Below, piece by piece: positions 1 through 63,966 of a DNA stretch of 63,966 bases. The translations under genes were made by a program, and so were the position numbers. The notes below the pieces were generated by a model. The model did not search any database. It had not been told where the DNA came from and saw only the letters and a program-made list of their open reading frames with translations. Positions within the stretch are counted from its first letter, which is position 1. Every line of letters begins with the position of its first letter. The stretch is taken from NCBI GenBank assembly GCA_902795135.1, contig CADBJW010000007.1, forward strand, positions 1-63,966, read 5' to 3'. Source of the stretch: an uncultured Eubacteriales bacterium (GTDB taxonomy: Bacteria > Bacillota > Clostridia > Peptostreptococcales > Anaerovoracaceae).

Positions 1-14
1 TCGCGAGCTTTTTT

Positions 15-43
15 ATTGTATCGCATGTCTTCATCCTTGTCAA
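15..43 (-). promoter_or_regulatory. Strong promoter reading off the left edge (P2, rrn-like)
   Basis: On the minus strand there is a TTGACA -35 box (38-43), a 17-nt spacer and a TACAAT -10 box (15-20). A-rich tracts lie just upstream, like an UP element. Transcription would start near position 8 and leave the window leftwards. With the second promoter at 146-174 this is the usual tandem arrangement of rRNA operons. That the target is an rRNA or tRNA operon is inference, because it lies outside the window. Confidence 0.75.
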
Positions 44-145
44 CAACTTTTTTCGTGTTTTTTATTGTTTTTTTCGGATGAGCCATGCGGCTTATACTGC
101 GTGATCCGGTGCCGGCCCGCGGCCCGTTCTCGCAACAGCTTGTCC

Positions 146-174
146 ATATTACCAAATCCTTTCTCCCCTGTCAA
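146..174 (-). promoter_or_regulatory. Strong promoter reading leftwards (P1, rrn-like)
   Basis: On the minus strand there is a TTGACA -35 box (169-174), exactly 17 nt, then a TAATAT -10 box (146-151). Immediately upstream lies a long purine-rich A-tract region (about 175-210). It sits about 131 bp upstream of the second leftward promoter at 15-43. Nothing between the two looks like a gene, so the interval is best read as a transcribed leader. Confidence 0.7.
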
Positions 175-211
175 CCTCTTTTTCTATCTTTTTTATCTTT
201 TTTTCGGCCTT

Positions 212-240
212 TTGACACGACCCCTTTCTTACTATAGAAT
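212..240 (+). promoter_or_regulatory. Promoter of the EamA transporter gene
   Basis: TTGACA (212-217), 17 nt, TAGAAT (235-240), five of six matches to the -10 consensus. The transcription start would fall near 247, only about 3 nt before the ATG at 250. That implies a leaderless or nearly leaderless mRNA, and no Shine-Dalgarno sequence is visible before that ATG. Confidence 0.55.
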
Positions 241-249
241 GAAGCCGAA

Positions 250-1131
250 ATGAACCGACAAAACCCGATACCACAATTGTTACTTTTATATCTGATCTGG
301 GGATTCAACTGGGTCGTCATGCGGATTGCCAACGACTATTATCCGCCTTTGTTCTTTGTTGCCTGTAGATTCTCCATTGGAGCCATCGCTCTGCTTTTGG
401 TCTGCGCCTTCCGAGGCAAACTCCTGCCGCCGCGCAGATACTGGCCATGGATCGCCGTTACCGGCGTGCTTATGATGTCCATCAATAACCTGATGGTTCA
501 GATTTGTACCGCTTATATTGGAGCCGGCCTGACCGCCCTTCTCGACTACATGCAGTCTATCTTCGTATGCATTCTGGCCACTCTGCTTTTGGGAGAACGG
601 TTTACGAGATACAAATTCGCCGGGATCTTTCTTAGCGTCGCCGGTTTGGTGATATTAATGAATCTGGATATGACGGAGCATACCTGGGCCGTCTTTCTGG
701 CTTTGGGCGCTGCCATCATTTGGGCCGTTTCAAATATTATCGTAAAACTAAAACTCGCAGATTGTGACATGCTGCAATATACAGCGTGGCAAATGGCCTG
801 CGGTTCTTTTGTCAGTATTGTCTATCTCTTTATCATGGCACCCGATGTGGTGCGGACCGGATTGGCGACCGTCTCCAGTCAAGCCTTTTCCGGCATCTTC
901 GGCATCGGCACGCTGCTGTACAATGGATTGATTGCTTCGGCCTTTGCCTTTGTACTGTGGAATTACGTACTCACACACATGGAAGCTGGCAAGGCTTCGA
1001 TCGCGGTTATGGCGGTGCCTGCCGTTGGCGTTCTTTCAGGTGTGCTAGTGCTCCATGAGCCTATGAGCCTTTCGATCGCCTTCGGAATGTTGCTGATTTT
1101 TGCTGGGGTCATCGTCGTACTGCGCAAATAG
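250..1131 (+). CDS. EamA/DMT-family transporter
   Basis: This 293-residue, strongly hydrophobic protein has the two-repeat, ten-helix layout of the drug/metabolite transporter superfamily (EamA domains about residues 8-138 and 150-291). A typical start (LIWGFNWVVMRI) and a second-half motif (GAAIIWAVSNI) are visible. Members export amino acids, nucleosides or other metabolites, and the substrate cannot be read from the sequence. The ATG at 250 has no ribosome binding site but lies directly behind a consensus promoter. The gene ends 3 bp from the convergent MFS gene with no terminator between them. Confidence 0.85.
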   Translation: MNRQNPIPQLLLLYLIWGFNWVVMRIANDYYPPLFFVACRFSIGAIALLLVCAFRGKLLPPRRYWPWIAVTGVLMMSINNLMVQICTAYIGAGLTALLDYMQSIFVCILATLLLGERFTRYKFAGIFLSVAGLVILMNLDMTEHTWAVFLALGAAIIWAVSNIIVKLKLADCDMLQYTAWQMACGSFVSIVYLFIMAPDVVRTGLATVSSQAFSGIFGIGTLLYNGLIASAFAFVLWNYVLTHMEAGKASIAVMAVPAVGVLSGVLVLHEPMSLSIAFGMLLIFAGVIVVLRK

Positions 1132-1134
1132 GAC

Positions 1135-2358
1135 TCAGCTCCGGTGAAGTCCGAAGATCATATACAGAATCGTTCCGGTCAAATTGAACAGTCCAAAGAA
1201 CATGTATACCCCATCGGCTCCAAAACCATCCAGCAAGAGTCCTCCAACAAACTGACAGACAATGGTACTGATGTTGCTGCCAATTACATAGTAGGCCGAA
1301 ACGGCCAGGCTTTTGCATCCCGGCGGTGCGATGCGGGAAATGTACCGAACGAATTCCACCAGTATGATCCCGTTGACCGCTCCCTGGGTGAAGAATAGCA
1401 GAACCAGCATCCACCATGGAAGCCCGATTCCATAGAGAATGAACCGGGCCGACGAAATCAACATGGCAAACAGAATGGTTTTCTGGAGCGTAAATTTCTC
1501 TGCCAGCCAGTCGCACCACGCCATGAAAGGAACTTCGCTTCCTACCATCAGGAGCATGACGATCCCAACGCCGGCCAGGGTCCCGCCGCCTTCGATGTAC
1601 AGGAAACTAAAATACGTATTGTTCGCTACATTCGTTCCTCCCATAAAAAACATGCATAGCAGAAGCCGGCAAACCTGTTTGTCGTGCAAAAGCTTCCGGT
1701 AGCTCCCCGTATTCTCCTCTGCTTTTGCATGCGGTTTCAGGGGACCGCTTCCTTCCGCCTTCCTGCGAAATGCAATGTACAAAAGCACGCAGGCTGTAAT
1801 AAGGAAACACGCCATATAGATGTAAAAGATGATTCCTTCGTAGGTTTTCCCCGCTGCTCTGCCTCCAACAAACACGCCCAGAGCAAATCCAACGGCTCCC
1901 CATGCGCGTTTGCCCCCGAAGCCTTTGTCCCCTTCTGCATTCCGTCCGGATACTGCAAAGGCATCGATCAGAGAGATGGCTGGTGGCTGGAGAAAATATA
2001 ACAGCGCAAAGAGACAGATAACGACGCCAAATAGGAGTGCCTGTTTTATGCAGGCCGCAACGATGACGGCACCAATGCAAAGGCCGGCAAGGAGCAGCGC
2101 GTTTCTGGTTCCGGCAGATCCGGTCTTTCGTTCAGTGAATTTGCTGTATACGCCGCCCCAAAAGGCAACGGCAAAAATGGCCATGGTCGTTCCGGCTGAA
2201 GTGACCGTGCCGATGTGTGCTCCGCTGAACCCAAGGGTTTCCAGATAAGGAGCAATGTATGGCGTAAAAGAACCGATGGCCATATACGCAAAGGTATACA
2301 GCAAAGGCACGGATATCTTACTCTCTCCTATTCTCTTGTTTTCAGCGTTTTGTATCAT
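1135..2358 (-). CDS. MFS transporter (3-phenylpropionate/LacY-like group)
   Basis: This 407-residue membrane protein has about twelve hydrophobic segments and the opening seen in the MFS_1-like/PPP group (TFAYMAIGSFTPYIAPYL). A basic inter-lobe loop lies around residues 205-225. Known relatives import small carboxylates or sugars, and the substrate here is unknown. The ATG at 2358 has no obvious ribosome binding site. An AGGAGAG lies inside the frame about 10 nt before a GTG at codon 17, just ahead of the first membrane segment, so the true start may be there. The gene is divergent from the riboswitch-folT unit. Confidence 0.8.
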   Translation of the reverse strand: MIQNAENKRIGESKISVPLLYTFAYMAIGSFTPYIAPYLETLGFSGAHIGTVTSAGTTMAIFAVAFWGGVYSKFTERKTGSAGTRNALLLAGLCIGAVIVAACIKQALLFGVVICLFALLYFLQPPAISLIDAFAVSGRNAEGDKGFGGKRAWGAVGFALGVFVGGRAAGKTYEGIIFYIYMACFLITACVLLYIAFRRKAEGSGPLKPHAKAEENTGSYRKLLHDKQVCRLLLCMFFMGGTNVANNTYFSFLYIEGGGTLAGVGIVMLLMVGSEVPFMAWCDWLAEKFTLQKTILFAMLISSARFILYGIGLPWWMLVLLFFTQGAVNGIILVEFVRYISRIAPPGCKSLAVSAYYVIGSNISTIVCQFVGGLLLDGFGADGVYMFFGLFNLTGTILYMIFGLHRS

Positions 2359-2404
2359 AATTGTATTCCGTAGAGATATTGTATTTTTTGATTGTATCCA
2401 AGTT

Positions 2405-2410
2405 TATAAT
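2405..2410 (+). promoter_or_regulatory. -10 box for the riboswitch-folT transcript
   Basis: A perfect TATAAT lies 18 nt upstream of the THF riboswitch, at the right distance for a transcript that starts just before the aptamer. No convincing -35 box sits 16-18 nt further upstream (the best is TTGTAT at 2379-2384 with a 20-nt spacer). Confidence 0.5.
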
Positions 2411-2428
2411 ATGCTACTATGAACCTGC

Positions 2429-2519
2429 GTAGAGTAGGTATTATGCGTAAAGTGTCATGAGATGGGATGTTGCTCATGAACGAAGGATTACATCCGCGGT
2501 ATAATATCGCGTCCGCTAC
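2429..2519 (+). ncRNA. Tetrahydrofolate (THF) riboswitch, folT type
   Basis: The element shows the family's conserved blocks in order: GTAGAGTAGGTA at the 5' side of P1, GCGTAAAGTG, GGGATGTTG, AACGAAGGA, and GTCCGCTAC closing P1 (GTAG 2429-2432 pairs with CTAC 2516-2519). Arms between these blocks are complementary: GTCATGAG with CTCATGA(A), and GGTATTATGCG with CGGTATAATATCGCG. Family knowledge: this aptamer binds reduced folates and controls folate transport or synthesis genes in Firmicutes. The next gene, folT, fits exactly. Confidence 0.93.
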
Positions 2520-2540
2520 TACACTTGGAATTAGTAAACT

Positions 2541-2620
2541 TCTAACTCTTTGTGTAGTTACGTTGTCCGTGACCGGCTGATGGTCATGTGTGACTTGCAA
2601 GTAAAGAGAAGGGAGTTTTT
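2541..2620 (+). promoter_or_regulatory. Possible expression platform of the THF riboswitch
   Basis: Between aptamer and folT, CTCTTT (2546-2551) can pair with AAAGAG (2603-2608), enclosing a small hairpin TGACC/GGTCA (2570-2574/2582-2586). The stem abuts the AAGGGAG ribosome binding site (2609-2615), which is followed directly by seven T and the ATG. The layout could block translation or end transcription. Which one applies is not clear from sequence alone. Confidence 0.4.
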
Positions 2621-2623
2621 TTA

Positions 2624-3136
2624 ATGTCTAAAAACAATACTACCCAGCGCCTTATCATTATGGCATTCCTGATCGCGATCAGTGTCATTCTGACCAGATT
2701 CTGTTCGATCAATACGCCAATTCTCCGAATCGGATTCGGATTCATGCCATGTGCAATCATGGGTATCATGTATGGACCATTGTGGGCCGGTGCTGGATAC
2801 GCAATCGCTGATGTCCTCGGTATGATGATCTTCCCGAACGGTGCTTATTTCCCGGGATTTACCCTTACAGCATTCCTGACGGGAATCGTATACGGACTGT
2901 TCTACCATAACAACGAAGTTACGATCAAAAGCTCGATCTTGCCAAATCTCATCGTATCCATTGTTCTGAATCTGATTCTGGATACGATATGGCTTATGAT
3001 TCTCATGGGTCAGGGATTTTGGGTCCTGCTTCCGACAAGAGTCATCAAATGTGTGGTCATGTTCGCCATACAGCTGGTTCTGATTCCGCTGGTGTGGAAC
3101 AAGCTGGTGATCCGGCTCCCCGGGTTTAGTCAATGA
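2624..3136 (+). CDS. folT: ECF transporter folate-binding S component FolT
   Basis: This 170-residue protein with about five or six membrane segments has the features of folate-family ECF S components: a basic N-terminus, LRIGFGFMPCAIMGIMYGP, and an aspartate-rich turn (YAIADVLGMMIFP). FolT binds folate and works with the shared EcfA-A'-T energizing module, which is not in this window. The THF riboswitch directly upstream supports the assignment independently. GGGAG precedes the ATG. The last 11 bp overlap the convergent rqcP gene. Confidence 0.93.
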   Translation: MSKNNTTQRLIIMAFLIAISVILTRFCSINTPILRIGFGFMPCAIMGIMYGPLWAGAGYAIADVLGMMIFPNGAYFPGFTLTAFLTGIVYGLFYHNNEVTIKSSILPNLIVSIVLNLILDTIWLMILMGQGFWVLLPTRVIKCVVMFAIQLVLIPLVWNKLVIRLPGFSQ

Positions 3137-3368
3137 TTGAATACATATCGGTTGCGTCCTCTTTGCGGCAAGACTCCGTGAGAGCCTCTGCACGGACCTT
3201 TAAGGACCGATTCCCGAACTGAATGAAAATAATATCGCCGACCTTGACTTCTGTTCCTGGTTTGGCGATTTTTTCGTTTACGGTAATTCTGCCCTGCTCG
3301 CAGGCGTCTTTTGCGACGGTGCGTCGTTTGATGATTCTGCTATTCTTTAAGAACTTATCGATTCTCAT
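3126..3368 (-). CDS. rqcP: S4-domain RNA-binding protein RqcP (YabO/Hsp15-like)
   Basis: This 80-residue protein is essentially one S4 RNA-binding domain: MRIDKFLKNSRIIKRR at the start, then ACEQGRITVNEKIAKPGTEV. In Bacillus subtilis RqcP joins RqcH on obstructed 50S subunits in ribosome quality control. The start was placed at the ATG at 3368 because GGAGGG lies 6 nt upstream; a longer reading frame adds ten residues without a ribosome site. Its neighbour upstream is HU, a pairing common in Bacillota. Overlaps folT tail to tail by 11 bp. Confidence 0.85.
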   Translation of the reverse strand: MRIDKFLKNSRIIKRRTVAKDACEQGRITVNEKIAKPGTEVKVGDIIFIQFGNRSLKVRAEALTESCRKEDATDMYSIID

Positions 3369-3391
3369 TATCCCTCCATGCTTGACCTTCT

Positions 3392-3513
3392 GCGCCAAAT
3401 CGTAGATTTGGGCAGCTCACTTGCAGCTCACTTGCAGTAGACCCCCACGCACTGAAGTGCTGCGGTCCTTGCTTAGGAGCTGCGCGCCAAATCGTAGATT
3501 TGGGCAGCTCACT
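3392..3513. repeat. 30-bp direct repeat with hairpins between HU and rqcP
   Basis: A perfect 30-bp direct repeat occurs at 3392-3421 and 3484-3513, with 92-bp periodicity. Each copy contains the palindrome CCAAATC-GTA-GATTTGG. The second is framed further by GAGCTGC (3477-3483) and GCAGCTC (3504-3510). After the first copy the 11-mer CAGCTCACTTG is repeated in tandem (3413-3434). Between the copies a small hairpin GCACT-GAA-GTGC is present. This looks like one and a half units of a dispersed or tandem non-coding repeat. Confidence 0.75.
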
Positions 3514-3540
3514 AAAAAACGGGTAACCGAAGTTACCCGT
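3514..3540 (-). terminator. Intrinsic terminator of the HU gene
   Basis: Read on the minus strand, ACGGGTAAC (3532-3540) pairs perfectly with GTTACCCGT (3519-3527) around a TTCG tetraloop, followed by a run of T (3514-3518). It lies 15 bp after the HU stop codon. Confidence 0.9.
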
Positions 3541-3554
3541 TTCGTGAATTCTGC

Positions 3555-3833
3555 CTATTTGTTTACTGCATCCTTAAGAGCTTTGCCTGCCTTGAAAACA
3601 GGAGCCTTTGACGCTGCGATCTTGATAACTTCGCCAGGCTTTCTAGGGTTTCTTCCCTGTCTAGCTTTTCTTTCGCGAACTTCAAAAGTACCGAATCCGA
3701 TTAACTGTACTTTTTCACCCTTTACCAGCGCACCTTCAACGCATGAAACAAATGCATTTACTGCTAATTCAGCATCCTTCTTTGTTGATCCTGTTTTTTC
3801 TGCAACTGCAGCTACTAATTCAGCCTTATTCAT
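3555..3833 (-). CDS. hup: HU family DNA-binding protein
   Basis: A 92-residue histone-like protein with the full HU signature: [33 protein letters not shown] (the beta-arm region) and a basic C-terminus ([17 protein letters not shown]). HU dimers bend and coat DNA and are nucleoid components. The ATG at 3833 is preceded by AAGGAGG nine bases upstream; an adjacent TTG codon at 3836 would add one residue. It has its own terminator and probably its own promoter. Confidence 0.95.
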
Positions 3834-3917
3834 CAATAATATCCTCCTTAATAAGTATCACACATAGTTTCAGCCCTCATATTTCATAGTCTGGGCATCC
3901 ATATCTGTTCCTCAATC

Positions 3918-3946
3918 ATTCTCCCATTTTTAACGGTTTTTGTCAA
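3918..3946 (-). promoter_or_regulatory. Likely promoter of the HU gene
   Basis: TTGACA (3941-3946) followed after 17 nt by GAGAAT (3918-3923, four of six matches) on the minus strand, about 85 bp upstream of the HU start. The -35 box is perfect, the -10 box is weak. Confidence 0.4.
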
Positions 3947-3959
3947 GTTATTAAACGTC

Positions 3960-4274
3960 TTAAACGAGACTTTTTAGCTTGTCTGCGGCTTGTCTGTTGA
4001 CTCGAATCGGGATTTTACCCCATTTTTTTGTATATACATTCAAATCCTCATGTAAAAATGATTCATCCTTCTGTTCGACCCGTATAACATCACCCTCTCC
4101 GAATTTACAAGTGATGGGATTATCATCGATTTGCACAAACATTCCGACCCGAAGCCGTTCATTGGGACTGACGGCGAAATACTCACGGCCGTCTTTTTCC
4201 ATCAGCCAATAGACAAAACAACTGTCATATGCTCCGCCGACGACTCTGCCGATGGGACTGATTCTCTTTGCCAT
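3960..4274 (-). CDS. Hypothetical protein (104 residues)
   Basis: I do not recognise this family. The protein starts MAKRISPIGRVVGGAYDSC, is mixed alpha/beta in character, has no signal peptide or membrane segment, and ends in a basic stretch (IPIRVNRQAADKLKSLV). The ATG at 4274 was chosen because GGAGG precedes it; a longer frame adds six residues without support. It is the last gene of a unit that begins with a small membrane protein and an SSS symporter, 28 bp after the preceding hypothetical gene, so co-transcription is likely. Confidence 0.7.
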   Translation of the reverse strand: MAKRISPIGRVVGGAYDSCFVYWLMEKDGREYFAVSPNERLRVGMFVQIDDNPITCKFGEGDVIRVEQKDESFLHEDLNVYTKKWGKIPIRVNRQAADKLKSLV

Positions 4275-4302
4275 GCGAGTTCCTCCGTGCAAAAGCTTTT
4301 GC

Positions 4303-4794
4303 TTAGGCGTTGAGCAGGCTGTATTCCCCCGTTACCGTGTCAAACAGGATGTGGAATACTTCCTTATCATCATTCAAACACTCTACGATAAAGAAGGGCT
4401 TATAAATCGATTCATGACGAACGTAATTGATGTCCGGAATCTTGAGCACCTTCTTCGCCTTTTGGATCTCCCCGTAGATCGTTCTGGGAGCATTCTTAAT
4501 GGCGTCTTCCACTTTTATTTTAGACGGCATAACCGTGTTGTCCTCTGCGTTTGTATTGACAAATTCGCCTTTGGATCTGGCGATGGAATAGTCCCCGCGC
4601 CACATGTCACACATACAGAGAACCTTGCCATCCAGCCGCTCAAGCTTGCCTCCATAAATCACATAAAATTCGATCAGGGTGTATGGATAAAACAAAAGGT
4701 CCATGTTCTCGATGGTAAAATGCTTGCTTCTCTTATACAGGCGTTCAAAGGCATCCTGCATCGTATAGCCGTTTTTGATTACTTTGATTTCCAT
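4303..4794 (-). CDS. Hypothetical protein (163 residues)
   Basis: Not recognised. A soluble protein beginning MEIKVIKNGYTMQDAFERL, with a central run of aromatic and hydrophobic residues (FYPYTLIEFYVIYGG) and a CMCDMWRGDYS segment, but no clear catalytic motif. The ATG at 4794 is preceded by TTAGGAGAA. The same frame stays open far upstream inside the symporter gene, but that part is a shadow of the symporter. The gene lies 80 bp after the SSS symporter and 28 bp before the next hypothetical gene, same strand. Confidence 0.7.
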   Translation of the reverse strand: MEIKVIKNGYTMQDAFERLYKRSKHFTIENMDLLFYPYTLIEFYVIYGGKLERLDGKVLCMCDMWRGDYSIARSKGEFVNTNAEDNTVMPSKIKVEDAIKNAPRTIYGEIQKAKKVLKIPDINYVRHESIYKPFFIVECLNDDKEVFHILFDTVTGEYSLLNA

Positions 4795-4874
4795 GCTTTT
4801 GCGTTCTCCTAAAGCAATGTGGCCAACAAATACATCGTTGGCCACACGAATCTTGTCAACCAGATAATCTGCCT

Positions 4875-6464
4875 TTATACTGGCTGGAATCCTCTTTCTT
4901 CCATGTAGTTGCTGTCCTTCAAGAATGTCAGAACTCCATTGGTTTCCGGAGCGATGTCCTTGTAATTTACTGTCGCAAATCCAGCTGGAATCTTTGTCTT
5001 GCATCCAGCTCGATCGATCAGATCCTGCATTTCCTTCGTAGGCGGTTTTCCGATGAGAGAACCGATGATGTACGCTGCGATGGAAATGATGATTCCAATG
5101 AAGAATGTGTGCATTCCTGTTACGGTAGCCAGTCCAGCTGCTTCCCAAACGATTGAGATGATACAACCGCAAATCATGGAAGCAACACATCCTGTCGTGT
5201 TTCCTCTCTTCCACCAAACTGCGCCAACATAGGATGGCAGGAATGATGAACCAAGAGTACTGAACGAGAATACTACTAAGCTGAAAACTCCAGGAGGTTT
5301 TATTAATGCAATTATAATTGATAAAACACCCACTGCAAGAATGCAGATTCTAGATACATTCATCAGCTGCTTGTCCGTCGCATCTTTGTTGATGTATCTC
5401 TGGTAAATGTCACGTCCGAGCATGGTTCCCATGAGCATGAGCTGTGCGTCAGCGGTACTCATGATTGCCGACATGATCGCAACCAGGACAATCGCTGCCA
5501 TTACGCCTGGAAGGAGCTCGTAAGCCATGGTCAGTACGATCATTTCCGGGTCATTAATGTTCGGAAGCATGATGATGCCCATCAAACCGATGATGTATGG
5601 AACGAAGATGAACAGCTGGTTCCAAACGGTTGCAATAACAACGGTCTGCTTTGCCAGTCTCGGACTTTCCATGGCCATATGTCTGATAACAACATGCGGC
5701 AGACCCATGTAACCAATCAGATATACGCCAACGGCGCCTGCAACAACGCCCCACTGTCCAAGATACATATTATCTTTGCCCCACATACCGGTCAGTGTCG
5801 GATCAACTGCCGTCAGTGACTCATTCAGACCAGTCAGTCCGCCAACCTGATTCCAGGCCAGTACGAAAATGATAACCATGGAACATACCATGACGATGCC
5901 CTGGATAAAATCTGTCCAGGCTACAGCCAGATAACCGCCGGCGAATGTATAGAATACGATTACGCCTGCACCAATGATGATCGCGATTGGAAGCGGTACA
6001 CCAAGCAGTGCGCACATGGTCTTTCCTGCGGACAGGAACTGTGCCAATACATATCCATATACAAAACAAATTGCAATAATCGCAGCAATGATTCTGGTTG
6101 CAGGACCAGGATATCTCTTTTCAATATATTCAATTGGGGATAGACAGCCAAGGAAGTATGACAATCTTCTCATTCTCTTACCGAGAATACCAACATTGAA
6201 GATTGCGCCGCCGCCGTCTCCAACAGCATACCAAAGAGTAAAATATCCTTCTTTGTATGCCTGAGCAGGGCCGCCCATAAACATATAACCACTCATTGAA
6301 GTAGTCTGCAGTGTGAGGGCTGTCAATACGGAGCCGATCTTTCTGCCACCTAAAAGATAGTCTTCTGATGTCTTACTGTTCTTTGCCCAGTAAACACCGA
6401 TTCCGATCATGCCGACCAGATAAATCAAGAGTACTACATATTCTGTAACTCCTCCTCCGATCAT
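4875..6464 (-). CDS. Sodium:solute symporter (SSS family)
   Basis: This 529-residue protein has the SSS fold, about 13 membrane segments, with the family's landmarks: TSEDYLLGGRKIG after helix 1, WYAVGDGGGA, FAGGYLAVAWTDFIQG (the conserved GG...TD signature) and AIMSAIMSTADAQLM (sodium-site serines and threonines). It couples sodium influx to uptake of a small organic solute. Proline and pantothenate transporters are the nearest known types, but the substrate is not determined. Its start overlaps the stop of a 60-residue membrane protein by 4 bp (ATGA), so the two are probably translationally coupled. Confidence 0.92.
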   Translation of the reverse strand: MIGGGVTEYVVLLIYLVGMIGIGVYWAKNSKTSEDYLLGGRKIGSVLTALTLQTTSMSGYMFMGGPAQAYKEGYFTLWYAVGDGGGAIFNVGILGKRMRRLSYFLGCLSPIEYIEKRYPGPATRIIAAIIAICFVYGYVLAQFLSAGKTMCALLGVPLPIAIIIGAGVIVFYTFAGGYLAVAWTDFIQGIVMVCSMVIIFVLAWNQVGGLTGLNESLTAVDPTLTGMWGKDNMYLGQWGVVAGAVGVYLIGYMGLPHVVIRHMAMESPRLAKQTVVIATVWNQLFIFVPYIIGLMGIIMLPNINDPEMIVLTMAYELLPGVMAAIVLVAIMSAIMSTADAQLMLMGTMLGRDIYQRYINKDATDKQLMNVSRICILAVGVLSIIIALIKPPGVFSLVVFSFSTLGSSFLPSYVGAVWWKRGNTTGCVASMICGCIISIVWEAAGLATVTGMHTFFIGIIISIAAYIIGSLIGKPPTKEMQDLIDRAGCKTKIPAGFATVNYKDIAPETNGVLTFLKDSNYMEERGFQPV

Positions 6465-6643
6465 TCGTCCTCACCTCCCTTTTCATTCAGTGAGGCTTGC
6501 CATTCATCGTAAGCCTTTTCCCAAGCTTCTTCCTTTTTGTCATTCTTGCCCATAACAAAATACATGATGATCGCAATGATGATGTACGTTACAGGCCATG
6601 AGAGAAAAGCGAAGAAGACGTGTGGTTCAAGTCCAAAAATCAT
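6461..6643 (-). CDS. Small single-span membrane protein, likely symporter accessory subunit
   Basis: A 60-residue protein with one membrane segment (about residues 9-32, ending in YFVMGKND) and a highly charged C-terminal tail (KKEEAWEKAYDEW...). GAGAGGAGG lies ahead of the ATG, and its stop overlaps the SSS symporter start by 4 bp. Many SSS transporters are preceded by tiny membrane proteins annotated as symporter small accessory proteins. I infer that role from size, topology and coupling, not from a recognised domain. Confidence 0.8.
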   Translation of the reverse strand: MIFGLEPHVFFAFLSWPVTYIIIAIIMYFVMGKNDKKEEAWEKAYDEWQASLNEKGGEDE

Positions 6644-6703
6644 TATCTACCTCCTCTCAAACAAACACATGTCCTGACCTTGTTGTCAGACCATTCCAAA
6701 AAA

Positions 6704-6709
6704 ATTATA
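6704..6709 (-). promoter_or_regulatory. -10 box of the small-protein/symporter operon
   Basis: A perfect TATAAT on the minus strand about 61 bp upstream of the 6643 start codon. The -35 candidate ATGGAA (6727-6732) is weak. Nothing else in 6644-6878 looks coding. Confidence 0.4.
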
Positions 6710-6878
6710 CCCCTTTTTGCACTAGATTCCATACAAAAAGAGGTATGTAGCTTTATGATTATGCGTTTCTGCATAAAAAGTACGTAATCAGAACTTGTGT
6801 ATATACAGGATATAATGTAATTTGTCTGACGAAACAGTTCGAGACTCGAAAACAAAAATTACTTGACCATCAAAATTA

Positions 6879-6905
6879 AAAACCTTTATTTAACATTCTG
6901 TTAAA
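6879..6905 (-). terminator. Probable terminator of the small secreted protein gene
   Basis: On the minus strand TTTAACA (6899-6905) pairs with TGTTAAA (6889-6895) around GAA, followed by AAAGG and a T-rich tail. It starts 18 bp after the stop at 6923. The stem is AU-only apart from one C-G pair, so strength is uncertain. Confidence 0.45.
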
Positions 6906-6922
6906 GCATTCGCGATATAATA

Positions 6923-7369
6923 TCATTTTTTCTTGTACTTATGTCCCACACCATATCCTTTAATGATATATCTCTTTGGAGCATCTTGTAACCAAAATGA
7001 TATTTTATTTTTACCTTTGCAAACAACTCTGAATTGGCAGCTATGTGAGGGTACAACAAATGTTTCTAAATTTCTTGTACCGTTTATTGTCTTTCCATTG
7101 TATTTAAAATTCTTAAATATAATTATATTTTTTTTTATTGTAACAGATCTTTTTCCATCAGTAGTCACATACTTCCCTTGCCATGATTTGGGAATATAAT
7201 TAAATCCTGTATTTTTTGCCTTTTTTGCATAAACAGTTTCAACGGATTTCACATCACCTATATCATCAACATTAACGTTATATCCGATAATCTGAATTGG
7301 AATCGTAAATAACCCTACAATTAAACATATTATTGTGCCTCTAAGAAGATATTTGTTTATTCTTTTCAT
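6923..7369 (-). CDS. Small secreted or membrane-anchored protein, unknown function
   Basis: A 148-residue protein with an N-terminal signal or anchor (MKRINKYLLRG, then a hydrophobic stretch to about residue 30) followed by a basic, lysine- and tyrosine-rich domain ending GVGHKYKKK. The mature part contains short beta-like segments (RSVTIKKNIIIFKNFKYNG) and two cysteines. I do not recognise the family. GGAGG lies 6 nt before the ATG at 7369; a longer frame adds 18 residues without support. The gene is much richer in A+T than its neighbours and lies next to a decayed transposase, which suggests acquisition by transfer. Confidence 0.7.
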   Translation of the reverse strand: MKRINKYLLRGTIICLIVGLFTIPIQIIGYNVNVDDIGDVKSVETVYAKKAKNTGFNYIPKSWQGKYVTTDGKRSVTIKKNIIIFKNFKYNGKTINGTRNLETFVVPSHSCQFRVVCKGKNKISFWLQDAPKRYIIKGYGVGHKYKKK

Positions 7370-7442
7370 AATAGCCTCCACAAAAGAATGTATGTTCACG
7401 CAAAAGATTTTCATAAAGATCATCTATGTCTTTGTTTATTCT

Positions 7443-7510
7443 ATGTTCTTATCCTGTCAAGGATAAGAACATATTGGTATACGTAGTATATCAATATGCG
7501 AACATATGTT
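7443..7510. repeat. Three consecutive palindromes
   Basis: The first palindrome is perfect: ATGTTCTTATCC (7443-7454), loop TGTCAA, GGATAAGAACAT (7461-7472). The second shares its AT and is one mismatch short of perfect: ATATTGGTATAC (7471-7482), GTA, GTATATCAATAT (7486-7497). The third is AACATATGTT (7501-7510). They open the 7370-8298 non-coding stretch, which otherwise holds the transposase remnant, another inverted repeat (8127-8170) and a terminator (8246-8277). Role unknown: operator cluster or end of a mobile element are both possible. Confidence 0.8.
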
Positions 7511-7527
7511 TTTATTGTGAGGTGAAT

Positions 7528-7998
7528 CTATTGTAGCAATTGGAAAAATATTGTGTACTTTTTTACCAACTTTTCCCAGATGGAGGTATATTTGTTCGCA
7601 TTTGCTTCAATCTTCGTTCCGTAAATGAAGGCCTCTTCCCCTGTGATTTGTCCGTGCTCATACGGTAGATGAGTCATCTGGGCAAGAAGCTGCTGTGCAC
7701 ATGGGTCAAAGTTTTTTGTCCGGAATCATACGATTGTGGTATGATCCGCAACCTGCCAACTCCCCAACAGATACATATAGTTGATGCCCCGCCGGCAGTT
7801 CTTCTCTATGGCTCTAGAGGATGTCGCGATCACCTCGTGATATGCATAGATCACGAACTTTATCATAATATTCTGAGACGCGTAATTTTCTGCCAACATT
7901 CTTTCATAGGTACCGTACAAAGCAGTCTGATTCATTTCCTCCACAAACTGACTGATGAGTCTCACACAATCATCGAATGGGATGATATTGCATTCCAC
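7528..7998 (-). pseudogene. IS1182-family transposase remnant with an in-frame stop
   Basis: The reading frame from 7998 resembles the N-terminal part of IS1182-type transposases: VIYAYHEVIATSSRAIEK, then CRRGINYMYLLG and ADHTTI. A TGA (7726-7728) interrupts where the family usually has an arginine codon. The same frame then continues with family-like sequence (FRTKNFDPCAQQLLAQMTHL, GEEAFIYGTKIEANANKYTS) to a TAG at 7528. The catalytic C-terminal half is missing, and no terminal inverted repeats or intact element surround it. A single CGA to TGA transition would explain the stop. Confidence 0.8.
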
Positions 7999-8126
7999 GT
8001 TGAAACGGCGCGAATACTTTTATTTTTTTGTTTTTGCGTGCATGTTTTCTTGAGAAATTGATAGGAAGCCCGAGGCGGATTCCGCAGGAGCAAGTCAGCC
8101 TATATGTAAAATAAACAAAGAAACAA

Positions 8127-8170
8127 CAAAATCTAGGGTATTGTCTGAACAGGCAACACCCTAGATTTTG
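8127..8170. repeat. Inverted repeat (13-bp perfect arms)
   Basis: CAAAATCTAGGGT (8127-8139) and ACCCTAGATTTTG (8158-8170) are exact reverse complements; the 18-nt interior pairs partly (TTG/CAA, CT/AG). It lies between the transposase remnant and the mtaD/spoVB terminator. It may be a second terminator or a vestige of the mobile element. Its 3' half shares GGCAACACCC with the terminator about 100 bp away. Confidence 0.75.
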
Positions 8171-8245
8171 CTGTTCTCTGTGAATGAGCATCTATGGTCA
8201 GCTGCAACGTGGACTTAGCTGAAGTACGTCCTGTCAGCTTCTCAT

Positions 8246-8277
8246 AAAAAAAGAGGCATTGCTTAAGGCAACACCCC
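8246..8277 (-). terminator. Terminator of the spoVB-like gene operon
   Basis: As RNA from the minus strand, GGGGUGUUGC (8268-8277) pairs along its full length with GCAAUGCCUC (8253-8262), using three G-U pairs, around a 5-nt loop, followed by seven U (8246-8252). It begins 21 bp after the stop of the spoVB-like gene. Confidence 0.85.
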
Positions 8278-8298
8278 CACTCAAGCATTAAGAATTAA

Positions 8299-9927
8299 TT
8301 ACCACAGGTTTAGTTTGTCACAAAGGCTTACAATCTTGCGGCCTATGGAGATTCCCATCAATTCATACCTTTCGATTGTATGGGTCTTGATGATAAGAAT
8401 TCCATACACACAGGCTCCTAACAAAATTGCAATCAGAGTAGACAGAGAATTGCTGCCAAGAACTGCAAAGCATCCGATATAAACGAGTTTCGCAGCCACA
8501 GCCATAATGATTGACGCGATCAAAGGCTTTACGACCGTTTGTCTGACGGGAACCCTGACGCCGGTGAACCTTTTCACACAGCGATAGTCAAGGGTTGCTG
8601 CAATGAGATAAGCACAAAGGGTTCCGATTGCTGCTCCAACGATGTTCAGACTTTTGATACCGACCAGAATCCACGTCAGACCCAGTTTGACGGCGATGCC
8701 GATGGCAAGATTGATCACCGGCCAGTTTTGTTTTCCCAGACCCTGCAGTACGCCGGTCAACGTCGTGGTCAGCGCCAGGAATATGAATCCCAGTGCCAGT
8801 ACGCGCAAACATGGTGTCGCGCTGATTGCGCTTTCCTTTTGCAGCGGATAGAGCAAAAGCAACGCCTGCTGCGCCAGGGCAAAGAGACCAAAGGCACAAG
8901 GAAGCCCGATGATTGTGGTCATCCGAAGGCCCAGCTTAATCGTACCTCTTACCTCGTCATCGTTGTTCAGGCGTTTTGCAGCTGCCACCATTGGCACGAT
9001 GCTGACGATGATGGCCTGCATCAGTACCTGTGGGAAGCCGACGATTGGATCTGCCATACTGGTAATCTGTCCATACAGATCATGGGCCGTGTTCATGTCC
9101 CAGCCCGTGAATATGAGACGCCGGTTTACGATTGCCGCGTCAATGGAGTTCATGAGCGGCAAAAGAGATGCTCCAATGGTAATTGGAATGGCTATAATGA
9201 CGATCTTTTTGACGATCGATTTGACCGATTCTGATTCCGTCGTTTTATCGTTATGTATTTGTCCGAAAATTTCACTCTTCCTGAGATGATAAATGATCAG
9301 TACGGTAAGAAGCCCGCCTACACCCCCGGCCGTTGCGCCAAAGGTTCCTCCTGCTGCGCCGCGGGCACCGGAATCGTACATGCTTGAAAACAACGTGGCA
9401 TTCATCATATAGTAGGCCAGTGCCAGGCCGCATCCGACACGGAATACCTGTTCCACGATTTGGGAAATCGCAGTTGGATTCATATCCTGTTGACCCTGGA
9501 AATACCCTCTGAAAGCGGACATGATCGGAACGAGAATCAGTGCGGGTGCGGTTGCCTGCAGAGCCAAGGCGGCTCCCGGAACCTTTACGACATTTGCAAA
9601 AGGCACCGCGCAAAGCATTACAACGACAGCACCTGCTACTCCAAGTGCTGTCATAAGAGTCAGCGACGTTCGGAAGACCTTATTCGCTTCCCGGAACTGT
9701 CCCACCGCATACCGTTCGGCGACCATCTTGGAAGTCGCCACCGGCAGACCAGCTGTGGATATGACAAGAAGAACGGAATAAACCGCATAGGCTGGCGCAT
9801 AATTCGCCATGCCCTCCGATCCGATCCAGTTGGTCAGCGGGATTCTGAAACAGGCTCCCAATATTTTTACAATGATGCCGGCAACTGCTAACACAGCTGC
9901 ACTTGTTACCAGTGATTTTTTTGACAT
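8299..9927 (-). CDS. SpoVB/YtgP-type oligosaccharide or lipid II flippase (MOP superfamily)
   Basis: This 542-residue membrane protein has about 14 hydrophobic segments. Motifs typical of the SpoVB/YtgP/MurJ group are present: MSKKSLVTSAAVLAVAGIIV at the start, GPxG-like TNWIGSEGMANYAPAYAVYS, MSAFRGYFQGQQDMNPTAIS and FPQVLMQAIIVSIVPM. Relatives flip lipid-linked peptidoglycan precursors across the cytoplasmic membrane; YtgP can replace other flippases in Bacillus. Being SpoVB-like does not by itself prove sporulation. The start lies 1 bp after the mtaD stop, so the two are co-transcribed. Confidence 0.85.
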   Translation of the reverse strand: MSKKSLVTSAAVLAVAGIIVKILGACFRIPLTNWIGSEGMANYAPAYAVYSVLLVISTAGLPVATSKMVAERYAVGQFREANKVFRTSLTLMTALGVAGAVVVMLCAVPFANVVKVPGAALALQATAPALILVPIMSAFRGYFQGQQDMNPTAISQIVEQVFRVGCGLALAYYMMNATLFSSMYDSGARGAAGGTFGATAGGVGGLLTVLIIYHLRKSEIFGQIHNDKTTESESVKSIVKKIVIIAIPITIGASLLPLMNSIDAAIVNRRLIFTGWDMNTAHDLYGQITSMADPIVGFPQVLMQAIIVSIVPMVAAAKRLNNDDEVRGTIKLGLRMTTIIGLPCAFGLFALAQQALLLLYPLQKESAISATPCLRVLALGFIFLALTTTLTGVLQGLGKQNWPVINLAIGIAVKLGLTWILVGIKSLNIVGAAIGTLCAYLIAATLDYRCVKRFTGVRVPVRQTVVKPLIASIIMAVAAKLVYIGCFAVLGSNSLSTLIAILLGACVYGILIIKTHTIERYELMGISIGRKIVSLCDKLNLW

Positions 9928-9928
9928 A

Positions 9929-11218
9929 CTATAATTCCCTTAAAATATTCTCCGTTGCCTGTTCCGCTTCAAAAATGGTCTTCTCTATATCGATGGTCAG
10001 GAATTCTCCGTTCTCAAAGAGCACTTTGCCGTCTGCCATGGTAAGGAGAACGGATTTGCCGGAACAGGAATACACTAAGTTATGAATCAGATTGTGCACA
10101 GGATGCATTTCCGGACCGGACAGATCGACCACGATCAAATCCGCTTTGTTGCCAACTTTCATACATCCGGTGTCTTCCCTGCCCTGAGCCTTTGCTCCGC
10201 CTTTTGTTGCTGCGTATAATACCTGCAGCGGCGTCATGACTTCAGGATCCGATACAGACACTTTATTTCCGATGGCCAGCACTTTCATTTCTTCAAAGAA
10301 ATCCAGGCTGTTATTGCTGGCCACACTGTCCGTACCGATGGCAAGGTTGACACCCTGCCGGATGATTTTTGCCGCATCACAGATCCCGCTTGCAAGTTTC
10401 ATGTTGCTGATCGGGTTGGTTGCCACGGTTACGCCCTTTTCACGGAAGATTTCAATGTCCTCATCGGTGGAATAAACACAGTGCGCAGCCAGAGCCGGAA
10501 CGTCAAACAATCCTGCCTTTTGCAGATAGGCTGCCGGCGTCATGCCGTGCCGCTGAATGCATTCCATGTGTTCGGATCCCGTCTCGGAGACGTGGATATG
10601 CATGACGGTGTCTCCGATGGATTTTGCGTAATCGGCCAGGGCCGTTGCCGTTTGAAGGTCCGACGTATATTCCGCATGGAGACTCATGTCGATTTTGATT
10701 CTGCCATGTTCCGCATTGTGACAGTTCTGATACAGGTCTTTCATCTCCCGGAAGCTGGTCATGGATTCTGCCTTCTCACCGGTAAAATTGGTTAAAGATC
10801 TGGAGATGTTGGCCTTTGCCCCTGCATCAGCCACTGCACGGACCATATCATCACAGAAATAATACATATCGCTGGTCGACACAATTCCATACTGTATGGA
10901 TTCAGCCATGGCAAGCAGTGTTCCCCAGTAAACTGCATTATGGTTTAAGTGATCCTCAAAGGGAAAGATTTTTTTCGTCAGCCAGTCCTGCAGCTTCAGG
11001 TTTTCTCCGTATCCACGCATGAGTGCCATCGGCGAGTGGGCGTGGGCGTTGACAAACCCGCTCATAAGCAGTTTCCCTCTGCCGTCATATTCCCTGCCAA
11101 AGTCACCTTCCGGCCTTTGGGCGCCGATATAGACGGTGCGGTCCTCTTTGGTTGCTACAAAAGCATCTTTTTGGATTTCCAAATTTTCATCCAGTACGTA
11201 AATATTCTTAAAAAGCAT
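9929..11218 (-). CDS. mtaD: Amidohydrolase, MTA/S-adenosylhomocysteine deaminase type
   Basis: This 429-residue metal-dependent deaminase of the amidohydrolase superfamily keeps the key motifs: FVNAHAHSPM (H59, H61), a metal-binding histidine in MHIHVSET, AAHCVYS and the catalytic aspartate in IGTDSVASN. MtaD-type enzymes deaminate methylthioadenosine, S-adenosylhomocysteine or adenosine to the inosine analogues and release ammonia. Related SsnA or guanine deaminases are less likely on these motifs. AGGAG precedes the ATG. It is followed after 1 bp by the spoVB-like gene; the pairing has no obvious functional logic. Confidence 0.82.
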   Translation of the reverse strand: MLFKNIYVLDENLEIQKDAFVATKEDRTVYIGAQRPEGDFGREYDGRGKLLMSGFVNAHAHSPMALMRGYGENLKLQDWLTKKIFPFEDHLNHNAVYWGTLLAMAESIQYGIVSTSDMYYFCDDMVRAVADAGAKANISRSLTNFTGEKAESMTSFREMKDLYQNCHNAEHGRIKIDMSLHAEYTSDLQTATALADYAKSIGDTVMHIHVSETGSEHMECIQRHGMTPAAYLQKAGLFDVPALAAHCVYSTDEDIEIFREKGVTVATNPISNMKLASGICDAAKIIRQGVNLAIGTDSVASNNSLDFFEEMKVLAIGNKVSVSDPEVMTPLQVLYAATKGGAKAQGREDTGCMKVGNKADLIVVDLSGPEMHPVHNLIHNLVYSCSGKSVLLTMADGKVLFENGEFLTIDIEKTIFEAEQATENILREL

Positions 11219-11243
11219 AGTTTCTCCTATTCATTGTCCTATA

Positions 11244-12791
11244 TTACATAAGCGGCGCCACGAATCTGAGCGCTTTGCCGCAGATTTTCCCAATCATGCT
11301 GTATTCGCTGCAGTTTTTTAAGGTGATGCGCTGGCACTTCTTCAGCGTTTCCTGAAAATCTTCTTCCACATCACGCACCACTGGATTTTTCCAAAGGTAG
11401 ACGGCACATTCAAAATGGAGATACAAACTCCTGAAATCAAGGTTGATCGTGCCAACCACGGCTTTTTCATCGTCGCAGGTAAAATTCTTCGCATGAATGA
11501 AGCCCGGTGTATACTCATATATTTTAACGCCTTTGCGTATCAGCTCCGGATAATGTGTTCTGGCCAGAAAATAGGCATACCGCTTGTCCGGAATATGTGG
11601 AACGATCAACTTGACGTCGATTCCTCTTTGGGCTGCGAAAATCAAAGCGCTGGTCATTTCTTCATCCAGAATCAAATAAGGAGTCATAATGTGCACATAC
11701 TCATTGGCCCGGTTGAGGATATCCAGATAAACCTTTTTCCCTACTTCTTCATCGTCATAAGGACTGTCTCCATAGGGAACCATGTATCCGCCGAAGTGCA
11801 TTCCCACATCCGGCGGGCAAGGCTTATACATATATCTGTGATACTGTTCCTGCCCTACAGAATTAATATTCCACATCTGCAAAAACATAAGCGTCAGATT
11901 GTTCACAGCGGCGCCCTGGATCATAATGGCCGTATCTTTCCAATGTCCGAACCGTTTCCGCTTGTTGATGTATTCATCCGCCAGATTGACGCCACCGGTG
12001 AATCCGGTGTGCCCGTCGATGACAACGACCTTACGGTGATCCCGGTTGTTCTGATGGGTGGATAAAAAGGCCCTCATCGGAGAGAACACCTTACACTGGA
12101 TGCCTCGTTTCTGCAATTCCAATGGATAATTCCTCGGAAGCAGAGACAAGGTGCATGTGCCATCATACAAAAACCGGACTTCGACGCCTTCTGCCGCTTT
12201 GCGCGTCAGCACTTCCAAAATGCTGTCCCACATTTCCCCTTTGTCGACGATAAAGTATTCCATGAAAATGAAATCTTTTGCCCTTTCAAGCTGCTTCAGC
12301 AGTTCTTCGTATTTCTTTTCCCCGGACGGGAAATATTTGGCGCAGGAGTTATCATGTACCGGGTAATTCCCCCCTTCATAGAGGTACTTGAATAATCCGT
12401 ATTCCTGCCCTGCATCGATCATAAGCCGGTTTACCGTATCCTTGTCCGGAAGCAAGTACCGCTCCTGTTCCACAATGAGCCGATCGATTTTTTCCCCGAT
12501 GGCTCTCGTCCCAGGTTGCAGCTTCACAAAAAAATAAAAAGGGACCCCAATGACAGGCGTGGCTACTATGATAATGATCCACATCAGTTTGAAGCTGGAA
12601 TTCTGTTGGATATTCAGCAGGTAAACGATTACAACTACCGCAATCACACCAACAATATTGTTCAGTACGATGACTTTTTCGTCCAATACGAAAATGCCGC
12701 CAAACAGAACGATGATCTGAATCAGTATCAGAAGAACGAATATGGTAGTTCGTCCGAATAACAGCTTCCAGAGTCCTCTTATTTTTCTCAT
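11244..12791 (-). CDS. cls: Cardiolipin synthase
   Basis: This 515-residue protein has two N-terminal membrane segments (about residues 14-36 and 42-60, with a third near 70-88) followed by two phospholipase D domains. HRKVVVIDG (252-260) and HAKNFTCDDEKAVVGT (second half) are the paired HKD motifs that form the active site. The enzyme condenses two phosphatidylglycerols to cardiolipin at the membrane. No strong ribosome binding site is seen before the ATG at 12791, 13 bp after hpt, so translation may depend on coupling. Confidence 0.93.
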   Translation of the reverse strand: MRKIRGLWKLLFGRTTIFVLLILIQIIVLFGGIFVLDEKVIVLNNIVGVIAVVVIVYLLNIQQNSSFKLMWIIIIVATPVIGVPFYFFVKLQPGTRAIGEKIDRLIVEQERYLLPDKDTVNRLMIDAGQEYGLFKYLYEGGNYPVHDNSCAKYFPSGEKKYEELLKQLERAKDFIFMEYFIVDKGEMWDSILEVLTRKAAEGVEVRFLYDGTCTLSLLPRNYPLELQKRGIQCKVFSPMRAFLSTHQNNRDHRKVVVIDGHTGFTGGVNLADEYINKRKRFGHWKDTAIMIQGAAVNNLTLMFLQMWNINSVGQEQYHRYMYKPCPPDVGMHFGGYMVPYGDSPYDDEEVGKKVYLDILNRANEYVHIMTPYLILDEEMTSALIFAAQRGIDVKLIVPHIPDKRYAYFLARTHYPELIRKGVKIYEYTPGFIHAKNFTCDDEKAVVGTINLDFRSLYLHFECAVYLWKNPVVRDVEEDFQETLKKCQRITLKNCSEYSMIGKICGKALRFVAPLM

Positions 12792-12804
12792 ATTATATTA
12801 CCGA

Positions 12805-13338
12805 TCAATCCTCATCATCTTCCAAATATGAAATATACGGAAGATTTCTGTATCTCTGGTCATAGTCGAGACCGTATCCGATGATGAACAGGTCATCGAC
12901 TTCAAACCCTATATAGTCAGCGTTGAGATCCACTTTTCTATTGCATTGCTTATTCAAAAGCGAGCAGATTTTAATCGACTTAGCGCCTCTGCTTTTGAGG
13001 TAGCCCACCAGATAATTGAGTGTGATCCCTGAATCCACAATGTCTTCTACAATGATCACGTTCTGGCCATCGATGTTCGTATCAAGGTCCTTGTTGATTT
13101 TCACAACACCGGAAGATTTCTTGGATGAACCGTAGCTGCTGACAGCCATGAAATCGATGGTCATATCAAGGGCCACGTTTTTCATAACGTCAGTCATCCA
13201 CATGACTGCCCCTCGCAGAATTCCGACAAGAATGACTTTCTCGCCTTCATAGTCTTCGGTGATTTTTTTGCCTATTTCCCGTGCTCTCTCTTCAATCTGC
13301 TCCTGAGTATATAAAACAGACCCAATTACGTCAGCCAT
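12805..13338 (-). CDS. hpt: Hypoxanthine phosphoribosyltransferase
   Basis: This 177-residue type I phosphoribosyltransferase carries the PRPP-binding signature VIIVEDIVDSGITL (about residues 94-107), the LRGAVMW loop and the C-terminal purine-contacting IIGYGLDYDQRYRNLP. It converts hypoxanthine (and guanine) plus PRPP to IMP or GMP in purine salvage. The first 8 bp overlap the end of the DUF1232 gene. In many Bacillota hpt sits beside tilS and ftsH; here it is in a different setting, between cls and a YkvA-like gene. Confidence 0.95.
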   Translation of the reverse strand: MADVIGSVLYTQEQIEERAREIGKKITEDYEGEKVILVGILRGAVMWMTDVMKNVALDMTIDFMAVSSYGSSKKSSGVVKINKDLDTNIDGQNVIIVEDIVDSGITLNYLVGYLKSRGAKSIKICSLLNKQCNRKVDLNADYIGFEVDDLFIIGYGLDYDQRYRNLPYISYLEDDED

Positions 13339-13687
13339 CCGTCTTGTCCTCCTTCGTCCCTGCGCTGTGCTCCTCGTCTACCTCATATTCTACATCATCG
13401 ACTACGTGTTTGCCATGGTATTTTTTGGACAGGTCTGTCACCTTCTCACCGTTCCAGTACTTATCCAGTTCATTCCTGAGATACCACAAAATCAAAAGCC
13501 AGACAACGATATCGTCCAGGATCCCTACAGGGAAAATAAACGGCGGGATAATGTCAAAAGGCAAAAACAAATAGATGATACCCGCGATAATAATGGCTTT
13601 CTTTCTCTTAGGCACCGTTTTATCGGCCAACATAAATCGGATGGCCTTGATTCTTCGCCACAGGACTCTAAACCCTAAAAACTGCAT
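13331..13687 (-). CDS. DUF1232 (YkvA-like) membrane protein
   Basis: A 118-residue protein with the DUF1232 core: KKAIIIAGIIYLFLPFDIIP followed by GILDDIVVWLLILWYL, two hydrophobic stretches around a conserved P-D-I-I-P turn. The C-terminal 30 residues are acidic and polar. Family function is unknown. AGGAG precedes the ATG, and the gene overlaps the start of hpt by 8 bp. Confidence 0.85.
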   Translation of the reverse strand: MQFLGFRVLWRRIKAIRFMLADKTVPKRKKAIIIAGIIYLFLPFDIIPPFIFPVGILDDIVVWLLILWYLRNELDKYWNGEKVTDLSKKYHGKHVVDDVEYEVDEEHSAGTKEDKTDG

Positions 13688-13706
13688 TTCGATCTCCTGT
13701 TTAGAT

Positions 13707-14306
13707 TTATTCCTGCAAAAGCCTTTGCATTACATCAAGCAGTTCTTCCTGACCGGTTCGCTTCAGAGCGGAAACCGGAAGAACCAGATCCTCCTGGTCC
13801 AGCCCTAAAGTCTGCCGGATCTGCTTGATTTGCTTTTGCATCTGGTTGCGCGATATTTTATCGGCTTTCGTTGCGACAACAATTCCATCGAGACCATAAT
13901 GTCTGAGATAGTCGTACATCTCCACATCCTGTTTGGATGGAGCATGGCGGATATCCACCAGCAAAACGACTTTCAGCAGATTCTGTCTCGAGCTGAGATA
14001 CTGCTCCATCATCGGCCCCCAGCTCTCCGATACGGATTTGCTGACTTTCGCATAACCGTATCCGGGCAGGTCGACGATACGGAACGCATCCTCCTGTCCT
14101 TCGTTGATGCGGTAAAAGTTGATGGTTCTCGTCTTTCCCGGGCTGCCGCTGACACGGGCAAGCTTTTTCCTGCCGGTCATAAGATTGAGCAAGGAAGACT
14201 TGCCAACGTTGGACCGTCCCGCAAAAGCGATTTCTTTGACCGTATCCACAGGATACTGACTTTTTTTTACTGCTACTGCTTCGAGCTGCGAATTGTTGAT
14301 TTTCAT
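13707..14306 (-). CDS. ysxC: Ribosome biogenesis GTPase EngB/YsxC
   Basis: This 199-residue GTPase has all G motifs: [11 protein letters not shown] (G1, residues 29-39), TRTINFY (G2), DLPGYG (G3), ATKADK (G4) and a G5-like SALKRTG. YsxC/EngB acts late in 50S subunit assembly. Its start overlaps the lon stop codon by 4 bp (ATGA). The lon-ysxC pair is conserved in many Bacillota, which supports both calls. Confidence 0.96.
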
Positions 14307-16651
14307 TTTACAAGCACTTGTTTCAGAGCGTCGTCCACTTTATCGAGTAAAACGAACTCCATTTCGTTTCTTACAGCTTCCGGAATATCCGGGATGTCCA
14401 CTTCATTTTCTCTAGGCAGAAGTACTTTCCGGATTCCTGCACGGTGTGCGGCCATAACCTTTTCCCGGATTCCGCCAACCGGGAGCACCTTGCCGCGTAG
14501 GGTGATCTCACCTGTCATGGCAATATCCTTCTTGACCGGTGTCCCCGTCAGTGTCGAGATCAAAGCGGTGCACATGGTTACGCCGGCCGACGGGCCATCT
14601 TTTGGCGTCGCACCTTCCGGAATGTGCAGATGGATATCGTAATTTTTATAAAAATCAGGGTCAATGCCAAGTTTCTTCGCAACGGACCGGATATACGTAA
14701 TTCCTGTCTTTGCGGATTCCTGCATTACATCGCCCAGTTGTCCCGTAAGCTGCAGTTTGCCGGTTCCCGGGACGGCTGTCGTTTCAATAAATAACGTCTC
14801 TCCGCCCACAATGGTCCATGCAAGTCCTGTCGTTACACCGATTTCCGTCTTGTTTTTGATCACATCGAAACGGAATCGTTTCTTGCCCAGATATTCTTCC
14901 ACCCGTTTTGCGGTCATGCTGACCTTATCCGTTTCACCAGCAACGTATTTCCGTGCCACTTTTCTGCAAAGGTTCCCGATTTCACGTTCCAGATTACGAA
15001 CGCCAGATTCTCTGGTGTAATAGTTGATGATGGTTTTCAGCCCACTTTTCGGGAAGCTGATGATCTTGCTGTTCAGCCCGTTTTCCTTAACCTGTTTCGG
15101 CACCAGATACTGCTGGGCAATGTTCAGCTTATCGTCTTCCGTATATCCACTGACCTCAATGACTTCCATTCTGTCAAGCAAAGGCCGCGGAATGGTTTCG
15201 GTCGTATTGGCCGTCGTAATAAACATGACCTTTGACAAATCAAACGGCACTTCCAGGAAGTGGTCGGTGAAATCCTTATTCTGTTCCGGATCCAGTACTT
15301 CCAGCAGAGCCGACGCCGGGTCCCCTTTGTAATCGGCCCCGATCTTATCCACTTCGTCAAACAGGAATACCGGATTTCTGGTTCCACAGTCTTTGATGGA
15401 AGAAATGATTCTTCCCGGAATTGCGCCAATATACGTCCTCCGGTGACCGCGGATCTCCGCTTCGTCCCGGACGCCGCCCAGAGACATTCTGACAAATTCT
15501 CTGCCGATGGACCGGGCAACACTTCTGGCAATGGATGTCTTTCCGGTTCCCGGAGGCCCTACGAGACAAAGGATCGGGCCCTTCAGTGTTTCGGACAGCT
15601 GCATCACGGCCAGATATTCCAGCACGCGGTTCTTGACCTTATCCAGACCATAGTGGTCTTCGTTGAGGATTTCCTCCGCCTTATTGATGTCGATATTGTC
15701 TTCACTCAGGGTGTTCCATGGAAGCCCGAGAATCGTTTCCAGATACGTTCTGCTGACCGTTGCCTCTGCAGAAGAAGACTGCATCCGCGCGAAACGGTTG
15801 ATTTCCTTTTCGATTTTATCTCTCGTTTTGTCAGGCACGTCAAGATCAGCCAGCTGCTGTTTGTAGCCGGCAACCTCATCCTCAACGTTCTCGTCTCCAC
15901 CCAGTTCTTCCTGAATGGCTCTCATCTGTTCACGCAGGTAGTATTCCCTCTGATTCTGATTGATCTGGGACTTTACCTTTGAGGAAATATCCTGTTCGAT
16001 GTTCAGGATCTCGATTTCCTTGATTAGAATATCATTGAGCTTGCGAAGCCGTTCCTTCTGATCCAAAAGCTCCAGAACGGCCTGCTTGTCTTCGATTTTG
16101 ATTTCCAGGTGGGATGCGATCATGTCCGCCATCCGGCCCGGTGAGTCGATGGTTACGACGGAAGCGAATACTTCCGGCGCCAGATTCTGATTAATGTTGA
16201 TGTACTCATCAAAACTTCCCAGCACGGTTCTCATCAGTGCTTCTGCCTCAGGATCGTCGTTCGAAGCATTGTCGTCCGGCAACGGCTTGATCCGGCACTT
16301 AAAGAAGGGCACCTCAAAGAGGGTTTCGGTAATCTCACCTCTGCAGATTCCTTCCACAAGCACCCGAATGGAATCTCCCGGAAGCTTCAGCATCTGTTTG
16401 ATCTTGGCAATCGTACCGATCTGATAAAAATCTTTTGTTGTTGGCAGATCTGTATTTTCATCCATCTGTGATGAAAGGAAAATATACTGGTTATTGACCA
16501 TCGCTTTTTCCAAAGCGTTGATGGATTTTTCTCTGCCTATATCAAAATGAAGCACCATGTTCGGAAATACCGACAATCCCCTCAGCGGGATCATAGGCAG
16601 ATCCAGAAACTCTGCTTTTAGAATGGCTATGTCTCTGCTTTTTTCATCCAT
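14303..16651 (-). CDS. lon: ATP-dependent protease Lon
   Basis: This 782-residue protein is the usual length for LonA. It has an N-terminal substrate-binding domain (about 1-210), a coiled-coil linker, an AAA+ module with Walker [10 protein letters not shown] (365-373) and [11 protein letters not shown] (Walker B), then the protease domain with catalytic serine in [10 protein letters not shown] and the paired lysine in [11 protein letters not shown]. It degrades misfolded and regulatory proteins in the cytoplasm. GGGAGG precedes the ATG. Neighbours are clpX upstream and ysxC downstream, a classic proteolysis cluster. Confidence 0.97.
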
Positions 16652-16674
16652 AATCTTGATTCCTCCCTTTTATT

Positions 16675-16703
16675 TATGCATAAAGAGCGGCTTAAGAAGC
16701 CGC
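16675..16703 (-). terminator. Possible weak terminator between clpX and lon
   Basis: GCGGCTT (16697-16703) and AAGCCGC (16687-16693) form a short hairpin on the minus strand that includes the clpX stop codon, followed by a T-rich stretch. It may only reduce read-through into lon. Confidence 0.35.
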
Positions 16704-17963
16704 CCCGGATTTTTCCTCTTTCGTTTCAGCTACGATCAGCTCCGGATCACTATCAGCCTCTACGGTATCCTTTGTTATGATGCACTTTTCAACGTCTTTT
16801 CTGGATGGAAGTTCATACATGATGTCGGTCATGATCCGTTCCATGATTCCTCTGAGTCCCCGTGCTCCCGTTTTCTTTTCCAAAGCCTTTTCCGCGATAG
16901 CCTTAATAGCGTCTGGTGTGACTTCCAGTTCCACACCATCCATGGCCAAAAGCTTGCTGTACTGTTTCACAAGGGCATTTCTCGGCTCCGTCAGGATTTT
17001 GATCAGCGCTTCTTCGGATAAATCCTCCAGCGTTACCAGAACAGGAAGTCTGCCCACAATTTCCGGAATCAATCCGTACTTCATCAGATCTTCCGGCTGG
17101 GCGTTCTTCAGAAGTTCATCCTTTTCGACTTTGTTTGTTTCAACGTTGGAGTTGAACCCAATGACCTTTTCCCCGATACGCTTTTGGATGACTTTCTCCA
17201 ATCCGTCAAACGCTCCGCCACAGATGAATAGTACGTCCGTCGTATCGAACTGTATGAATTCCTGCTGCGGGTGTTTTCTTCCGCCTTGAGGTGGAACATT
17301 GGCCACCGTTCCCTCCAGAATCTTGAGGAGGGCCTGCTGTACACCTTCCCCGCTTACATCACGGGTAATGGAAGGATTTTCGGACTTGCGGGCAATCTTA
17401 TCGATTTCATCCACGTAGATGATTCCATGCTGCGCCCGTTCCACATCGTAGTCCGCCGCCTGTATGAGTTTGAGAAGGATATTCTCAACGTCTTCACCTA
17501 CATAACCGGCTTCCGTCACGGTCGTTGCGTCGGCAATTGCAAAAGGCACGTCCAGGATTCTTGCCAGTGTTTGGGCCAGCAATGTCTTACCACATCCGGT
17601 CGGTCCTACCATGACGATATTGCTCTTTTGGAGTTCCACGTCATCGTCAAAGCCAATGCTGTTGATTCTCTTGTAATGGTTGTATACTGCGACCGCAAGG
17701 GATTTTTTCGCGGCATCCTGTCCGATTACGTATTCGGACAGTGTCTCATTGATCTCTGCCGGAATGGGCAGGTGGTAAGGTTCCCCTTCAATGGCATTGC
17801 CGCTGCGTGCCGCCCTTGCCTCTTCTTCCAGAATGTCATGGCAAAGATGGACGCATTCGTCACAGATATACACGCCGGAACCGCTGATCAGCCGTTTGAC
17901 CTGGCTCTGCGGTTTCCCGCAAAACGAACATCTGAGTTCGTTATTGTCATCGTATTTTGACAT
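16692..17963 (-). CDS. clpX: ATP-dependent Clp protease ATP-binding subunit ClpX
   Basis: This 423-residue protein has an N-terminal zinc finger (C12, C15, C34, C37), Walker A GPTGCGKT (120-127), Walker [12 protein letters not shown], and the sensor/arginine-finger region VVGRLPV. The C-terminus carries [14 protein letters not shown], typical of ClpX. It unfolds substrates and feeds them into ClpP. It follows clpP after 14 bp, and the order tig-clpP-clpX-lon is standard in Bacillota. Confidence 0.97.
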
Positions 17964-17977
17964 ATAGTTCCCCTGTT

Positions 17978-18559
17978 TTATCTTTCTTTGATCACTTTAT
18001 CCACGATACCATATTTACAGGCTTCTTCCGCGGACATGAAGTTATCCCTGTCTGTATCTCTGGTGATCGTCTTCAATGTCTGACCTGTATTGGCGCTCAA
18101 AATCTTGTTGAGTTTTTCTTTTGTTTTCATGATCCATTCTGCATGGATCTTAATATCTTCCGCCTGACCCTGAATGCCTCCGAGAGGTTGATGGATCATG
18201 ATCTCAGCGTTTGGAAGGGCATAACGCTTGCCCTTTTCCCCTGCTGCCAAGAGAAAAGCGCCCATGCTGGCTGCAAGGCCTACGCAGATGGTTGAGACCT
18301 GCGGTTTGATATACTGAATTGTATCATAAATAGCCATACCGGCGGTTACAGAACCGCCGGGGCTGTTGATATATATATTGATATCTTTGTCCGGATCTTC
18401 TGCTTCCAGAAACAGAAGCTGCGCAACTACAAGACTGGCCATATGGTCGTCAATGGTTTCACCAATAAAGATGATCCTGTCCTTGAGCAGTCTTGAATAA
18501 ATATCGTATGATCTTTCTCCGCCGCCTGTCTGTTCGACGACAAAAGGTACAAATGCCAT
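17978..18559 (-). CDS. clpP: ATP-dependent Clp protease proteolytic subunit ClpP
   Basis: This 193-residue serine protease keeps its triad: serine in GLAASMGAF (S98), histidine in [10 protein letters not shown] (H123) and an aspartate in [22 protein letters not shown] (63-74) is the oxyanion-region motif. Fourteen subunits form a barrel that degrades proteins delivered by ClpX. GGAGGACGG precedes the ATG. Confidence 0.97.
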
Positions 18560-18589
18560 GATCCGTCCTCCTGTTATTCTAAAGAATCC

Positions 18590-19873
18590 TTATTTCTTTA
18601 CCGCACTGTCATACATCAGATCGACAGCCTTCTTCACTTTGATGTCGTCACGGATTACGTTCATATTTTCAACGCCGATCATCTCAGAAAGCTTTTCGAC
18701 TTCCAGACCGTACTGCTTCGCCATAGCTTCCAGTTCGGACTTTAATTCTTCATCGCTTACTTCAAAGGCTTCCTGATCTGCGATCTTGCTGACGAGCATT
18801 CTTGTCTTTGTCTTCTTGAAGGCTTCATCCTTCAGGGATTCTCTGAATTCTACAGGATCCTGACCCAGATACTTCATGTATGTCTGCAGATCCATGCCCT
18901 GTGCTCTGAGCTGCTGATCAAATTCATTCATCATGTTTTCAACTTCCTGCTGTACCATTACGTCAGGAACTTCGAAATCATTTGCTTCGAATACCTTTTC
19001 GATGACGCTGTTCTTCATGGAGTTTTCAGCCTTTACGACAGCAGCCTTTTCCAGTTCTTCTCTCTTGCTTGCCTTCAGCTCGTCCAGTGTATCGAATTCA
19101 CTGACATCCTTAACGAATTCATCGTCGATCTCAGGAATTTCTGTTTCCTTGATTTCGTGAACTTTGCACTTGAATACAGCATCTTTTCCAGCCAGATCTT
19201 CAGAATGATATTCTTCAGGGAAGGTTACCTTAACGTCTCTTTCTTCATCCTTAACGGCTCCAACGAGCTGTTCTTCAAATCCAGGAATGAATGTGCCGGA
19301 ACCAAGCTTCAGAGGCTGTCTTTCTGCAGTGCCGCCTTCAAACTGTTCTTCACCGACAAATCCTGCATAGTCGATCAGAACCGTATCTCCATCCTGTGCC
19401 GGTCTGTCAACTTCGACCATACGGGAGTTTCTGGCTGCCATGTTTTCGATTTCCTTATCAACATCTTCGTCTGTAACTTCTGCGGAAACCTGTTCGATTT
19501 CAACGCCTTTGTAGTCGGTTACTTCGAATTCAGGGAAGCAGGTTACCGTCATGGTTATTTCAAACGGTTCACCCTTCTTTACCTGACCAACTTCCGTTCT
19601 TGGATAATCGATGACATCCAGTTCCAGCTGGTCGATTGCCAGAGGATAATTCAGTCCAATCAGATCGTTGAGCGCGTCATCCATAAAGATGCCTTCGCCG
19701 TATCTCTTTTCGATGATGCTTCTAGGAGCTTTGCCCTTTCTGAATCCATCGATCTCGAATTTACCTTTTTCTCTCTGATATACTTTTACGATAGCGTTTT
19801 CCAGTTCTTCTGCGGTAAACTCCATCTTGAACTTAACATCGCTGTTTTCCTTTGAAATAAATGTAGCCTTCAT
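18590..19873 (-). CDS. tig: Trigger factor (ribosome-associated chaperone)
   Basis: This 427-residue protein has the ribosome-binding signature GFRKGKAPRSIIEKRYGEG (about residues 44-62), a central FKBP-like prolyl isomerase domain (about 150-245, DTVLIDYAGFVG) and a long helical C-terminal chaperone domain rich in charged residues. It binds the ribosome exit site and shields nascent chains. AAGGAGG precedes the ATG, which shares a base with the stop of the upstream CYTH gene. Confidence 0.96.
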   Translation of the reverse strand: MKATFISKENSDVKFKMEFTAEELENAIVKVYQREKGKFEIDGFRKGKAPRSIIEKRYGEGIFMDDALNDLIGLNYPLAIDQLELDVIDYPRTEVGQVKKGEPFEITMTVTCFPEFEVTDYKGVEIEQVSAEVTDEDVDKEIENMAARNSRMVEVDRPAQDGDTVLIDYAGFVGEEQFEGGTAERQPLKLGSGTFIPGFEEQLVGAVKDEERDVKVTFPEEYHSEDLAGKDAVFKCKVHEIKETEIPEIDDEFVKDVSEFDTLDELKASKREELEKAAVVKAENSMKNSVIEKVFEANDFEVPDVMVQQEVENMMNEFDQQLRAQGMDLQTYMKYLGQDPVEFRESLKDEAFKKTKTRMLVSKIADQEAFEVSDEELKSELEAMAKQYGLEVEKLSEMIGVENMNVIRDDIKVKKAVDLMYDSAVKK

Positions 19874-20493
19874 TAAATATTTCCTCCTTCAATTAATTCC
19901 AAACCTCTGGCATATTTGCTTTTGTTCTCTACTTCAAGTCCATATTTTTTCTGTATTTTTTCACCGATTTCTATCATTTCCTCGGTTTCTCCTGAATACA
20001 GCTCGATTTCGATTTCAGAAATAGGAACGCTGCCGACTTCTGTTACAACTTCACCCGTATCGATTGAGAACTCATAGATGCCGTCACCCGTGTCGATCCT
20101 GAACAGCCTTCTGTGGATCTTGGTCTCCATAATGCATCGGAGTTCCTTGTCTTTGACCAGTTCCAGGAACTGGCTTCCCATGCTGCTTTCCCGGAACACT
20201 TCCGGATCCGGATCGCTACTGTCAGCAGGTACATTCAGTTCTTCTCTGACATGAAGGCCATCCTCACTATGGCCTTTCCATTTAAGAGTCGCAACGGGAC
20301 AGTTGCCTTCCATTCTTACCCTGTATGCGATTTCATTCTGAGCCAGATCGCCATCTTCGGTATCGAAGTATTTGGCGTGAAGAAACATTTCTTCTCTGGA
20401 GTCCTTTTCTTCGTACTGTCCAAAAAGCTCGTTGTCCCAAAGAGCCTTTATTACGTCCTCATTTGGAATCGCATATTTCAGTTCTATTTCCAT
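19873..20493 (-). CDS. CYTH domain-containing protein (inorganic triphosphatase-like)
   Basis: This 206-residue protein opens with the CYTH signature ExExK (MEIELKYAI) and shows the alternating charged strands of the triphosphate tunnel fold: RVRMEGN, ATLKWKG, RREEL-like VREELNV, KIHRRLFRI and EIEIELYSGE. CYTH enzymes hydrolyse triphosphates or, in one branch, make cAMP; tripolyphosphatase activity is the best guess. It is the first gene of the tig-clpP-clpX unit and overlaps tig by 1 bp. Confidence 0.85.
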   Translation of the reverse strand: MEIELKYAIPNEDVIKALWDNELFGQYEEKDSREEMFLHAKYFDTEDGDLAQNEIAYRVRMEGNCPVATLKWKGHSEDGLHVREELNVPADSSDPDPEVFRESSMGSQFLELVKDKELRCIMETKIHRRLFRIDTGDGIYEFSIDTGEVVTEVGSVPISEIEIELYSGETEEMIEIGEKIQKKYGLEVENKSKYARGLELIEGGNI

Positions 20494-20511
20494 AACAAAA
20501 ACCTTTCTTCC

Positions 20512-20557
20512 TTATGACGTACCTAGTCATAATAACAAAGAAAGCTTTGAAAATCAA
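20512..20557 (-). promoter_or_regulatory. Promoter of the CYTH-tig-clp unit with an overlapping palindrome
   Basis: TTGATT (20552-20557), 17 nt, TATTAT (20529-20534) on the minus strand. The palindrome TTATGAC-N7-GTCATAA (20512-20532) covers part of the -10 box and the expected start site, where a repressor could bind. It does not match the CIRCE or CtsR operators known from other Bacillota heat-shock genes. Confidence 0.6.
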
Positions 20558-20593
20558 GTATTATCGGTAGAACGGCCTCCCGTGCAGGTCTGC

Positions 20594-21163
20594 TTAGTCG
20601 GTATTCCCATCCCATGAGAGCCGTTTTCTCAGAATGTGTCTTAGAGCGCCTTCATAAAGCGGCCTTGTTTCGATGATTTCGTAACCGGATTTTAGCAAAT
20701 TATTCAAGCTGTATGTGTTATCAGGCGCGATCGTAACCAGAGACTCCTTTGCCCCATGGCGCAGCGCTTCCTCTTCACGGATCTGAACGAAAAGCCTTTG
20801 TAGGCCAAACCCTCTGAACTCCTTATCTACGATCGTAATCTCCAAAGAGACACAATCGGGAAGCCGTTCTTCCGGATATCCTACATAGGTTCCGTAGTTC
20901 CGATGGGAAACGCGGTTTGCGATCATCATTGTGAATGCTACCATTTGTCCGTTATGGTACGTTCCATAACAATAGTCTTCCTGAAGCGATTCCTCTATAT
21001 CGCTTTCATCAACCAGTGCATACAGCCCCGGATCAGGCAATCCTTTATATATGTTCAACTGCAAATCCATGATGTCCGAAAGGTCTGTGACTGTACATCT
21101 TCGAATCAGAAATACCTCGACCTGACCTGACTTCCGGGGCAAAGTGAATATCTTAGAATACAT
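20594..21163 (-). CDS. GNAT family N-acetyltransferase (paralog A)
   Basis: This 189-residue protein has the GNAT fold, with the acetyl-CoA pyrophosphate loop region around EFRGFGLQRLFVQIR (about residues 122-136) and SLEITIVDKEF as the preceding strand. Near the C-terminus SLNNLLKSGYEI is typical. Substrate is unknown. It is clearly related to the acetyltransferase transcribed divergently from 21299 (shared EDYCY, GFGLQRLF/GHGLQRLF, YxxNNxLxxxYEI). AAGGAGG precedes the ATG. Confidence 0.85.
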   Translation of the reverse strand: MYSKIFTLPRKSGQVEVFLIRRCTVTDLSDIMDLQLNIYKGLPDPGLYALVDESDIEESLQEDYCYGTYHNGQMVAFTMMIANRVSHRNYGTYVGYPEERLPDCVSLEITIVDKEFRGFGLQRLFVQIREEEALRHGAKESLVTIAPDNTYSLNNLLKSGYEIIETRPLYEGALRHILRKRLSWDGNTD

Positions 21164-21198
21164 TTCACTTTGCCTCCTTAATGTTTTAATAATGTATT

Positions 21199-21227
21199 AT
21201 TATAACTTGCTAAACTAAAAAAGTGAA
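21199..21227 (-). promoter_or_regulatory. Promoter of GNAT paralog A
   Basis: TTCACT (21222-21227), 17 nt, perfect TATAAT (21199-21204) on the minus strand, 36 bp ahead of the start codon. Its -35 box lies back to back with the promoter of the divergent paralog. Confidence 0.55.
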
Positions 21228-21235
21228 CAAAAAGA

Positions 21236-21264
21236 TTAGTAGCCCTTTCATTTTATGATATAAT
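21236..21264 (+). promoter_or_regulatory. Promoter of GNAT paralog B
   Basis: TTAGTA (21236-21241), 17 nt, perfect TATAAT (21259-21264) with an extended TGA in front. The two divergent -35 boxes are separated by only 8 bp, so one regulator could affect both genes. Confidence 0.55.
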
Positions 21265-21298
21265 TACTGCATTACAATACGAATGGAGGTATCCCCCT

Positions 21299-21862
21299 AT
21301 GATCAAACTGCCTTTTGATATTGAATTAATGAACGGACGCGGAGTTCCAACGAAATTCCACATTCGACGCGCTTACATTGAAGACCTGGATTTGGCACGT
21401 GAAGTTGAGCAAATTATTATGGATGCGCTTCCGGATAAAGATATATACGCACCGTTCACTCTGGAAGAAACCATTGACCAGCTGGAAAACGACTATTGTT
21501 ATATGGCCTTTGCGGAAAATGGTGAAATTGCCGGATTCTCGGTACTGATTCCAAACAACCGGGAAGATCAAAGCTACAATTACGGGAAATATTTCGACTA
21601 CGACGAAGAGCACCTGAGCCGTACTGCATCCATGGATTTGACCATGGTCGTTCCGAAGTACCGTGGCCACGGGTTGCAGAGACTGTTTAACAAACTTCGT
21701 ATCGGACAGGCCATCGAACTTGGCGCAACGGAAGCCATAACATCTATTTCCCCTTCCAACCCATACAGCTATAACAATTTCCTGATTCTGAACTATGAAA
21801 TCGTGGACAAGAGAAAGCTCTACGGAGGAAAAGACCGCTACTTACTGAGAAAAGAATTTTAA
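21299..21862 (+). CDS. GNAT family N-acetyltransferase (paralog B)
   Basis: This 187-residue GNAT enzyme has the acetyl-CoA-binding segment KYRGHGLQRLFNKLR (about residues 121-135) after the strand MDLTMVVP. The C-terminal SYNNFLILNYEIVDKRKLYGG matches the same region in the neighbouring divergent gene; similarity runs the whole length, so the two are paralogs. Substrate unknown. GGAGG precedes the ATG. gpmI follows after 28 bp on the same strand. Confidence 0.85.
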   Translation: MIKLPFDIELMNGRGVPTKFHIRRAYIEDLDLAREVEQIIMDALPDKDIYAPFTLEETIDQLENDYCYMAFAENGEIAGFSVLIPNNREDQSYNYGKYFDYDEEHLSRTASMDLTMVVPKYRGHGLQRLFNKLRIGQAIELGATEAITSISPSNPYSYNNFLILNYEIVDKRKLYGGKDRYLLRKEF

Positions 21863-21890
21863 GAGAGCGTAATAATACAGGAGAGACGAC

Positions 21891-23420
21891 ATGAAAGATT
21901 TCAAGCGACCAACTATGTTAATGATTCTGGATGGCTTCGGCCTCAATCCGAACACGGAAGGAAATGCCATCGCTGCAGCGCGGAAACCCCATCTGGATGA
22001 GATTTTTTCCACTTATCCGATGACTTCCCTGCAGGCCTGCGGCCTGGATGTTGGACTTCCGGAGGGCCAAATGGGTAATTCCGAAGTCGGTCATCTGAAC
22101 ATCGGCGCCGGAAGGATCGTTTACCAGGATCTGACCATGATTACAAAGGCCATCGAAGATGGGAGCTTTTTCGAGAATCAGGCTTTTGCAAAAGCCATCG
22201 AACACGTGAAGAAAAACGATTCTACCCTTCACCTTCTTGGCCTGCTGTCAGACGGTGGCGTGCATAGTCACATCACCCATCTTCTAGCACTGGTGGATCT
22301 GGCCAAACAAAAGGGAATCGAAAAGCTCTGCGTCCACTGTTTCCTGGACGGTCGTGATGTACCGCCAAGATGTGCTGAACAGTATATGGATCAGCTGACG
22401 GAGCATCTGCAACAGGCCGGCATCGGCAAAATCGGCATCGTCAGCGGCAGATATTATGCCATGGACCGGGATAAACGTTGGGAGAGACTGGAAAAGGCTT
22501 ATGATGCCATGACCATCGGTGAAGGATATCACGCGGCCACCGGGCAGGAAGCCATCCGGATGGCTTATGAACGAGATGAAAATGACGAATTCGTTTTACC
22601 AACCGTTGTCGACGGCGCATTCCCGGTCAGCGATGGGGACAGCATGATCATGTTTAATTTCCGGCCGGACCGGGCCAGAGAAATCACCCGTGCCTTTGTC
22701 GATGAAAACTTTGATGCCAATGCTTTTGCCCGTAAGAAAACGGTGCAGGACATCTGCTACATCTGCATGACCCAGTACGATGCAGAAATGCCAAATGTTA
22801 CCCTGGCATATCCACCGGAAACACCTGCCAATACGCTGGGCGTTTACCTGAGCAATCTGGGCCTCAAACAGCTGCGCATCGCGGAAACGGAAAAATACGC
22901 CCACGTGACATTCTTCTTTAACGGCGGCGTCGAGGAACCGGAAGAAGGCGAAGACCGTATCCTGGTGCCATCCCCTTCCGTTCCGACCTACGACCTGCAG
23001 CCGGAAATGAGTGCGCCGGAGGTAACGAAGAAAGTGCTGGAAGCCATTGAATCGGATCAATACGATGTCATCATTTTGAACTTTGCAAATGCAGATATGG
23101 TTGGTCACACCGGGATTATGGAGGCGGCCGTCAAAGCCATTGAAACGCTGGACGAATGCGTTCCACAGATCGTGGATGCCGTTTTAGCCAAAGGCGGACA
23201 GATTCTCCTGACCGCGGACCACGGAAACGCGGACGAGATGATCGATGAGAATGGCAATGTTATGACTGCCCACTCACTGAATCCGGTTCCGCTGGTCAAT
23301 ATCTCCCGGGATCCGCTCCCGCTGAAAGACGGCGGCAAACTCTGCGATCTCGCGCCGACCCTGCTGAAACTGATGGGTCTTGAGATTCCGGAAGAAATGA
23401 CAGGCAAACCACTCGTTTAA
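21891..23420 (+). CDS. gpmI: 2,3-bisphosphoglycerate-independent phosphoglycerate mutase
   Basis: This 509-residue enzyme of the alkaline phosphatase superfamily carries MILDGFGLNP (metal-binding Asp14), the phospho-serine motif GQMGNSEVGHLNIGAGR (Ser64), HCFLDGRDVPP, FNFRPDRAREITRA and LTADHGNADEM. It interconverts 3- and 2-phosphoglycerate in glycolysis using manganese. GGAGAG precedes the ATG. It is separated here from the usual gap-pgk-tpi cluster and followed by thiN. Confidence 0.97.
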   Translation: MKDFKRPTMLMILDGFGLNPNTEGNAIAAARKPHLDEIFSTYPMTSLQACGLDVGLPEGQMGNSEVGHLNIGAGRIVYQDLTMITKAIEDGSFFENQAFAKAIEHVKKNDSTLHLLGLLSDGGVHSHITHLLALVDLAKQKGIEKLCVHCFLDGRDVPPRCAEQYMDQLTEHLQQAGIGKIGIVSGRYYAMDRDKRWERLEKAYDAMTIGEGYHAATGQEAIRMAYERDENDEFVLPTVVDGAFPVSDGDSMIMFNFRPDRAREITRAFVDENFDANAFARKKTVQDICYICMTQYDAEMPNVTLAYPPETPANTLGVYLSNLGLKQLRIAETEKYAHVTFFFNGGVEEPEEGEDRILVPSPSVPTYDLQPEMSAPEVTKKVLEAIESDQYDVIILNFANADMVGHTGIMEAAVKAIETLDECVPQIVDAVLAKGGQILLTADHGNADEMIDENGNVMTAHSLNPVPLVNISRDPLPLKDGGKLCDLAPTLLKLMGLEIPEEMTGKPLV

Positions 23421-23442
23421 CCCCTGCGTTAGGAGATACACT

Positions 23443-24180
23443 GTGTCGATCACAAAGAACCCACAAAGGACAGACAACATTACACAGGAAGAAGCCGGTC
23501 TGCGCCGCTGCGTCATTGTATGCGGCGGTCCCATTGGGGACTATGCCCAGGTCAGCACGGCTCTTCGTGATGACGACTATTTCATATTCTGTGACTGCGG
23601 TCTCAAGCATCTGCAAAAGCTCCAGTCACATGTTGCAGCCAATCAAACCGGCGGTCAGCTCTTACCGGATCTGATCGTCGGTGATTTTGATTCTTATGAG
23701 AATCCTGTGGAACGGGGTACCTTAATAGAAACCATGGTCCTGCCCTGTGAAAAGGATGAAACGGATTCCGCCTTCGCTGCGGCAGAGGCAATGCGCCGCG
23801 GATTTCGAGACGTTCTGATCATTGGCGCGGTCGGCGGGCGTATGGATCACACCCTGGTCAACCTTACCCTGCTGTTGAAACTGAGCCGCGCCCACTGTCA
23901 CGCCGTATTGCTGGACGACTATTCCGAAATGGAAATTATAACAAAGGAGCCAGCATATATCGATGGCTCCTTCCCGTACTTTTCGTTATTAAATTTATTC
24001 GATTCGGCCCATGACATTACGATCACCGGTGCGAAATACAATGTCTCCGGTGCTGAAATCAAGGTTACGGACCAGTACGCCACCAGCAACGAAGTTGCAC
24101 CTGGTGAACGTGCCTGTGTCACTTTGGGTGAAGGGGAACTGTTATTGATCAAAGTTCGCCGCGATATGTCAAATGCATAA
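23443..24180 (+). CDS. thiN: Thiamine diphosphokinase
   Basis: This 245-residue protein has the thiamine pyrophosphokinase pattern: LIVGDFDSYENP, ETDSAFAAAEAMRRGF, IIGAVGGRMDHTLVN, and a C-terminal thiamine-binding beta domain (ITGAKYNVSGAEIKV... TSNEVAPGE). It transfers pyrophosphate from ATP to thiamine to make the cofactor used by, among others, the 2-oxoacid oxidoreductase encoded near 56 kb. The start is a GTG at 23443 behind TTAGGAGAT. The last 32 bp overlap the convergent eutH gene. Confidence 0.93.
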   Translation: MSITKNPQRTDNITQEEAGLRRCVIVCGGPIGDYAQVSTALRDDDYFIFCDCGLKHLQKLQSHVAANQTGGQLLPDLIVGDFDSYENPVERGTLIETMVLPCEKDETDSAFAAAEAMRRGFRDVLIIGAVGGRMDHTLVNLTLLLKLSRAHCHAVLLDDYSEMEIITKEPAYIDGSFPYFSLLNLFDSAHDITITGAKYNVSGAEIKVTDQYATSNEVAPGERACVTLGEGELLLIKVRRDMSNA

Positions 24181-25219
24181 CCATCATGCTCAGCAGTCCG
24201 CTGACCAGTTTCGCAATGATAAAGATGCCCACCACATAGCCAGTTGATACGGCTGAAACAAAGGCCATGGAGCCTCCAACAATATATGCACCACTGATGC
24301 TGAACGCTGCGTTCAGCATTTTTCCTTTTTGATCCATACGCGGAAACAGTGGCAATATGGCCAAAGAAGTAGCGCAATTCATCAGCATGCAAATCACGGA
24401 AACCTCATTGACGCCGATTTTTGCCGAAAGCTTTTGCAGCTGTGGCCGGAAGAACTTCATGATCAGTTCGGTCAGAACCAAGCTGCCGCTGATAATGATC
24501 GCCGACTTCAAGGTGATCAGTAAGGCGGTGAGAACGGATTCCTCACTGGCCAGGGCGATGCTCGGAATGAAGATTCCTGCAATGGCTAAGGCAAAAAGCA
24601 GATTGGTTCCCAGCTGGATGATTTTCCCGATGATGGAAAAGCCGCGTACCATCCCCTCTGGAATTTTATAAAGTCCCAGGGCAACCAGAATACAAATCAC
24701 CAGAATCGGAAGAAACTGTCCTAAGAATGTGGTGAAATGCATGCGAAGAACCGCTTCTGCCGCCAGCATCCCCACTGGGATCATGGTGATTCCCACAAGA
24801 AATCCCTTTAGAATCAAAGGCCTGTCGTTCTTGCTCACGGTGGCCAGAAAAACCGGGAGCTGGAAACAGATTGCCTGCCCCATGAGTGTTCCAAGGACCA
24901 CGCCATTTATGATCAGGATCTCCGGGGTGGCGGCCATGGCTTTTGCAATAAAATAGCCGCCAAGATCCGGTGCCAAAATGGCTCCCACGATCATGGATGG
25001 GTCAAAAGGCATTCCCGCTGCCGCGGACTGGATCCCATCGGAATGGTGTTCGATAAATTCCGCTCCTACGGAGCATATGCCAACGATGGGAACCACCATA
25101 GTCCCCATCGTCATTAAGCCGTTATTAAAGGACTCGGATAGTCCCCATTTTAGTGAGAATGCTTTGTCGGCAAATCCTATCAAACCGAACACAAGCATAA
25201 TTGCAGTAAATACATTCAT
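24149..25219 (-). CDS. eutH: EutH-like ethanolamine transporter
   Basis: This 356-residue membrane protein has about ten hydrophobic segments and EutH features: IMLVFGLIGFADKAFSLKWGL, TMGTMVVPIVGICSV, MIVGAILAPDLGGYFIAKAM and LKGFLVGITMIPVGM. EutH imports ethanolamine. The start is placed at the ATG at 25219 because the protein begins with its first membrane helix there; the frame stays open upstream but that is the antisense of pnp, and no good ribosome site is visible. No other eut gene is in the window. It overlaps thiN by 32 bp and follows pnp after 25 bp. Confidence 0.82.
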   Translation of the reverse strand: MNVFTAIMLVFGLIGFADKAFSLKWGLSESFNNGLMTMGTMVVPIVGICSVGAEFIEHHSDGIQSAAAGMPFDPSMIVGAILAPDLGGYFIAKAMAATPEILIINGVVLGTLMGQAICFQLPVFLATVSKNDRPLILKGFLVGITMIPVGMLAAEAVLRMHFTTFLGQFLPILVICILVALGLYKIPEGMVRGFSIIGKIIQLGTNLLFALAIAGIFIPSIALASEESVLTALLITLKSAIIISGSLVLTELIMKFFRPQLQKLSAKIGVNEVSVICMLMNCATSLAILPLFPRMDQKGKMLNAAFSISGAYIVGGSMAFVSAVSTGYVVGIFIIAKLVSGLLSMMVMHLTYRGEL

Positions 25220-25244
25220 AGGTCGATACAGCTGTCGCTGTTTT

Positions 25245-27344
25245 TTACAGCAGATCCTTTCTGGAAAGATTGATTCTGCCCTGGCTGTCGATTTCTGTAA
25301 CCTTGACTCTGACTTCATCGCCAACATGCAGAACATCCTCGACCTTATCGATTCTTTCCTTCGCGATCTTGCTGATGTGAACCAGACCTTCCTTTCCTGG
25401 GAGAATTTCAACGAATGCGCCAAAGTTCATGATTCTTGTAACCTTGCCGTCATAAATCTCACCTGGTTCCGGTTCCTTGACCAGAAGTTCGATTTCCTTC
25501 TTGGCAGCTTCCAGACTTTCTCCGTCCGGTGATGCGATGAATACCATACCGTCGTCATTGATGTCGATTTTAACACCGGTTCTGTCAATGATACCGTTGA
25601 TGGTTTCGCCGCCCTTGCCGATGATCGTTCTGATCTGATCCACTTCGACCTGCATGGTCAGAATTCTTGGAGCATATGGTGAAAGTTCCTTGTTTGGTTC
25701 CGGAATGTCTTCCAGCATAGCTGCCATGATGTGCATTCTGCCTTCTCTGGCCTGTGCCAAAGCCTTTTCCAGGATTTCTCTTGAAAGGCCGTGGACCTTA
25801 ATATCCATTTGGATGGCCGTTACGCCCTTTGCCGTTCCCGTTACTTTGAAGTCCATGTCTCCGAGGAAGTCTTCCATGCCCTGAATATCGGACAGGATGG
25901 CCATCTTTGAAGAACCATCTTCCTCAACTCGTTCGATCAGACCCATGGCAATACCGGCAACCGGTGCCTTGATCGGCACGCCAGCGTCCATCAGAGCCAG
26001 ACAGCTTCCGCAGGTGGATCCCATGGATGTGGAACCGTTTGAGGAAAGAACCTCTGAGACCACTCTGATCGCATATGGGAATTCTTCTTCGCTTGGGAGT
26101 ACCGGAATCAACGCTCTCTCAGCAAGTGCGCCGTGTCCGATCTCTCTTCTTCCCGGACTCTTCATTCTTCCCGCTTCCCCAACGGAATAAGGCGGGAAGT
26201 TATAGTGATGCATGTATCTCTTTTCGGTCTGTTCTGTGATACCGTCGATGGTCTGTTTTTCGCTCAAAAGGCCCAGTGTGCAAACGGACAGTACCTGTGT
26301 CTGTCCTCTCTTGAACAAACCAGTTCCGTGTGTTCTTGGCAGAACGCCGTGATCGATCCAAAGCGGACGGATCTCATCCAGCTTACGATTGTCCGGTCTG
26401 ACGCCTTCGTCCAGAATCATTCTTCTGACCTGTTCTTTGGTAATGTTATACAGAACGCTGTTGATGTCTTTGCCGTTGTCCGGATAGATTTCTTCGAAAT
26501 ATTCCTTCGTTTCCTCTTCGACGGCATCCATCTTTTCCTGTCTTTCCAGCTTGTCATAAGTCTGGATGGCTTCTCTCATTTTGCCTTCTGCGTAATTTCT
26601 TACAGCGGTATCGATGTCTTCAGGAACTTTGTACAGTTCGACATCCATCTTCGGCTTGCCGACTTCTGCTACGATCTGTTCGATGAACTCTACGATCTTC
26701 TTGATTTCTTCATGTGCAAACATGATCGCATCGAGCACAACGCTCTCAGGTACTTCCTGGGCACCCGCTTCAACCATCATAATTGCATCTTTTGTTCCTG
26801 CAACTGTCATATGCATTACAGACTGAGCTCTCTGCTCCTCGGATGGGTTGATGATGAACTGGTCATCGATCATTCCGACAACAACGGAACCTGTAGGCCC
26901 ATCCCAAGGAATGTCGGAAATGGACAGCGCAATGGATGAACCGATCATGGCCGCGATTTCACTTGGCGCATCGTTATCGACGCACAGTACCGTCGCTACG
27001 ACCTGAACATCATTGTAGAAGCCCTTTGGGAACAGCGGTCTTAACGGTCTGTCCATCAGTCTGGAACAGAGAACCGCTCTTTCACTCGGTCTTCCCTCTC
27101 TCTTGATGAATCCTCCAGGAATCTTGCCTGCAGCATACATCTTTTCTTCATAGTCACATGAAAGCGGGAAAAAGTCCACGTCTGCTCTCGGCTCTTTGGA
27201 TGCGCATGCGGTTACGTTTACGACCGTATCGCCGTACTTTACCCATGCCTGTCCATTTGCCAATTCGCAAACTTTGCCGATTTCGACTTCTAACAGTTTG
27301 CCGCCCAGCGCCATTCTGAATGTTTTGTAATCTTCATACTTCAT
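25245..27344 (-). CDS. pnp: Polyribonucleotide nucleotidyltransferase (PNPase)
   Basis: This 699-residue protein has two RNase PH domains (about 10-230 and 310-545), a KH domain (about 555-615, [12 protein letters not shown]) and an S1 domain (about 620-695, [20 protein letters not shown]). [16 protein letters not shown] marks the catalytic second PH domain. It degrades RNA 3' to 5' by phosphorolysis and takes part in the degradosome. GGAGG precedes the ATG. It belongs to the rpsO-pnp end of the translation cluster, here with a deacetylase gene in between. Confidence 0.97.
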
Positions 27345-27392
27345 AATTTACAACTTCCTCCTGTAAATTTCTTCCTTATACATAACTCCGTG

Positions 27393-27398
27393 ATTATA
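27393..27398 (-). promoter_or_regulatory. Extended -10 promoter of pnp
   Basis: TATAAT preceded by TGA (TGATATAAT) on the minus strand, 48 bp before the pnp start codon. No good -35 box is present, which is usual for extended -10 promoters. Confidence 0.5.
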
Positions 27399-27424
27399 TC
27401 ACATTGTTCCTTTTCCTGTAAAGC

Positions 27425-28606
27425 TTACGGCGCATCATGTTCCGCCGATTCTCCATTTACGATTTGGATAAACTTCTCCATCCCCATTTTTCCGGATATT
27501 TTGATCCGGTTCACCGCATAGGTGTCGTCGCTTCTCTTTGCATAGTAAAACGGTCTGTATGCAAAGGCCATCTTATAGCCGCTGTCTTTTAATGCCTTTT
27601 GGATCGTCTCGCTGTAATCACCGCACGGATATGCCAGATAACGGAATTCGAACTTTTCATTCTTTGCTATATCATCCATGATCTGGTCATAGCTGTATAC
27701 CAGAGCCGGCTCCTTGCCGCCTACCCGGTTATGCATATCATATGTATGGCTTTCAAACTCGAATCTTGGATATTCTTCCCGTACCTGATCGATGACATCT
27801 TTGCCGACATAATGGTTCTGATCCCCGTCTTCCTTCGGAGTGTATGGAGCCGTTACGTCTTCCGTATTCTTGCCAATCAGGAACATGGTCGCTGCCTGAT
27901 CGTACTTTTTGATCAGCGGATACGCCAGGTAATACACGCCATAAAAACCGTCGTCAAAGGTAATGACACAGCTCTTGACCGGCACTTCCAGTTTCCCTTG
28001 ATGCCACTTGTAAAACTCATCCAGCGTCAGGGTCTTAAATCCGTTGTCATGTAAGTAGGACAGCTCGTTATCCAGTACGTCCTCGGTAATGTTCAGGCCG
28101 CTCTCAAAGCTCTCCCCGGCCGGAATGACCTTGTGATAGGCCAGAATCGGAATCTTCTGCGCATAATCTGCAGAAACGTACTCTGCCGTCACGACCTGAG
28201 AAGGCGTCCCTTCATTCTTTTTCTTTGAGATTGGATTCTGTCCGTAAGCCACCACCTGGAACTGATACTGTTTGTCATGGGTGTATTTCTCAATGGTGTA
28301 ACTGCAGTTTTCCCCACCGGCAACGTCGGCGATCTTCTTCATGTCTCCGTCTTTTGAAGCATAAATAAAGTATCCGTCTGCCTTTGGAGTCTGTTCCCAG
28401 GTCAAGCTGATTTCTGCGAAGGTCACCTTCGATTCGAGTCCAACGGTCGGATCCGGTTCCGGTCCGTCACGATGAATCAATCCAAACCAGGCAAAAATCA
28501 TGGCTCCGATCAGGATAATCGCAAGTGAAACGGTCAGTATCCCCCGATACAATCGCTGCTCTTTCTTTTTCCGTCTTCTAGCCGATCTTCTCGTTCTGCT
28601 ATCCAT
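27425..28606 (-). CDS. Membrane-anchored polysaccharide deacetylase
   Basis: This 393-residue protein has a strongly basic N-terminus (RTRRSARRRKKKEQR), one membrane anchor (about 23-46), a fibronectin-III-like region (about 65-150, ITLTW-like AEISLTWEQTPKADGYFIY) and a C-terminal NodB-type deacetylase domain with VITFDDGF (metal-binding aspartates) and EFESHTYDMHN (metal-binding histidines). Such enzymes remove acetyl groups from peptidoglycan or other N-acetylated glycans at the cell surface. It lies between rpsO and pnp on the same strand. Confidence 0.88.
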   Translation of the reverse strand: MDSRTRRSARRRKKKEQRLYRGILTVSLAIILIGAMIFAWFGLIHRDGPEPDPTVGLESKVTFAEISLTWEQTPKADGYFIYASKDGDMKKIADVAGGENCSYTIEKYTHDKQYQFQVVAYGQNPISKKKNEGTPSQVVTAEYVSADYAQKIPILAYHKVIPAGESFESGLNITEDVLDNELSYLHDNGFKTLTLDEFYKWHQGKLEVPVKSCVITFDDGFYGVYYLAYPLIKKYDQAATMFLIGKNTEDVTAPYTPKEDGDQNHYVGKDVIDQVREEYPRFEFESHTYDMHNRVGGKEPALVYSYDQIMDDIAKNEKFEFRYLAYPCGDYSETIQKALKDSGYKMAFAYRPFYYAKRSDDTYAVNRIKISGKMGMEKFIQIVNGESAEHDAP

Positions 28607-28628
28607 TGGATGTCGTCACTTCCTCTTC

Positions 28629-28657
28629 AAAAAATGAAGCGGGACATAATGCCCCGC
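28629..28657 (-). terminator. Terminator of rpsO
   Basis: On the minus strand GCGGGGCAT (28649-28657) pairs with ATGTCCCGC (28639-28647), one G-U pair, followed by TTCATTTTTT. It starts 16 bp after the rpsO stop codon. Confidence 0.85.
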
Positions 28658-28673
28658 CCGCATGCTAAAACAA

Positions 28674-28940
28674 TTATTTTCTCAGTCCTAATCTGGCAAT
28701 CAGGCTTCTGTATCTTTCCAGATCCTTTTCCTTCAGATAGTTGAGAAGGTTTCTTCTCTGACCAACCATCTTCAGCAGACCTCTTCTGGAGTGGTGGTCC
28801 TTCTTGTGAATCTTCAGGTGTTCGTTCAGGTCATTGATTCTGTAAGTCAGGATCGCAACCTGTACTTCCGGGGAACCTGTGTCGCCTTCTTTGAGCTGAT
28901 ACTCTTTAATAATTTCTGCTTTCTTTTCTGTAGTGATCAT
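28674..28940 (-). CDS. rpsO: Ribosomal protein uS15
   Basis: This 88-residue protein has the full S15 signature: [20 protein letters not shown], then [20 protein letters not shown] and [10 protein letters not shown]. It binds 16S rRNA early in 30S assembly. The start was set at the ATG at 28940, preceded by AAGGAGG; a longer frame adds eleven residues from the leader. It has its own promoter (29044-29072), a structured leader and a terminator. Confidence 0.97.
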
Positions 28941-28976
28941 AATGTTTCCTCCTTTTTCTTTATCCGCCTGCAACCG

Positions 28977-29012
28977 AGTCGCCGTCGGAGTATCGGCTGA
29001 CTGAGTGGCAGG
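28977..29012 (-). promoter_or_regulatory. Structured leader of rpsO, possible S15 autoregulation site
   Basis: In the mRNA leader CCTGC (29008-29012) pairs with GCAGG (28977-28981), enclosing an inner GCCG/CGGC hairpin (29 kb side 28994-28997 with 28981-28984 sharing its last base). S15 represses its own translation through leader structures in several bacteria, but these vary between lineages. The assignment is by position and pairing only. Confidence 0.4.
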
Positions 29013-29043
29013 TATGAATCACTGCGCGTAATCACGCTTGTTA

Positions 29044-29072
29044 ATAATACCATTTATGCAACGGCTTTGCAA
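29044..29072 (-). promoter_or_regulatory. Promoter of rpsO
   Basis: TTGCAA (29067-29072), 17 nt, TATTAT (29044-29049) on the minus strand, directly after the T run of the tRNA-Pro terminator. The implied leader is about 97 nt. Confidence 0.65.
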
Positions 29073-29105
29073 GAGAAAAAAAGCTTTGCAAACCTGCAAA
29101 GCTTT
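29073..29105 (-). terminator. Terminator of tRNA-Pro
   Basis: On the minus strand AAAGCTTTGCA (29095-29105) pairs perfectly with TGCAAAGCTTT (29080-29090) around GGTT, followed by T-rich sequence (29073-29079). It begins three bases after the tRNA CCA end. Confidence 0.92.
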
Positions 29106-29107
29106 AT

Positions 29108-29184
29108 TGGTCGGGATGACAGGATTTGAACCTGCGGCCCCTTCGTCCCGAACGAAGTACTCTACCAAACTGAGCCACATCCCG
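29108..29184 (-). tRNA. tRNA-Pro (anticodon CGG)
   Basis: The cloverleaf is complete. Acceptor CGGGATG (29178-29184) pairs with CATCCCG (29112-29118), followed by discriminator A and an encoded CCA (29108-29110). The D stem is GCTC/GAGT. The anticodon stem CTTCG/CGAAG encloses the loop TTCGGGA, giving anticodon CGG (codon CCG). The T arm is GCAGG-TTCAAAT-CCTGT. It stands alone between ribF and rpsO with its own promoter and terminator. Confidence 0.96.
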
Positions 29185-29222
29185 ACATATTCATAAGCGG
29201 TCATCCAATGACCACGCTAACC

Positions 29223-29251
29223 ATTTTAGTACTAAGTGCCGCAAAATGCAA
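29223..29251 (-). promoter_or_regulatory. Promoter of tRNA-Pro
   Basis: TTGCAT (29246-29251), 17 nt, TAAAAT (29223-29228) on the minus strand, about 38 bp before the tRNA 5' end. A short hairpin (GCGGTCAT...ATGACCACGC, 29198-29218) lies in the leader between promoter and tRNA. Confidence 0.65.
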
Positions 29252-29281
29252 GGACTTATTCCTATGAAGTTGAGAAACTGC

Positions 29282-30217
29282 CTAAAGCATTCCCCGGTCA
29301 CGGTGATAGACCCGCGCCTGAATGCAGTCGTTTTCAATTTGATTCTTAAGTTCATCCAGACCATTGAATTTCATTTCCGGTCTGGTGTGTTTTATAAAAT
29401 CGACCCGGATGTGTTTGCCATACACATCTTCGTTAAAATTAAAAATGTGGGTTTCGATGTTCTTTTCGTATTTACCAATGGTCGGCTTGACGCCAACGTT
29501 GGTAACGCTCGGACGTCTGACGCCATCGATGGTGCACATGGTAATATACACGCCGTTTGGCGGCGTGATCATGGTGTCATCAACGACCGTATTGCATGTT
29601 GGAAAGCCAATGGTTCTGCCAAGCTTATTGCCGACGACGATTTCTCCGTCGATGGCATACATTCTTCCCATAAACCGGGTGCATTCTTCCATCCGTCCCT
29701 CTTCGATCAGTTTGCGTATATACGTACTGCTGACCACGATGCCGTCGATTTCAAAAGGCTCCTGGACATGGATACCAAAGCCCCGCTTAAGGCCTTCCCG
29801 CATAAGTACTTCCGGAGTCCCGGATGCTTTGTATCCAAAGCTGTAGTTAAAGCCGCAGTAAGCCTCCCGGATATTGAATTTTTTTACGAGGATTTCGTCG
29901 ATGAACTGCACCGGTTCCATGGATAATATTTCTTTCGTGAAAGGAATATTAAACATATAATCCACGCCCATATTCTCGAGGATACTGATTTTCTGATCCG
30001 GATACAATATATTTTTTACCGGTGAAACATTCTCCAGAATACTGCTCGTATGGTTCGAAAAGGTAAACACTCCGCTTTTGAGACCCGCTGCGTCCGCCTC
30101 TTTGACGGTCCGATTGATAATCTCCTGATGTCCCCTGTGGACCCCATCAAAATTACCAAGGGCAACGACGGTTGGTTCTATATTTTTGATTTCTTCTAAG
30201 GAATTGAATATTTTCAT
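29282..30217 (-). CDS. ribF: Bifunctional riboflavin kinase/FAD synthetase
   Basis: This 311-residue protein has an N-terminal nucleotidyltransferase (FAD synthetase) domain with GNFDGVHRGHQEII (22-35) and SSTYIRKLIEEGRM, and a C-terminal riboflavin kinase domain with GRTIGFPTCN and GVYITMCTIDG. It makes FMN and then FAD. It lies directly after truB in the standard Bacillota order truB-ribF-rpsO, here with a tRNA gene inserted before rpsO. Confidence 0.96.
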   Translation of the reverse strand: MKIFNSLEEIKNIEPTVVALGNFDGVHRGHQEIINRTVKEADAAGLKSGVFTFSNHTSSILENVSPVKNILYPDQKISILENMGVDYMFNIPFTKEILSMEPVQFIDEILVKKFNIREAYCGFNYSFGYKASGTPEVLMREGLKRGFGIHVQEPFEIDGIVVSSTYIRKLIEEGRMEECTRFMGRMYAIDGEIVVGNKLGRTIGFPTCNTVVDDTMITPPNGVYITMCTIDGVRRPSVTNVGVKPTIGKYEKNIETHIFNFNEDVYGKHIRVDFIKHTRPEMKFNGLDELKNQIENDCIQARVYHRDRGML

Positions 30218-30248
30218 ATATGCCTCTGTTCCAAATGCCTTTATTATC

Positions 30249-31286
30249 TCAGCGCTTTTCTACGAATACTTTATCCGCTTTTAACAAACGCTCTTTCTCA
30301 TCGTAATATCCTGTTCCGAGAAACTCCCCGGTCTTTTTCTCATAAACCCGGTAGATTCGGTCGTAGGCTCTGCCACGGGCGTTCCGGGGCATACTGCCAT
30401 CCCCATTTCGGGTTTTCATGTATTCCACGTCCGGCGTTTGCGTGCAACGGACCTGTTCCCAGCGGATGCTGTTTCCCCGGCTAAAGAAGACCGCACGGTC
30501 CGGACTGATTTCAAGACGTCCGAAGTGGATCAGGGGATAATCCGCAGGCAAAAGCATGGCTTCCAGCTCCGCTGCATAGACCTCTGCCTCATGGCTGCTT
30601 GGGAAGTTTGCGCAGCGTTCTTTGATATCCAGCGGACTGAGGACCGGTAAACCAGCGTCCAGACCAATGTTTCCGACTGCCAGTCTTTGCAAAGACGTCA
30701 TGACGCAGCCGCAGCCCAGTTTCTCACCAAGATCACTGCAAATGGTCCGAATATAAGTCCCCTTCGAGCAGGTTACATCAAAAAGGATCGTTCCATGTTC
30801 CGCGTCCACGGATAACACGCGGATTTCCTTTACGTTTACGTATCTTTGTTTTATGTCAACATCTACGGTTTCGCCTTTATAAGCGTATTCATACAGTCGT
30901 TTTCCATTGATGCGGACGGCTGAATACTTGGGCGGAGTCTGCCAGATCCATCCTTCAAAGGATTTCAGGCCTTCGGTGATGTCTTCCTTCGTGATTCCTT
31001 GAAGGGAGCCTTCTTCCAGCAGTTCTCCCCAGATGTCCAGAGTATCCGTTCGTTTCCCCAGCTGTGCGCCGCAGCGGTATGTCTTTTGATCCAAATCCAG
31101 ATACTCCATGATTCGGGTCGCCTGACCCACAAATATAGGAAGGACTCCCGTTGCCATAGGATCAAGGGTTCCGCCGTGACCGACTTTCTTGATGCCTTTG
31201 CACCTGAGAGCTCTTCTGCAAATAGCGACACAGTCGCTGGATGTCCAGTTTTGAGGTTTATTGATTACTAACAGTCCGTCTTTCAT
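30249..31286 (-). CDS. truB: tRNA pseudouridine(55) synthase TruB
   Basis: This 345-residue enzyme has the TruB core: GLLVINKPQNWTS, KVGHGGTLDPMATGVLPI with the catalytic aspartate, KTYRCGAQLGKRTDT, and CSKGTYIRTICSDLG. A C-terminal PUA-like tail follows (FFSRGNSIRWEQV). It makes pseudouridine 55 in the T loop of tRNAs. The ATG at 31286 was chosen because the family begins here and AGGAAA lies upstream; a longer frame would add 13 residues and overlap nrnA by 23 bp. Confidence 0.95.
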   Translation of the reverse strand: MKDGLLVINKPQNWTSSDCVAICRRALRCKGIKKVGHGGTLDPMATGVLPIFVGQATRIMEYLDLDQKTYRCGAQLGKRTDTLDIWGELLEEGSLQGITKEDITEGLKSFEGWIWQTPPKYSAVRINGKRLYEYAYKGETVDVDIKQRYVNVKEIRVLSVDAEHGTILFDVTCSKGTYIRTICSDLGEKLGCGCVMTSLQRLAVGNIGLDAGLPVLSPLDIKERCANFPSSHEAEVYAAELEAMLLPADYPLIHFGRLEISPDRAVFFSRGNSIRWEQVRCTQTPDVEYMKTRNGDGSMPRNARGRAYDRIYRVYEKKTGEFLGTGYYDEKERLLKADKVFVEKR

Positions 31287-31302
31287 TGATTTCCTAACCG
31301 GT

Positions 31303-32295
31303 TTACTGGGAAAGTTCTTCTTCAACCCGTTTCATAACCAGCCTTTTCGCAGTCTCAAGATCGGTATCGTGAAGCGTGCATCCGGACGCTTTCACATGTC
31401 CGCCGCCACCTAGGTCCTTTGCGACGTTCCCTACATTGGCCCAGGATTTCGCTCTGAAACTGGCTTTGACATTCCCGGTCTTCGTCTCTTTCAAAACGAT
31501 GCCAACTTCCACGCCTTTAATGTCTCTGAGCCGGTTGATCAAATTCTCTGCATGTTCCATCTGCGACCCGGTATCCTGAAGCAGTTTCTGGGAAACCGAC
31601 GCCATAGCTGCCTGTCCGCCTGCAAAGAATTCCACTTGGCCCAAGGCCGCGCTTTCCAGCTTTGTCTCCCTGAAATCCACATTTTGATACAGGCTAACCA
31701 TGATATCGTTGTGGTCGACGCCGATTTCCAGCAACTCTGCAGCGATGCGGTGTGTCCTGGCATTCGCATTGGAATACTGGAAGTTTCCGGTGTCGGTGCT
31801 GATTCCGGTATAAATCGCATTGGCGATTTTACGATTCCAAAGGGTCCCGCAATCTTTCAGGAGCTGGAATACGATCTGTGTCGTCGCCGCTTCTTCGCTG
31901 TCGATATAATACAGATCGCCGGTTGCTTCCGAAGTTCCGTGGTGGTCAATGCAAATGCTTTTGGTGCCTTTGCGAAACACCTCTTCCCGTCCCGGAATCC
32001 GGTCTTCTCCGCAGCAGTCGATATACACGCAGATCTCAGGATCCCCAATGCACTCCGAGTCTACGGTACAGCACGGATTTCCGGCTGGCCCCGACGGATC
32101 CATAAAAGCCAGATAGTCGGACAAAGGCTCATCGATCAACACCCAACAATCGATTCCCTTTTCTCTCAATGCGGTGCAAAGCGCAATGCAGGAACCCAGC
32201 GCATCCCCGTCGGGATTTTCGTGTGGGAACAAGATTACGCTCTTTGCGGCGAACAAAGCCTCGCCGATTTCTTTTAATGTCCCGTTACTGACCAT
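31303..32295 (-). CDS. nrnA: DHH-family phosphoesterase NrnA (oligoribonuclease/pAp phosphatase)
   Basis: This 330-residue DHH/DHHA1 protein carries HENPDGDALGS (metal-binding), CVYIDCCGEDR, CIDHHGTSEATGD (the DHH motif) and a C-terminal GGGGHVKASGC (DHHA1). NrnA degrades short RNAs to mononucleotides and removes the 3' phosphate from pAp; some relatives act on cyclic di-AMP products. It lies between rbfA and truB, its usual place in Bacillota. Confidence 0.93.
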   Translation of the reverse strand: MVSNGTLKEIGEALFAAKSVILFPHENPDGDALGSCIALCTALREKGIDCWVLIDEPLSDYLAFMDPSGPAGNPCCTVDSECIGDPEICVYIDCCGEDRIPGREEVFRKGTKSICIDHHGTSEATGDLYYIDSEEAATTQIVFQLLKDCGTLWNRKIANAIYTGISTDTGNFQYSNANARTHRIAAELLEIGVDHNDIMVSLYQNVDFRETKLESAALGQVEFFAGGQAAMASVSQKLLQDTGSQMEHAENLINRLRDIKGVEVGIVLKETKTGNVKASFRAKSWANVGNVAKDLGGGGHVKASGCTLHDTDLETAKRLVMKRVEEELSQ

Positions 32296-32307
32296 AACTG
32301 CACCACT

Positions 32308-32670
32308 CTATAACGTACTCAGGATCGATTCGATATGGCTGCTGTACTCCAGCGAATGATCGTACTTGAAAATCAGTTCCGGTACGTGACGCAGTTTCAT
32401 GTTGCGCCCGATCTCGCTGCGAATAAAGCCTTTGGCCCGGTTAAAGGCTTCCAATATTTCTTCTTGCTTTTCTTTGTTGGCTTCCGGGTCCGTTCCCATA
32501 TCCAGACTTGACACGTAAACCGTGGCGTAACTGTTATCGCTGGTTACTTCCACTGCCGTTACGCTGATCATAGAGTTGAGTCTGGGATCCTTTAGCCCAT
32601 GCAAAAGCAGGTCACTGATGATTTTTCGGATTTCTTCTCCGATCCTGCCTTGTCTGTATCCTTTAGCCAC
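32308..32670 (-). CDS. rbfA: Ribosome-binding factor A
   Basis: This 120-residue KH-like protein begins [20 protein letters not shown] and contains LKDPRLNSMISVTAVEVTSD and the C-terminal LRHVPELIFKYDHSLEYSSHI, all typical of RbfA. It matures the 16S rRNA 5' end and 30S subunits. The start is a GTG at 32670 that overlaps the end of infB by 8 bp. Confidence 0.95.
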   Translation of the reverse strand: MAKGYRQGRIGEEIRKIISDLLLHGLKDPRLNSMISVTAVEVTSDNSYATVYVSSLDMGTDPEANKEKQEEILEAFNRAKGFIRSEIGRNMKLRHVPELIFKYDHSLEYSSHIESILSTL

Positions 32671-35503
32671 GTGCTATTTCCTCCATCGTGAAGCACTCGA
32701 TAATGTCACCTTCTTTGATATCGTTGTAATTTTCGATACCAATACCGCATTCGTAGCCTTGTGCCACTTCACGGGCGTCGTCCTTGAATCTCTTCAGTGA
32801 TGAGATCTTGCCTTCGTGGATTACGATGCCATCCCGAACCAGACGGATGTTTTCGTTACGGACAACTTTACCGTCCGTAACATAGGCACCGCCAATGATT
32901 CCAACATTTGGAACCTTAAAGGTCGTTCTGATTTCAACGGTACCGAGAACGACTTCCTTGAATTCAGGATCCAACATACCCTTCATTGCGTTTTCGACAT
33001 CATCGATGATGTTGTAAATTACATTGTAAGTTCGAATCTGAATGCCGTCCCGTTCTGCCATGTTGCTGACCGTAATGCTTGGTCTGACGTTGAATCCGAT
33101 GATGACCGAACCGGAGGTTCCGGCCAGCATTACGTCGGACTCATTAATGGCGCCAACGCCTGTATGTACAATATTGACTCTTACTTCGTCGTTGGACAGC
33201 TTTTCGAGGGATGTAACGATCGCACCGACGGAACCTTGAACGTCTGCCTTGATGATCAGGTTCAGTTCCTTGACTTCCCCTTCCTTCATCTGGCTAAACA
33301 GCTCTTCCAGGGTAGTGCTTGACTTTCTTGCCATGATTTCCTGTCTTACCTTCTGCTGTCTCTGGTAAGCGATTTCCTTCGCCTGACTGGATTTCTTGAC
33401 GGCGTTAAATACGTCGCCTGCTACAGGAACATCGGAAAGGCCAAGGATTTCAACTGCCGTTGCAGGACCGGCCTTTTTAAGTTTTTCTCCCTTGCTGTTT
33501 GTCATCAGACGAATCTTACCGGCACAAGTACCGGCAACGATACTCATGTCTGACTTCAGAGTTCCATTCAAAACCAGCAGTGATGCGACAGGGCCTTTTG
33601 CCTTGTCCAGTCTGGCTTCCAGTACGGTACCTCTGGCCAGTCGGTCCGGATTTGCCTTCAGTTCCAGAACCTCTGCCTGCAGCAGAATCATTTCCAGAAG
33701 ATTCGTAATGCCTTCTCCCGTCTTAGCGGATACAGGAACACTGATTACATCACCGCCCCAATCCTCGACCAGAACGCCCTGTTCGGCCAGGTCTTTCTTG
33801 ACGATTTCAGGATTTGCGCCAGGCTTATCCATCTTGTTGATCGCTACGATGATCGGAACCCCTGCAGCCTTTGCATGACTGATGGATTCGATGGTCTGCG
33901 GCTTTACAGAGTCATCCGCTGCAACGACCAGTACGGCGATGTCTGTTGCGTGAGCACCTCTGGCACGCATGGCAGTAAAGGCCTCATGGCCCGGTGTATC
34001 CAGGAAGACGATCTTCTGTCCGTTGATTTCAACTTCGGATGCACCGATGTGCTGGGTGATACCACCGGACTCTCCGGCTGTAACGTTCGTATTTCTGATC
34101 GCATCCAGCAGGGATGTTTTACCGTGGTCGACGTGACCCATTACCGTAATGATCGGAGCTCTTGGTTTCAGGTCTTCTTCTTTATCTTCGAAGGTTTCGA
34201 TGCCTTCTTCTTCCTGATATTCTTCTTCGTTATCAACCGCACCAATGGCGATGTCAATGCCGAGTTCGTCTGCCAGAAGCTGGACCGTATCTTCGTCCAG
34301 ATTCTGATTCTGGTTTGCCATAACACCCATCTTCATCAGCGTCATAATGGCCTGTGAAAGGGTCGTCTTGGTCTGTTCACAGAAACCGGCAACGGTAATT
34401 GGAACGTTAATGAGCGTCGTTCCTGCTTCCAGTTCCATTTCCGGTTCTTCCGGTTCTACGGCCTTTGGCTTGTTCTGATGCCGCTTTGGTCTTGCCACCT
34501 TTTCCAGTGACTTCGGAGCCGGCTTACCGTTCTTACGACCGCCCCGTTCAAGTCTGGAGAACCGATCGTGTTCTTTTTCTCTATCTTTATCTTTGTTTTT
34601 CTTTGTATGGGAGGATTTTGTCTTGCTGTCCTGTGCGCCTGCCTGCTGCTCGTTTTTGCGGGATGGACGAGCTGGTTTTTCGGAGGATCTGGCAGGTTTA
34701 TCGGACGGTTTTCTGTCTGTCTTTTTCTTGTCAGTCGGTTTCTTTGCAGTTTTTTTCTTGTCTTTTTCTGCGTTCTTTTCAGCAGCCTTCTTTTTAGCGG
34801 CGATTTCAGCTGCCCTTTCTTCTTCTTCGCGTTTGATGTCTTCTGCTCTCTTGATGACTTTCAGAGTGCTTCTGGTCTTTTTCTCCGGTTCCGGTTTCTT
34901 TTCTTCCGGCTTTACTTCAGGTTCTGCAGCTTTCTTGACGGCTGCCTTTTCCTCGACTTCTTTTGACTGAACCTTTTCTTCCGGCTTAACCTCCGGTTCA
35001 ACAACAGAAGCTGCTGGTTTTTCGGCTTCTTTTGCCGCTGCCTTTTCAGCTTCTTTTGCTGCTGCTTTTTCCTTTGCGATGCGCTCTTCCAGCTTTGCCG
35101 TTGAAACTACAGACTTTTCAATATTCTTCTTCGGTCTGCCTTCGACTTCCTTTGAAACGACCGGTTTACCCACTGGTGGTTTCGCAGTCTGCTGCTTCGG
35201 AGCAGGCGTTGCTGCTTTCTTCGTTGTCTTTTTGATTTCAGGCAGCTTAATATTAGCAGCTTTTACAGTGACTTTCGGTTCGCCTTCCTTCTTCTCACTG
35301 TCTGCTTTTTTCGTCTTACTTCTTCTCGCTACCTTGGTCTCAGATTTTGCATTTCCCCTGAGAATCGTATTTTTTACCGCTGTTGCATCGATATCGCTCA
35401 CTTTGTCTGTAATCGCCGATACCGATATTCCCATAGCCTTAGCTTTTTCCAGCACCTCCTCGGCGGAAAGCCTCAGCTCTTCTGCAAGATCTTTTATCTT
35501 CAT
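32663..35503 (-). CDS. infB: Translation initiation factor IF-2
   Basis: This 946-residue protein begins with an IF2_N domain ([20 protein letters not shown]), followed by a long Lys/Glu/Ala-rich disordered region (about 60-345), a second IF2_N-like part ([20 protein letters not shown]), the GTPase domain ([28 protein letters not shown]) and the C-terminal fMet-tRNA-binding domains ([13 protein letters not shown]). It delivers initiator tRNA to the 30S subunit. The ATG at 35503 follows GGAGG at 8 nt; a GTG two codons upstream is the alternative. Confidence 0.97.
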
Positions 35504-35518
35504 ACGCACATCCTCCTT

Positions 35519-35836
35519 TTACGCATTTTTTATGTCTTTTCCTATCTCGCCTTTGATAGTATTTGCAAATTGCTCATCCAGAATGGCAAAAACAGTCCTG
35601 CCCTCCGCTCCCGTTGCGTGGGACATTTCCTCGGAATTGCCATATTTGATATATTCTACGCTGTGTTTGCGTATCTCTTTCATGATTTTCTTTTCGCTGT
35701 TTTCAGAAATGTCTTCTGTCAGGATCGCCAGCCTGACTTTGCCCCGGGCCATATGAAACGTGCACGTGTTCACTCCGGAGACAAGGTTTCCAGACTTCTT
35801 GGCAAACCCTAGATACGTCAGCACCTTACTCTTCAT
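35519..35836 (-). CDS. ylxQ: L7Ae-family ribosomal protein (YlxQ)
   Basis: This 105-residue protein has the L7Ae/L30e fold: LTYLGFAKKSGNLVSGVNTC, KVRLAILTEDISENSEKK and KYGNSEEMSHATG. YlxQ-type proteins bind kink-turn RNA in Bacillota. It lies in the invariant order nusA-ylxR-ylxQ-infB and overlaps ylxR by 11 bp. Confidence 0.92.
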   Translation of the reverse strand: MKSKVLTYLGFAKKSGNLVSGVNTCTFHMARGKVRLAILTEDISENSEKKIMKEIRKHSVEYIKYGNSEEMSHATGAEGRTVFAILDEQFANTIKGEIGKDIKNA

Positions 35837-36095
35837 ACTGCATCAGCTCCTCAAAGACCTTCTCCGTTTCCGTGCTATCCAGCTCTACGTGAAGGCTTCG
35901 CTGCAGTGCCTTTTTCTTTTTGGCAATCGCTGCGCATTTGCCGCTTTTGCACAGGTAAACGCCTCGTCCCGGCGCTCTCCCCGTCTCATCGACGGTGAGT
36001 TTGCCTTCGTAACAGGCAATTCTGATCAGCTCGTTCTTAGGTTTTGATTCCATGCATCCGATGCACCGGCGCATTGGAGTTTTCCTAGTTTTCAT
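35826..36095 (-). CDS. rnpM: YlxR/RnpM RNA-binding protein (DUF448)
   Basis: This 89-residue protein has the DUF448 core: MRRCIGCMESKPKNELIRI and GRAPGRGVYLCKSGKC, with paired cysteines. YlxR (RnpM) has been reported to modulate RNase P in Bacillus. The ATG at 36095 was chosen because AGAGGATGG precedes it and the family starts here; a longer frame adds 18 residues inside nusA. It overlaps nusA by 11 bp and ylxQ by 11 bp. Confidence 0.9.
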   Translation of the reverse strand: MKTRKTPMRRCIGCMESKPKNELIRIACYEGKLTVDETGRAPGRGVYLCKSGKCAAIAKKKKALQRSLHVELDSTETEKVFEELMQYEE

Positions 36096-37185
36096 TGCCA
36101 TCCTCTTCGTAATCGTCGTCTTCGTAATCTTCTTCGAGATACTCTTCATCTCCGAAGTACTGGGTATGACTCTTAATATCGATTTTCCAACCGCAAAGTC
36201 TGGCTGCCAGTCTTACGTTCTGACCTTCCTTACCGATTGCCAATGACAGCTGATAGTCCGGTACGACGACCGTTGCTGCCTTTTCATCTTCGTCGATGAT
36301 GACCTCTTCGACTTTGGCCGGGCTGAGAACGTTTTTGATCAAGATCTGCGGATCATCATCCCATGTGGTAATGTCGATTTTTTCTCCCCACAGCTCGTCC
36401 ACGATGTTCCGAACTCGGTTGCCGCCAGTTCCGACACATGCTCCAACCGGATCCACATCTTCGTCTTCTGTGTAGACTGCGATCTTTGTTCTGGAGCCAG
36501 CCTCTCTGGCAATGCTCTTGATCTCAACGACGCCGTCTTCGATTTCAGGCACTTCCAGTTCAAAGAGCCGTTCTACAAACCCAGGGTGTGTCCGGCTCAG
36601 GAAAATCTGCGGGCCTTTGGTGCTTTTGCGAACGTCCATAATATAGGCCTTGATTCTGTCGTTGACCTTATAGCGTTCCCCTGCAGCACGTTCCCCGGCT
36701 ACGAGGATTCCTTCTGTATTTCCTATATTTACAAAGATCGTGTCATTGCTGATTCTCTGTACGACACCGGTGATCAGGTCTCCCTGCCGGTTTACGTAGT
36801 TCTCAAAGATCATTCCACGTTCTGCTTCCCGGATTCTCTGTACAACGACTTGCTTTGCCGTCTGTGCAGCGATTCTGCCGAAGTTCTTAGGTGTTACCTG
36901 ATATTCTACGATATCGCCGACCTCGTATCTCGGGTCAATTTCCAGCGCTTCGTCAATGGATATTTCAGTCAAATCGTCTTCTACTTCTTCCACAACGTTT
37001 TTCTGCATGAGTACAGCCACTTCACCAGACTCTTCATTCATCTCGACGCGGACATTCGAAGCGGTTCCATAATTCTTTTTATATGCGGAAACCAAGGCTG
37101 ATTCGATGGCATCCAAAAGCATTTCCTTCGGAATCCCCTTCTCCTTTACGAGATCGTTGATTGCACTCATAAATTCACTGTTCAT
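36085..37185 (-). CDS. nusA: Transcription termination/antitermination protein NusA
   Basis: This 366-residue protein has the N-terminal RNA polymerase-binding domain (1-130), an S1 domain (about 135-200, GDLITGVVQRISNDTIFVNI) and two KH domains (about 230-345, ACVGTGGNRVRNIVDELWGEK and LAIGKEGQNVRLAARLCGW). It ends in a very acidic tail of about 20 residues (EEDYEDDDYEEDG). NusA modulates pausing, termination and antitermination. It follows rimP after 36 bp in the usual order. Confidence 0.97.
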   Translation of the reverse strand: MNSEFMSAINDLVKEKGIPKEMLLDAIESALVSAYKKNYGTASNVRVEMNEESGEVAVLMQKNVVEEVEDDLTEISIDEALEIDPRYEVGDIVEYQVTPKNFGRIAAQTAKQVVVQRIREAERGMIFENYVNRQGDLITGVVQRISNDTIFVNIGNTEGILVAGERAAGERYKVNDRIKAYIMDVRKSTKGPQIFLSRTHPGFVERLFELEVPEIEDGVVEIKSIAREAGSRTKIAVYTEDEDVDPVGACVGTGGNRVRNIVDELWGEKIDITTWDDDPQILIKNVLSPAKVEEVIIDEDEKAATVVVPDYQLSLAIGKEGQNVRLAARLCGWKIDIKSHTQYFGDEEYLEEDYEDDDYEEDGNEN

Positions 37186-37221
37186 TTTCTCAATCCTCCA
37201 TTAGTAAAAACGTATACTTTT

Positions 37222-37713
37222 TTAGATAATCACTGCCAGCCTTGCTTTTGCAATTTCACAAAGCAGCAGATTCCATTCTTTGCCTGTATGATCCAATATG
37301 GTAACCAGATAGTCATCGGGGTCTTCTGATTTCTCAAAGGCTTTCAGAACGCCCTGGATTTTCTTGGTCCCGTCTTTGCCCTTATAAAGTTTGACCTCCA
37401 CTTCTTCGCCCAAAAACCGTTCGTAGTGTTCCGGTTTCAGCAGCGGACGGTCCATTCCGGGAGAACTGACCTCCAGATAATAATTGCCTGCGAAAGGATC
37501 TGCTTCATCCAGCTTGCCGCTGAGATAACGGCTTACTTTCTCGCAGTCTTCCGTACTGACATATCCACTCCGGTCAGCCAGATCGATGTAGACGCGCAAA
37601 AACCAATCGCGACCTTCCTTCACAAATTCACAATGGTACAGCTCGTACCCGTTTTCCTCCAGAAAACCGGCAAGCGACTCTTTTGTAACGTCTATGATTG
37701 CACCTTTTGCCAT
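37222..37713 (-). CDS. rimP: Ribosome maturation factor RimP
   Basis: This 163-residue protein shows the RimP two-domain pattern: GYELYHCEFVKEGRDWFLRV, DCEKVSRYLSGKLDE, YYLEVSSPGMDRPL and the C-terminal SH3-like barrel ending EIAKARLAVII. It assists 30S subunit maturation. It heads the rimP-nusA-infB operon behind a promoter at 37789-37817 and a terminator-like leader hairpin. Confidence 0.95.
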   Translation of the reverse strand: MAKGAIIDVTKESLAGFLEENGYELYHCEFVKEGRDWFLRVYIDLADRSGYVSTEDCEKVSRYLSGKLDEADPFAGNYYLEVSSPGMDRPLLKPEHYERFLGEEVEVKLYKGKDGTKKIQGVLKAFEKSEDPDDYLVTILDHTGKEWNLLLCEIAKARLAVII

Positions 37714-37730
37714 CTTTTCCCACCTGTCTC

Positions 37731-37760
37731 ATAAAAGAAGAGTGGGCCAAAACCCACTCT
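37731..37760 (-). terminator. polC terminator lying inside the rimP-nusA leader
   Basis: On the minus strand AGAGTGGG (37753-37760) pairs perfectly with CCCACTCT (37739-37746) around TTTTGG, followed by TCTTTTAT. It is 60 bp after the polC stop. It also lies about 20 nt after the expected start of the rimP transcript, so it may attenuate that operon as well as end polC transcripts. Confidence 0.85.
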
Positions 37761-37788
37761 GCAATAACTTACTATTGAATCCTTGAAC

Positions 37789-37817
37789 ATAATAACACAG
37801 TATTTCTGCAATTGCAA
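37789..37817 (-). promoter_or_regulatory. Promoter of the rimP-nusA-infB operon
   Basis: TTGCAA (37812-37817), 17 nt, TATTAT (37789-37794) on the minus strand, immediately after the polC stop codon. It is the same type of promoter as those of rpsO and the CYTH-tig unit. Confidence 0.6.
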
Positions 37818-37819
37818 GC

Positions 37820-40800
37820 CTAGAAAAAGCTGATCTGAGCCGTTTCCGGAAGCCCTTCCAGCACTCCGTGTTCCCTTAATTCCTCCAGTACGGTCTTGTT
37901 GACTTTGCCTCGGTCACAGACATCTTCCACGGTGTCATAAGGGCGCTTCTCATAGCCGGCGGCCAAAGCTTTTGCAGCCCCCTCGCCCATGCCTTCGATG
38001 GCGTTAAACGGCAGTAGGACCTTCCCCTCATGGGTCATGAACTTCAGCGCATCGGAAAGACCAAGTCGCGCCGGATGGAACTGGTATCCCCGGGCATACA
38101 TTTCGTAGGCAACTTCCAGTACGATCAGGTCGGCCTCTTCCTTTTTGGAGGCTTCATTGCCCTTCCCGAGGATTTCATCGATCCGATCCTCTACGGCCTG
38201 CTGTCCGGCCAGTATAACTTTGGAATCGAAGTTCGATACTTTGGTTGTGAAGTAAGCTGCATAGAACTCCACCGGGTAGTAGACCTTGTAATAGGCTTCC
38301 CGCATGGACATGACAACGTAAGCCACCGCATGGGCCCGCGGGAACATATACTTGATCTTCTTACAGGAGCCGATGTACCAGTCCGGAACATCGTGCTCAC
38401 GCATGAGCGCTTCTTCGTCTTCCGTCAGGCCTTTGCCCTTTCTTACTTTTTCCATGATCTTAAAGGAATTGCTGTCCGGAAGTCCATGCTTACGGAGATA
38501 ATTCATAATGTCGTCACGGGTGGCGATGGCTTCCCGCATGGTCGTGACTCCATTGACGACCAGATCCTGCGCATTGCCTAGCCATACATCCGTACCATGG
38601 GACAGACCGGATATCCGGACCAGTTCTTCGATGGTCGTCGGCTGTATGTCATCCAGCATCTGCCGGACAAATGGTGTCCCGAACTCGTGGATCGCATAGC
38701 TTCCGTGTTTGAACCGGTAATTCGGATCTTTGATATCCAGGCCCTCTGTTCCGATGAAAAGCGTCATGACCTTTTCATCTTTCAAAGGTACCGTCAGCGG
38801 ATCGATCCCAGTCATCTCCTTTAGATGATGGATCATAGACGGAATATCGTGTCCCAGTATATCAAGCTTCAGCAGGTTTTTATCGATGGAATGGTAATCA
38901 AAATGGGTTGTAATAATATCCGATTTCACATCGTTCGCCGGATGCTGGATGGGACAGAATTCGTAGATTTCATGTCCCTTCGGAACGATAATTACGCCGC
39001 CTGGATGCTGTCCGGTCGTTCGTTTGACGCCTTCGCATCCATGACCCAGTCGCTCCACTTCGAATCGATTGGCTGTGGTTCCCTTCTCTTCAAAGTATTT
39101 CGCAACAAACCCAAAGGCCGTATTGTCTTTGATTTTTCCGATGGTGCCGGCTTTAAAAACGTTTTCCGCGCCAAAAATCTCTTCTACATATTTCTGCGCT
39201 TTTCCCTGATATTCTCCTGCGAAGTTCAGGTCAATATCGGGTTCTTTATCTCCATCAAATCCCAGGAATGTTTCAAATGGAATGGTAAATCCTTCTTTGT
39301 TGTATGGCGTTCCACACACAGGACACACTTTGTCCGGAAGGTCAACGCCGCAGTCATACTCGCCGGTTTCATCCCACTCGATGTGTTTGCAGTTCGGACA
39401 AAGGTAATGCGCCGGAAGCGGATTTACTTCCGTGATTCCGGATGCCGTCGCCGCGAAGGACGAACCGACGGAACCTCTGGAGCCAACCAGATAGCCTTCT
39501 TCCAGTGACTTTTGAACCAGCATCTCCGCAGAACGATACATGACGGCGTATCCATTTGTAATGATCGAGTTCAGTTCTTTGTCCAATCGGTCTTTGATGA
39601 CTTGCGGAATGGGATCCCCATACATATCCTTGACTCTTTTGTCGCAGATTTCCCGGAGATACTCTTCTGCACCCTCAATATGCGGCGGGAACTTTTCATC
39701 GGGAACCGGCTGGAAGGACTCGATCATATCCGCGATGCGATTGGTGTTTTCGATGACCACTTTATGAGCGGTCTCTTCGCCCAAATAAGCGAATTCATCC
39801 ATCATCTCTTCGGTGGTTCTGAAATAGAGACCTTCCCCGCTCTCCGCGTCTTTATAGCCCTGTCCGGCCATAATGATTTTGCGGTAGATGGCTTCTTCCG
39901 GGTCAAAATAATGGGCATCACAAGTAGCGCACACCGGTTTGCCGTACTTCTCGCCAAGCTCCACGATTCGCCGGTTAAAATTCCGAAGATCTTCCTCATT
40001 CTTTACAATGCCATCCCGCACCATAAAGCGGTTGTTGATAATCGGCTGTATTTCCAAATAGTCGTAGAAGTCTACGATTTTCTTAAGTGTCTCTTCATCG
40101 GCCCCGTTTCGCAGTGCCCGAAACAGTTCTCCTGCTTCACAGGCAGACCCCAGAATGAGCCCTTCTCTGTATTTCGAAAGAACGGATCGTGGCATTCTCG
40201 GCCGTTTATAAAAATAATTCAAATGAGAGAAGGATACGAGTTTGTAGAGATTCTTAAGACCCGTTGTGTTCTTTGCCAGAAGAATAATATGATTCGTCCC
40301 TCTGGCTTTGTAATCGATGGTCCCGTCCTCTGCAATGAGTCCCTCATCTGGAAGCAAGTACCCCTCACATCCATACAGGATTTTGATGTTCTTTGCCGCA
40401 TGTGACGCATCCGGGAAGGATTGTACGACCCCATGATCCGTAATGGCAATAGCCTTATGACCCCATTTTTCTGCGGTCTTGACCAGATGCTCCGTATCAT
40501 TGAGTCCGTCCATGGCGCTCATTTTCGTGTGGGCGTGCAGTTCTACACGTTTTTCCGGATAATTGTCACATCTCTGGGGGAGGTCCACTTTTTCCAGACT
40601 GTCTGCCATGACGGTCAGACATCTGTCATAGCTGTCCCACTGCGCCTGACCCTGGACTTTAATGCCGCTTCCTACGGACAAATGGGTCTGGATATCCTCC
40701 CATTTTTCTTTGACCACAAAGCATTTGACACAAATGCTGGTTTTTTTATTCGTTACATAAATGGATACGAGCTGACTGTCGTTTTTGGTGGTTCTGGAGT

Positions 40801-41290
40801 CCAGATTGAACACTTCCCCTTCAAAAGCAACCGTGCCGCTCTCTGTGGTGATTCTCTCTATGGGCGTCAGCTCCGCATTGACAGCCTTTCCCATAATCAC
40901 GTTGCCTTTGACCGGAATATATTTCCTGCCTCTGCCGCGCCGCGGCTTCCCGTTATACGGTTCCTGCGACCCGGAAAACGAGGCTGCCGGTTTTTCTTTG
41001 GACGGGGCGTTTGCAGCGCGTTCTCTTTTTCGGACTTCCATTTCGCTGGCCTTAACATCTTTGTACCGAAGGTCCATATCGACCAGGTTAATGCCGTCTA
41101 TCTTGCGGATCAGGTCGGTTTTGACTAGTTCCATCGTATCCGGAGACAATATAAGATTAAGCTCCACCTCCAGCTTGAGCGCCTTGCTCTTGCTGTCGAT
41201 GGAAGCTTTCTTTAATTCGACATTTAAGTCGTCCGCCGTAAAATGATCCAGTTTTGAAAAATCGATGTAGCTTTCTAGTATGCTCCGCAT
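37820..41290 (-). CDS. polC: DNA polymerase III PolC-type alpha subunit lacking the 3'-5' exonuclease domain
   Basis: The protein has 1156 residues. Visible parts are the N-terminal domain (1-120), an OB fold (about 150-235), the PHP domain (LHAHT 251-255, ITDHG 283-287, YGCEG 306-310, then NHIILLAKN 333-341, CDAHY 457-461), and the polymerase core with a zinc cluster (CPNC 631-634, CPVC 656-659) and catalytic PDIDLNF (684-690). In usual PolC an exonuclease domain of about 170-200 residues splits PHP just after the YGxE motif. Here only about 22 residues stand there. The replicase identity is certain; loss of built-in proofreading is a direct reading of the sequence. It lies after ispG as usual. 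Confidence 0.95.
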   Translation of the reverse strand: MRSILESYIDFSKLDHFTADDLNVELKKASIDSKSKALKLEVELNLILSPDTMELVKTDLIRKIDGINLVDMDLRYKDVKASEMEVRKRERAANAPSKEKPAASFSGSQEPYNGKPRRGRGRKYIPVKGNVIMGKAVNAELTPIERITTESGTVAFEGEVFNLDSRTTKNDSQLVSIYVTNKKTSICVKCFVVKEKWEDIQTHLSVGSGIKVQGQAQWDSYDRCLTVMADSLEKVDLPQRCDNYPEKRVELHAHTKMSAMDGLNDTEHLVKTAEKWGHKAIAITDHGVVQSFPDASHAAKNIKILYGCEGYLLPDEGLIAEDGTIDYKARGTNHIILLAKNTTGLKNLYKLVSFSHLNYFYKRPRMPRSVLSKYREGLILGSACEAGELFRALRNGADEETLKKIVDFYDYLEIQPIINNRFMVRDGIVKNEEDLRNFNRRIVELGEKYGKPVCATCDAHYFDPEEAIYRKIIMAGQGYKDAESGEGLYFRTTEEMMDEFAYLGEETAHKVVIENTNRIADMIESFQPVPDEKFPPHIEGAEEYLREICDKRVKDMYGDPIPQVIKDRLDKELNSIITNGYAVMYRSAEMLVQKSLEEGYLVGSRGSVGSSFAATASGITEVNPLPAHYLCPNCKHIEWDETGEYDCGVDLPDKVCPVCGTPYNKEGFTIPFETFLGFDGDKEPDIDLNFAGEYQGKAQKYVEEIFGAENVFKAGTIGKIKDNTAFGFVAKYFEEKGTTANRFEVERLGHGCEGVKRTTGQHPGGVIIVPKGHEIYEFCPIQHPANDVKSDIITTHFDYHSIDKNLLKLDILGHDIPSMIHHLKEMTGIDPLTVPLKDEKVMTLFIGTEGLDIKDPNYRFKHGSYAIHEFGTPFVRQMLDDIQPTTIEELVRISGLSHGTDVWLGNAQDLVVNGVTTMREAIATRDDIMNYLRKHGLPDSNSFKIMEKVRKGKGLTEDEEALMREHDVPDWYIGSCKKIKYMFPRAHAVAYVVMSMREAYYKVYYPVEFYAAYFTTKVSNFDSKVILAGQQAVEDRIDEILGKGNEASKKEEADLIVLEVAYEMYARGYQFHPARLGLSDALKFMTHEGKVLLPFNAIEGMGEGAAKALAAGYEKRPYDTVEDVCDRGKVNKTVLEELREHGVLEGLPETAQISFF

Positions 41291-41295
41291 ATTTA

Positions 41296-42351
41296 TCAGT
41301 CTTTCCCGTCTTCTTCCATGGCCTTTGCAAGCCGATATAATTCTTCTGTGATTTCGTCTTCCCTGACTTTTTTGACGACTTCTCCCTTTACGAAAATCAG
41401 TCCTTCCCCTTTACCGCAGGCGACGCCCAGATCTGCACCTTTTGCTTCTCCCGGTCCGTTAACCGCACATCCCATAACCGCGATCTTGATTGGACCCTGC
41501 AGATCCGCCACGCGTCGTTCCACGCTTTCGGCGATTCGTTCCAAATCCACTTCTGTCCTGCCGCAAGTCGGGCAGGATACGATTTCCACGTTGCTTTTTC
41601 GAAGTCCGATGGCCTCTAATAGCAATCTGGCGAAGATGACTTCTTCCACTGGATCTGCCGTAAGGGACACCCGAATGGTATCGCCAATGCCTTCCAAAAG
41701 CAACGCGCCGATGCCTGCCGCAGATTTGATTTTCCCCATGGACGGAGTTCCGGCTTCCGTCACGCCAATGTGAAGCGGCCGGTCACTGCGCTCATGGACA
41801 ATCTTATATGCCTCGTAGTTCATGGCAACATCGGAGGACTTCAGTGAAATGACGATGTCATCAAAATCGAATTCCTCCAAAAGCTGTACATTTCGTAACG
41901 CGCTCTCCGCCAATCCCTGGGCGGTAACCCTTCCGTATTGTTCCAGAATATCCCGTTCCAGCGACCCGGAATTGACGCCTACCCGAATGGGGACGTGACA
42001 GGCTTTTGCTTTCTCGACAACGGCCTGTACCTTCTCTCTGGAACCGATATTACCCGGGTTGATGCGTATTTTATCTGCCCCCGCGTCCATTGCTGCAATG
42101 GCAAGCCGGTAGTCAAAATGGATGTCCGCAACGAGTGGAATCTGTGCCTTTTGCTTGATCTTATGAAAGGCCTCCGCAGACTCCATGTCCGGCACGGTGA
42201 GACGCACGATCTCGCAGCCGGCTTCTTCCAGGCGCCGGATCTGCTCCAGACTGCCGCTAACGTCAGCGGTTTTCGTGTTGCACATGGACTGTATGCTTAC
42301 CGCAGCATCTCCTCCGATGGTGATATTTCCAACTTTAACTGATTTTTTCAT
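41296..42351 (-). CDS. ispG: 4-hydroxy-3-methylbut-2-enyl diphosphate synthase (IspG)
   Basis: This 351-residue enzyme starts MKKSVKVGNITIGGDAAVSI and contains the TIM-barrel landmark RINPGNIGSREKV and the C-terminal iron-sulfur ligands CPTCGRTE and MGCAVNGPGEA. It converts the cyclic diphosphate MEcPP to HMBPP in the MEP pathway, and works with ferredoxin or flavodoxin. The ATG at 42351 was chosen from family alignment, 4 bp after the rseP stop; a longer frame would add 13 residues inside rseP. Confidence 0.96.
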   Translation of the reverse strand: MKKSVKVGNITIGGDAAVSIQSMCNTKTADVSGSLEQIRRLEEAGCEIVRLTVPDMESAEAFHKIKQKAQIPLVADIHFDYRLAIAAMDAGADKIRINPGNIGSREKVQAVVEKAKACHVPIRVGVNSGSLERDILEQYGRVTAQGLAESALRNVQLLEEFDFDDIVISLKSSDVAMNYEAYKIVHERSDRPLHIGVTEAGTPSMGKIKSAAGIGALLLEGIGDTIRVSLTADPVEEVIFARLLLEAIGLRKSNVEIVSCPTCGRTEVDLERIAESVERRVADLQGPIKIAVMGCAVNGPGEAKGADLGVACGKGEGLIFVKGEVVKKVREDEITEELYRLAKAMEEDGKD

Positions 42352-42355
42352 AGTT

Positions 42356-43366
42356 TTAGAAAATCGGTATGATAAACCGCAATACATCATTGAATGTAAC
42401 GTAAATCATCAATGCAAACAGCAGACAAATGCCGATGAAGTGGATTTTGCCTTCTGTTTCGTCTGAAACCCGCTTGCCCGTAAAGAGCCGGATCACTAGG
42501 AACAAAAGCCTTCCCCCGTCTAACGCCGGGAATGGCAGCATGTTGATAATGGCCAGGTTCAGGCTGAGGAGCGCTGCCAGATAGATGACATACAGCATGC
42601 CTGATTTCGCCGCCTGGTTGGTGGCGTAAACGATTCCCACCGGTCCGCTTAGTTCTGAAACCGAGACGTCACCTGTGAAAAGCTGTCGCAGGGTGTCATA
42701 CATCATGACTGTCATGCGTCCTGTATTGACAAAACCTGCGCTCACAGACTGGCCAACACCTCGCTCCATGACCGGCGTAATTCCGATCATTTTTCGCTTT
42801 GCGTCCTGATCGTATTTTAACTGAGTCGTTATGACTTCTTCTTTGCCATTGCGCAGAACCGTGATTTCTGCCGTGTCTTCCTTGCTGTATCCGATTGCTT
42901 CGATCAAATCGTCCCATTCATCGATTTTAGTCCCATCGACTGCGACGATTTCATCACCGGAGCGGATACCGGCTTTCTCCGCCGGAGACCCTTCCCCGAT
43001 CTGTTCGATGGTTGTGGTAGCCTGTCCCACACAAAAGGCAATGACAATCAAAAGCACGACGCAGGTCAGCAGATTCATAAAGGATCCTGCCGCAAGCACG
43101 CAGGCTCTCTGCCAAGCCGGCTGATTGTTAAATGCCCTCGGTTCTTCGGAATCTTCGTCTTCCCCTTCCATGGCACAATATCCGCCGATTGGAAAAGCTC
43201 TGACTGCATATAAGGTCTCGCCCTTCTGCTTCTTAAAAATGGCAGGTCCCATTCCGATGGCGAACTCATTCACCTTGACCCCGCAAGCCTTTGCAACGAT
43301 AAAATGTCCCAGTTCATGAACAAATATCAGCAAACAAAAAATCAGTATTGCGTAAATAATCGTCAT
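42356..43366 (-). CDS. rseP: RIP metalloprotease RseP
   Basis: This 336-residue site-2 protease has the zinc motif HELGH (17-21) in its first membrane segment, a periplasmic-side PDZ domain (about 120-190, GSPAEKAGIRSGDEIVAVDG), and the second metal motif in NMLPFPALDGGRLL. It cleaves membrane-bound anti-sigma factors and signal peptides. Its start overlaps dxr by 4 bp. Confidence 0.96.
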   Translation of the reverse strand: MTIIYAILIFCLLIFVHELGHFIVAKACGVKVNEFAIGMGPAIFKKQKGETLYAVRAFPIGGYCAMEGEDEDSEEPRAFNNQPAWQRACVLAAGSFMNLLTCVVLLIVIAFCVGQATTTIEQIGEGSPAEKAGIRSGDEIVAVDGTKIDEWDDLIEAIGYSKEDTAEITVLRNGKEEVITTQLKYDQDAKRKMIGITPVMERGVGQSVSAGFVNTGRMTVMMYDTLRQLFTGDVSVSELSGPVGIVYATNQAAKSGMLYVIYLAALLSLNLAIINMLPFPALDGGRLLFLVIRLFTGKRVSDETEGKIHFIGICLLFALMIYVTFNDVLRFIIPIF

Positions 43367-44544
43367 ATCAGTTGTTCTCTTATCCTCTTATCTTCTTCCA
43401 ATACCTCTTCCAAAGTCAGATTGTACTTCGGAACGTGTTCCTCCATAATGCGGACCAGATTGTCCTGTATATCCACAAACCGGATCTTTCCTTTCAGGAA
43501 TTGATCGACCAGAACTTCATTGGCACCGTTCAGCACCACCGGATAGCTTCCGCCCGTGCGACAGGCTTCATAGGCCAAATCGATGGTTTTGAACACTTCC
43601 CGGTCAGCCGGGTAAAAACTCATGCCTTTTTCCAGAGCGAAGAAATCCAGACTCTTTACCGGTCCGTACTGGTCATCGCCGCACTGACCTGCCAGATCCA
43701 GACGCTGCGGATAGGCAAAGGCATAGCCGATCGGCACCCTCATATCCGGGGTTCCGATTTGTCCGATTACCGATCCATCCATAAATTCCACGGCTGAGTG
43801 CAGCACGCTCTGAGGGTGGATCACGATTTGAATCTGTTCGAGGGGTACATCAAAAAGCCACTTGGCTTCGATGACTTCCAGCCCCTTATTCATCATACTT
43901 GCCGAATCGATGGTGATTTTGCTTCCCATGGACCAGTTAGGATGTTTCAAGGCCTGTTCTAGGGTGACATTCTCAAGTTGCTGCCTCGTGTAACCCCGAA
44001 ATGGACCGCCGGAAGCGGTCAGAATGATTCGTTTCACCGGATTTCCCGCTGCGCCCTGCAGTGACTGGAAAATGGCGCTGTGTTCGCTGTCAACCGGAAG
44101 GAGCCGGACGCCTTTGCGTTTGACCGCCGACATAACCAGCTCGCCACCGGCAACCAAAGTCTCCTTATTGGCAAAGGCGATGTCCTTGCCAGCCTCGATG
44201 GCTGCCAGGGTCGGTTCCAGTCCACGCATGCCCATGAGGGAATTCAGGACCAGATCCGCCTCCGGCATGGAGGCGATGGTTTTCAGGCCTTCCACGCCAT
44301 AAAAAATTTCCGGTTTCCGAATTCCGGCAGCGCCGTCCAAAGCCTTTGCAAAAGCCTTTGCCCCTTCTGCATCGGCAAGACAAACCGCCTCCGGTGCGAA
44401 GGTTTTGACCTGCTGGAGCAAAAGGTCCAGACTGCGATTGCAGCTCAGCGCGGTCACGTGAAACCGGTCTCTATATTGTGCAATGATATTCAGAGCCTGG
44501 GTCCCAATGGAACCGGTGCTCCCTAAAATGGATATGTGTTTCAT
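43363..44544 (-). CDS. dxr: 1-deoxy-D-xylulose 5-phosphate reductoisomerase
   Basis: This 393-residue enzyme has the NADPH-binding GSTGSIGTQALNII (8-21), FANKETLVAGG, the metal- and substrate-binding TASGGPFRGY and NWSMGSKITIDSASMMNKGLE region. It commits carbon to the MEP isoprenoid pathway by making MEP from DXP. With ispG two genes downstream and uppS upstream the cluster covers isoprenoid synthesis. AGGGA precedes the ATG. Confidence 0.97.
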   Translation of the reverse strand: MKHISILGSTGSIGTQALNIIAQYRDRFHVTALSCNRSLDLLLQQVKTFAPEAVCLADAEGAKAFAKALDGAAGIRKPEIFYGVEGLKTIASMPEADLVLNSLMGMRGLEPTLAAIEAGKDIAFANKETLVAGGELVMSAVKRKGVRLLPVDSEHSAIFQSLQGAAGNPVKRIILTASGGPFRGYTRQQLENVTLEQALKHPNWSMGSKITIDSASMMNKGLEVIEAKWLFDVPLEQIQIVIHPQSVLHSAVEFMDGSVIGQIGTPDMRVPIGYAFAYPQRLDLAGQCGDDQYGPVKSLDFFALEKGMSFYPADREVFKTIDLAYEACRTGGSYPVVLNGANEVLVDQFLKGKIRFVDIQDNLVRIMEEHVPKYNLTLEEVLEEDKRIREQLI

Positions 44545-44554
44545 TCTGTAGTCC

Positions 44555-45376
44555 CTATGCGATCACAAAGGCGATGTAGTAATAAACGATCGGCCCTGTG
44601 AACAAGACGCTGTCAAATCGGTCGAGGATCCCGCCATGACCCGGAATCAGGTTGCCATAGTCCTTGATGCCCATCTTTCTCTTGAAGACGGATGCCGTCA
44701 AATCGCCAAACATGGAAATGATGCTGCCGGCAAATCCGATGATCAGGCAGTGTACCAGGAGCGGTTTGCAAAAGATCAATCCGAACACACCGCACAGAAT
44801 CACACTTCCCAAAACGCCGCCAATGGCACCTTCCCAGGTTTTCTTCGGGCTGATTACAGGACACAGTTTGTGTTTGCCAAGGAAAACGCCTGAGAAATAA
44901 GCACAGATATCCGTTCCAAAGGCGGTAATTACGACGAGCCATACGAGGATCTTGGTTTCCGGAATCATTCCGATCAAACCGATATGATAGGAAAAGAATA
45001 CCGCATAGAAGATGCCCACGAGGGTCGCCATCCCGTCTTCCGGTTTGCGTTCTTCAATCTTAAACAGATACAAAAGGCACGCCAAGGTAACACCAAAGAA
45101 CCAGAGCATCAGCAAGGTTCCCGTGCCGCCCTTAAAAGCGGTGTCAATGGAATCCCCCGCCACATGATCTGCAATGCCGATTCCGTACAGGGCAACCGCA
45201 GCCACCACTGCAATTGGGAAGCAGGCGTGAATATCCATGGATTTGAAGCCTCTGTAAAATTCATAGACAGCCATGACTCCTATGAGGAAGCATCCTGCAT
45301 AGAGGACATATCCGCCAATTACTAATAATATTACTAACGGGAGCATAATAAGCCCCGATAATATTCTCGTTTTCAT
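44555..45376 (-). CDS. cdsA: Phosphatidate cytidylyltransferase
   Basis: This 273-residue membrane protein has about seven hydrophobic segments and the CDP-alcohol signature near the C-terminus: SVFKRKMGIKDYGNLIPGHG followed by GGILDRFDS. It makes CDP-diacylglycerol, precursor of all phospholipids, including the cardiolipin made by cls. The ATG at 45376 was preferred over a TTG four codons upstream because GGAG lies at a good distance. Confidence 0.96.
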   Translation of the reverse strand: MKTRILSGLIMLPLVILLVIGGYVLYAGCFLIGVMAVYEFYRGFKSMDIHACFPIAVVAAVALYGIGIADHVAGDSIDTAFKGGTGTLLMLWFFGVTLACLLYLFKIEERKPEDGMATLVGIFYAVFFSYHIGLIGMIPETKILVWLVVITAFGTDICAYFSGVFLGKHKLCPVISPKKTWEGAIGGVLGSVILCGVFGLIFCKPLLVHCLIIGFAGSIISMFGDLTASVFKRKMGIKDYGNLIPGHGGILDRFDSVLFTGPIVYYYIAFVIA

Positions 45377-45403
45377 TGATTTCTCCAATCTGTTTGCGAC
45401 CGG

Positions 45404-46132
45404 TTAACGGCCGCCAAATCTTCTGTCTCTGGACTGATACTCCGCGATGCACTTTTCATATTCCTGTGGTGTGAAATCCGGCCAAAGCACATCGGAAAAA
45501 ACAAACTCGCTGTAAGCGCCCTGCCAAAGGAGAAAATTGGACAGCCGTTCTTCACCGCTGGTCCGGATGATCAGCTCCGGATCTGGTGAGTTCGCATGCT
45601 CCTTTCCTGTCCAGAGGCCATCGCCAATCATTTCTTCGGTAATGTCCTCCGGCTGGAGTTCCCCGGCTTTGACCCGTCCTGCGATGCTCTCTACGCTCCT
45701 GCGGATCTCGTCTCTGCCTCCATAATTCAGGGCAATATTAAACTGAAGCCCCGTATCCGCTTTCGTACTGGCAAGGGTTCGTTCCAGAGCTTCTTTGGAA
45801 TCTGCGGGGATCATGCTGTAGTCCCCCAGCACTTTGACGCAGACATTATTGTCGATCAGTTCCTTAAGATCCCGGTTGACAAAAGTGACCAGCAGTTTGA
45901 ATATCCCGGACACTTCTTCCATGGAACGTTTCCAGTTTTCCGTCGAAAAGGCGTAGACGGTCAAATGTTCCACGCCCAGTTTGTCCGAATGGTCTACGAT
46001 CTTTTTCATGGCTTCCATACCTGCCCGATGTCCGGCCAGTCTTGGGACGCCATGCTGTTTTGCCCATCTTCCATTGCCATCCATAATAATCGCAATGTGT
46101 TTCGGGATTCTGTCTTTGTTTAATTCACTCAT
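45404..46132 (-). CDS. uppS: Isoprenyl (undecaprenyl) diphosphate synthase
   Basis: This 242-residue cis-prenyltransferase has IAIIMDGNGRWAK (catalytic Asp18), RLAGHRAGMEAMKKIV, FSTENWKRS and the C-terminal RTSGEERLSNFLLWQGAYSEF. It builds the C55 carrier lipid for cell-wall synthesis. Order frr-uppS-cdsA-dxr-rseP is standard. Confidence 0.96.
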   Translation of the reverse strand: MSELNKDRIPKHIAIIMDGNGRWAKQHGVPRLAGHRAGMEAMKKIVDHSDKLGVEHLTVYAFSTENWKRSMEEVSGIFKLLVTFVNRDLKELIDNNVCVKVLGDYSMIPADSKEALERTLASTKADTGLQFNIALNYGGRDEIRRSVESIAGRVKAGELQPEDITEEMIGDGLWTGKEHANSPDPELIIRTSGEERLSNFLLWQGAYSEFVFSDVLWPDFTPQEYEKCIAEYQSRDRRFGGR

Positions 46133-46155
46133 AATACCAAAAGAATGTTACTCTG

Positions 46156-46194
46156 CAAAAGTGTGTCAGGGGAACCTCCCTTGACACACTTGCA
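46156..46194. repeat. GTGTCA...TTGACAC hairpin between frr and uppS
   Basis: A long inverted repeat with arms AGTGTGTCA (46161-46169) and TTGACACACT (46182-46191), extended by GCAA/TTGC and GGGG/CCC, with the loop AACCT. It resembles the elements at 50353-50379, 50466-50515 and 60489-60515. It could act as a weak intergenic terminator or processing hairpin, but lacks a T run. Confidence 0.75.
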
Positions 46195-46215
46195 TCCTAG
46201 TAAACAATATACCGA

Positions 46216-46773
46216 TTAAACTTCCATGATTTCCTTTTCTTTTTCTGCAACGATTTCATCGATTTCCTTGATGGACTTGTCGGTAAGCTTCTGGATATCA
46301 TCGAGGGTTTCTTTTACGTCATCTTCTGTATAGTCCCCAGCCTTTTCCAGCTTCTTGACTTTATCGTTTGCGTCTCTTCTGAGATTTCTTACAGCAACCT
46401 TTGTGTCCTCACCCATTTTCTTGACGGTCTTGGTCAGTTCTTTTCTTCTTTCTTCCGTCACCTGAGGGATCTGCAGTCTGACGACCTTACCGTCATTGAT
46501 CGGGTTGATGCCGATGTTGGCGATGTTGATTGCCTTTTCGATTTCAGGAATGCTCTTTGGGTCAAACGGTGTGATCATCAATGTTCTTGGTTCCGGAACA
46601 CTGATGTTTGCCAACGCTTTGAGCGGAGTCGGTGTGCCGTAGTATTCCACCTGAACCTTATCTACCAGAGCGGCGTTAGCTCTACCGGCTCTAACGGTTG
46701 CCAGTTCTTCCTTCAGAAGGTTTTCACTCTTCTGGATTTTTTCTTCTAATGCTTCCATACTGAATTCACTCAT
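46216..46773 (-). CDS. frr: Ribosome recycling factor
   Basis: This 185-residue protein has the RRF pattern: LLKEELATVRAGRANAALVD, VEYYGTPTPLKALANISVPE, IANIGINPINDGKVVRLQIP and VRNLRRDANDKVKKLEK. It splits post-termination ribosomes with EF-G. GGAGG precedes the ATG. Confidence 0.97.
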   Translation of the reverse strand: MSEFSMEALEEKIQKSENLLKEELATVRAGRANAALVDKVQVEYYGTPTPLKALANISVPEPRTLMITPFDPKSIPEIEKAINIANIGINPINDGKVVRLQIPQVTEERRKELTKTVKKMGEDTKVAVRNLRRDANDKVKKLEKAGDYTEDDVKETLDDIQKLTDKSIKEIDEIVAEKEKEIMEV

Positions 46774-46811
46774 AGTATTACCTCCAGTTATTCTCCTACG
46801 CCCGAAAGCGC

Positions 46812-48368
<1,557 letters not shown>

Positions 48369-48388
<20 letters not shown>

Positions 48389-49658
48389 ATTTTCTCCCAT
48401 ATTTATCGATTTGGTGCATTAATATATTCAGATCTTCGATGCGCCTTGCCACGGTATAGGCGTTTTCTTCTTTGTACATGAAGATCGCATCCAGCGTCTT
48501 TTCCAGTTCCAGATATGTAGCTTTCAGCTCATCTCTGTATTGGGTCGCAGTCAGCAGTTCAGCAGCATCGTCCCGGTCCACATAATAGAAATACTCGATG
48601 CCGAACAGTTCCCGGACCTTGGCTGAGAGCAGCAGCTTTTCTTCGTTGAGCTTCGCCCGCAGGAAGGTAGGCGTTCCGTCCTCCGGGGCTGGCAGCTGTT
48701 CTTGTTTTTGCTCCAGGAATGTATGTATTTCTTTGAACCGGCTGTGAAATACGTTTGGTGCCATTTTAAGCACTTCCCGGTAAGACCGGATCTGCGCTTT
48801 TGTATTCTTTAATATTTCGATCATCTTGTGGCTGACGGACTGATTCATAATTTCTGCCGCACGGTACAGCAGATCCTCCCGGATGACTTCCGTCAGTTTT
48901 TCGATGCCGGTTCCCTTTTTCGCGCTGATCGGAATCAATTTCACGGCTTCTGCCTCTTCGCTTCCCGGCTCCAGTTCCAGAATCCCACAGATCAGAGTGT
49001 TGCAATAAGCCAGAAACTGTTCCAACTCCTCCTCGTCAATCGTATCGATTTTGTTGACTGCGAAATAGAACTTGCCAGCAAACTGTTTCACTTTCTTCAG
49101 AAAGTCGATTTCGATCTGATTGATGGGACTGTCCACGGAAAGCATAAAAATCACGCCGTCGCTTTCACGAGCGAATTCATAGGCGGATTTGGAATTGTTC
49201 TCGTGAACGGAACCGACACCCGGCGTATCCACCAACACGAGTCCGTCTTTCAAAAACTCTGATTCCGTGTGGAGTTCGACCTCCGCAACGCCCCGTATAT
49301 TATCCGGGTTTTCCTGTTCGCTGATGTACTCATGGAGTTCGCCAGCCGGAACTTCTTCCCTAAGGCCGTTCTGGAAATAGACCGTCGAACGGTCCGGTCC
49401 ATAGGTGATCCTTGTGACGGCCGATGTAATTGGCACGATGCCAACGGGCAGATATTTGTTTCCCAAAATGCTGTTTACCATACTGGTTTTGCCCCGTTTG
49501 AACTGGCCGATGACCGCGATGGTCACTTCCTGACGTTCCAGCTTTTGCACCAGAGTCCCAATTTGGTTTGCCTGAAGTCTGCAGAGTTCGTATTGTTCGA
49601 ATAACTGCTGTACGCTTTTGGTTGTCTTTTGAATTTGTGTCGTTGTTTGTGTGTTCAT
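48369..49658 (-). CDS. Dynamin-family GTPase
   Basis: This 429-residue protein has a dynamin-type GTPase domain: G1 VIGQFKRGKTSM (49-60), a threonine in IVPITSAVT (G2), DTPGVGSVHENN (G3) and NKIDT (G4). The C-terminal half is helical, with leucine- and glutamate-rich stretches. Bacterial dynamin-like proteins remodel or repair membranes. It is shorter than classic BDLPs and has no obvious membrane-spanning paddle. It is followed by larB with a 20-bp overlap, so they are co-transcribed. Confidence 0.85.
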
Positions 49659-49678
49659 AGCGTCTGTTGTGTCACGTT

Positions 49679-50272
49679 CTATCGATAGATTCCTGTCTCG
49701 CTGACTACATAATCCGGCTTTTTGTCGTGGGCTTCCGCCGGCAGTTCATCGACGATCTGCAGGTCAAAGCAAAGGGCTATGGTCTTGCACTGTGGATTTT
49801 CATCCAGAAACTTATCGTAGTATCCCCCACCATAACCGATCCGGTCTCTCCACGGCGTGAATACGGCTCCCGGCATGATGATGACCGTCTTATCGTTTGG
49901 TTCCAGAAACACGTCGGATGTGGATTCCCGAATGTCATAGGCACCGGTTTCAATGCAGTCTTCTCCGGTGTAAGCGTTAAAGCGCATTTCCCCCGCCTGG
50001 CCTTTATCGTCCGCAGATGCTTTGACGGTTTTCGTAATCACCTTCGGGATCCAAACGTTTTTGCCATCTGCCTTGGCTGCATCTGCCAAAAGCATGGCAT
50101 CGACTTCGTTATTGATTGGCATGTAAAGGCACACGTTTTCGGCCTCTTCATAGGCATCGATGTTCAGCACCTTCCTGCAGATTACCTGAGATGCCAGAGC
50201 TACCGTCTCTTCGTCCAGTGCCCTCCGCTGCCGGAGTATCTCTTTTCTGATTTCTTTCTTCGTCCGTTCCAT
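49679..50272 (-). CDS. 5-formyltetrahydrofolate cyclo-ligase
   Basis: This 197-residue protein starts MERTKKEIRKEILRQRRALD and has the family's MPGAVFTPWRDRIGYGGGYYDKFL, with the ATP-binding glycine-rich loop. It converts 5-formyl-THF to 5,10-methenyl-THF, recycling folate. The start at 50272 was preferred because AAAGGA lies upstream and the family begins there; a longer frame adds 14 residues. It heads the unit with the dynamin-like gene and larB. Confidence 0.93.
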   Translation of the reverse strand: MERTKKEIRKEILRQRRALDEETVALASQVICRKVLNIDAYEEAENVCLYMPINNEVDAMLLADAAKADGKNVWIPKVITKTVKASADDKGQAGEMRFNAYTGEDCIETGAYDIRESTSDVFLEPNDKTVIIMPGAVFTPWRDRIGYGGGYYDKFLDENPQCKTIALCFDLQIVDELPAEAHDKKPDYVVSETGIYR

Positions 50273-50312
50273 TGTGTCAGTCCTTTCCCTTGTATACCAT
50301 CTCGCTCCGTTC

Positions 50313-50341
50313 ATTATGCCATAATCTCCAAATCAGAACAA
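50313..50341 (-). promoter_or_regulatory. Promoter of the formyl-THF cyclo-ligase/dynamin/larB unit
   Basis: TTGTTC (50336-50341), 17 nt, CATAAT (50313-50318) preceded by TGG on the minus strand, about 40 bp before the start codon at 50272. Confidence 0.5.
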
Positions 50342-50352
50342 TCATTTTAGAT

Positions 50353-50379
50353 GTGTCAAAGAAACCCTCCGATTGACAC
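50353..50379. repeat. GTGTCAA...TTGACAC hairpin
   Basis: GTGTCAA (50353-50359) and TTGACAC (50373-50379) are exact inverted repeats around AGAAACCCTCCGA. Its interior resembles a degraded AGAACCGTCCC core seen in the elements at 50466 and 60489. Confidence 0.7.
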
Positions 50380-50383
50380 CGAC

Positions 50384-50435
50384 AAAAAAACTCCATCGAC
50401 TGTTTGGGGAACAAAGCCCGCCTTTCGATGGAGTT
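50384..50435 (-). terminator. Terminator of the putP gene
   Basis: On the minus strand AACTCCATCGA (50425-50435) pairs perfectly with TCGATGGAGTT (50389-50399), a long loop between, followed by further T (50384-50388). It lies 83 bp after the putP stop codon. Confidence 0.8.
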
Positions 50436-50465
50436 CTATGCTCTGTGAGTAGATTGTCGTCAAAA

Positions 50466-50515
50466 GGTGTCCAAAAGAACCGTTTCTTTTGGGACCCTTT
50501 GGCACATTACTGGCA
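50466..50515. repeat. Third hairpin of the GTGTC(AA)...CCGT...GGCAC family
   Basis: CCAAAAGAA (50471-50479) and TTCTTTTGG (50484-50492) form a perfect hairpin inside GGTGT...GGCAC. Two copies of TGGCACATTA (50500-50509 region and 50511-50520) follow directly, the last touching the putP stop codon. Confidence 0.65.
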
Positions 50516-50517
50516 CA

Positions 50518-52032
50518 TTATTCGTCGTTTTGGCCTTCGGCAATGGCGTTGTCAAAGATGTCCGTAACTTCCTTGCCTGGGGCCGGAGCCAGCTTCGTTA
50601 CGATTATGGCCGCAATACCGCCGGCAACAAAGCCTGGCAGAATTTCATAAACGCCTGTACCGGAGCAGCAAAGCAGCCAGATGATATCTACGGCTGCGCC
50701 AACGATAACGCCGGTGCATGCTCCAGCGTAGTTGAATCTCCGCCAGAACAGGGACAACAGGATGACTGGTCCAAAGGCCGCGCCAAAGAGACCCCAGGCA
50801 TTTTCAACCAGGTTCATGATGGCCTGGGCACCAGAGCCTTTGGAGGAAGCAATCAGATAAGCGATGATCGCGATAATCACTACTGCGATTCGACCTACCA
50901 TCAGAACTTCCTTCGCGGTTGCGTTCGGACGAACGATTGGCTGATACATGTCTGCCGTAAAGGAACTGGATGCTACCAGCAGCTGTGAATCCGCTGTGGA
51001 AACCGATGCAGCCATAATGGCAGCCAGCAGGAATCCTGAAATGATTGGCGGGAAGAAACGACGCGCCATTACGATGAAGACGGTCTTCTGTGCGCCAACG
51101 GTCAGCAGTTCTTCGCCAACAATCATACGAGCCTGGTAAGCCATCAGGCAAGCTGCGCCGATGGAAAGTACGACCCAAACGATGGCAATGACCGATGACT
51201 TCTTTACCATGGAAGGTTTTTCGATGGACATAAAACGTACCAGAATGTGCGGCATACCGAAGTAGCCAAGGCCCCATGCGAGACCGGAAACTACATCCTG
51301 CCAGCTGGAGCTGAATAATCCAGCACCAAAATCACACACAACCGTATCCCCGGATGCGGCGTCCGTATATTCATAGACCTCTGTCAACAGACCTGTATCC
51401 AGTGTCTGCGTGCTGTAAACGATGATAGGAATGGCCAGCAGCGCAATCAGCATCAGCAGTCCCTGGAAGAAGTCTGTCCAGCAAACTGCCTTGAACCCGC
51501 CAAGGAATGTATATCCGATGATGACCAGCGCAAAGATCGTCATGGCAACACGTTCGTTAACGCCTGGGAACAGCATGGTCAAAACCGATGTTCCTGCAAC
51601 GAATGCAGAGGATACGTAAATCGTAAACGCAATTAAGAAAATCAGCGCGCATACAATCTGCAGAATCGGGCTGTTGCTTGCGAACCGGTTGGTCAGATAC
51701 TGCGGTAACGTAATCGAATCGTTGGCCGCTTTGGAAAACTCTCTCAGTCTTTTTGCGCAAAAAATCCAGTTTGCGGCGGTTCCGAGAGCCAGACCGATGC
51801 CAATCCAGATCTGTCCGAACCCAAAGGCCAAAATGGAACCAGGAAGTCCCATCAAAAGCCATGCTGACATGTCAGACGCCTGTGCGGACATGGCTGTGAC
51901 CCATGGACCCATGGATCTGCCGCCCAGGAAGTAGTCCTTACTGTCGCGGTTGCTTCCATTAAAGAAGAACACCAAAGCGACTCCGAACAGAACCACGAAA
52001 TACAAAATAAATACGATAATTTCAAAATTCAT
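50518..52032 (-). CDS. putP: Sodium/proline symporter (PutP type)
   Basis: This 504-residue SSS transporter closely follows the PutP pattern: SKDYFLGGRSMGPWVTAMSA, ASDMSAWLLMGLPG, LREFSKAANDSITLPQYLTN, YTFLGGFKAVCWTDFFQGLLM and SVSTADSQLLVASSSFT. PutP imports proline with sodium. The start at 52032 was chosen because GAGGAG lies upstream and the first helix begins at once. It has its own terminator, and its promoter region is shared with the divergent TetR gene. Confidence 0.92.
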   Translation of the reverse strand: MNFEIIVFILYFVVLFGVALVFFFNGSNRDSKDYFLGGRSMGPWVTAMSAQASDMSAWLLMGLPGSILAFGFGQIWIGIGLALGTAANWIFCAKRLREFSKAANDSITLPQYLTNRFASNSPILQIVCALIFLIAFTIYVSSAFVAGTSVLTMLFPGVNERVAMTIFALVIIGYTFLGGFKAVCWTDFFQGLLMLIALLAIPIIVYSTQTLDTGLLTEVYEYTDAASGDTVVCDFGAGLFSSSWQDVVSGLAWGLGYFGMPHILVRFMSIEKPSMVKKSSVIAIVWVVLSIGAACLMAYQARMIVGEELLTVGAQKTVFIVMARRFFPPIISGFLLAAIMAASVSTADSQLLVASSSFTADMYQPIVRPNATAKEVLMVGRIAVVIIAIIAYLIASSKGSGAQAIMNLVENAWGLFGAAFGPVILLSLFWRRFNYAGACTGVIVGAAVDIIWLLCCSGTGVYEILPGFVAGGIAAIIVTKLAPAPGKEVTDIFDNAIAEGQNDE

Positions 52033-52066
52033 AAAACACTTCTCCTCTTCGTGAAAAACTATGCTC

Positions 52067-52072
52067 ATTGTA
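52067..52072 (-). promoter_or_regulatory. Extended -10 box of putP
   Basis: TACAAT preceded by TGT on the minus strand, 34 bp before the putP start codon; no good -35 box. The remaining intergenic DNA (52073-52214) is very AT-rich and holds a direct repeat TAGAATA twice, but no clear palindromic operator. Confidence 0.45.
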
Positions 52073-52214
52073 ACACCGAATATAGTGGAATGAAATATGA
52101 ACTAAATAATAGAATAAATATATAGAATATCGTAGAAATCATTGAAATTTAAGCATTTATAATATAGACTAAAATATATAATAATCATAAAAGAATACAG
52201 GAGCAAAGGGATTT

Positions 52215-52799
52215 ATGAAAAAAACAGGAAGAAACCAAACAAAAAGCCGCATCGTATCAGCGGCCTGGCAGCTGTTTTATCGATATGGCTACGATAATAC
52301 AACCATCGATGACATTGTCGAAGCGTCCAACACATCCAAAGGATCGTTCTACCATTACTTTGAATCAAAAGACGCTCTGATGGGGTCTCTGTCCTATCTG
52401 TTTGACGAGAAATATGAAGAACTGACAGAATCACTGGATCCACAACTGGATCCGATCCAAAAGCTGATTCAGATGAATCAGGAATTGTTTCTGATGATCG
52501 AAAACACCGTATCGGTCACCCTGCTATCACAACTATTTTCGACCCAGCTCGTAACAAAAGGAGAAAAGCACCTACTCGAACCGGACCGGACTTATTACCG
52601 GCTACTGCGGCAAATCGCCATCGAGGGGCAGGAACAAAAACTGTTCCGGGAAGATCTGTCCGTCAATGATATTATGCGGGCCTATGCTATGTTTGAGCGC
52701 GGCATGATGTACGACTGGTGTCTGGCAGGTGGGAATTATTCACTGACACAGTATTCCCAGCAGATACTGCCTTTGTACCTGCAGGGACTGTGTCAGTGA
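52215..52799 (+). CDS. TetR/AcrR family transcriptional regulator
   Basis: This 194-residue regulator has the N-terminal TetR helix-turn-helix: SRIVSAAWQLFYRYGYDNTT, then IDDIVEASNTSKGSFYHYFE (about residues 30-50). The C-terminal ligand domain is not informative. GGAG precedes the ATG. It lies divergent from putP and its end is 6 bp from the end of the convergent aminotransferase gene, the last gene of the catabolic operon. Either could be its target; none is shown. Confidence 0.92.
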   Translation: MKKTGRNQTKSRIVSAAWQLFYRYGYDNTTIDDIVEASNTSKGSFYHYFESKDALMGSLSYLFDEKYEELTESLDPQLDPIQKLIQMNQELFLMIENTVSVTLLSQLFSTQLVTKGEKHLLEPDRTYYRLLRQIAIEGQEQKLFREDLSVNDIMRAYAMFERGMMYDWCLAGGNYSLTQYSQQILPLYLQGLCQ

Positions 52800-52805
52800 T
52801 TCGTT

Positions 52806-53966
52806 TTACTGATTCATAACACGCTCGATCCGGTCAAAGGCCTCTTTGAGCGTATCCACGTTAACGGTACATGCAATGCGGACGTACCCTTCCCCACAAT
52901 CTCCAAAAGCATTGCCCGGAAGGGTCAGTACGTGGGCTTCCCGAAGGATCATATCCGCCGCTTCCACACTGGAAAGTCCTGTTTCTTTAATGTTGATAAA
53001 CAGATAAAAACTTCCCTTTGGCGGATTGATCACACTGATTTTTGGAATCTTTGTAATGCGGTCTGCCGCATAGAACATTCTCTTTCTATATTCTTCGATC
53101 ATAGCCGGCTGCACTTCATCTCTATGATGCAGGGCATAAATCGCCGCTCTCTGTGAAATGGATGGCGCGGTAAATACAACATTCTCGTTGATCTGCTGCA
53201 CGATCTTGATGATATAGTCCGGCGCGATAATGTTCCCGACTCTCCAGCCGGTCATGGTAAAGTTCTTTGAGAAAGAATTGATGATGATCGTTCTTTCCTG
53301 CATGCCCGGCAAAGACGCAAACGGAACAAACGGGTTCTGATAACTGAAGGCCGTATAAATATCATCGGAAACCACGATCAGGTCATACTTTTCCGCAATT
53401 TGGGCGATCTTTTCCATCGTTTCCACGGTCAAACAGTTTCCGGTCGGGTTACTTGGAGAGTTGATGATCAAAGCCTTTGTGCGTTCTGTAATCAGGCTTT
53501 CCAAACGCTCGATATTGATCTGAAAATCCTCTTCCTCATAAGTTGGCAGCTCGATCGGAATGCCCCGTGCCAGTTCGACCTGCTGCGGATACGGGGTAAA
53601 GAACGGCGCCTGCAAAATGACCTCATCCCCATCGTCCAAAATCGCCTCTAATACCAGATACATGGCCAGGCAGCCGGAAGCCGCAACAAAGATTTCCTCG
53701 TCTTTGATGTCCATGTTGTACTCTTCTTTATAGAAATCGATGATCGCCTGACGAAGCTCCGGATCTCCACGAAAATCCGTATATTTCGTATGTCCTGCCC
53801 GAGCATCTGCAAAAGCTGCGTCAATGATGTCCGAGTGGGTTGTCAGGTCCGGATCTCCCAAACTCAAATCGATAACGTCATCAAAGGATTTGGCGAGAAC
53901 ATCGGACTGTCCCATAGCTGTGCTTTGGTCTTTCCAATAACGCTTTGCAATAAACTTATGTTTCAT
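52806..53966 (-). CDS. Class I/II pyridoxal-phosphate aminotransferase
   Basis: This 386-residue enzyme shows the fold-type I pattern: YTDFRGDPELRQAI, SPSNPTGNCLT (171-181), VVSDDIYTAFSY, the PLP-binding lysine in SFSKNFTMTGWRVG (K234) and the C-terminal YVRIACTVN (substrate carboxylate arginine). It moves an amino group between an amino acid and a 2-oxoacid; aspartate- or aromatic-type substrates are possible. It is the last gene of the catabolic operon and would supply the oxoacid for the oxidoreductase. GGAGG precedes the ATG. Confidence 0.92.
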   Translation of the reverse strand: MKHKFIAKRYWKDQSTAMGQSDVLAKSFDDVIDLSLGDPDLTTHSDIIDAAFADARAGHTKYTDFRGDPELRQAIIDFYKEEYNMDIKDEEIFVAASGCLAMYLVLEAILDDGDEVILQAPFFTPYPQQVELARGIPIELPTYEEEDFQINIERLESLITERTKALIINSPSNPTGNCLTVETMEKIAQIAEKYDLIVVSDDIYTAFSYQNPFVPFASLPGMQERTIIINSFSKNFTMTGWRVGNIIAPDYIIKIVQQINENVVFTAPSISQRAAIYALHHRDEVQPAMIEEYRKRMFYAADRITKIPKISVINPPKGSFYLFINIKETGLSSVEAADMILREAHVLTLPGNAFGDCGEGYVRIACTVNVDTLKEAFDRIERVMNQ

Positions 53967-53995
53967 AGTACTTTAACCTCCTGAGTACTTTAACC
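53967..53995. repeat. 12-bp direct repeat at the aminotransferase ribosome site
   Basis: AGTACTTTAACC occurs at 53967-53978 and 53984-53995, a 17-bp period. As mRNA this places the sequence AGGTTAAAGTACT twice before the ATG, so the ribosome binding region seems to have been duplicated in tandem. AGTACT is itself palindromic. Confidence 0.7.
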
Positions 53996-54006
53996 TTCCA
54001 ATCATT

Positions 54007-55251
54007 TTAGCGGACCGAACCCGCATCCTTCAGTGCCTGAATCTGCTCCGGCGTATATCCCATGGATTCCAAAATCTCATCCGTATTTTCGCCGATTGGC
54101 CCCGTCGGTTTATAATCTCTCCTGCCGTAATTGCTGAAAGAAATCGGCGGTGCCGGCATCATAACGGTGGTGTGGTTTTCGTCTGGATATTCCACCGGAA
54201 CCATGTATCCGTTTTCGATGGCCTGCGGGTCACTGCTGACTTCATGCTGCTCCTTGAGAATCTCACAGGCGCAGTTGTTGGCGCTAAGATAATCCCGCCA
54301 TTCCTGTGCCGTTTTAGTCAGGAAGATTTCATTGCACTTTGAAATGACCTCTACGATTTTATCGTTTTCCTGCATAATCGCGATGCTGGCAAAATCCGGA
54401 TCTGTTGCATATTCCGGAATTCCAAAGAGTCCATACCACTTTTCCCGGTCCATTTCGTATTCATTACAATATACGCCGATCCAGCGGCCGTCCTTGCACT
54501 GGTAGGTCTGGTTAAACGGATCGGTTGGCCGCAGCGGATCCGGGTTCATATGCTTGTGATCAAACTGGGTCTGGACAACGCCAATGGCATTGCACCAGAT
54601 CCCACTGGCAAACAGCGAAATGTTGACCTTCGTACCTATCCCGGTTTTCTCTCTGCCATAGAGGGCCATGAGGATTCCCGAAAGGAAGGAACTGCTGGTT
54701 ACCATATCCCCAAAAGCATAGGTCGGCAGGAATGGGAAGGATCCCTTTGTCTGCCAGTCTCCCAGGGGACCAGAACGAAGCCAAAAGGCACTGATGTCAA
54801 AACCAGGATCATTGGCTGACGGGCCTTTGTCCCCATATCCCTTAAAATGGGCATAGATCAGTGATGGATTCGACTCCTTGAGCGTCTCATAGTCCAACCC
54901 GTTCCGAACCAGTGATTTCTCACGCACATTGGTGATAAAGATATCCGCATCATTGATCAGATCCAAAAGGATCTTTTTCCCTTCTTCCGTCTTGTAATTC
55001 AGTGCGATGAATTTTTTGTTGCTGTTGTGAATGGTAAACAGCGGGTTGAGATCATCGTCATAAGGGGTAAACTCGTGAGAGCCTCCCACACGCATCACGT
55101 CTCCGTCCAGCCCTTCCACCTTGATGACTTCTGCACCGTAGGCGCACAGCATTCGTGCCGTAGTTGGCGCAGCAACGACGGTGCTCATCTCCACAACTTT
55201 CACTCCCGCCAGAGGGAGTGTGTTCTGGTTGTTATTCGTATTTGTTTCCAT
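54007..55251 (-). CDS. Family III CoA-transferase (CaiB/BaiF type)
   Basis: This 414-residue protein has family III features: LAGVKVVEMSTVVAAPTTAR, GAEVIKVEGLDGDVMR, FIALNYKTEEGKKI, DADIFITNVREKSL and a catalytic-region aspartate in DPGFDISAFW. Members move CoA between carboxylic acids, for example in carnitine, oxalate or aromatic acid metabolism. Next to the oxidoreductase it would release the acid from its acyl-CoA or activate a substrate. An ATG at 55251 is used; a TTG six codons upstream is the alternative start. Confidence 0.92.
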   Translation of the reverse strand: METNTNNNQNTLPLAGVKVVEMSTVVAAPTTARMLCAYGAEVIKVEGLDGDVMRVGGSHEFTPYDDDLNPLFTIHNSNKKFIALNYKTEEGKKILLDLINDADIFITNVREKSLVRNGLDYETLKESNPSLIYAHFKGYGDKGPSANDPGFDISAFWLRSGPLGDWQTKGSFPFLPTYAFGDMVTSSSFLSGILMALYGREKTGIGTKVNISLFASGIWCNAIGVVQTQFDHKHMNPDPLRPTDPFNQTYQCKDGRWIGVYCNEYEMDREKWYGLFGIPEYATDPDFASIAIMQENDKIVEVISKCNEIFLTKTAQEWRDYLSANNCACEILKEQHEVSSDPQAIENGYMVPVEYPDENHTTVMMPAPPISFSNYGRRDYKPTGPIGENTDEILESMGYTPEQIQALKDAGSVR

Positions 55252-55290
55252 TGATATTGTCTTCTCCAATCTGAAAGAATGCTTGTCGCT

Positions 55291-55833
55291 TTAGATCTGT
55301 TTCATGGCTTCTTGTGCTCCACGGTCAAAGGCAGCGACGTTTTTCGGATTGTTTTTGCCTTTCTTGCCGAAATAGTGCTCCATCCCTGCCCTGACATGAT
55401 CCACATCATAAAGATCGGAAGCCCCTGCCAGTGCTCCGAGCATGATGATATTCGTGCCGCGATGGTTATCCAGTTCGTTGGCAATATCCGTTGCCGGCAC
55501 CTTAATGACTTTGATATCATCGCGATACTTCCGGTCTTTGCTTACGAGACTGCTGTTTACCAAAAGCACTCCGCCCGGCTTCAATCGTTCTTCAAAGGTG
55601 TCGATTGCTGATTCGCTCATGGTAAGCAGGATATCCGGTTCCAGACAGTATGGACTCTGCAGATCCTCTTCGCCGATCTTGACCTCGCAGTTAGCAGCTC
55701 CGCCTCTCATCTCAAATCCATAGGACGGATACCAGGAAACGTTCTTCCCGTCTTCCATGGCGATATCCGCCAGAACCATACCGGCTACCAGTACACCCTG
55801 ACCTCCGATTCCGGAACAAATAATTTCTATCAT
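55291..55833 (-). CDS. 2-oxoacid:ferredoxin oxidoreductase, gamma subunit
   Basis: This 180-residue protein has the gamma-subunit pattern: ICSGIGGQGVLVAGMVLADI, YPSYGFEMRGGAANCEVKIG and LVNSSLVSKDR. It provides the domain that binds CoA and completes the alpha-beta-gamma-delta complex. Its ATG shares one base with the beta-subunit stop (TAATG), which indicates translational coupling. Confidence 0.93.
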   Translation of the reverse strand: MIEIICSGIGGQGVLVAGMVLADIAMEDGKNVSWYPSYGFEMRGGAANCEVKIGEEDLQSPYCLEPDILLTMSESAIDTFEERLKPGGVLLVNSSLVSKDRKYRDDIKVIKVPATDIANELDNHRGTNIIMLGALAGASDLYDVDHVRAGMEHYFGKKGKNNPKNVAAFDRGAQEAMKQI

Positions 55834-56573
55834 TACTCATTACCTCCCTTATCGATAAACTCTCCTAATGGGAGATATTTGCTCTGTGTCGTTTTAACAA
55901 ATTCACATGCGTCGATTTCGGACATTTTCCAGTTGGTCGGACACATGCTCAGAACATCGATCAGGCAAAAGCCTTCGCCATTCATTTGCTTTTGCAATGC
56001 CTTCTTGATCATCTTCTTGGTCTTCTCTGTGTTGGCCGGCGTATTGACCGCGCCTCTAGCCAGATAAGCCATGTCCGTCTGACTCAAGATCTTTGTGATA
56101 TCCAGCATGCTCCCGTTCTTCTTCTCATCACGACCAAATGGTGAAGTTGCCGTTTTCATGCCCGGAAGAGTCGCCGGTGACATCTGTCCGCCGGTCATGC
56201 CAAAGACGCTGTTGTTGATGACGATGGCCAGAATATTGTCGTTTCGAATCGCACTGTAAAGAGTCGATTCAATGCCGATGCTGTAGGCGGAACCGTCACC
56301 AGGACGGGCGATAACCAGACAATCCGGTCTCGCATGCTTCAGGCCCGCTGCCGTAACAATGGTTCTGCCGTGTGCACCCATGACCGTATTGTACTTCATT
56401 GCAAACTGTCCGAACTGTCCGCAGGCAACGTCATCAACGGTTAAAATCTTATTGCTCACGCCCAGTTCCTGAACGGCTTCTGTAATGACACGGCAAATGA
56501 TTCCATGTCCGCATCCCGGACACCAGGAAGCCTGCTGTGTCATATCGATATCTTTAGGAATTGTAAAATTCAT
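55833..56573 (-). CDS. 2-oxoacid:ferredoxin oxidoreductase, beta subunit (TPP-binding)
   Basis: This 246-residue protein carries ASWCPGCGHGIICRVI (iron-sulfur ligand region), the thiamine diphosphate motif GDGSAYSIGIES...NN (closing at IVINNSVFGMTGGQ) and SPFGRDEKK. It holds the catalytic thiamine diphosphate. The start at 56573 follows AAGGAGG; a longer frame adds three residues. It lies between the alpha and gamma subunits. Confidence 0.94.
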   Translation of the reverse strand: MNFTIPKDIDMTQQASWCPGCGHGIICRVITEAVQELGVSNKILTVDDVACGQFGQFAMKYNTVMGAHGRTIVTAAGLKHARPDCLVIARPGDGSAYSIGIESTLYSAIRNDNILAIVINNSVFGMTGGQMSPATLPGMKTATSPFGRDEKKNGSMLDITKILSQTDMAYLARGAVNTPANTEKTKKMIKKALQKQMNGEGFCLIDVLSMCPTNWKMSEIDACEFVKTTQSKYLPLGEFIDKGGNE

Positions 56574-56586
56574 CTGCAGCACCTCC

Positions 56587-57648
56587 TTAATATCTGCCTA
56601 ACATGTCACGAACGATTTCAACGATTTTGATTTCGCTCGTATTATCCCAATATTCACCGTAGAATTCCACCGGAAGCCGGTTGCCGGTCGCCAGGATCAC
56701 GTCATCCTTCATCTGTCCCAGAATGTTTCGTTCCACATCGAGAATCGCCTTGACCTGGTCGCCCAGTTCATCAAAGGCTTTCTTCGGGAACGGCCAGAGA
56801 GTGATCGGTCGAATCAGACCCAACTTAATGCCCTCTTTCCGTGCGCGGGCAATGGCGGATTTCGCTACTCTGGCACTGGTTCCGTAAGCGACCATTACGA
56901 TTTCGGCGTCTTCCGTCTGCACGGATTCCCAACGCTGTTCTTCTGCTTCCATCTGATTGTATTTTTCCAGGCAGTAAGCCGGATACTTGCGTCCTCCGTC
57001 TTCCCAGTCCCAATAACGGTTCCAGATGGCTCTTTGCGGTTCGCCTTCTTCACGCGGTTTCAGCGCCCAATCGTAGGTGTCGACATCGTGCTCCTTCATC
57101 TCCGGAAGTTCTACCGGTTCAATCATCTGTCCGATGGTAGCATCCGTTGCAATCAGCACCGGATGACGATATTTTTCTGCCAGATCAAAAGCGCCATACG
57201 CCAGATCCACACTTTCCTGTACGCTTTCCGGAGCTAAAACGATGGTCCGGTAGTCGCCGTGACCGCCGCCTCTTGTCAGCTGCCAGTAGTCGCCCTGTCC
57301 CATGAAGATATCACCCAGGGCGCATCCGATACGCTGTACATCGACGATGACCGCCGGCAGGTCACTGCCGCAAAGGTATGAGATACCTTCCTGTTTCAGT
57401 GAGAATCCAGGACCTGCTGTGGTTGTCAGTGCACGCATCCCTCCAGCGGCTGCTCCCAGCAGCATATTGACGCCGGCCAGTTCCGACTCCGTCTGCACAC
57501 AATCACCGCCTACTTCATCCATTCGCCAGCAGAGATATTCCAAAATCTCTGTCTGCGGTGTAATGGGATATCCGCTAAAAAATCTGCATCCGGCACGAAG
57601 GCAGGATTCAGCCAGGGCCTCGTTGCCCTTCATTAATACTTTTGCCAT
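56587..57648 (-). CDS. 2-oxoacid:ferredoxin oxidoreductase, alpha subunit (VorB/KorA type)
   Basis: This 353-residue protein follows the VorB/KorA pattern: MKGNEALAESCLRAGCRFFS, YPITPQTEILEYL, TESELAGVNMLLGAAAGGMR, TTAGPGFSLKQEGISYL, QGDYWQLTRGGGHGDYR and VYLAP-like TIVLAPESVQESVDLAYGAF. It is the pyrimidine-domain subunit that shapes substrate choice. It looks closest to VorB (branched-chain 2-oxoacids), though 2-oxoglutarate or aryl-oxoacids remain possible. GGCAGAG precedes the ATG. Confidence 0.92.
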   Translation of the reverse strand: MAKVLMKGNEALAESCLRAGCRFFSGYPITPQTEILEYLCWRMDEVGGDCVQTESELAGVNMLLGAAAGGMRALTTTAGPGFSLKQEGISYLCGSDLPAVIVDVQRIGCALGDIFMGQGDYWQLTRGGGHGDYRTIVLAPESVQESVDLAYGAFDLAEKYRHPVLIATDATIGQMIEPVELPEMKEHDVDTYDWALKPREEGEPQRAIWNRYWDWEDGGRKYPAYCLEKYNQMEAEEQRWESVQTEDAEIVMVAYGTSARVAKSAIARARKEGIKLGLIRPITLWPFPKKAFDELGDQVKAILDVERNILGQMKDDVILATGNRLPVEFYGEYWDNTSEIKIVEIVRDMLGRY

Positions 57649-57661
57649 TTTCTCTGCCTCC

Positions 57662-57865
57662 TTAATCTGTTATTTCGATGCAATAGTCCGGACACATTTT
57701 ATAGCATGCGCCGCAACCTATACACTCTTTTGATTCATCGATCTGTACAATTTCAAAACCCTTTGCCCCCAGTTCCGTCGACGGAATCAGCACTCCTTTC
57801 GGGCAAACGCTGGTGCAGAGAAAACACCCCTTGCACCGGGTTTTATCTACATTGACCTTACTCAT
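57662..57865 (-). CDS. 2x[4Fe-4S] ferredoxin, delta subunit of the oxidoreductase
   Basis: This 67-residue protein has two CxxCxxCxxxCP clusters: CKGCFLCTSVCP (C11, C14, C17, C21) and CIGCGACYKMCP (C48, C51, C54, C58). It passes electrons from the oxoacid oxidoreductase to soluble ferredoxin. TAGGAGG precedes the ATG and the alpha subunit follows after 13 bp. Confidence 0.95.
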   Translation of the reverse strand: MSKVNVDKTRCKGCFLCTSVCPKGVLIPSTELGAKGFEIVQIDESKECIGCGACYKMCPDYCIEITD

Positions 57866-57874
57866 CTTTGCCTC

Positions 57875-59299
57875 CTAATTTTTCTTTGCTTCCATATCTC
57901 TCAAAAGATAAGTCTTTACAGATGGTATCATGGCCCCAAATCCGTAAACCAGACCCGCAACAAGACAGGACAATCCGGTTCCTGTGGTGAAGTTAAAGAT
58001 CTCCATTCTTGCAACGGCATTGATTGGATCATAAACCAGGAAATATGCTACTGTGCCTGCAAGCAACGCCACATATCCCAGCACATTGAAGCCCTTTGTA
58101 TAATAATACGCGTTTTTCGCTTCCTGTTCAAACATATCTCTGATTGAAATCCTTTGTTTTCTGATCAGGAAGTAATCAACCAGGATGATAATGACGGTCG
58201 GTCCGCCGATAAATCCAATGACCGAAAGGAATACGCTGTAATAATTCATAACGACGCCGGTGAAGTTGAGGAACAGAACCCAAATGGACCAGGCAATCAG
58301 AATCTTGCGGTAGCTCCAGTTCGGGAGCACGGCTTTTGTACTAACGGAAAGACTGTACATTGCAACTGCCATGATGGAAATATTGGAGCAGATCAGACAA
58401 ATCATAGACAGAATCGCAAGGCCACCGCCCATTTCGCTGAACCAGATGGACGGGTCGTTGGAGTATACGCCGGTCATATCGGAAACCGCCAGAGCACCAA
58501 AGGCGCCAACGCAGGCAATGAGAGCGTATACAACGCCGAATCCTGTCATGAAGCCCCAATAGCTTCCCCGCTCGGTCTTACCAAGACGAGGGATAACACC
58601 GATAACCGTATACCAGGCACATACAAAGGCCAGGTTCCACTCTGTGGCTACCATATAGTTTTCTCTGAAGTTATCGCTGATCGGAGCAACGGCTTCCATG
58701 CTCATCAGTTCGCTCCAGGAATAGTTCTTGAATACGAAGACAAACAGTACGATGCAGGCAATGATAATGCCAGGGATTACAATATAGGATACCTTGGTGA
58801 TAACATTTGGCCCCATGAGAGCGATGATAAATCCTACGATGACGCAGGTTGCTCCCAGCCAAGGAATCCAGCTATCCGGCAAAACGTTGCCCGTCGCAAT
58901 GGTATAAAGGGCACTGATGGATGTTCCGTGGATTCCAGTCAGGATCGCTTCCCATCCCCAGGTAGCAAAGATCGCAACGAACCAGATGACCACAATGCCT
59001 TTGTATCCGAAGCAGGCCCGTTGATAGATCCAGGTATCGATTCCCTCACGGGCTGGAATGATAACAGCCAGCAAATAGATAATACTAAATAGAACGATCA
59101 CACCTAACGTGTTGGTAAGTGCGGCTTTCAGTCCGATGACCGAAATAATAGCGCCACCTTGTGTAAAACACCATGGTGCCATTGAATAAACGATTGTTAC
59201 AGCAGCAATAGCCCAAAATCCATGGGTTCTTTCCCTGCTGATCATAGGAATGATCCCAAATACAGCTTCTTGATTTGCGCTTTGTTCATTTTTATTCAT
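57875..59299 (-). CDS. NCS1-family permease (nucleobase/hydantoin/allantoin type)
   Basis: This 474-residue membrane protein has about twelve hydrophobic segments and the NCS1 pattern: GFWAIAAVTIVYSMAPWCFT, IYQRACFGYKGIVVIWFVAI, GPNVITKVSYIVIPG and FIGGPTVIIILVDYFLIRKQ. Known members carry cytosine, uracil, allantoin, thiamine or 5-substituted hydantoins with sodium or protons. Placement between a nitrilase-type hydrolase and an oxoacid oxidoreductase favours a nitrogenous catabolic substrate. GGAGG precedes the ATG; a 59-residue membrane protein gene lies 21 bp upstream. Confidence 0.9.
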   Translation of the reverse strand: MNKNEQSANQEAVFGIIPMISRERTHGFWAIAAVTIVYSMAPWCFTQGGAIISVIGLKAALTNTLGVIVLFSIIYLLAVIIPAREGIDTWIYQRACFGYKGIVVIWFVAIFATWGWEAILTGIHGTSISALYTIATGNVLPDSWIPWLGATCVIVGFIIALMGPNVITKVSYIVIPGIIIACIVLFVFVFKNYSWSELMSMEAVAPISDNFRENYMVATEWNLAFVCAWYTVIGVIPRLGKTERGSYWGFMTGFGVVYALIACVGAFGALAVSDMTGVYSNDPSIWFSEMGGGLAILSMICLICSNISIMAVAMYSLSVSTKAVLPNWSYRKILIAWSIWVLFLNFTGVVMNYYSVFLSVIGFIGGPTVIIILVDYFLIRKQRISIRDMFEQEAKNAYYYTKGFNVLGYVALLAGTVAYFLVYDPINAVARMEIFNFTTGTGLSCLVAGLVYGFGAMIPSVKTYLLRDMEAKKN

Positions 59300-59320
59300 T
59301 GATCCGACCTCCTTTCCTCA

Positions 59321-59500
59321 CTACACAACACCAACGATAATAATAACGACACAAATAGCAGCCGTGACTACCATACCCAGATAGTCTGCCTTTGTTAGCC
59401 GCGGAATGTATTCATATCCCGGTGATTCGATTTCTTCGATTCTCGCTTCAAGTTCTTCGTTAAGAAGTTCCTTGAAGGATTTGTTTTGTTCACTTTGCAT
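59321..59500 (-). CDS. Small single-span membrane protein next to the NCS1 permease
   Basis: This 59-residue protein starts MQSEQNKSFKELLNEELEAR, has a glutamate-rich N-terminal helix, a short PGYEYIPRLTKADYLG segment and one C-terminal membrane span (GMVVTAAICVVIIIVGVV) that ends at the stop codon. AAGGAGG lies 8 nt before the ATG, so it is very likely translated. No family is recognised. Its place directly before the permease gene suggests an accessory subunit, like the 60-residue protein ahead of the SSS symporter at 6461. Confidence 0.82.
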   Translation of the reverse strand: MQSEQNKSFKELLNEELEARIEEIESPGYEYIPRLTKADYLGMVVTAAICVVIIIVGVV

Positions 59501-59534
59501 TGATACTCCTCCTTGAAAGTCGGTTTTATAATGA

Positions 59535-60365
59535 TCACTCGTTTGTGATTTCGCCGTAGGTTTTAGGATTCCGATCCTTTAACAACACATAATATCCTTC
59601 TCTAAGTTCCGGAAGTACGGACAGATCCACCGTTGCCGTGATGATTTCCTCACCGTCGCCTGCTTCAGCAAGGGGTCTTCCCAATGGGCCTGAAATCTTG
59701 CTTCTTCCGAAGAAGGACAGCTCACGGTCTGTGCCAACATGATTGCAGGACGCCAGGTAGAGAACGTTGTCAAAGGATCTGGCTGTATTAACGATTTCCC
59801 AATCTCCTTCGTTCGGTTCTGTTTCCCAGGCCGCCGGTGCGGCAATGATTTCGGCACCTTTTAAGGCCAGTATTCTTGCCACTTCTGGATATGCCATATC
59901 CCAACAGATCAAGAGTCCGATTTTGCCGATCGATGTGTCAAAGACTTTGTATTCCGTTCCCTTTTCAAAATACTTTGTCTCCGCTCCGTCTACCAGATGT
60001 GATTTACGGTAACACCCAAGTGGCGTTCCCTGATCATCGATCAATGCTGCGGAATTGTAGACGACCGGTTTGCCGTCTTTTTCTGCTTTTTCGACAAAAC
60101 CAAACACAATATGGACCTTATGTTTTTTTGCCTGTTCGCTGATTGCTTTTATGCTTTCGCCACCCGGAAACGGCTCCGACAGTTCTTCATACAGTTCGCT
60201 GCACTCGTAACCCGTCACCGCTAATTCCGGGAAAATGACAAGATCCACGTCTTTATCAGAAACGGCATTCTCAAGCATCGCGACCATTTTTTCTAAATTC
60301 TCCTGCTTTGTTCCCAAACCCGATTGCATCTGACAACATGCAATCTTAACGTCTCTTTTGCTCAT
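59535..60365 (-). CDS. Nitrilase-superfamily carbon-nitrogen hydrolase
   Basis: This 276-residue enzyme has the E-K-C catalytic triad: Glu47 in DLVIFPELAVTGY, Lys121 in CYRKSHLVDG and Cys154 in LLICWDMAYPE. The superfamily cleaves amides, N-carbamoyl groups and nitriles. Omega-amidase, beta-ureidopropionase or N-carbamoyl-amino-acid hydrolase are the likely subtypes. The start at 60365 follows GGAGG; a longer frame adds 32 residues of leader. It is the second gene of the catabolic operon. Confidence 0.92.
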   Translation of the reverse strand: MSKRDVKIACCQMQSGLGTKQENLEKMVAMLENAVSDKDVDLVIFPELAVTGYECSELYEELSEPFPGGESIKAISEQAKKHKVHIVFGFVEKAEKDGKPVVYNSAALIDDQGTPLGCYRKSHLVDGAETKYFEKGTEYKVFDTSIGKIGLLICWDMAYPEVARILALKGAEIIAAPAAWETEPNEGDWEIVNTARSFDNVLYLASCNHVGTDRELSFFGRSKISGPLGRPLAEAGDGEEIITATVDLSVLPELREGYYVLLKDRNPKTYGEITNE

Positions 60366-60465
60366 GGGATCCTCCTTTACAACATAATACTTTCCCATTA
60401 TAACCCTCTTTATCGCATTAAAGCAATAGCTGATGTGCATTGTAATAGTATATTTCCACATAAAA

Positions 60466-60515
60466 GGGACGGAACTTCCGACATCAGCGTGTCAAAAGAC
60501 CGTCCCCCTTGGCAC
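60466..60515. repeat. Fourth hairpin of the GTGTCAA family, with CCGTCCC core
   Basis: GTGTCAA (60489-60495) pairs with TTGGCAC (60509-60515). The interior AGACCGTCCCCC contains CCGTCCC (60500-60506), whose inverted copy GGGACGG lies at 60466-60472. It lies between the nitrilase gene and the SSS gene of the operon and could influence mRNA stability there. Confidence 0.7.
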
Positions 60516-60535
60516 TATTTCATTTATGGTTGCAC

Positions 60536-62005
60536 TTATTTTTCCATAGCCATTGCTGATTTTCTTTTCTTGACTTCCTGTTTTACTCCATCTACATAAA
60601 CCGTTCCGTCTTCCAGGATGTTGACTTCATGCTTGTTTCGATCAATAGCCGTTACGATAAAGAATATGACCGCGCTTACCAAAATACCAAACATGATTGG
60701 GGTTGTTGCTGTCAACCCGTCTTTGACCAGGAATATAACTACGGTAACAAAGCTGCCAAGCAGTGACAAGAGCCCTGCTTTTGCGCTGACCTTCTTGAGC
60801 AGGAAGGCGAATACCAGCGGTACGAAAATACATCCGGAAATGAACGCGTATGCCACGTCCAAAGCAACCAATACGCTCTGGATCCAAAGAGCACAGACGA
60901 TCGCCAGAAGACCTACGATAACCGCAATGACCCTTGTGATCATAATCCCCTGCTTTTCTGAGAGATCCGGTTTCCCATTCTTAATGAGGTCGTTAAAGGC
61001 TACCGTGGCGGTACCCATGATTTCGCTGGATGCGGTTGACATGACCGCTGCCATAGCGGCTGCCATGATGACGCCTCTGACTCCAATCGGTGTGAAGCTG
61101 GTTGTTGCTGTTGCAAAAGCAAGATCCGGATTTTCCAGATTCGGCATTACGATGACGAGACAAATGCCGATGATGATAAGGGCTACTGTATAAAGGAAAA
61201 TATAAAGAGCTGCCAACGCTGTACCGCGTCTTGCTGTCTTAGGATTTTTCGCTGTAAATGCACGCTGCCAGATATCCTGACCTACCAGGAACCCCGGTGT
61301 ATACAGCAAGATGTATGCAACGATCTTAGCACCACCAAGGCTCGTAATATCCAAATGCGTTGCCGGTGCCTGTTCGATGAATGCGCCGAAACCGCCAACG
61401 CCGTAGATTGCCAGAATCGGACAGAGAATGATGACGCCGGCCGTCATAATCAGGAACTGGAAGATGTCTGTATAGGTAACCGCCCACATACCGCCGATAA
61501 CGATATAAGCAAGAACAACCACACCGCCAATCAGCATGGAGACCTGCGTAGACCATCCGAACATAACATTCATGATCGTACCAACTGCGACGACTTGTAC
61601 AACGCCAACCATAAACATATAGATCATCATGACCAGAGCGCTGAGGACACGGGCATATGGACCATAAAATATACCAAAGCCTTCTGCCGCACTCAGGATT
61701 CTCATATCAGCCAGTTTCGTTCTCAGGAATAAGCTCATGAGGAAAATACTGACCGCACAGATACCGCCGAGCCAAATGGCACCGATACCGAAATTATAAG
61801 CCAGTGTTGAGCTTCCCATGGTCAGCGATCCACCAATGACGCATGCGGCCATTGCCGCGGTAAACCGCCAGATTCCAATATTTCGTCCAGCTACCATGAA
61901 GTCCTCCGTGGTCTTTGTCTTCTTAGCCGTCCAAATACCAACGCATACAAGAACAATCATGTAGCAAATAACAATAATTGTGTCGAAAGTAGTAAATTGT
62001 GTCAT
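60536..62005 (-). CDS. Sodium:solute symporter (SSS family), first gene of the catabolic operon
   Basis: This 489-residue transporter has about thirteen membrane segments and SSS landmarks: TTEDFMVAGRNIGIWRFTAA, MGSSTLAYNFGIGAIWLGG, YIVIGGMWAVTYTDIFQFLI and AAMAAVMSTASSEIMGTATV. Substrate unknown; the operon setting suggests an organic acid, amino acid or N-substituted derivative. GGGGAG precedes the ATG. Transcription comes from a perfect consensus promoter 44 bp upstream. Confidence 0.92.
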   Translation of the reverse strand: MTQFTTFDTIIVICYMIVLVCVGIWTAKKTKTTEDFMVAGRNIGIWRFTAAMAACVIGGSLTMGSSTLAYNFGIGAIWLGGICAVSIFLMSLFLRTKLADMRILSAAEGFGIFYGPYARVLSALVMMIYMFMVGVVQVVAVGTIMNVMFGWSTQVSMLIGGVVVLAYIVIGGMWAVTYTDIFQFLIMTAGVIILCPILAIYGVGGFGAFIEQAPATHLDITSLGGAKIVAYILLYTPGFLVGQDIWQRAFTAKNPKTARRGTALAALYIFLYTVALIIIGICLVIVMPNLENPDLAFATATTSFTPIGVRGVIMAAAMAAVMSTASSEIMGTATVAFNDLIKNGKPDLSEKQGIMITRVIAVIVGLLAIVCALWIQSVLVALDVAYAFISGCIFVPLVFAFLLKKVSAKAGLLSLLGSFVTVVIFLVKDGLTATTPIMFGILVSAVIFFIVTAIDRNKHEVNILEDGTVYVDGVKQEVKKRKSAMAMEK

Positions 62006-62048
62006 TTCTTCTCCCCTTAGTTCAAATTTTTATTCATTTATATCGATA

Positions 62049-62077
62049 ATTATACAAATGAAATAGTATAATGTCAA
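62049..62077 (-). promoter_or_regulatory. Consensus promoter of the catabolic operon
   Basis: TTGACA (62072-62077), exactly 17 nt, TATAAT (62049-62054) on the minus strand: both boxes and spacing are perfect. It should be strong unless repressed. It lies back to back with the relQ promoter. Confidence 0.88.
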
Positions 62078-62100
62078 CAACAAATCATAAAAATTTGTGA

Positions 62101-62106
62101 TATAAT
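62101..62106 (+). promoter_or_regulatory. Extended -10 box of relQ
   Basis: TATAAT preceded by TGA, 34 bp before the chosen relQ start. No good -35 box is present. Confidence 0.55.
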
Positions 62107-62139
62107 ATATTTACAAAAAACAAAAAAGGGATGATGAGA

Positions 62140-62877
62140 ATGAATATTCGTGATTATATCAAACAAAAAAAATCCGAAGTGATATCCGAACGCATCAGCA
62201 ATGCGAAGGTCCATGAGTTCCTGAAAAAGAATGAACGAACCCTTTCCACTCTTTTCACCTACTACGAGTGCGCCATGATGGAAGTGGAAACGAAATTCAA
62301 AGTCTTAAATCAGGAATACTCTCTGATTCACGATCGGAACCCAATTGAATCGATCAAAACCAGAATCAAAACCATTGACAGTCTTACGGAAAAAGTCGGA
62401 CGATACGGGATTCCTCTTACCTTAGAATCCATCGAAGAAAACATCAATGACATTGCCGGTGTCCGGGTCATCTGCTCCTTCCCGGACGATATATACACAT
62501 TGGCTGAATGCCTTTTGGAACAGGACGATGTAACACTCATTCAGAAAAAAGACTACATCCAAAACCCAAAGGCCAGCGGATACAGAAGTCTTCACCTTAT
62601 CATTTCCGTTCCGATTTTTCTGGAGCATAAAAAGCGGGACATGAAAGTTGAGGTGCAGTTCCGAACCATCGCCATGGACTTTTGGGCGAGTCTGGAACAC
62701 AATCTTCGCTACAAGAGAGATATCCCGGAAGAACTGACCGCGGAGCTGGCGGAAGAACTTTTGGAATGTGCCAACATCAGCGCCTCTTTGGATGTCCGCA
62801 TGCAGAACATCCGCAAACGTCTCTCCGAAGATACTTCTGAAATCGATGACCTGATCGATTCCGCACAGTGGCTCTAA
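62140..62877 (+). CDS. relQ: Small alarmone (p)ppGpp synthetase, RelQ/YjbM type
   Basis: This protein of about 245 residues has only a RelA/SpoT synthetase domain: a substrate-binding KTRIKTIDSLTEKVGR, DIAGVRVICSFPDDIY, the ASGYRSLHLIISVP loop and EVQFRTIAMDFWASLEHNLR. There is no hydrolase or regulatory domain. Such enzymes make (p)ppGpp from GTP or GDP under stress. The ATG at 62140 was chosen for the spacing from GGGATG; in-frame ATGs at 62131 and 62134 are possible. It shares a terminator with the convergent DUF5688 gene. Confidence 0.93.
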   Translation: MNIRDYIKQKKSEVISERISNAKVHEFLKKNERTLSTLFTYYECAMMEVETKFKVLNQEYSLIHDRNPIESIKTRIKTIDSLTEKVGRYGIPLTLESIEENINDIAGVRVICSFPDDIYTLAECLLEQDDVTLIQKKDYIQNPKASGYRSLHLIISVPIFLEHKKRDMKVEVQFRTIAMDFWASLEHNLRYKRDIPEELTAELAEELLECANISASLDVRMQNIRKRLSEDTSEIDDLIDSAQWL

Positions 62878-62883
62878 TACTAT

Positions 62884-62911
62884 AAGGCGGCTACCTATAG
62901 GAAGCCGCCTT
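62884..62911. terminator. Bidirectional terminator between relQ and the DUF5688 gene
   Basis: AAGGCGGCT (62884-62892) and AGCCGCCTT (62903-62911) pair perfectly around a 10-nt loop; T-rich sequence follows on the plus side. It begins 6 bp after relQ and overlaps the last codons and stop of the convergent gene. Confidence 0.8.
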
Positions 62912-63754
62912 TGATAATTTCCCGTCTTTCGCGTCGTACAAATAGATGGCATTGGATAAAATATCCTGCTGTCTTGTGAAATCCCGATTCCCTTCAGCCA
63001 GCATTGCAACCAGTGATTCCAGATCGGTCCCCTGCATAGGAACAGCGATAAATTCATGGACCGAACAGGGAATCACATACATCTGGGAAGTTTCAAGGCG
63101 CTCGGACAATTCCTCCATCAAATCCTCAAACATAATGGACACCGCTCCAAAGGTCTGGTATTTATTCGACACCATGAGTGCTTTTGCGCTGAGCTCATAG
63201 ATCTCCGGTTCAAAGATTTCTTTCGTGTTCTTCAAAGCCAGACTGTGCAGCTGTCTCATGTCCAGTCCCATCTCCTGCATGACAGCTTCATTGACGAGTA
63301 TCGTATTGATGCCCTCATCATTACATCGTATAACCACCCGGTATATCAACGACAAGTTCATCACCTGCCTGTGTGGAAGATTCTCTAACAGTTCTTCGTT
63401 CCGTTCCGTATTGATGATCTGCATCACGACTTTATTCCTATAGTCCTTAAAATCAAAATCCGCATCCGGAACATTCACCGGATTTCTCAAATGATTCATG
63501 AAGATATTCGCAATAAAGCGGAGGGTCTCATCCAAATCTTCCTCCTGGGCGAACAACTCGTACATATCTTCAAGATAAACCATCGGCGAAGCCGTATATG
63601 GATGGCGGTTGTCCGGCAAAAGCATAAGTGCGGTTTTTACTTCGTTCACTTTATTGACCGTTTCAATGGTCGGCTTATGGTCTTCATAAATTGGCGGCAT
63701 ATAGTCCATGATCCGTTCTGTAACGATTTGGTTAAATAATCCCTGATCCATCAT
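62891..63754 (-). CDS. DUF5688 family protein
   Basis: This 287-residue protein resembles the DUF5688 family, frequent in Clostridia: TALMLLPDNRHPYTASPMVY, LEDMYELFAQEEDLDETLRF and a C-terminal part with AIYLYDAKDGKL. Function is unknown; no signal peptide or catalytic motif is visible. AGGGGAC precedes the ATG. It has a TTGACA-type promoter and a shared terminator, so it is transcribed alone. Confidence 0.8.
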   Translation of the reverse strand: MMDQGLFNQIVTERIMDYMPPIYEDHKPTIETVNKVNEVKTALMLLPDNRHPYTASPMVYLEDMYELFAQEEDLDETLRFIANIFMNHLRNPVNVPDADFDFKDYRNKVVMQIINTERNEELLENLPHRQVMNLSLIYRVVIRCNDEGINTILVNEAVMQEMGLDMRQLHSLALKNTKEIFEPEIYELSAKALMVSNKYQTFGAVSIMFEDLMEELSERLETSQMYVIPCSVHEFIAVPMQGTDLESLVAMLAEGNRDFTRQQDILSNAIYLYDAKDGKLSKAASYR

Positions 63755-63812
63755 AATTGTCCCCTTTTCTCCTCTTTCGTTGTTGTTTTATGATTGGTAA
63801 TAATTTACATTT

Positions 63813-63840
63813 ATGATAACATTTTGTAATTCATTGTCAA
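63813..63840 (-). promoter_or_regulatory. Promoter of the DUF5688 gene
   Basis: TTGACA (63835-63840), 16 nt, TATCAT (63813-63818, five of six) on the minus strand, 58 bp before the start codon. Confidence 0.6.
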
Positions 63841-63867
63841 TAGAATTCACTAAAATGTAACGAAACA

Positions 63868-63900
63868 ACAAAAGAGAGCGGTTTCTAAAACCGCTCTCTT
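63868..63900 (-). terminator. Terminator of the gene at the right edge
   Basis: On the minus strand AAGAGAGCGGTTT (63888-63900) pairs perfectly with AAACCGCTCTCTT (63872-63884) around TAG, followed by TTGTTGTTTC. The 13-bp stem is the strongest in the window. Confidence 0.88.
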
Positions 63901-63931
63901 CAGACTGACAATTATTAGATGCTTAAATCAA

Positions 63932-63966
63932 TTACTTATCAGCACCTGCTCCATTGATCGGTGGGA
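63932..63966 (-). CDS. 3' end of a gene truncated by the window edge
   Basis: In one minus-strand frame the edge reads PPINGAGADK followed by TAA (63932-63934), 31 bp before a strong terminator. Another frame ends at a nearby TGA, so the frame choice is tentative. Too short for a function. Confidence 0.4.
   Translation of the reverse strand, partial: PPINGAGADK

Follow-up and report, generated by a model that had tools for sequence, protein, structure and literature searches.

A PolC-type replicase without its DEDD exonuclease domain and with an intact PHP metal site in an uncultured Eubacteriales bacterium

Introduction

PolC enzymes that lack the exonuclease (Exo) domain have been known as a kind since 2013, when Timinskas et al. 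reported that 6% of PolCs are without Exo. These PolCs occur in Clostridia and Negativicutes, the single exception being an extra copy of PolC in Thermotogae; in systems that combine PolC with DnaE1, an arrangement described at the time as experimentally uncharacterised, the share of PolCs without Exo is 16% (PMC3919608). The DEDD exonuclease of PolC sits in a loop beside the PHP metal site; the proofreader of mycobacterial (Mtb) DnaE1 is its own nine-ligand PHP site, and in Gka PolC one PHP residue is altered and that site is without exonuclease activity (PMC5636811). The G. kaustophilus PolC structure 3F2B had its exonuclease removed for crystallisation (PMC12592400), and an S. aureus PolC construct without the N-terminal and exonuclease domains polymerises fast, with a kpol of 330 per s (PMC3656037). 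The N-terminal subdomains of PolC have been named NI and NII and are related to domain V of tau (PMC12926913). Here we describe a PolC of the exonuclease-less kind, its distribution among relatives, and the candidates for proofreading in its host.

Results

Identity and domain layout of the polC gene

The window, a stretch of 63,966 nucleotides, forms contig 7 in a draft genome of 2.08 Mb (39 contigs, 91% complete). It encodes a 1156-residue protein with an ATG start (Table 1) that is assigned to the PolC type by two curated models, NF001688 (1435.7 bits, cut-off 873) and TIGR01405 (1318.9 bits, cut-off 1043.45). Pfam families PHP, DNA_pol3_alpha, finger and HHH_6 all matched over their cut-offs. 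The best solved match was 3F2B, which aligns in one stretch with residues 143–1156; support for the OB region comes from this alignment, the Pfam OB match itself being under cut-off. The polymerase catalytic motif PDIDLNF, noted as intact in the initial annotation, begins at residue 684 and is unchanged across the aligned PolC rows, and the C-terminal QISFF is likely a clamp-binding motif, for which the published consensus is QL[S/D]LF (PMC3919608). Upstream of polC lie ispG, rseP, dxr, a cdsA-like gene (match under cut-off), uppS, frr and pyrH, and downstream a rimP-like gene, nusA and infB. Such neighbours are the usual setting of polC.

Table 1. Features of the polC locus, with positions in the window and residue numbers of the encoded protein.
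Feature	Position	Strand	Evidence
polC, exonuclease-less PolC-type DNA polymerase III alpha	37820..41290	(-)	TIGR01405 and NF001688 over cut-off; PF00929 absent
Shortened N-terminal region, residues 1–100; first subdomain retained, second absent, join at about residues 86–92	40991..41290 (join ~41010–41035)	(-)	Alignment; lengths before PHP
OB-fold region, about residues 146–240	40571..40855	(-)	PF01336 weak, under cut-off; single-stretch 3F2B alignment from residue 143
PHP domain, about residues 248–465, nine metal ligands intact (HHDHEHCDH)	39896..40549	(-)	Pfam PHP 250–409; ligands from alignment
Short loop, residues 311–332, where the exonuclease insertion usually sits in PHP	40295..40360	(-)	Spacing of PHP ligands 5–6; junction sequences
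Polymerase motif PDIDLNF, residues 684–690	39221..39241	(-)	Sequence; identical in every aligned row
C-terminal QISFF, residues 1152–1156	37823..37837	(-)	Sequence; clamp-binding motif by published consensus
ispG, upstream neighbour	41296..42390	(-)	TIGR00612 over cut-off
rimP-like, downstream neighbour	37222..37713	(-)	RimP models match best in NCBIfam, under cut-offs

The exonuclease domain is missing from the PHP insertion place

The usual hallmark of PolC, a DEDD exonuclease inserted in PHP, is absent from this protein: PF00929 gave no match up to E=10 in a Pfam search, and the motifs YGCEG (residues 306–310) and NHIIL (from residue 333) are separated by only 22 residues, as had been read from the sequence beforehand. 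The PHP domain had also been taken to span these two motifs, which is incorrect, as the Pfam PHP match covers residues 250–409 and both motifs flank the insertion site inside it. With OB, PHP, polymerase and HhH regions otherwise present, the protein fits the exonuclease-less PolC variant. In an alignment of 148 rows, from which six fragments were removed, the spacing between PHP ligands 5 and 6 was 13–35 in exonuclease-less rows (n=60, with 24 in the window PolC) and 209–219 in exonuclease-bearing rows (n=82). Linker sequence is retained on either flank of the insertion place, for example IDYK..GTNHI in both the window PolC and an exonuclease-bearing PolC of the same family (G181), and the excision therefore looks clean.

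The PHP metal site is intact

All nine PHP ligands are present by alignment (H252, H254, D261, H286, E309, H334, C384, D458 and H460), in agreement with the initial annotation that the PHP histidines and aspartates are preserved, and the window PolC thus has the nine-ligand site that characterises PHP-exonuclease polymerases of the Mtb DnaE1 type. Both solved Bacilli PolCs have Asn where the window PolC has D458. The full set of ligands was found in 60/60 exonuclease-less rows, 82/82 exonuclease-bearing rows and a further 13/13 exonuclease-less rows (155/155); because exonuclease-bearing PolCs retain them too, intact ligands do not separate the two forms. Conservation of PHP relative to the polymerase core likewise did not differ between exonuclease-less and exonuclease-bearing rows, and so carries no weight for or against a takeover of proofreading by PHP.

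A second deletion in the N-terminal region

The shortfall against the approximately 1430 residues of a typical PolC had been attributed to the missing exonuclease. This holds in part: the exonuclease covers only about 190 of the roughly 275 missing residues, because an N-terminal subdomain is also absent. The window PolC has 247 residues ahead of PHP, compared with 354–376 in its seven nearest relatives (L004–L008, L063 and L064), and the absent second subdomain, roughly 100 residues long, accounts for most of the remaining shortfall. Similarly short N-termini (227–271 residues) occur in 11 of 51 exonuclease-less rows from the host family, the ten besides the window PolC coming from other genera; a twelfth such row (L018) begins at a contig end and was left out of the count. 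Among the sampled members of the host genus, the deletion was seen in the window genome alone.

Distribution in the family, order and class

An order sample of 198 genomes includes 54 from the host family (f1), the window genome counted. Within these 54, PolC is exonuclease-less in 50, for all of which the loop length was measured, exonuclease-bearing in two (G159 and G181) and absent from two (G125 and G189). The short form is thus the ordinary one among close relatives, an outcome that the initial annotation had itself named as one that would remove its novelty, and the kind had been reported in 2013 (PMC3919608). The nearest named loci, from a Bacillota bacterium (L063) and an uncultured Eubacterium sp. 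(L064), are 72–74% identical to the window PolC. Outside the host family, the PolCs among the matches listed align only from about residue 278–332 onward and lie mostly in frames of 1395–1496 residues, as expected of exonuclease-bearing enzymes. In a class sample, exonuclease-less PolC was found in 18 of 128 genomes and 7 of 54 families (f1, f16, f20, f22, f55, f56 and f59), with states called from the matches; PolC was matched only in fragments in several genomes and not at all in seven. Sequences retrieved for 13 of the 14 exonuclease-less genomes outside the host family confirmed the state in each.

Several observations arose alongside this survey. The two family members with no PolC (G125 and G189; L215 and L216) have DnaE only, and each encodes a separate PF00929/DnaQ-like protein in frames of 224 and 207 residues. 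The PolC frame of G059, a genome listed as one contig, is split into two overlapping pieces of 1062 and 229 residues (G059:C1:1239517-1242572; L167), either a true break or a sequencing error. Four genomes of family f15 (G200, G233, G280 and G301; 0.8–1.1 Mb, 99–100% complete) gave no PolC match above the level of DnaE. Finally, G145, a genome of family f4 in the same order, and Metaclostridioides mangenotii (L104) share one polC sequence, with no difference in the protein or across a 3000-base core of the DNA; this match assigns the order to Peptostreptococcales, and the host family is probably Anaerovoracaceae.

Loss versus ancestral absence

In a tree of 86 PolCs, built by a quick method with the exonuclease columns excluded, the exonuclease trait requires six changes, at least four of them forced by well-supported (starred) branches. 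A more careful tree of 34 rows places the exonuclease-bearing G159 as the first branch in the host family and, with support of 89/82 (a branch that is not starred), nests the other exonuclease-bearing member, G181, within exonuclease-less rows; constraining the exonuclease-less rows to one clade was not rejected (p-AU 0.152). The exonuclease domains of G159 and G181 are mutually nearest and are joined next by that of G019 from family f9 (support 93 each), a grouping that fits vertical inheritance. Secondary loss, recurrent across Clostridia, is accordingly a well-supported reading of the phylogenies, and within the host family the trees may reflect one loss or several.

Other proofreading candidates in the genome

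The proposal that proofreading has moved to a separate DnaQ-like subunit found no support in the window genome, where PF00929 gave no matches at E<=1 (of 14 known genomes used as a control, 12 were positive); a profile built from 12 clostridial PolC exonucleases, searched without a positive control, also gave none at E<=10. Across the order sample, PF00929 matched at E<=0.01 in 15 of 54 genomes of the host family and in 144 of 144 others, a contrast that largely states one fact twice, because many matches outside the family are the PolC exonuclease itself. Considering only genomes with exonuclease-less PolC, PF00929 found nothing in 39 of 50 host-family genomes or in 9 of 14 belonging to other families, and some PF00929 protein was present in the remaining 11 and 5, respectively. 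A DnaQ acting in trans is unlikely because PF00929 is missing here and in those 39 family members; as the window genome is 91% complete, a dnaQ could lie in unassembled sequence.

Among PF00929, PF01612 and PF13482, one DEDD-type candidate exceeded its cut-off in the window genome: a YprB-like RNase_H_2 protein containing the motif DIETTG (L145:1393-2451; G000 contig 11), which matched no NCBIfam model at 1e-10. PF13482 is present in 24 of 25 genomes of the host genus and in 14 of 16 order relatives with exonuclease-bearing PolC, three of these 14 solely through the PolC exonuclease. Because relatives that have the PolC exonuclease encode such proteins too, the YprB-like protein appears to be no special partner of PolC, and it was set aside as a proofreader. 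PolA was also set aside, its PF01612 match being under cut-off and its exonuclease region containing no D-x-E by eye.

The window genome has a single DnaE, a full-length protein of 1193 residues that exceeds the NF005298 cut-off and, by eye, contains the same nine PHP ligands and a clamp-like GQISLF motif. By the NF005298 match and these ligands, the genome pairs PolC with DnaE1; DnaE3, by comparison, is without the nine PHP ligands (PMC3919608). The MutS family PF00488 was found in 198/198 genomes of the order sample.

Discussion

We propose, with modest confidence and from sequence comparison, that this chromosomal PolC belongs to a lineage that cleanly lost its DEDD exonuclease, and that the PHP domain of PolC and/or DnaE1 proofreads, with MutS behind it. 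The exonuclease would have been excised in frame from the PHP loop, leaving a PolC that would still act as a replicative polymerase alongside DnaE1. The 3'-5' proofreading would then be supplied, in the manner of mycobacterial DnaE1, by the zinc-type PHP of PolC and/or DnaE1, and MutS-based mismatch repair would serve as backup. Of the three options in the initial annotation (proofreading lost, moved to a separate subunit, or done by PHP), PHP proofreading appears the best supported, with PHP in PolC and DnaE1 as the most likely seat of proofreading. We found no report, in the literature examined, of exonuclease activity from a PolC PHP site. Repeated loss of the DEDD domain may have been possible in Clostridia because their PolC PHP is intact, whereas the two solved Bacilli PolCs have an altered one; Clostridia would thus begin with spare proofreaders, making the DEDD domain dispensable. 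More tentatively, as a claim that may well fail, most family members could replicate without any DnaQ-type (PF00929, DEDDh) proofreader, leaving PHP in PolC and in DnaE1 as the sole replicative proofreaders, and clostridial loss could be recurrent because the PHP of PolC still works.

An idea raised in PMC3919608 is that DnaE1 is the accurate main replicase and PolC a secondary one, so that loss of the exonuclease is cheap. The full-length DnaE1 of the window genome, with its NF005298 match, intact PHP ligands and GQISLF motif, is consistent with such a role, as are the 2 of 54 family members in which PolC is absent and DnaE present; however, PolC is retained in the other 52, its polymerase motif is constant across aligned rows and its gene neighbourhood is conserved, and we consider this explanation rather unlikely. 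We regard as improbable a genuine reduction of replicative proofreading compensated by mismatch repair: the 39 of 50 exonuclease-less family members with no PF00929 protein and the ubiquity of MutS would suit it, but the PHP ligands are retained in every row checked, and MutS, being equally widespread in exonuclease-bearing relatives, is no marker of the exonuclease-less group.

Proofreading of PolC in trans by a separate DnaQ-like or YprB-like exonuclease is very improbable given the empty PF00929 search of the window genome and the occurrence of PF13482 in exonuclease-bearing order relatives, although the DIETTG-containing protein is encoded here and PF00929 proteins occur in 11 of 50 exonuclease-less genomes of the host family and 5 of 14 of other families. 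An assembly error as the source of the missing domain has a negligible probability. The draft to which the window belongs has 39 contigs, but the same form is found in 49 other sampled family members, including three listed as one contig each (G059, G155 and G179), and its presence in 50 of 54 family genomes rules out such an error at the exonuclease place, as the initial annotation had argued from the clean join. This evidence from relatives applies to the exonuclease place only; the N-terminal deletion, seen in the window genome alone among the sampled members of its genus, may still be an assembly error.

If PHP does proofread here, the replicases with a zinc-type proofreader would include PolC as well as mycobacterial DnaE1, and the repeated loss of the magnesium-type exonuclease would show what allows such a swap. 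Exonuclease-less lineages would then offer natural experiments on proofreading by the PHP of PolC, and a family with both exonuclease-bearing and exonuclease-less members makes PHP proofreading directly testable.

The window PolC resembles the exonuclease-less PolCs of Timinskas et al. (PMC3919608) in the absence of Exo from PHP, the DnaE1-like partner and the conserved PHP metal site. The host family, the lack of other DnaQ-like proteins and the joint loss of the second N-terminal subdomain and Exo do not appear in the accessible portion of that report, and no prior account of the near-fixed loss in a family, the accompanying lack of PF00929 or the joint N-terminal deletion was met in the main texts of the open-access literature, as far as these were accessible. 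The engineered PolCs of G. kaustophilus (3F2B) and S. aureus have the same remaining domains as the window PolC; they differ in being laboratory-made, the G. kaustophilus PHP has Asn at the eighth ligand, and the window PolC retains part of the N-terminal domain. Like Mtb DnaE1 (PMC5636811), the window PolC has a nine-ligand PHP and no DEDD domain in the polymerase, with a loop of 22 residues at the PolC exonuclease place compared with 29 in Mtb DnaE1. Unlike Mtb DnaE1, the enzyme described here is a PolC with a predicted PHP activity, and it is found in a host that has mismatch repair, which is absent in mycobacteria.
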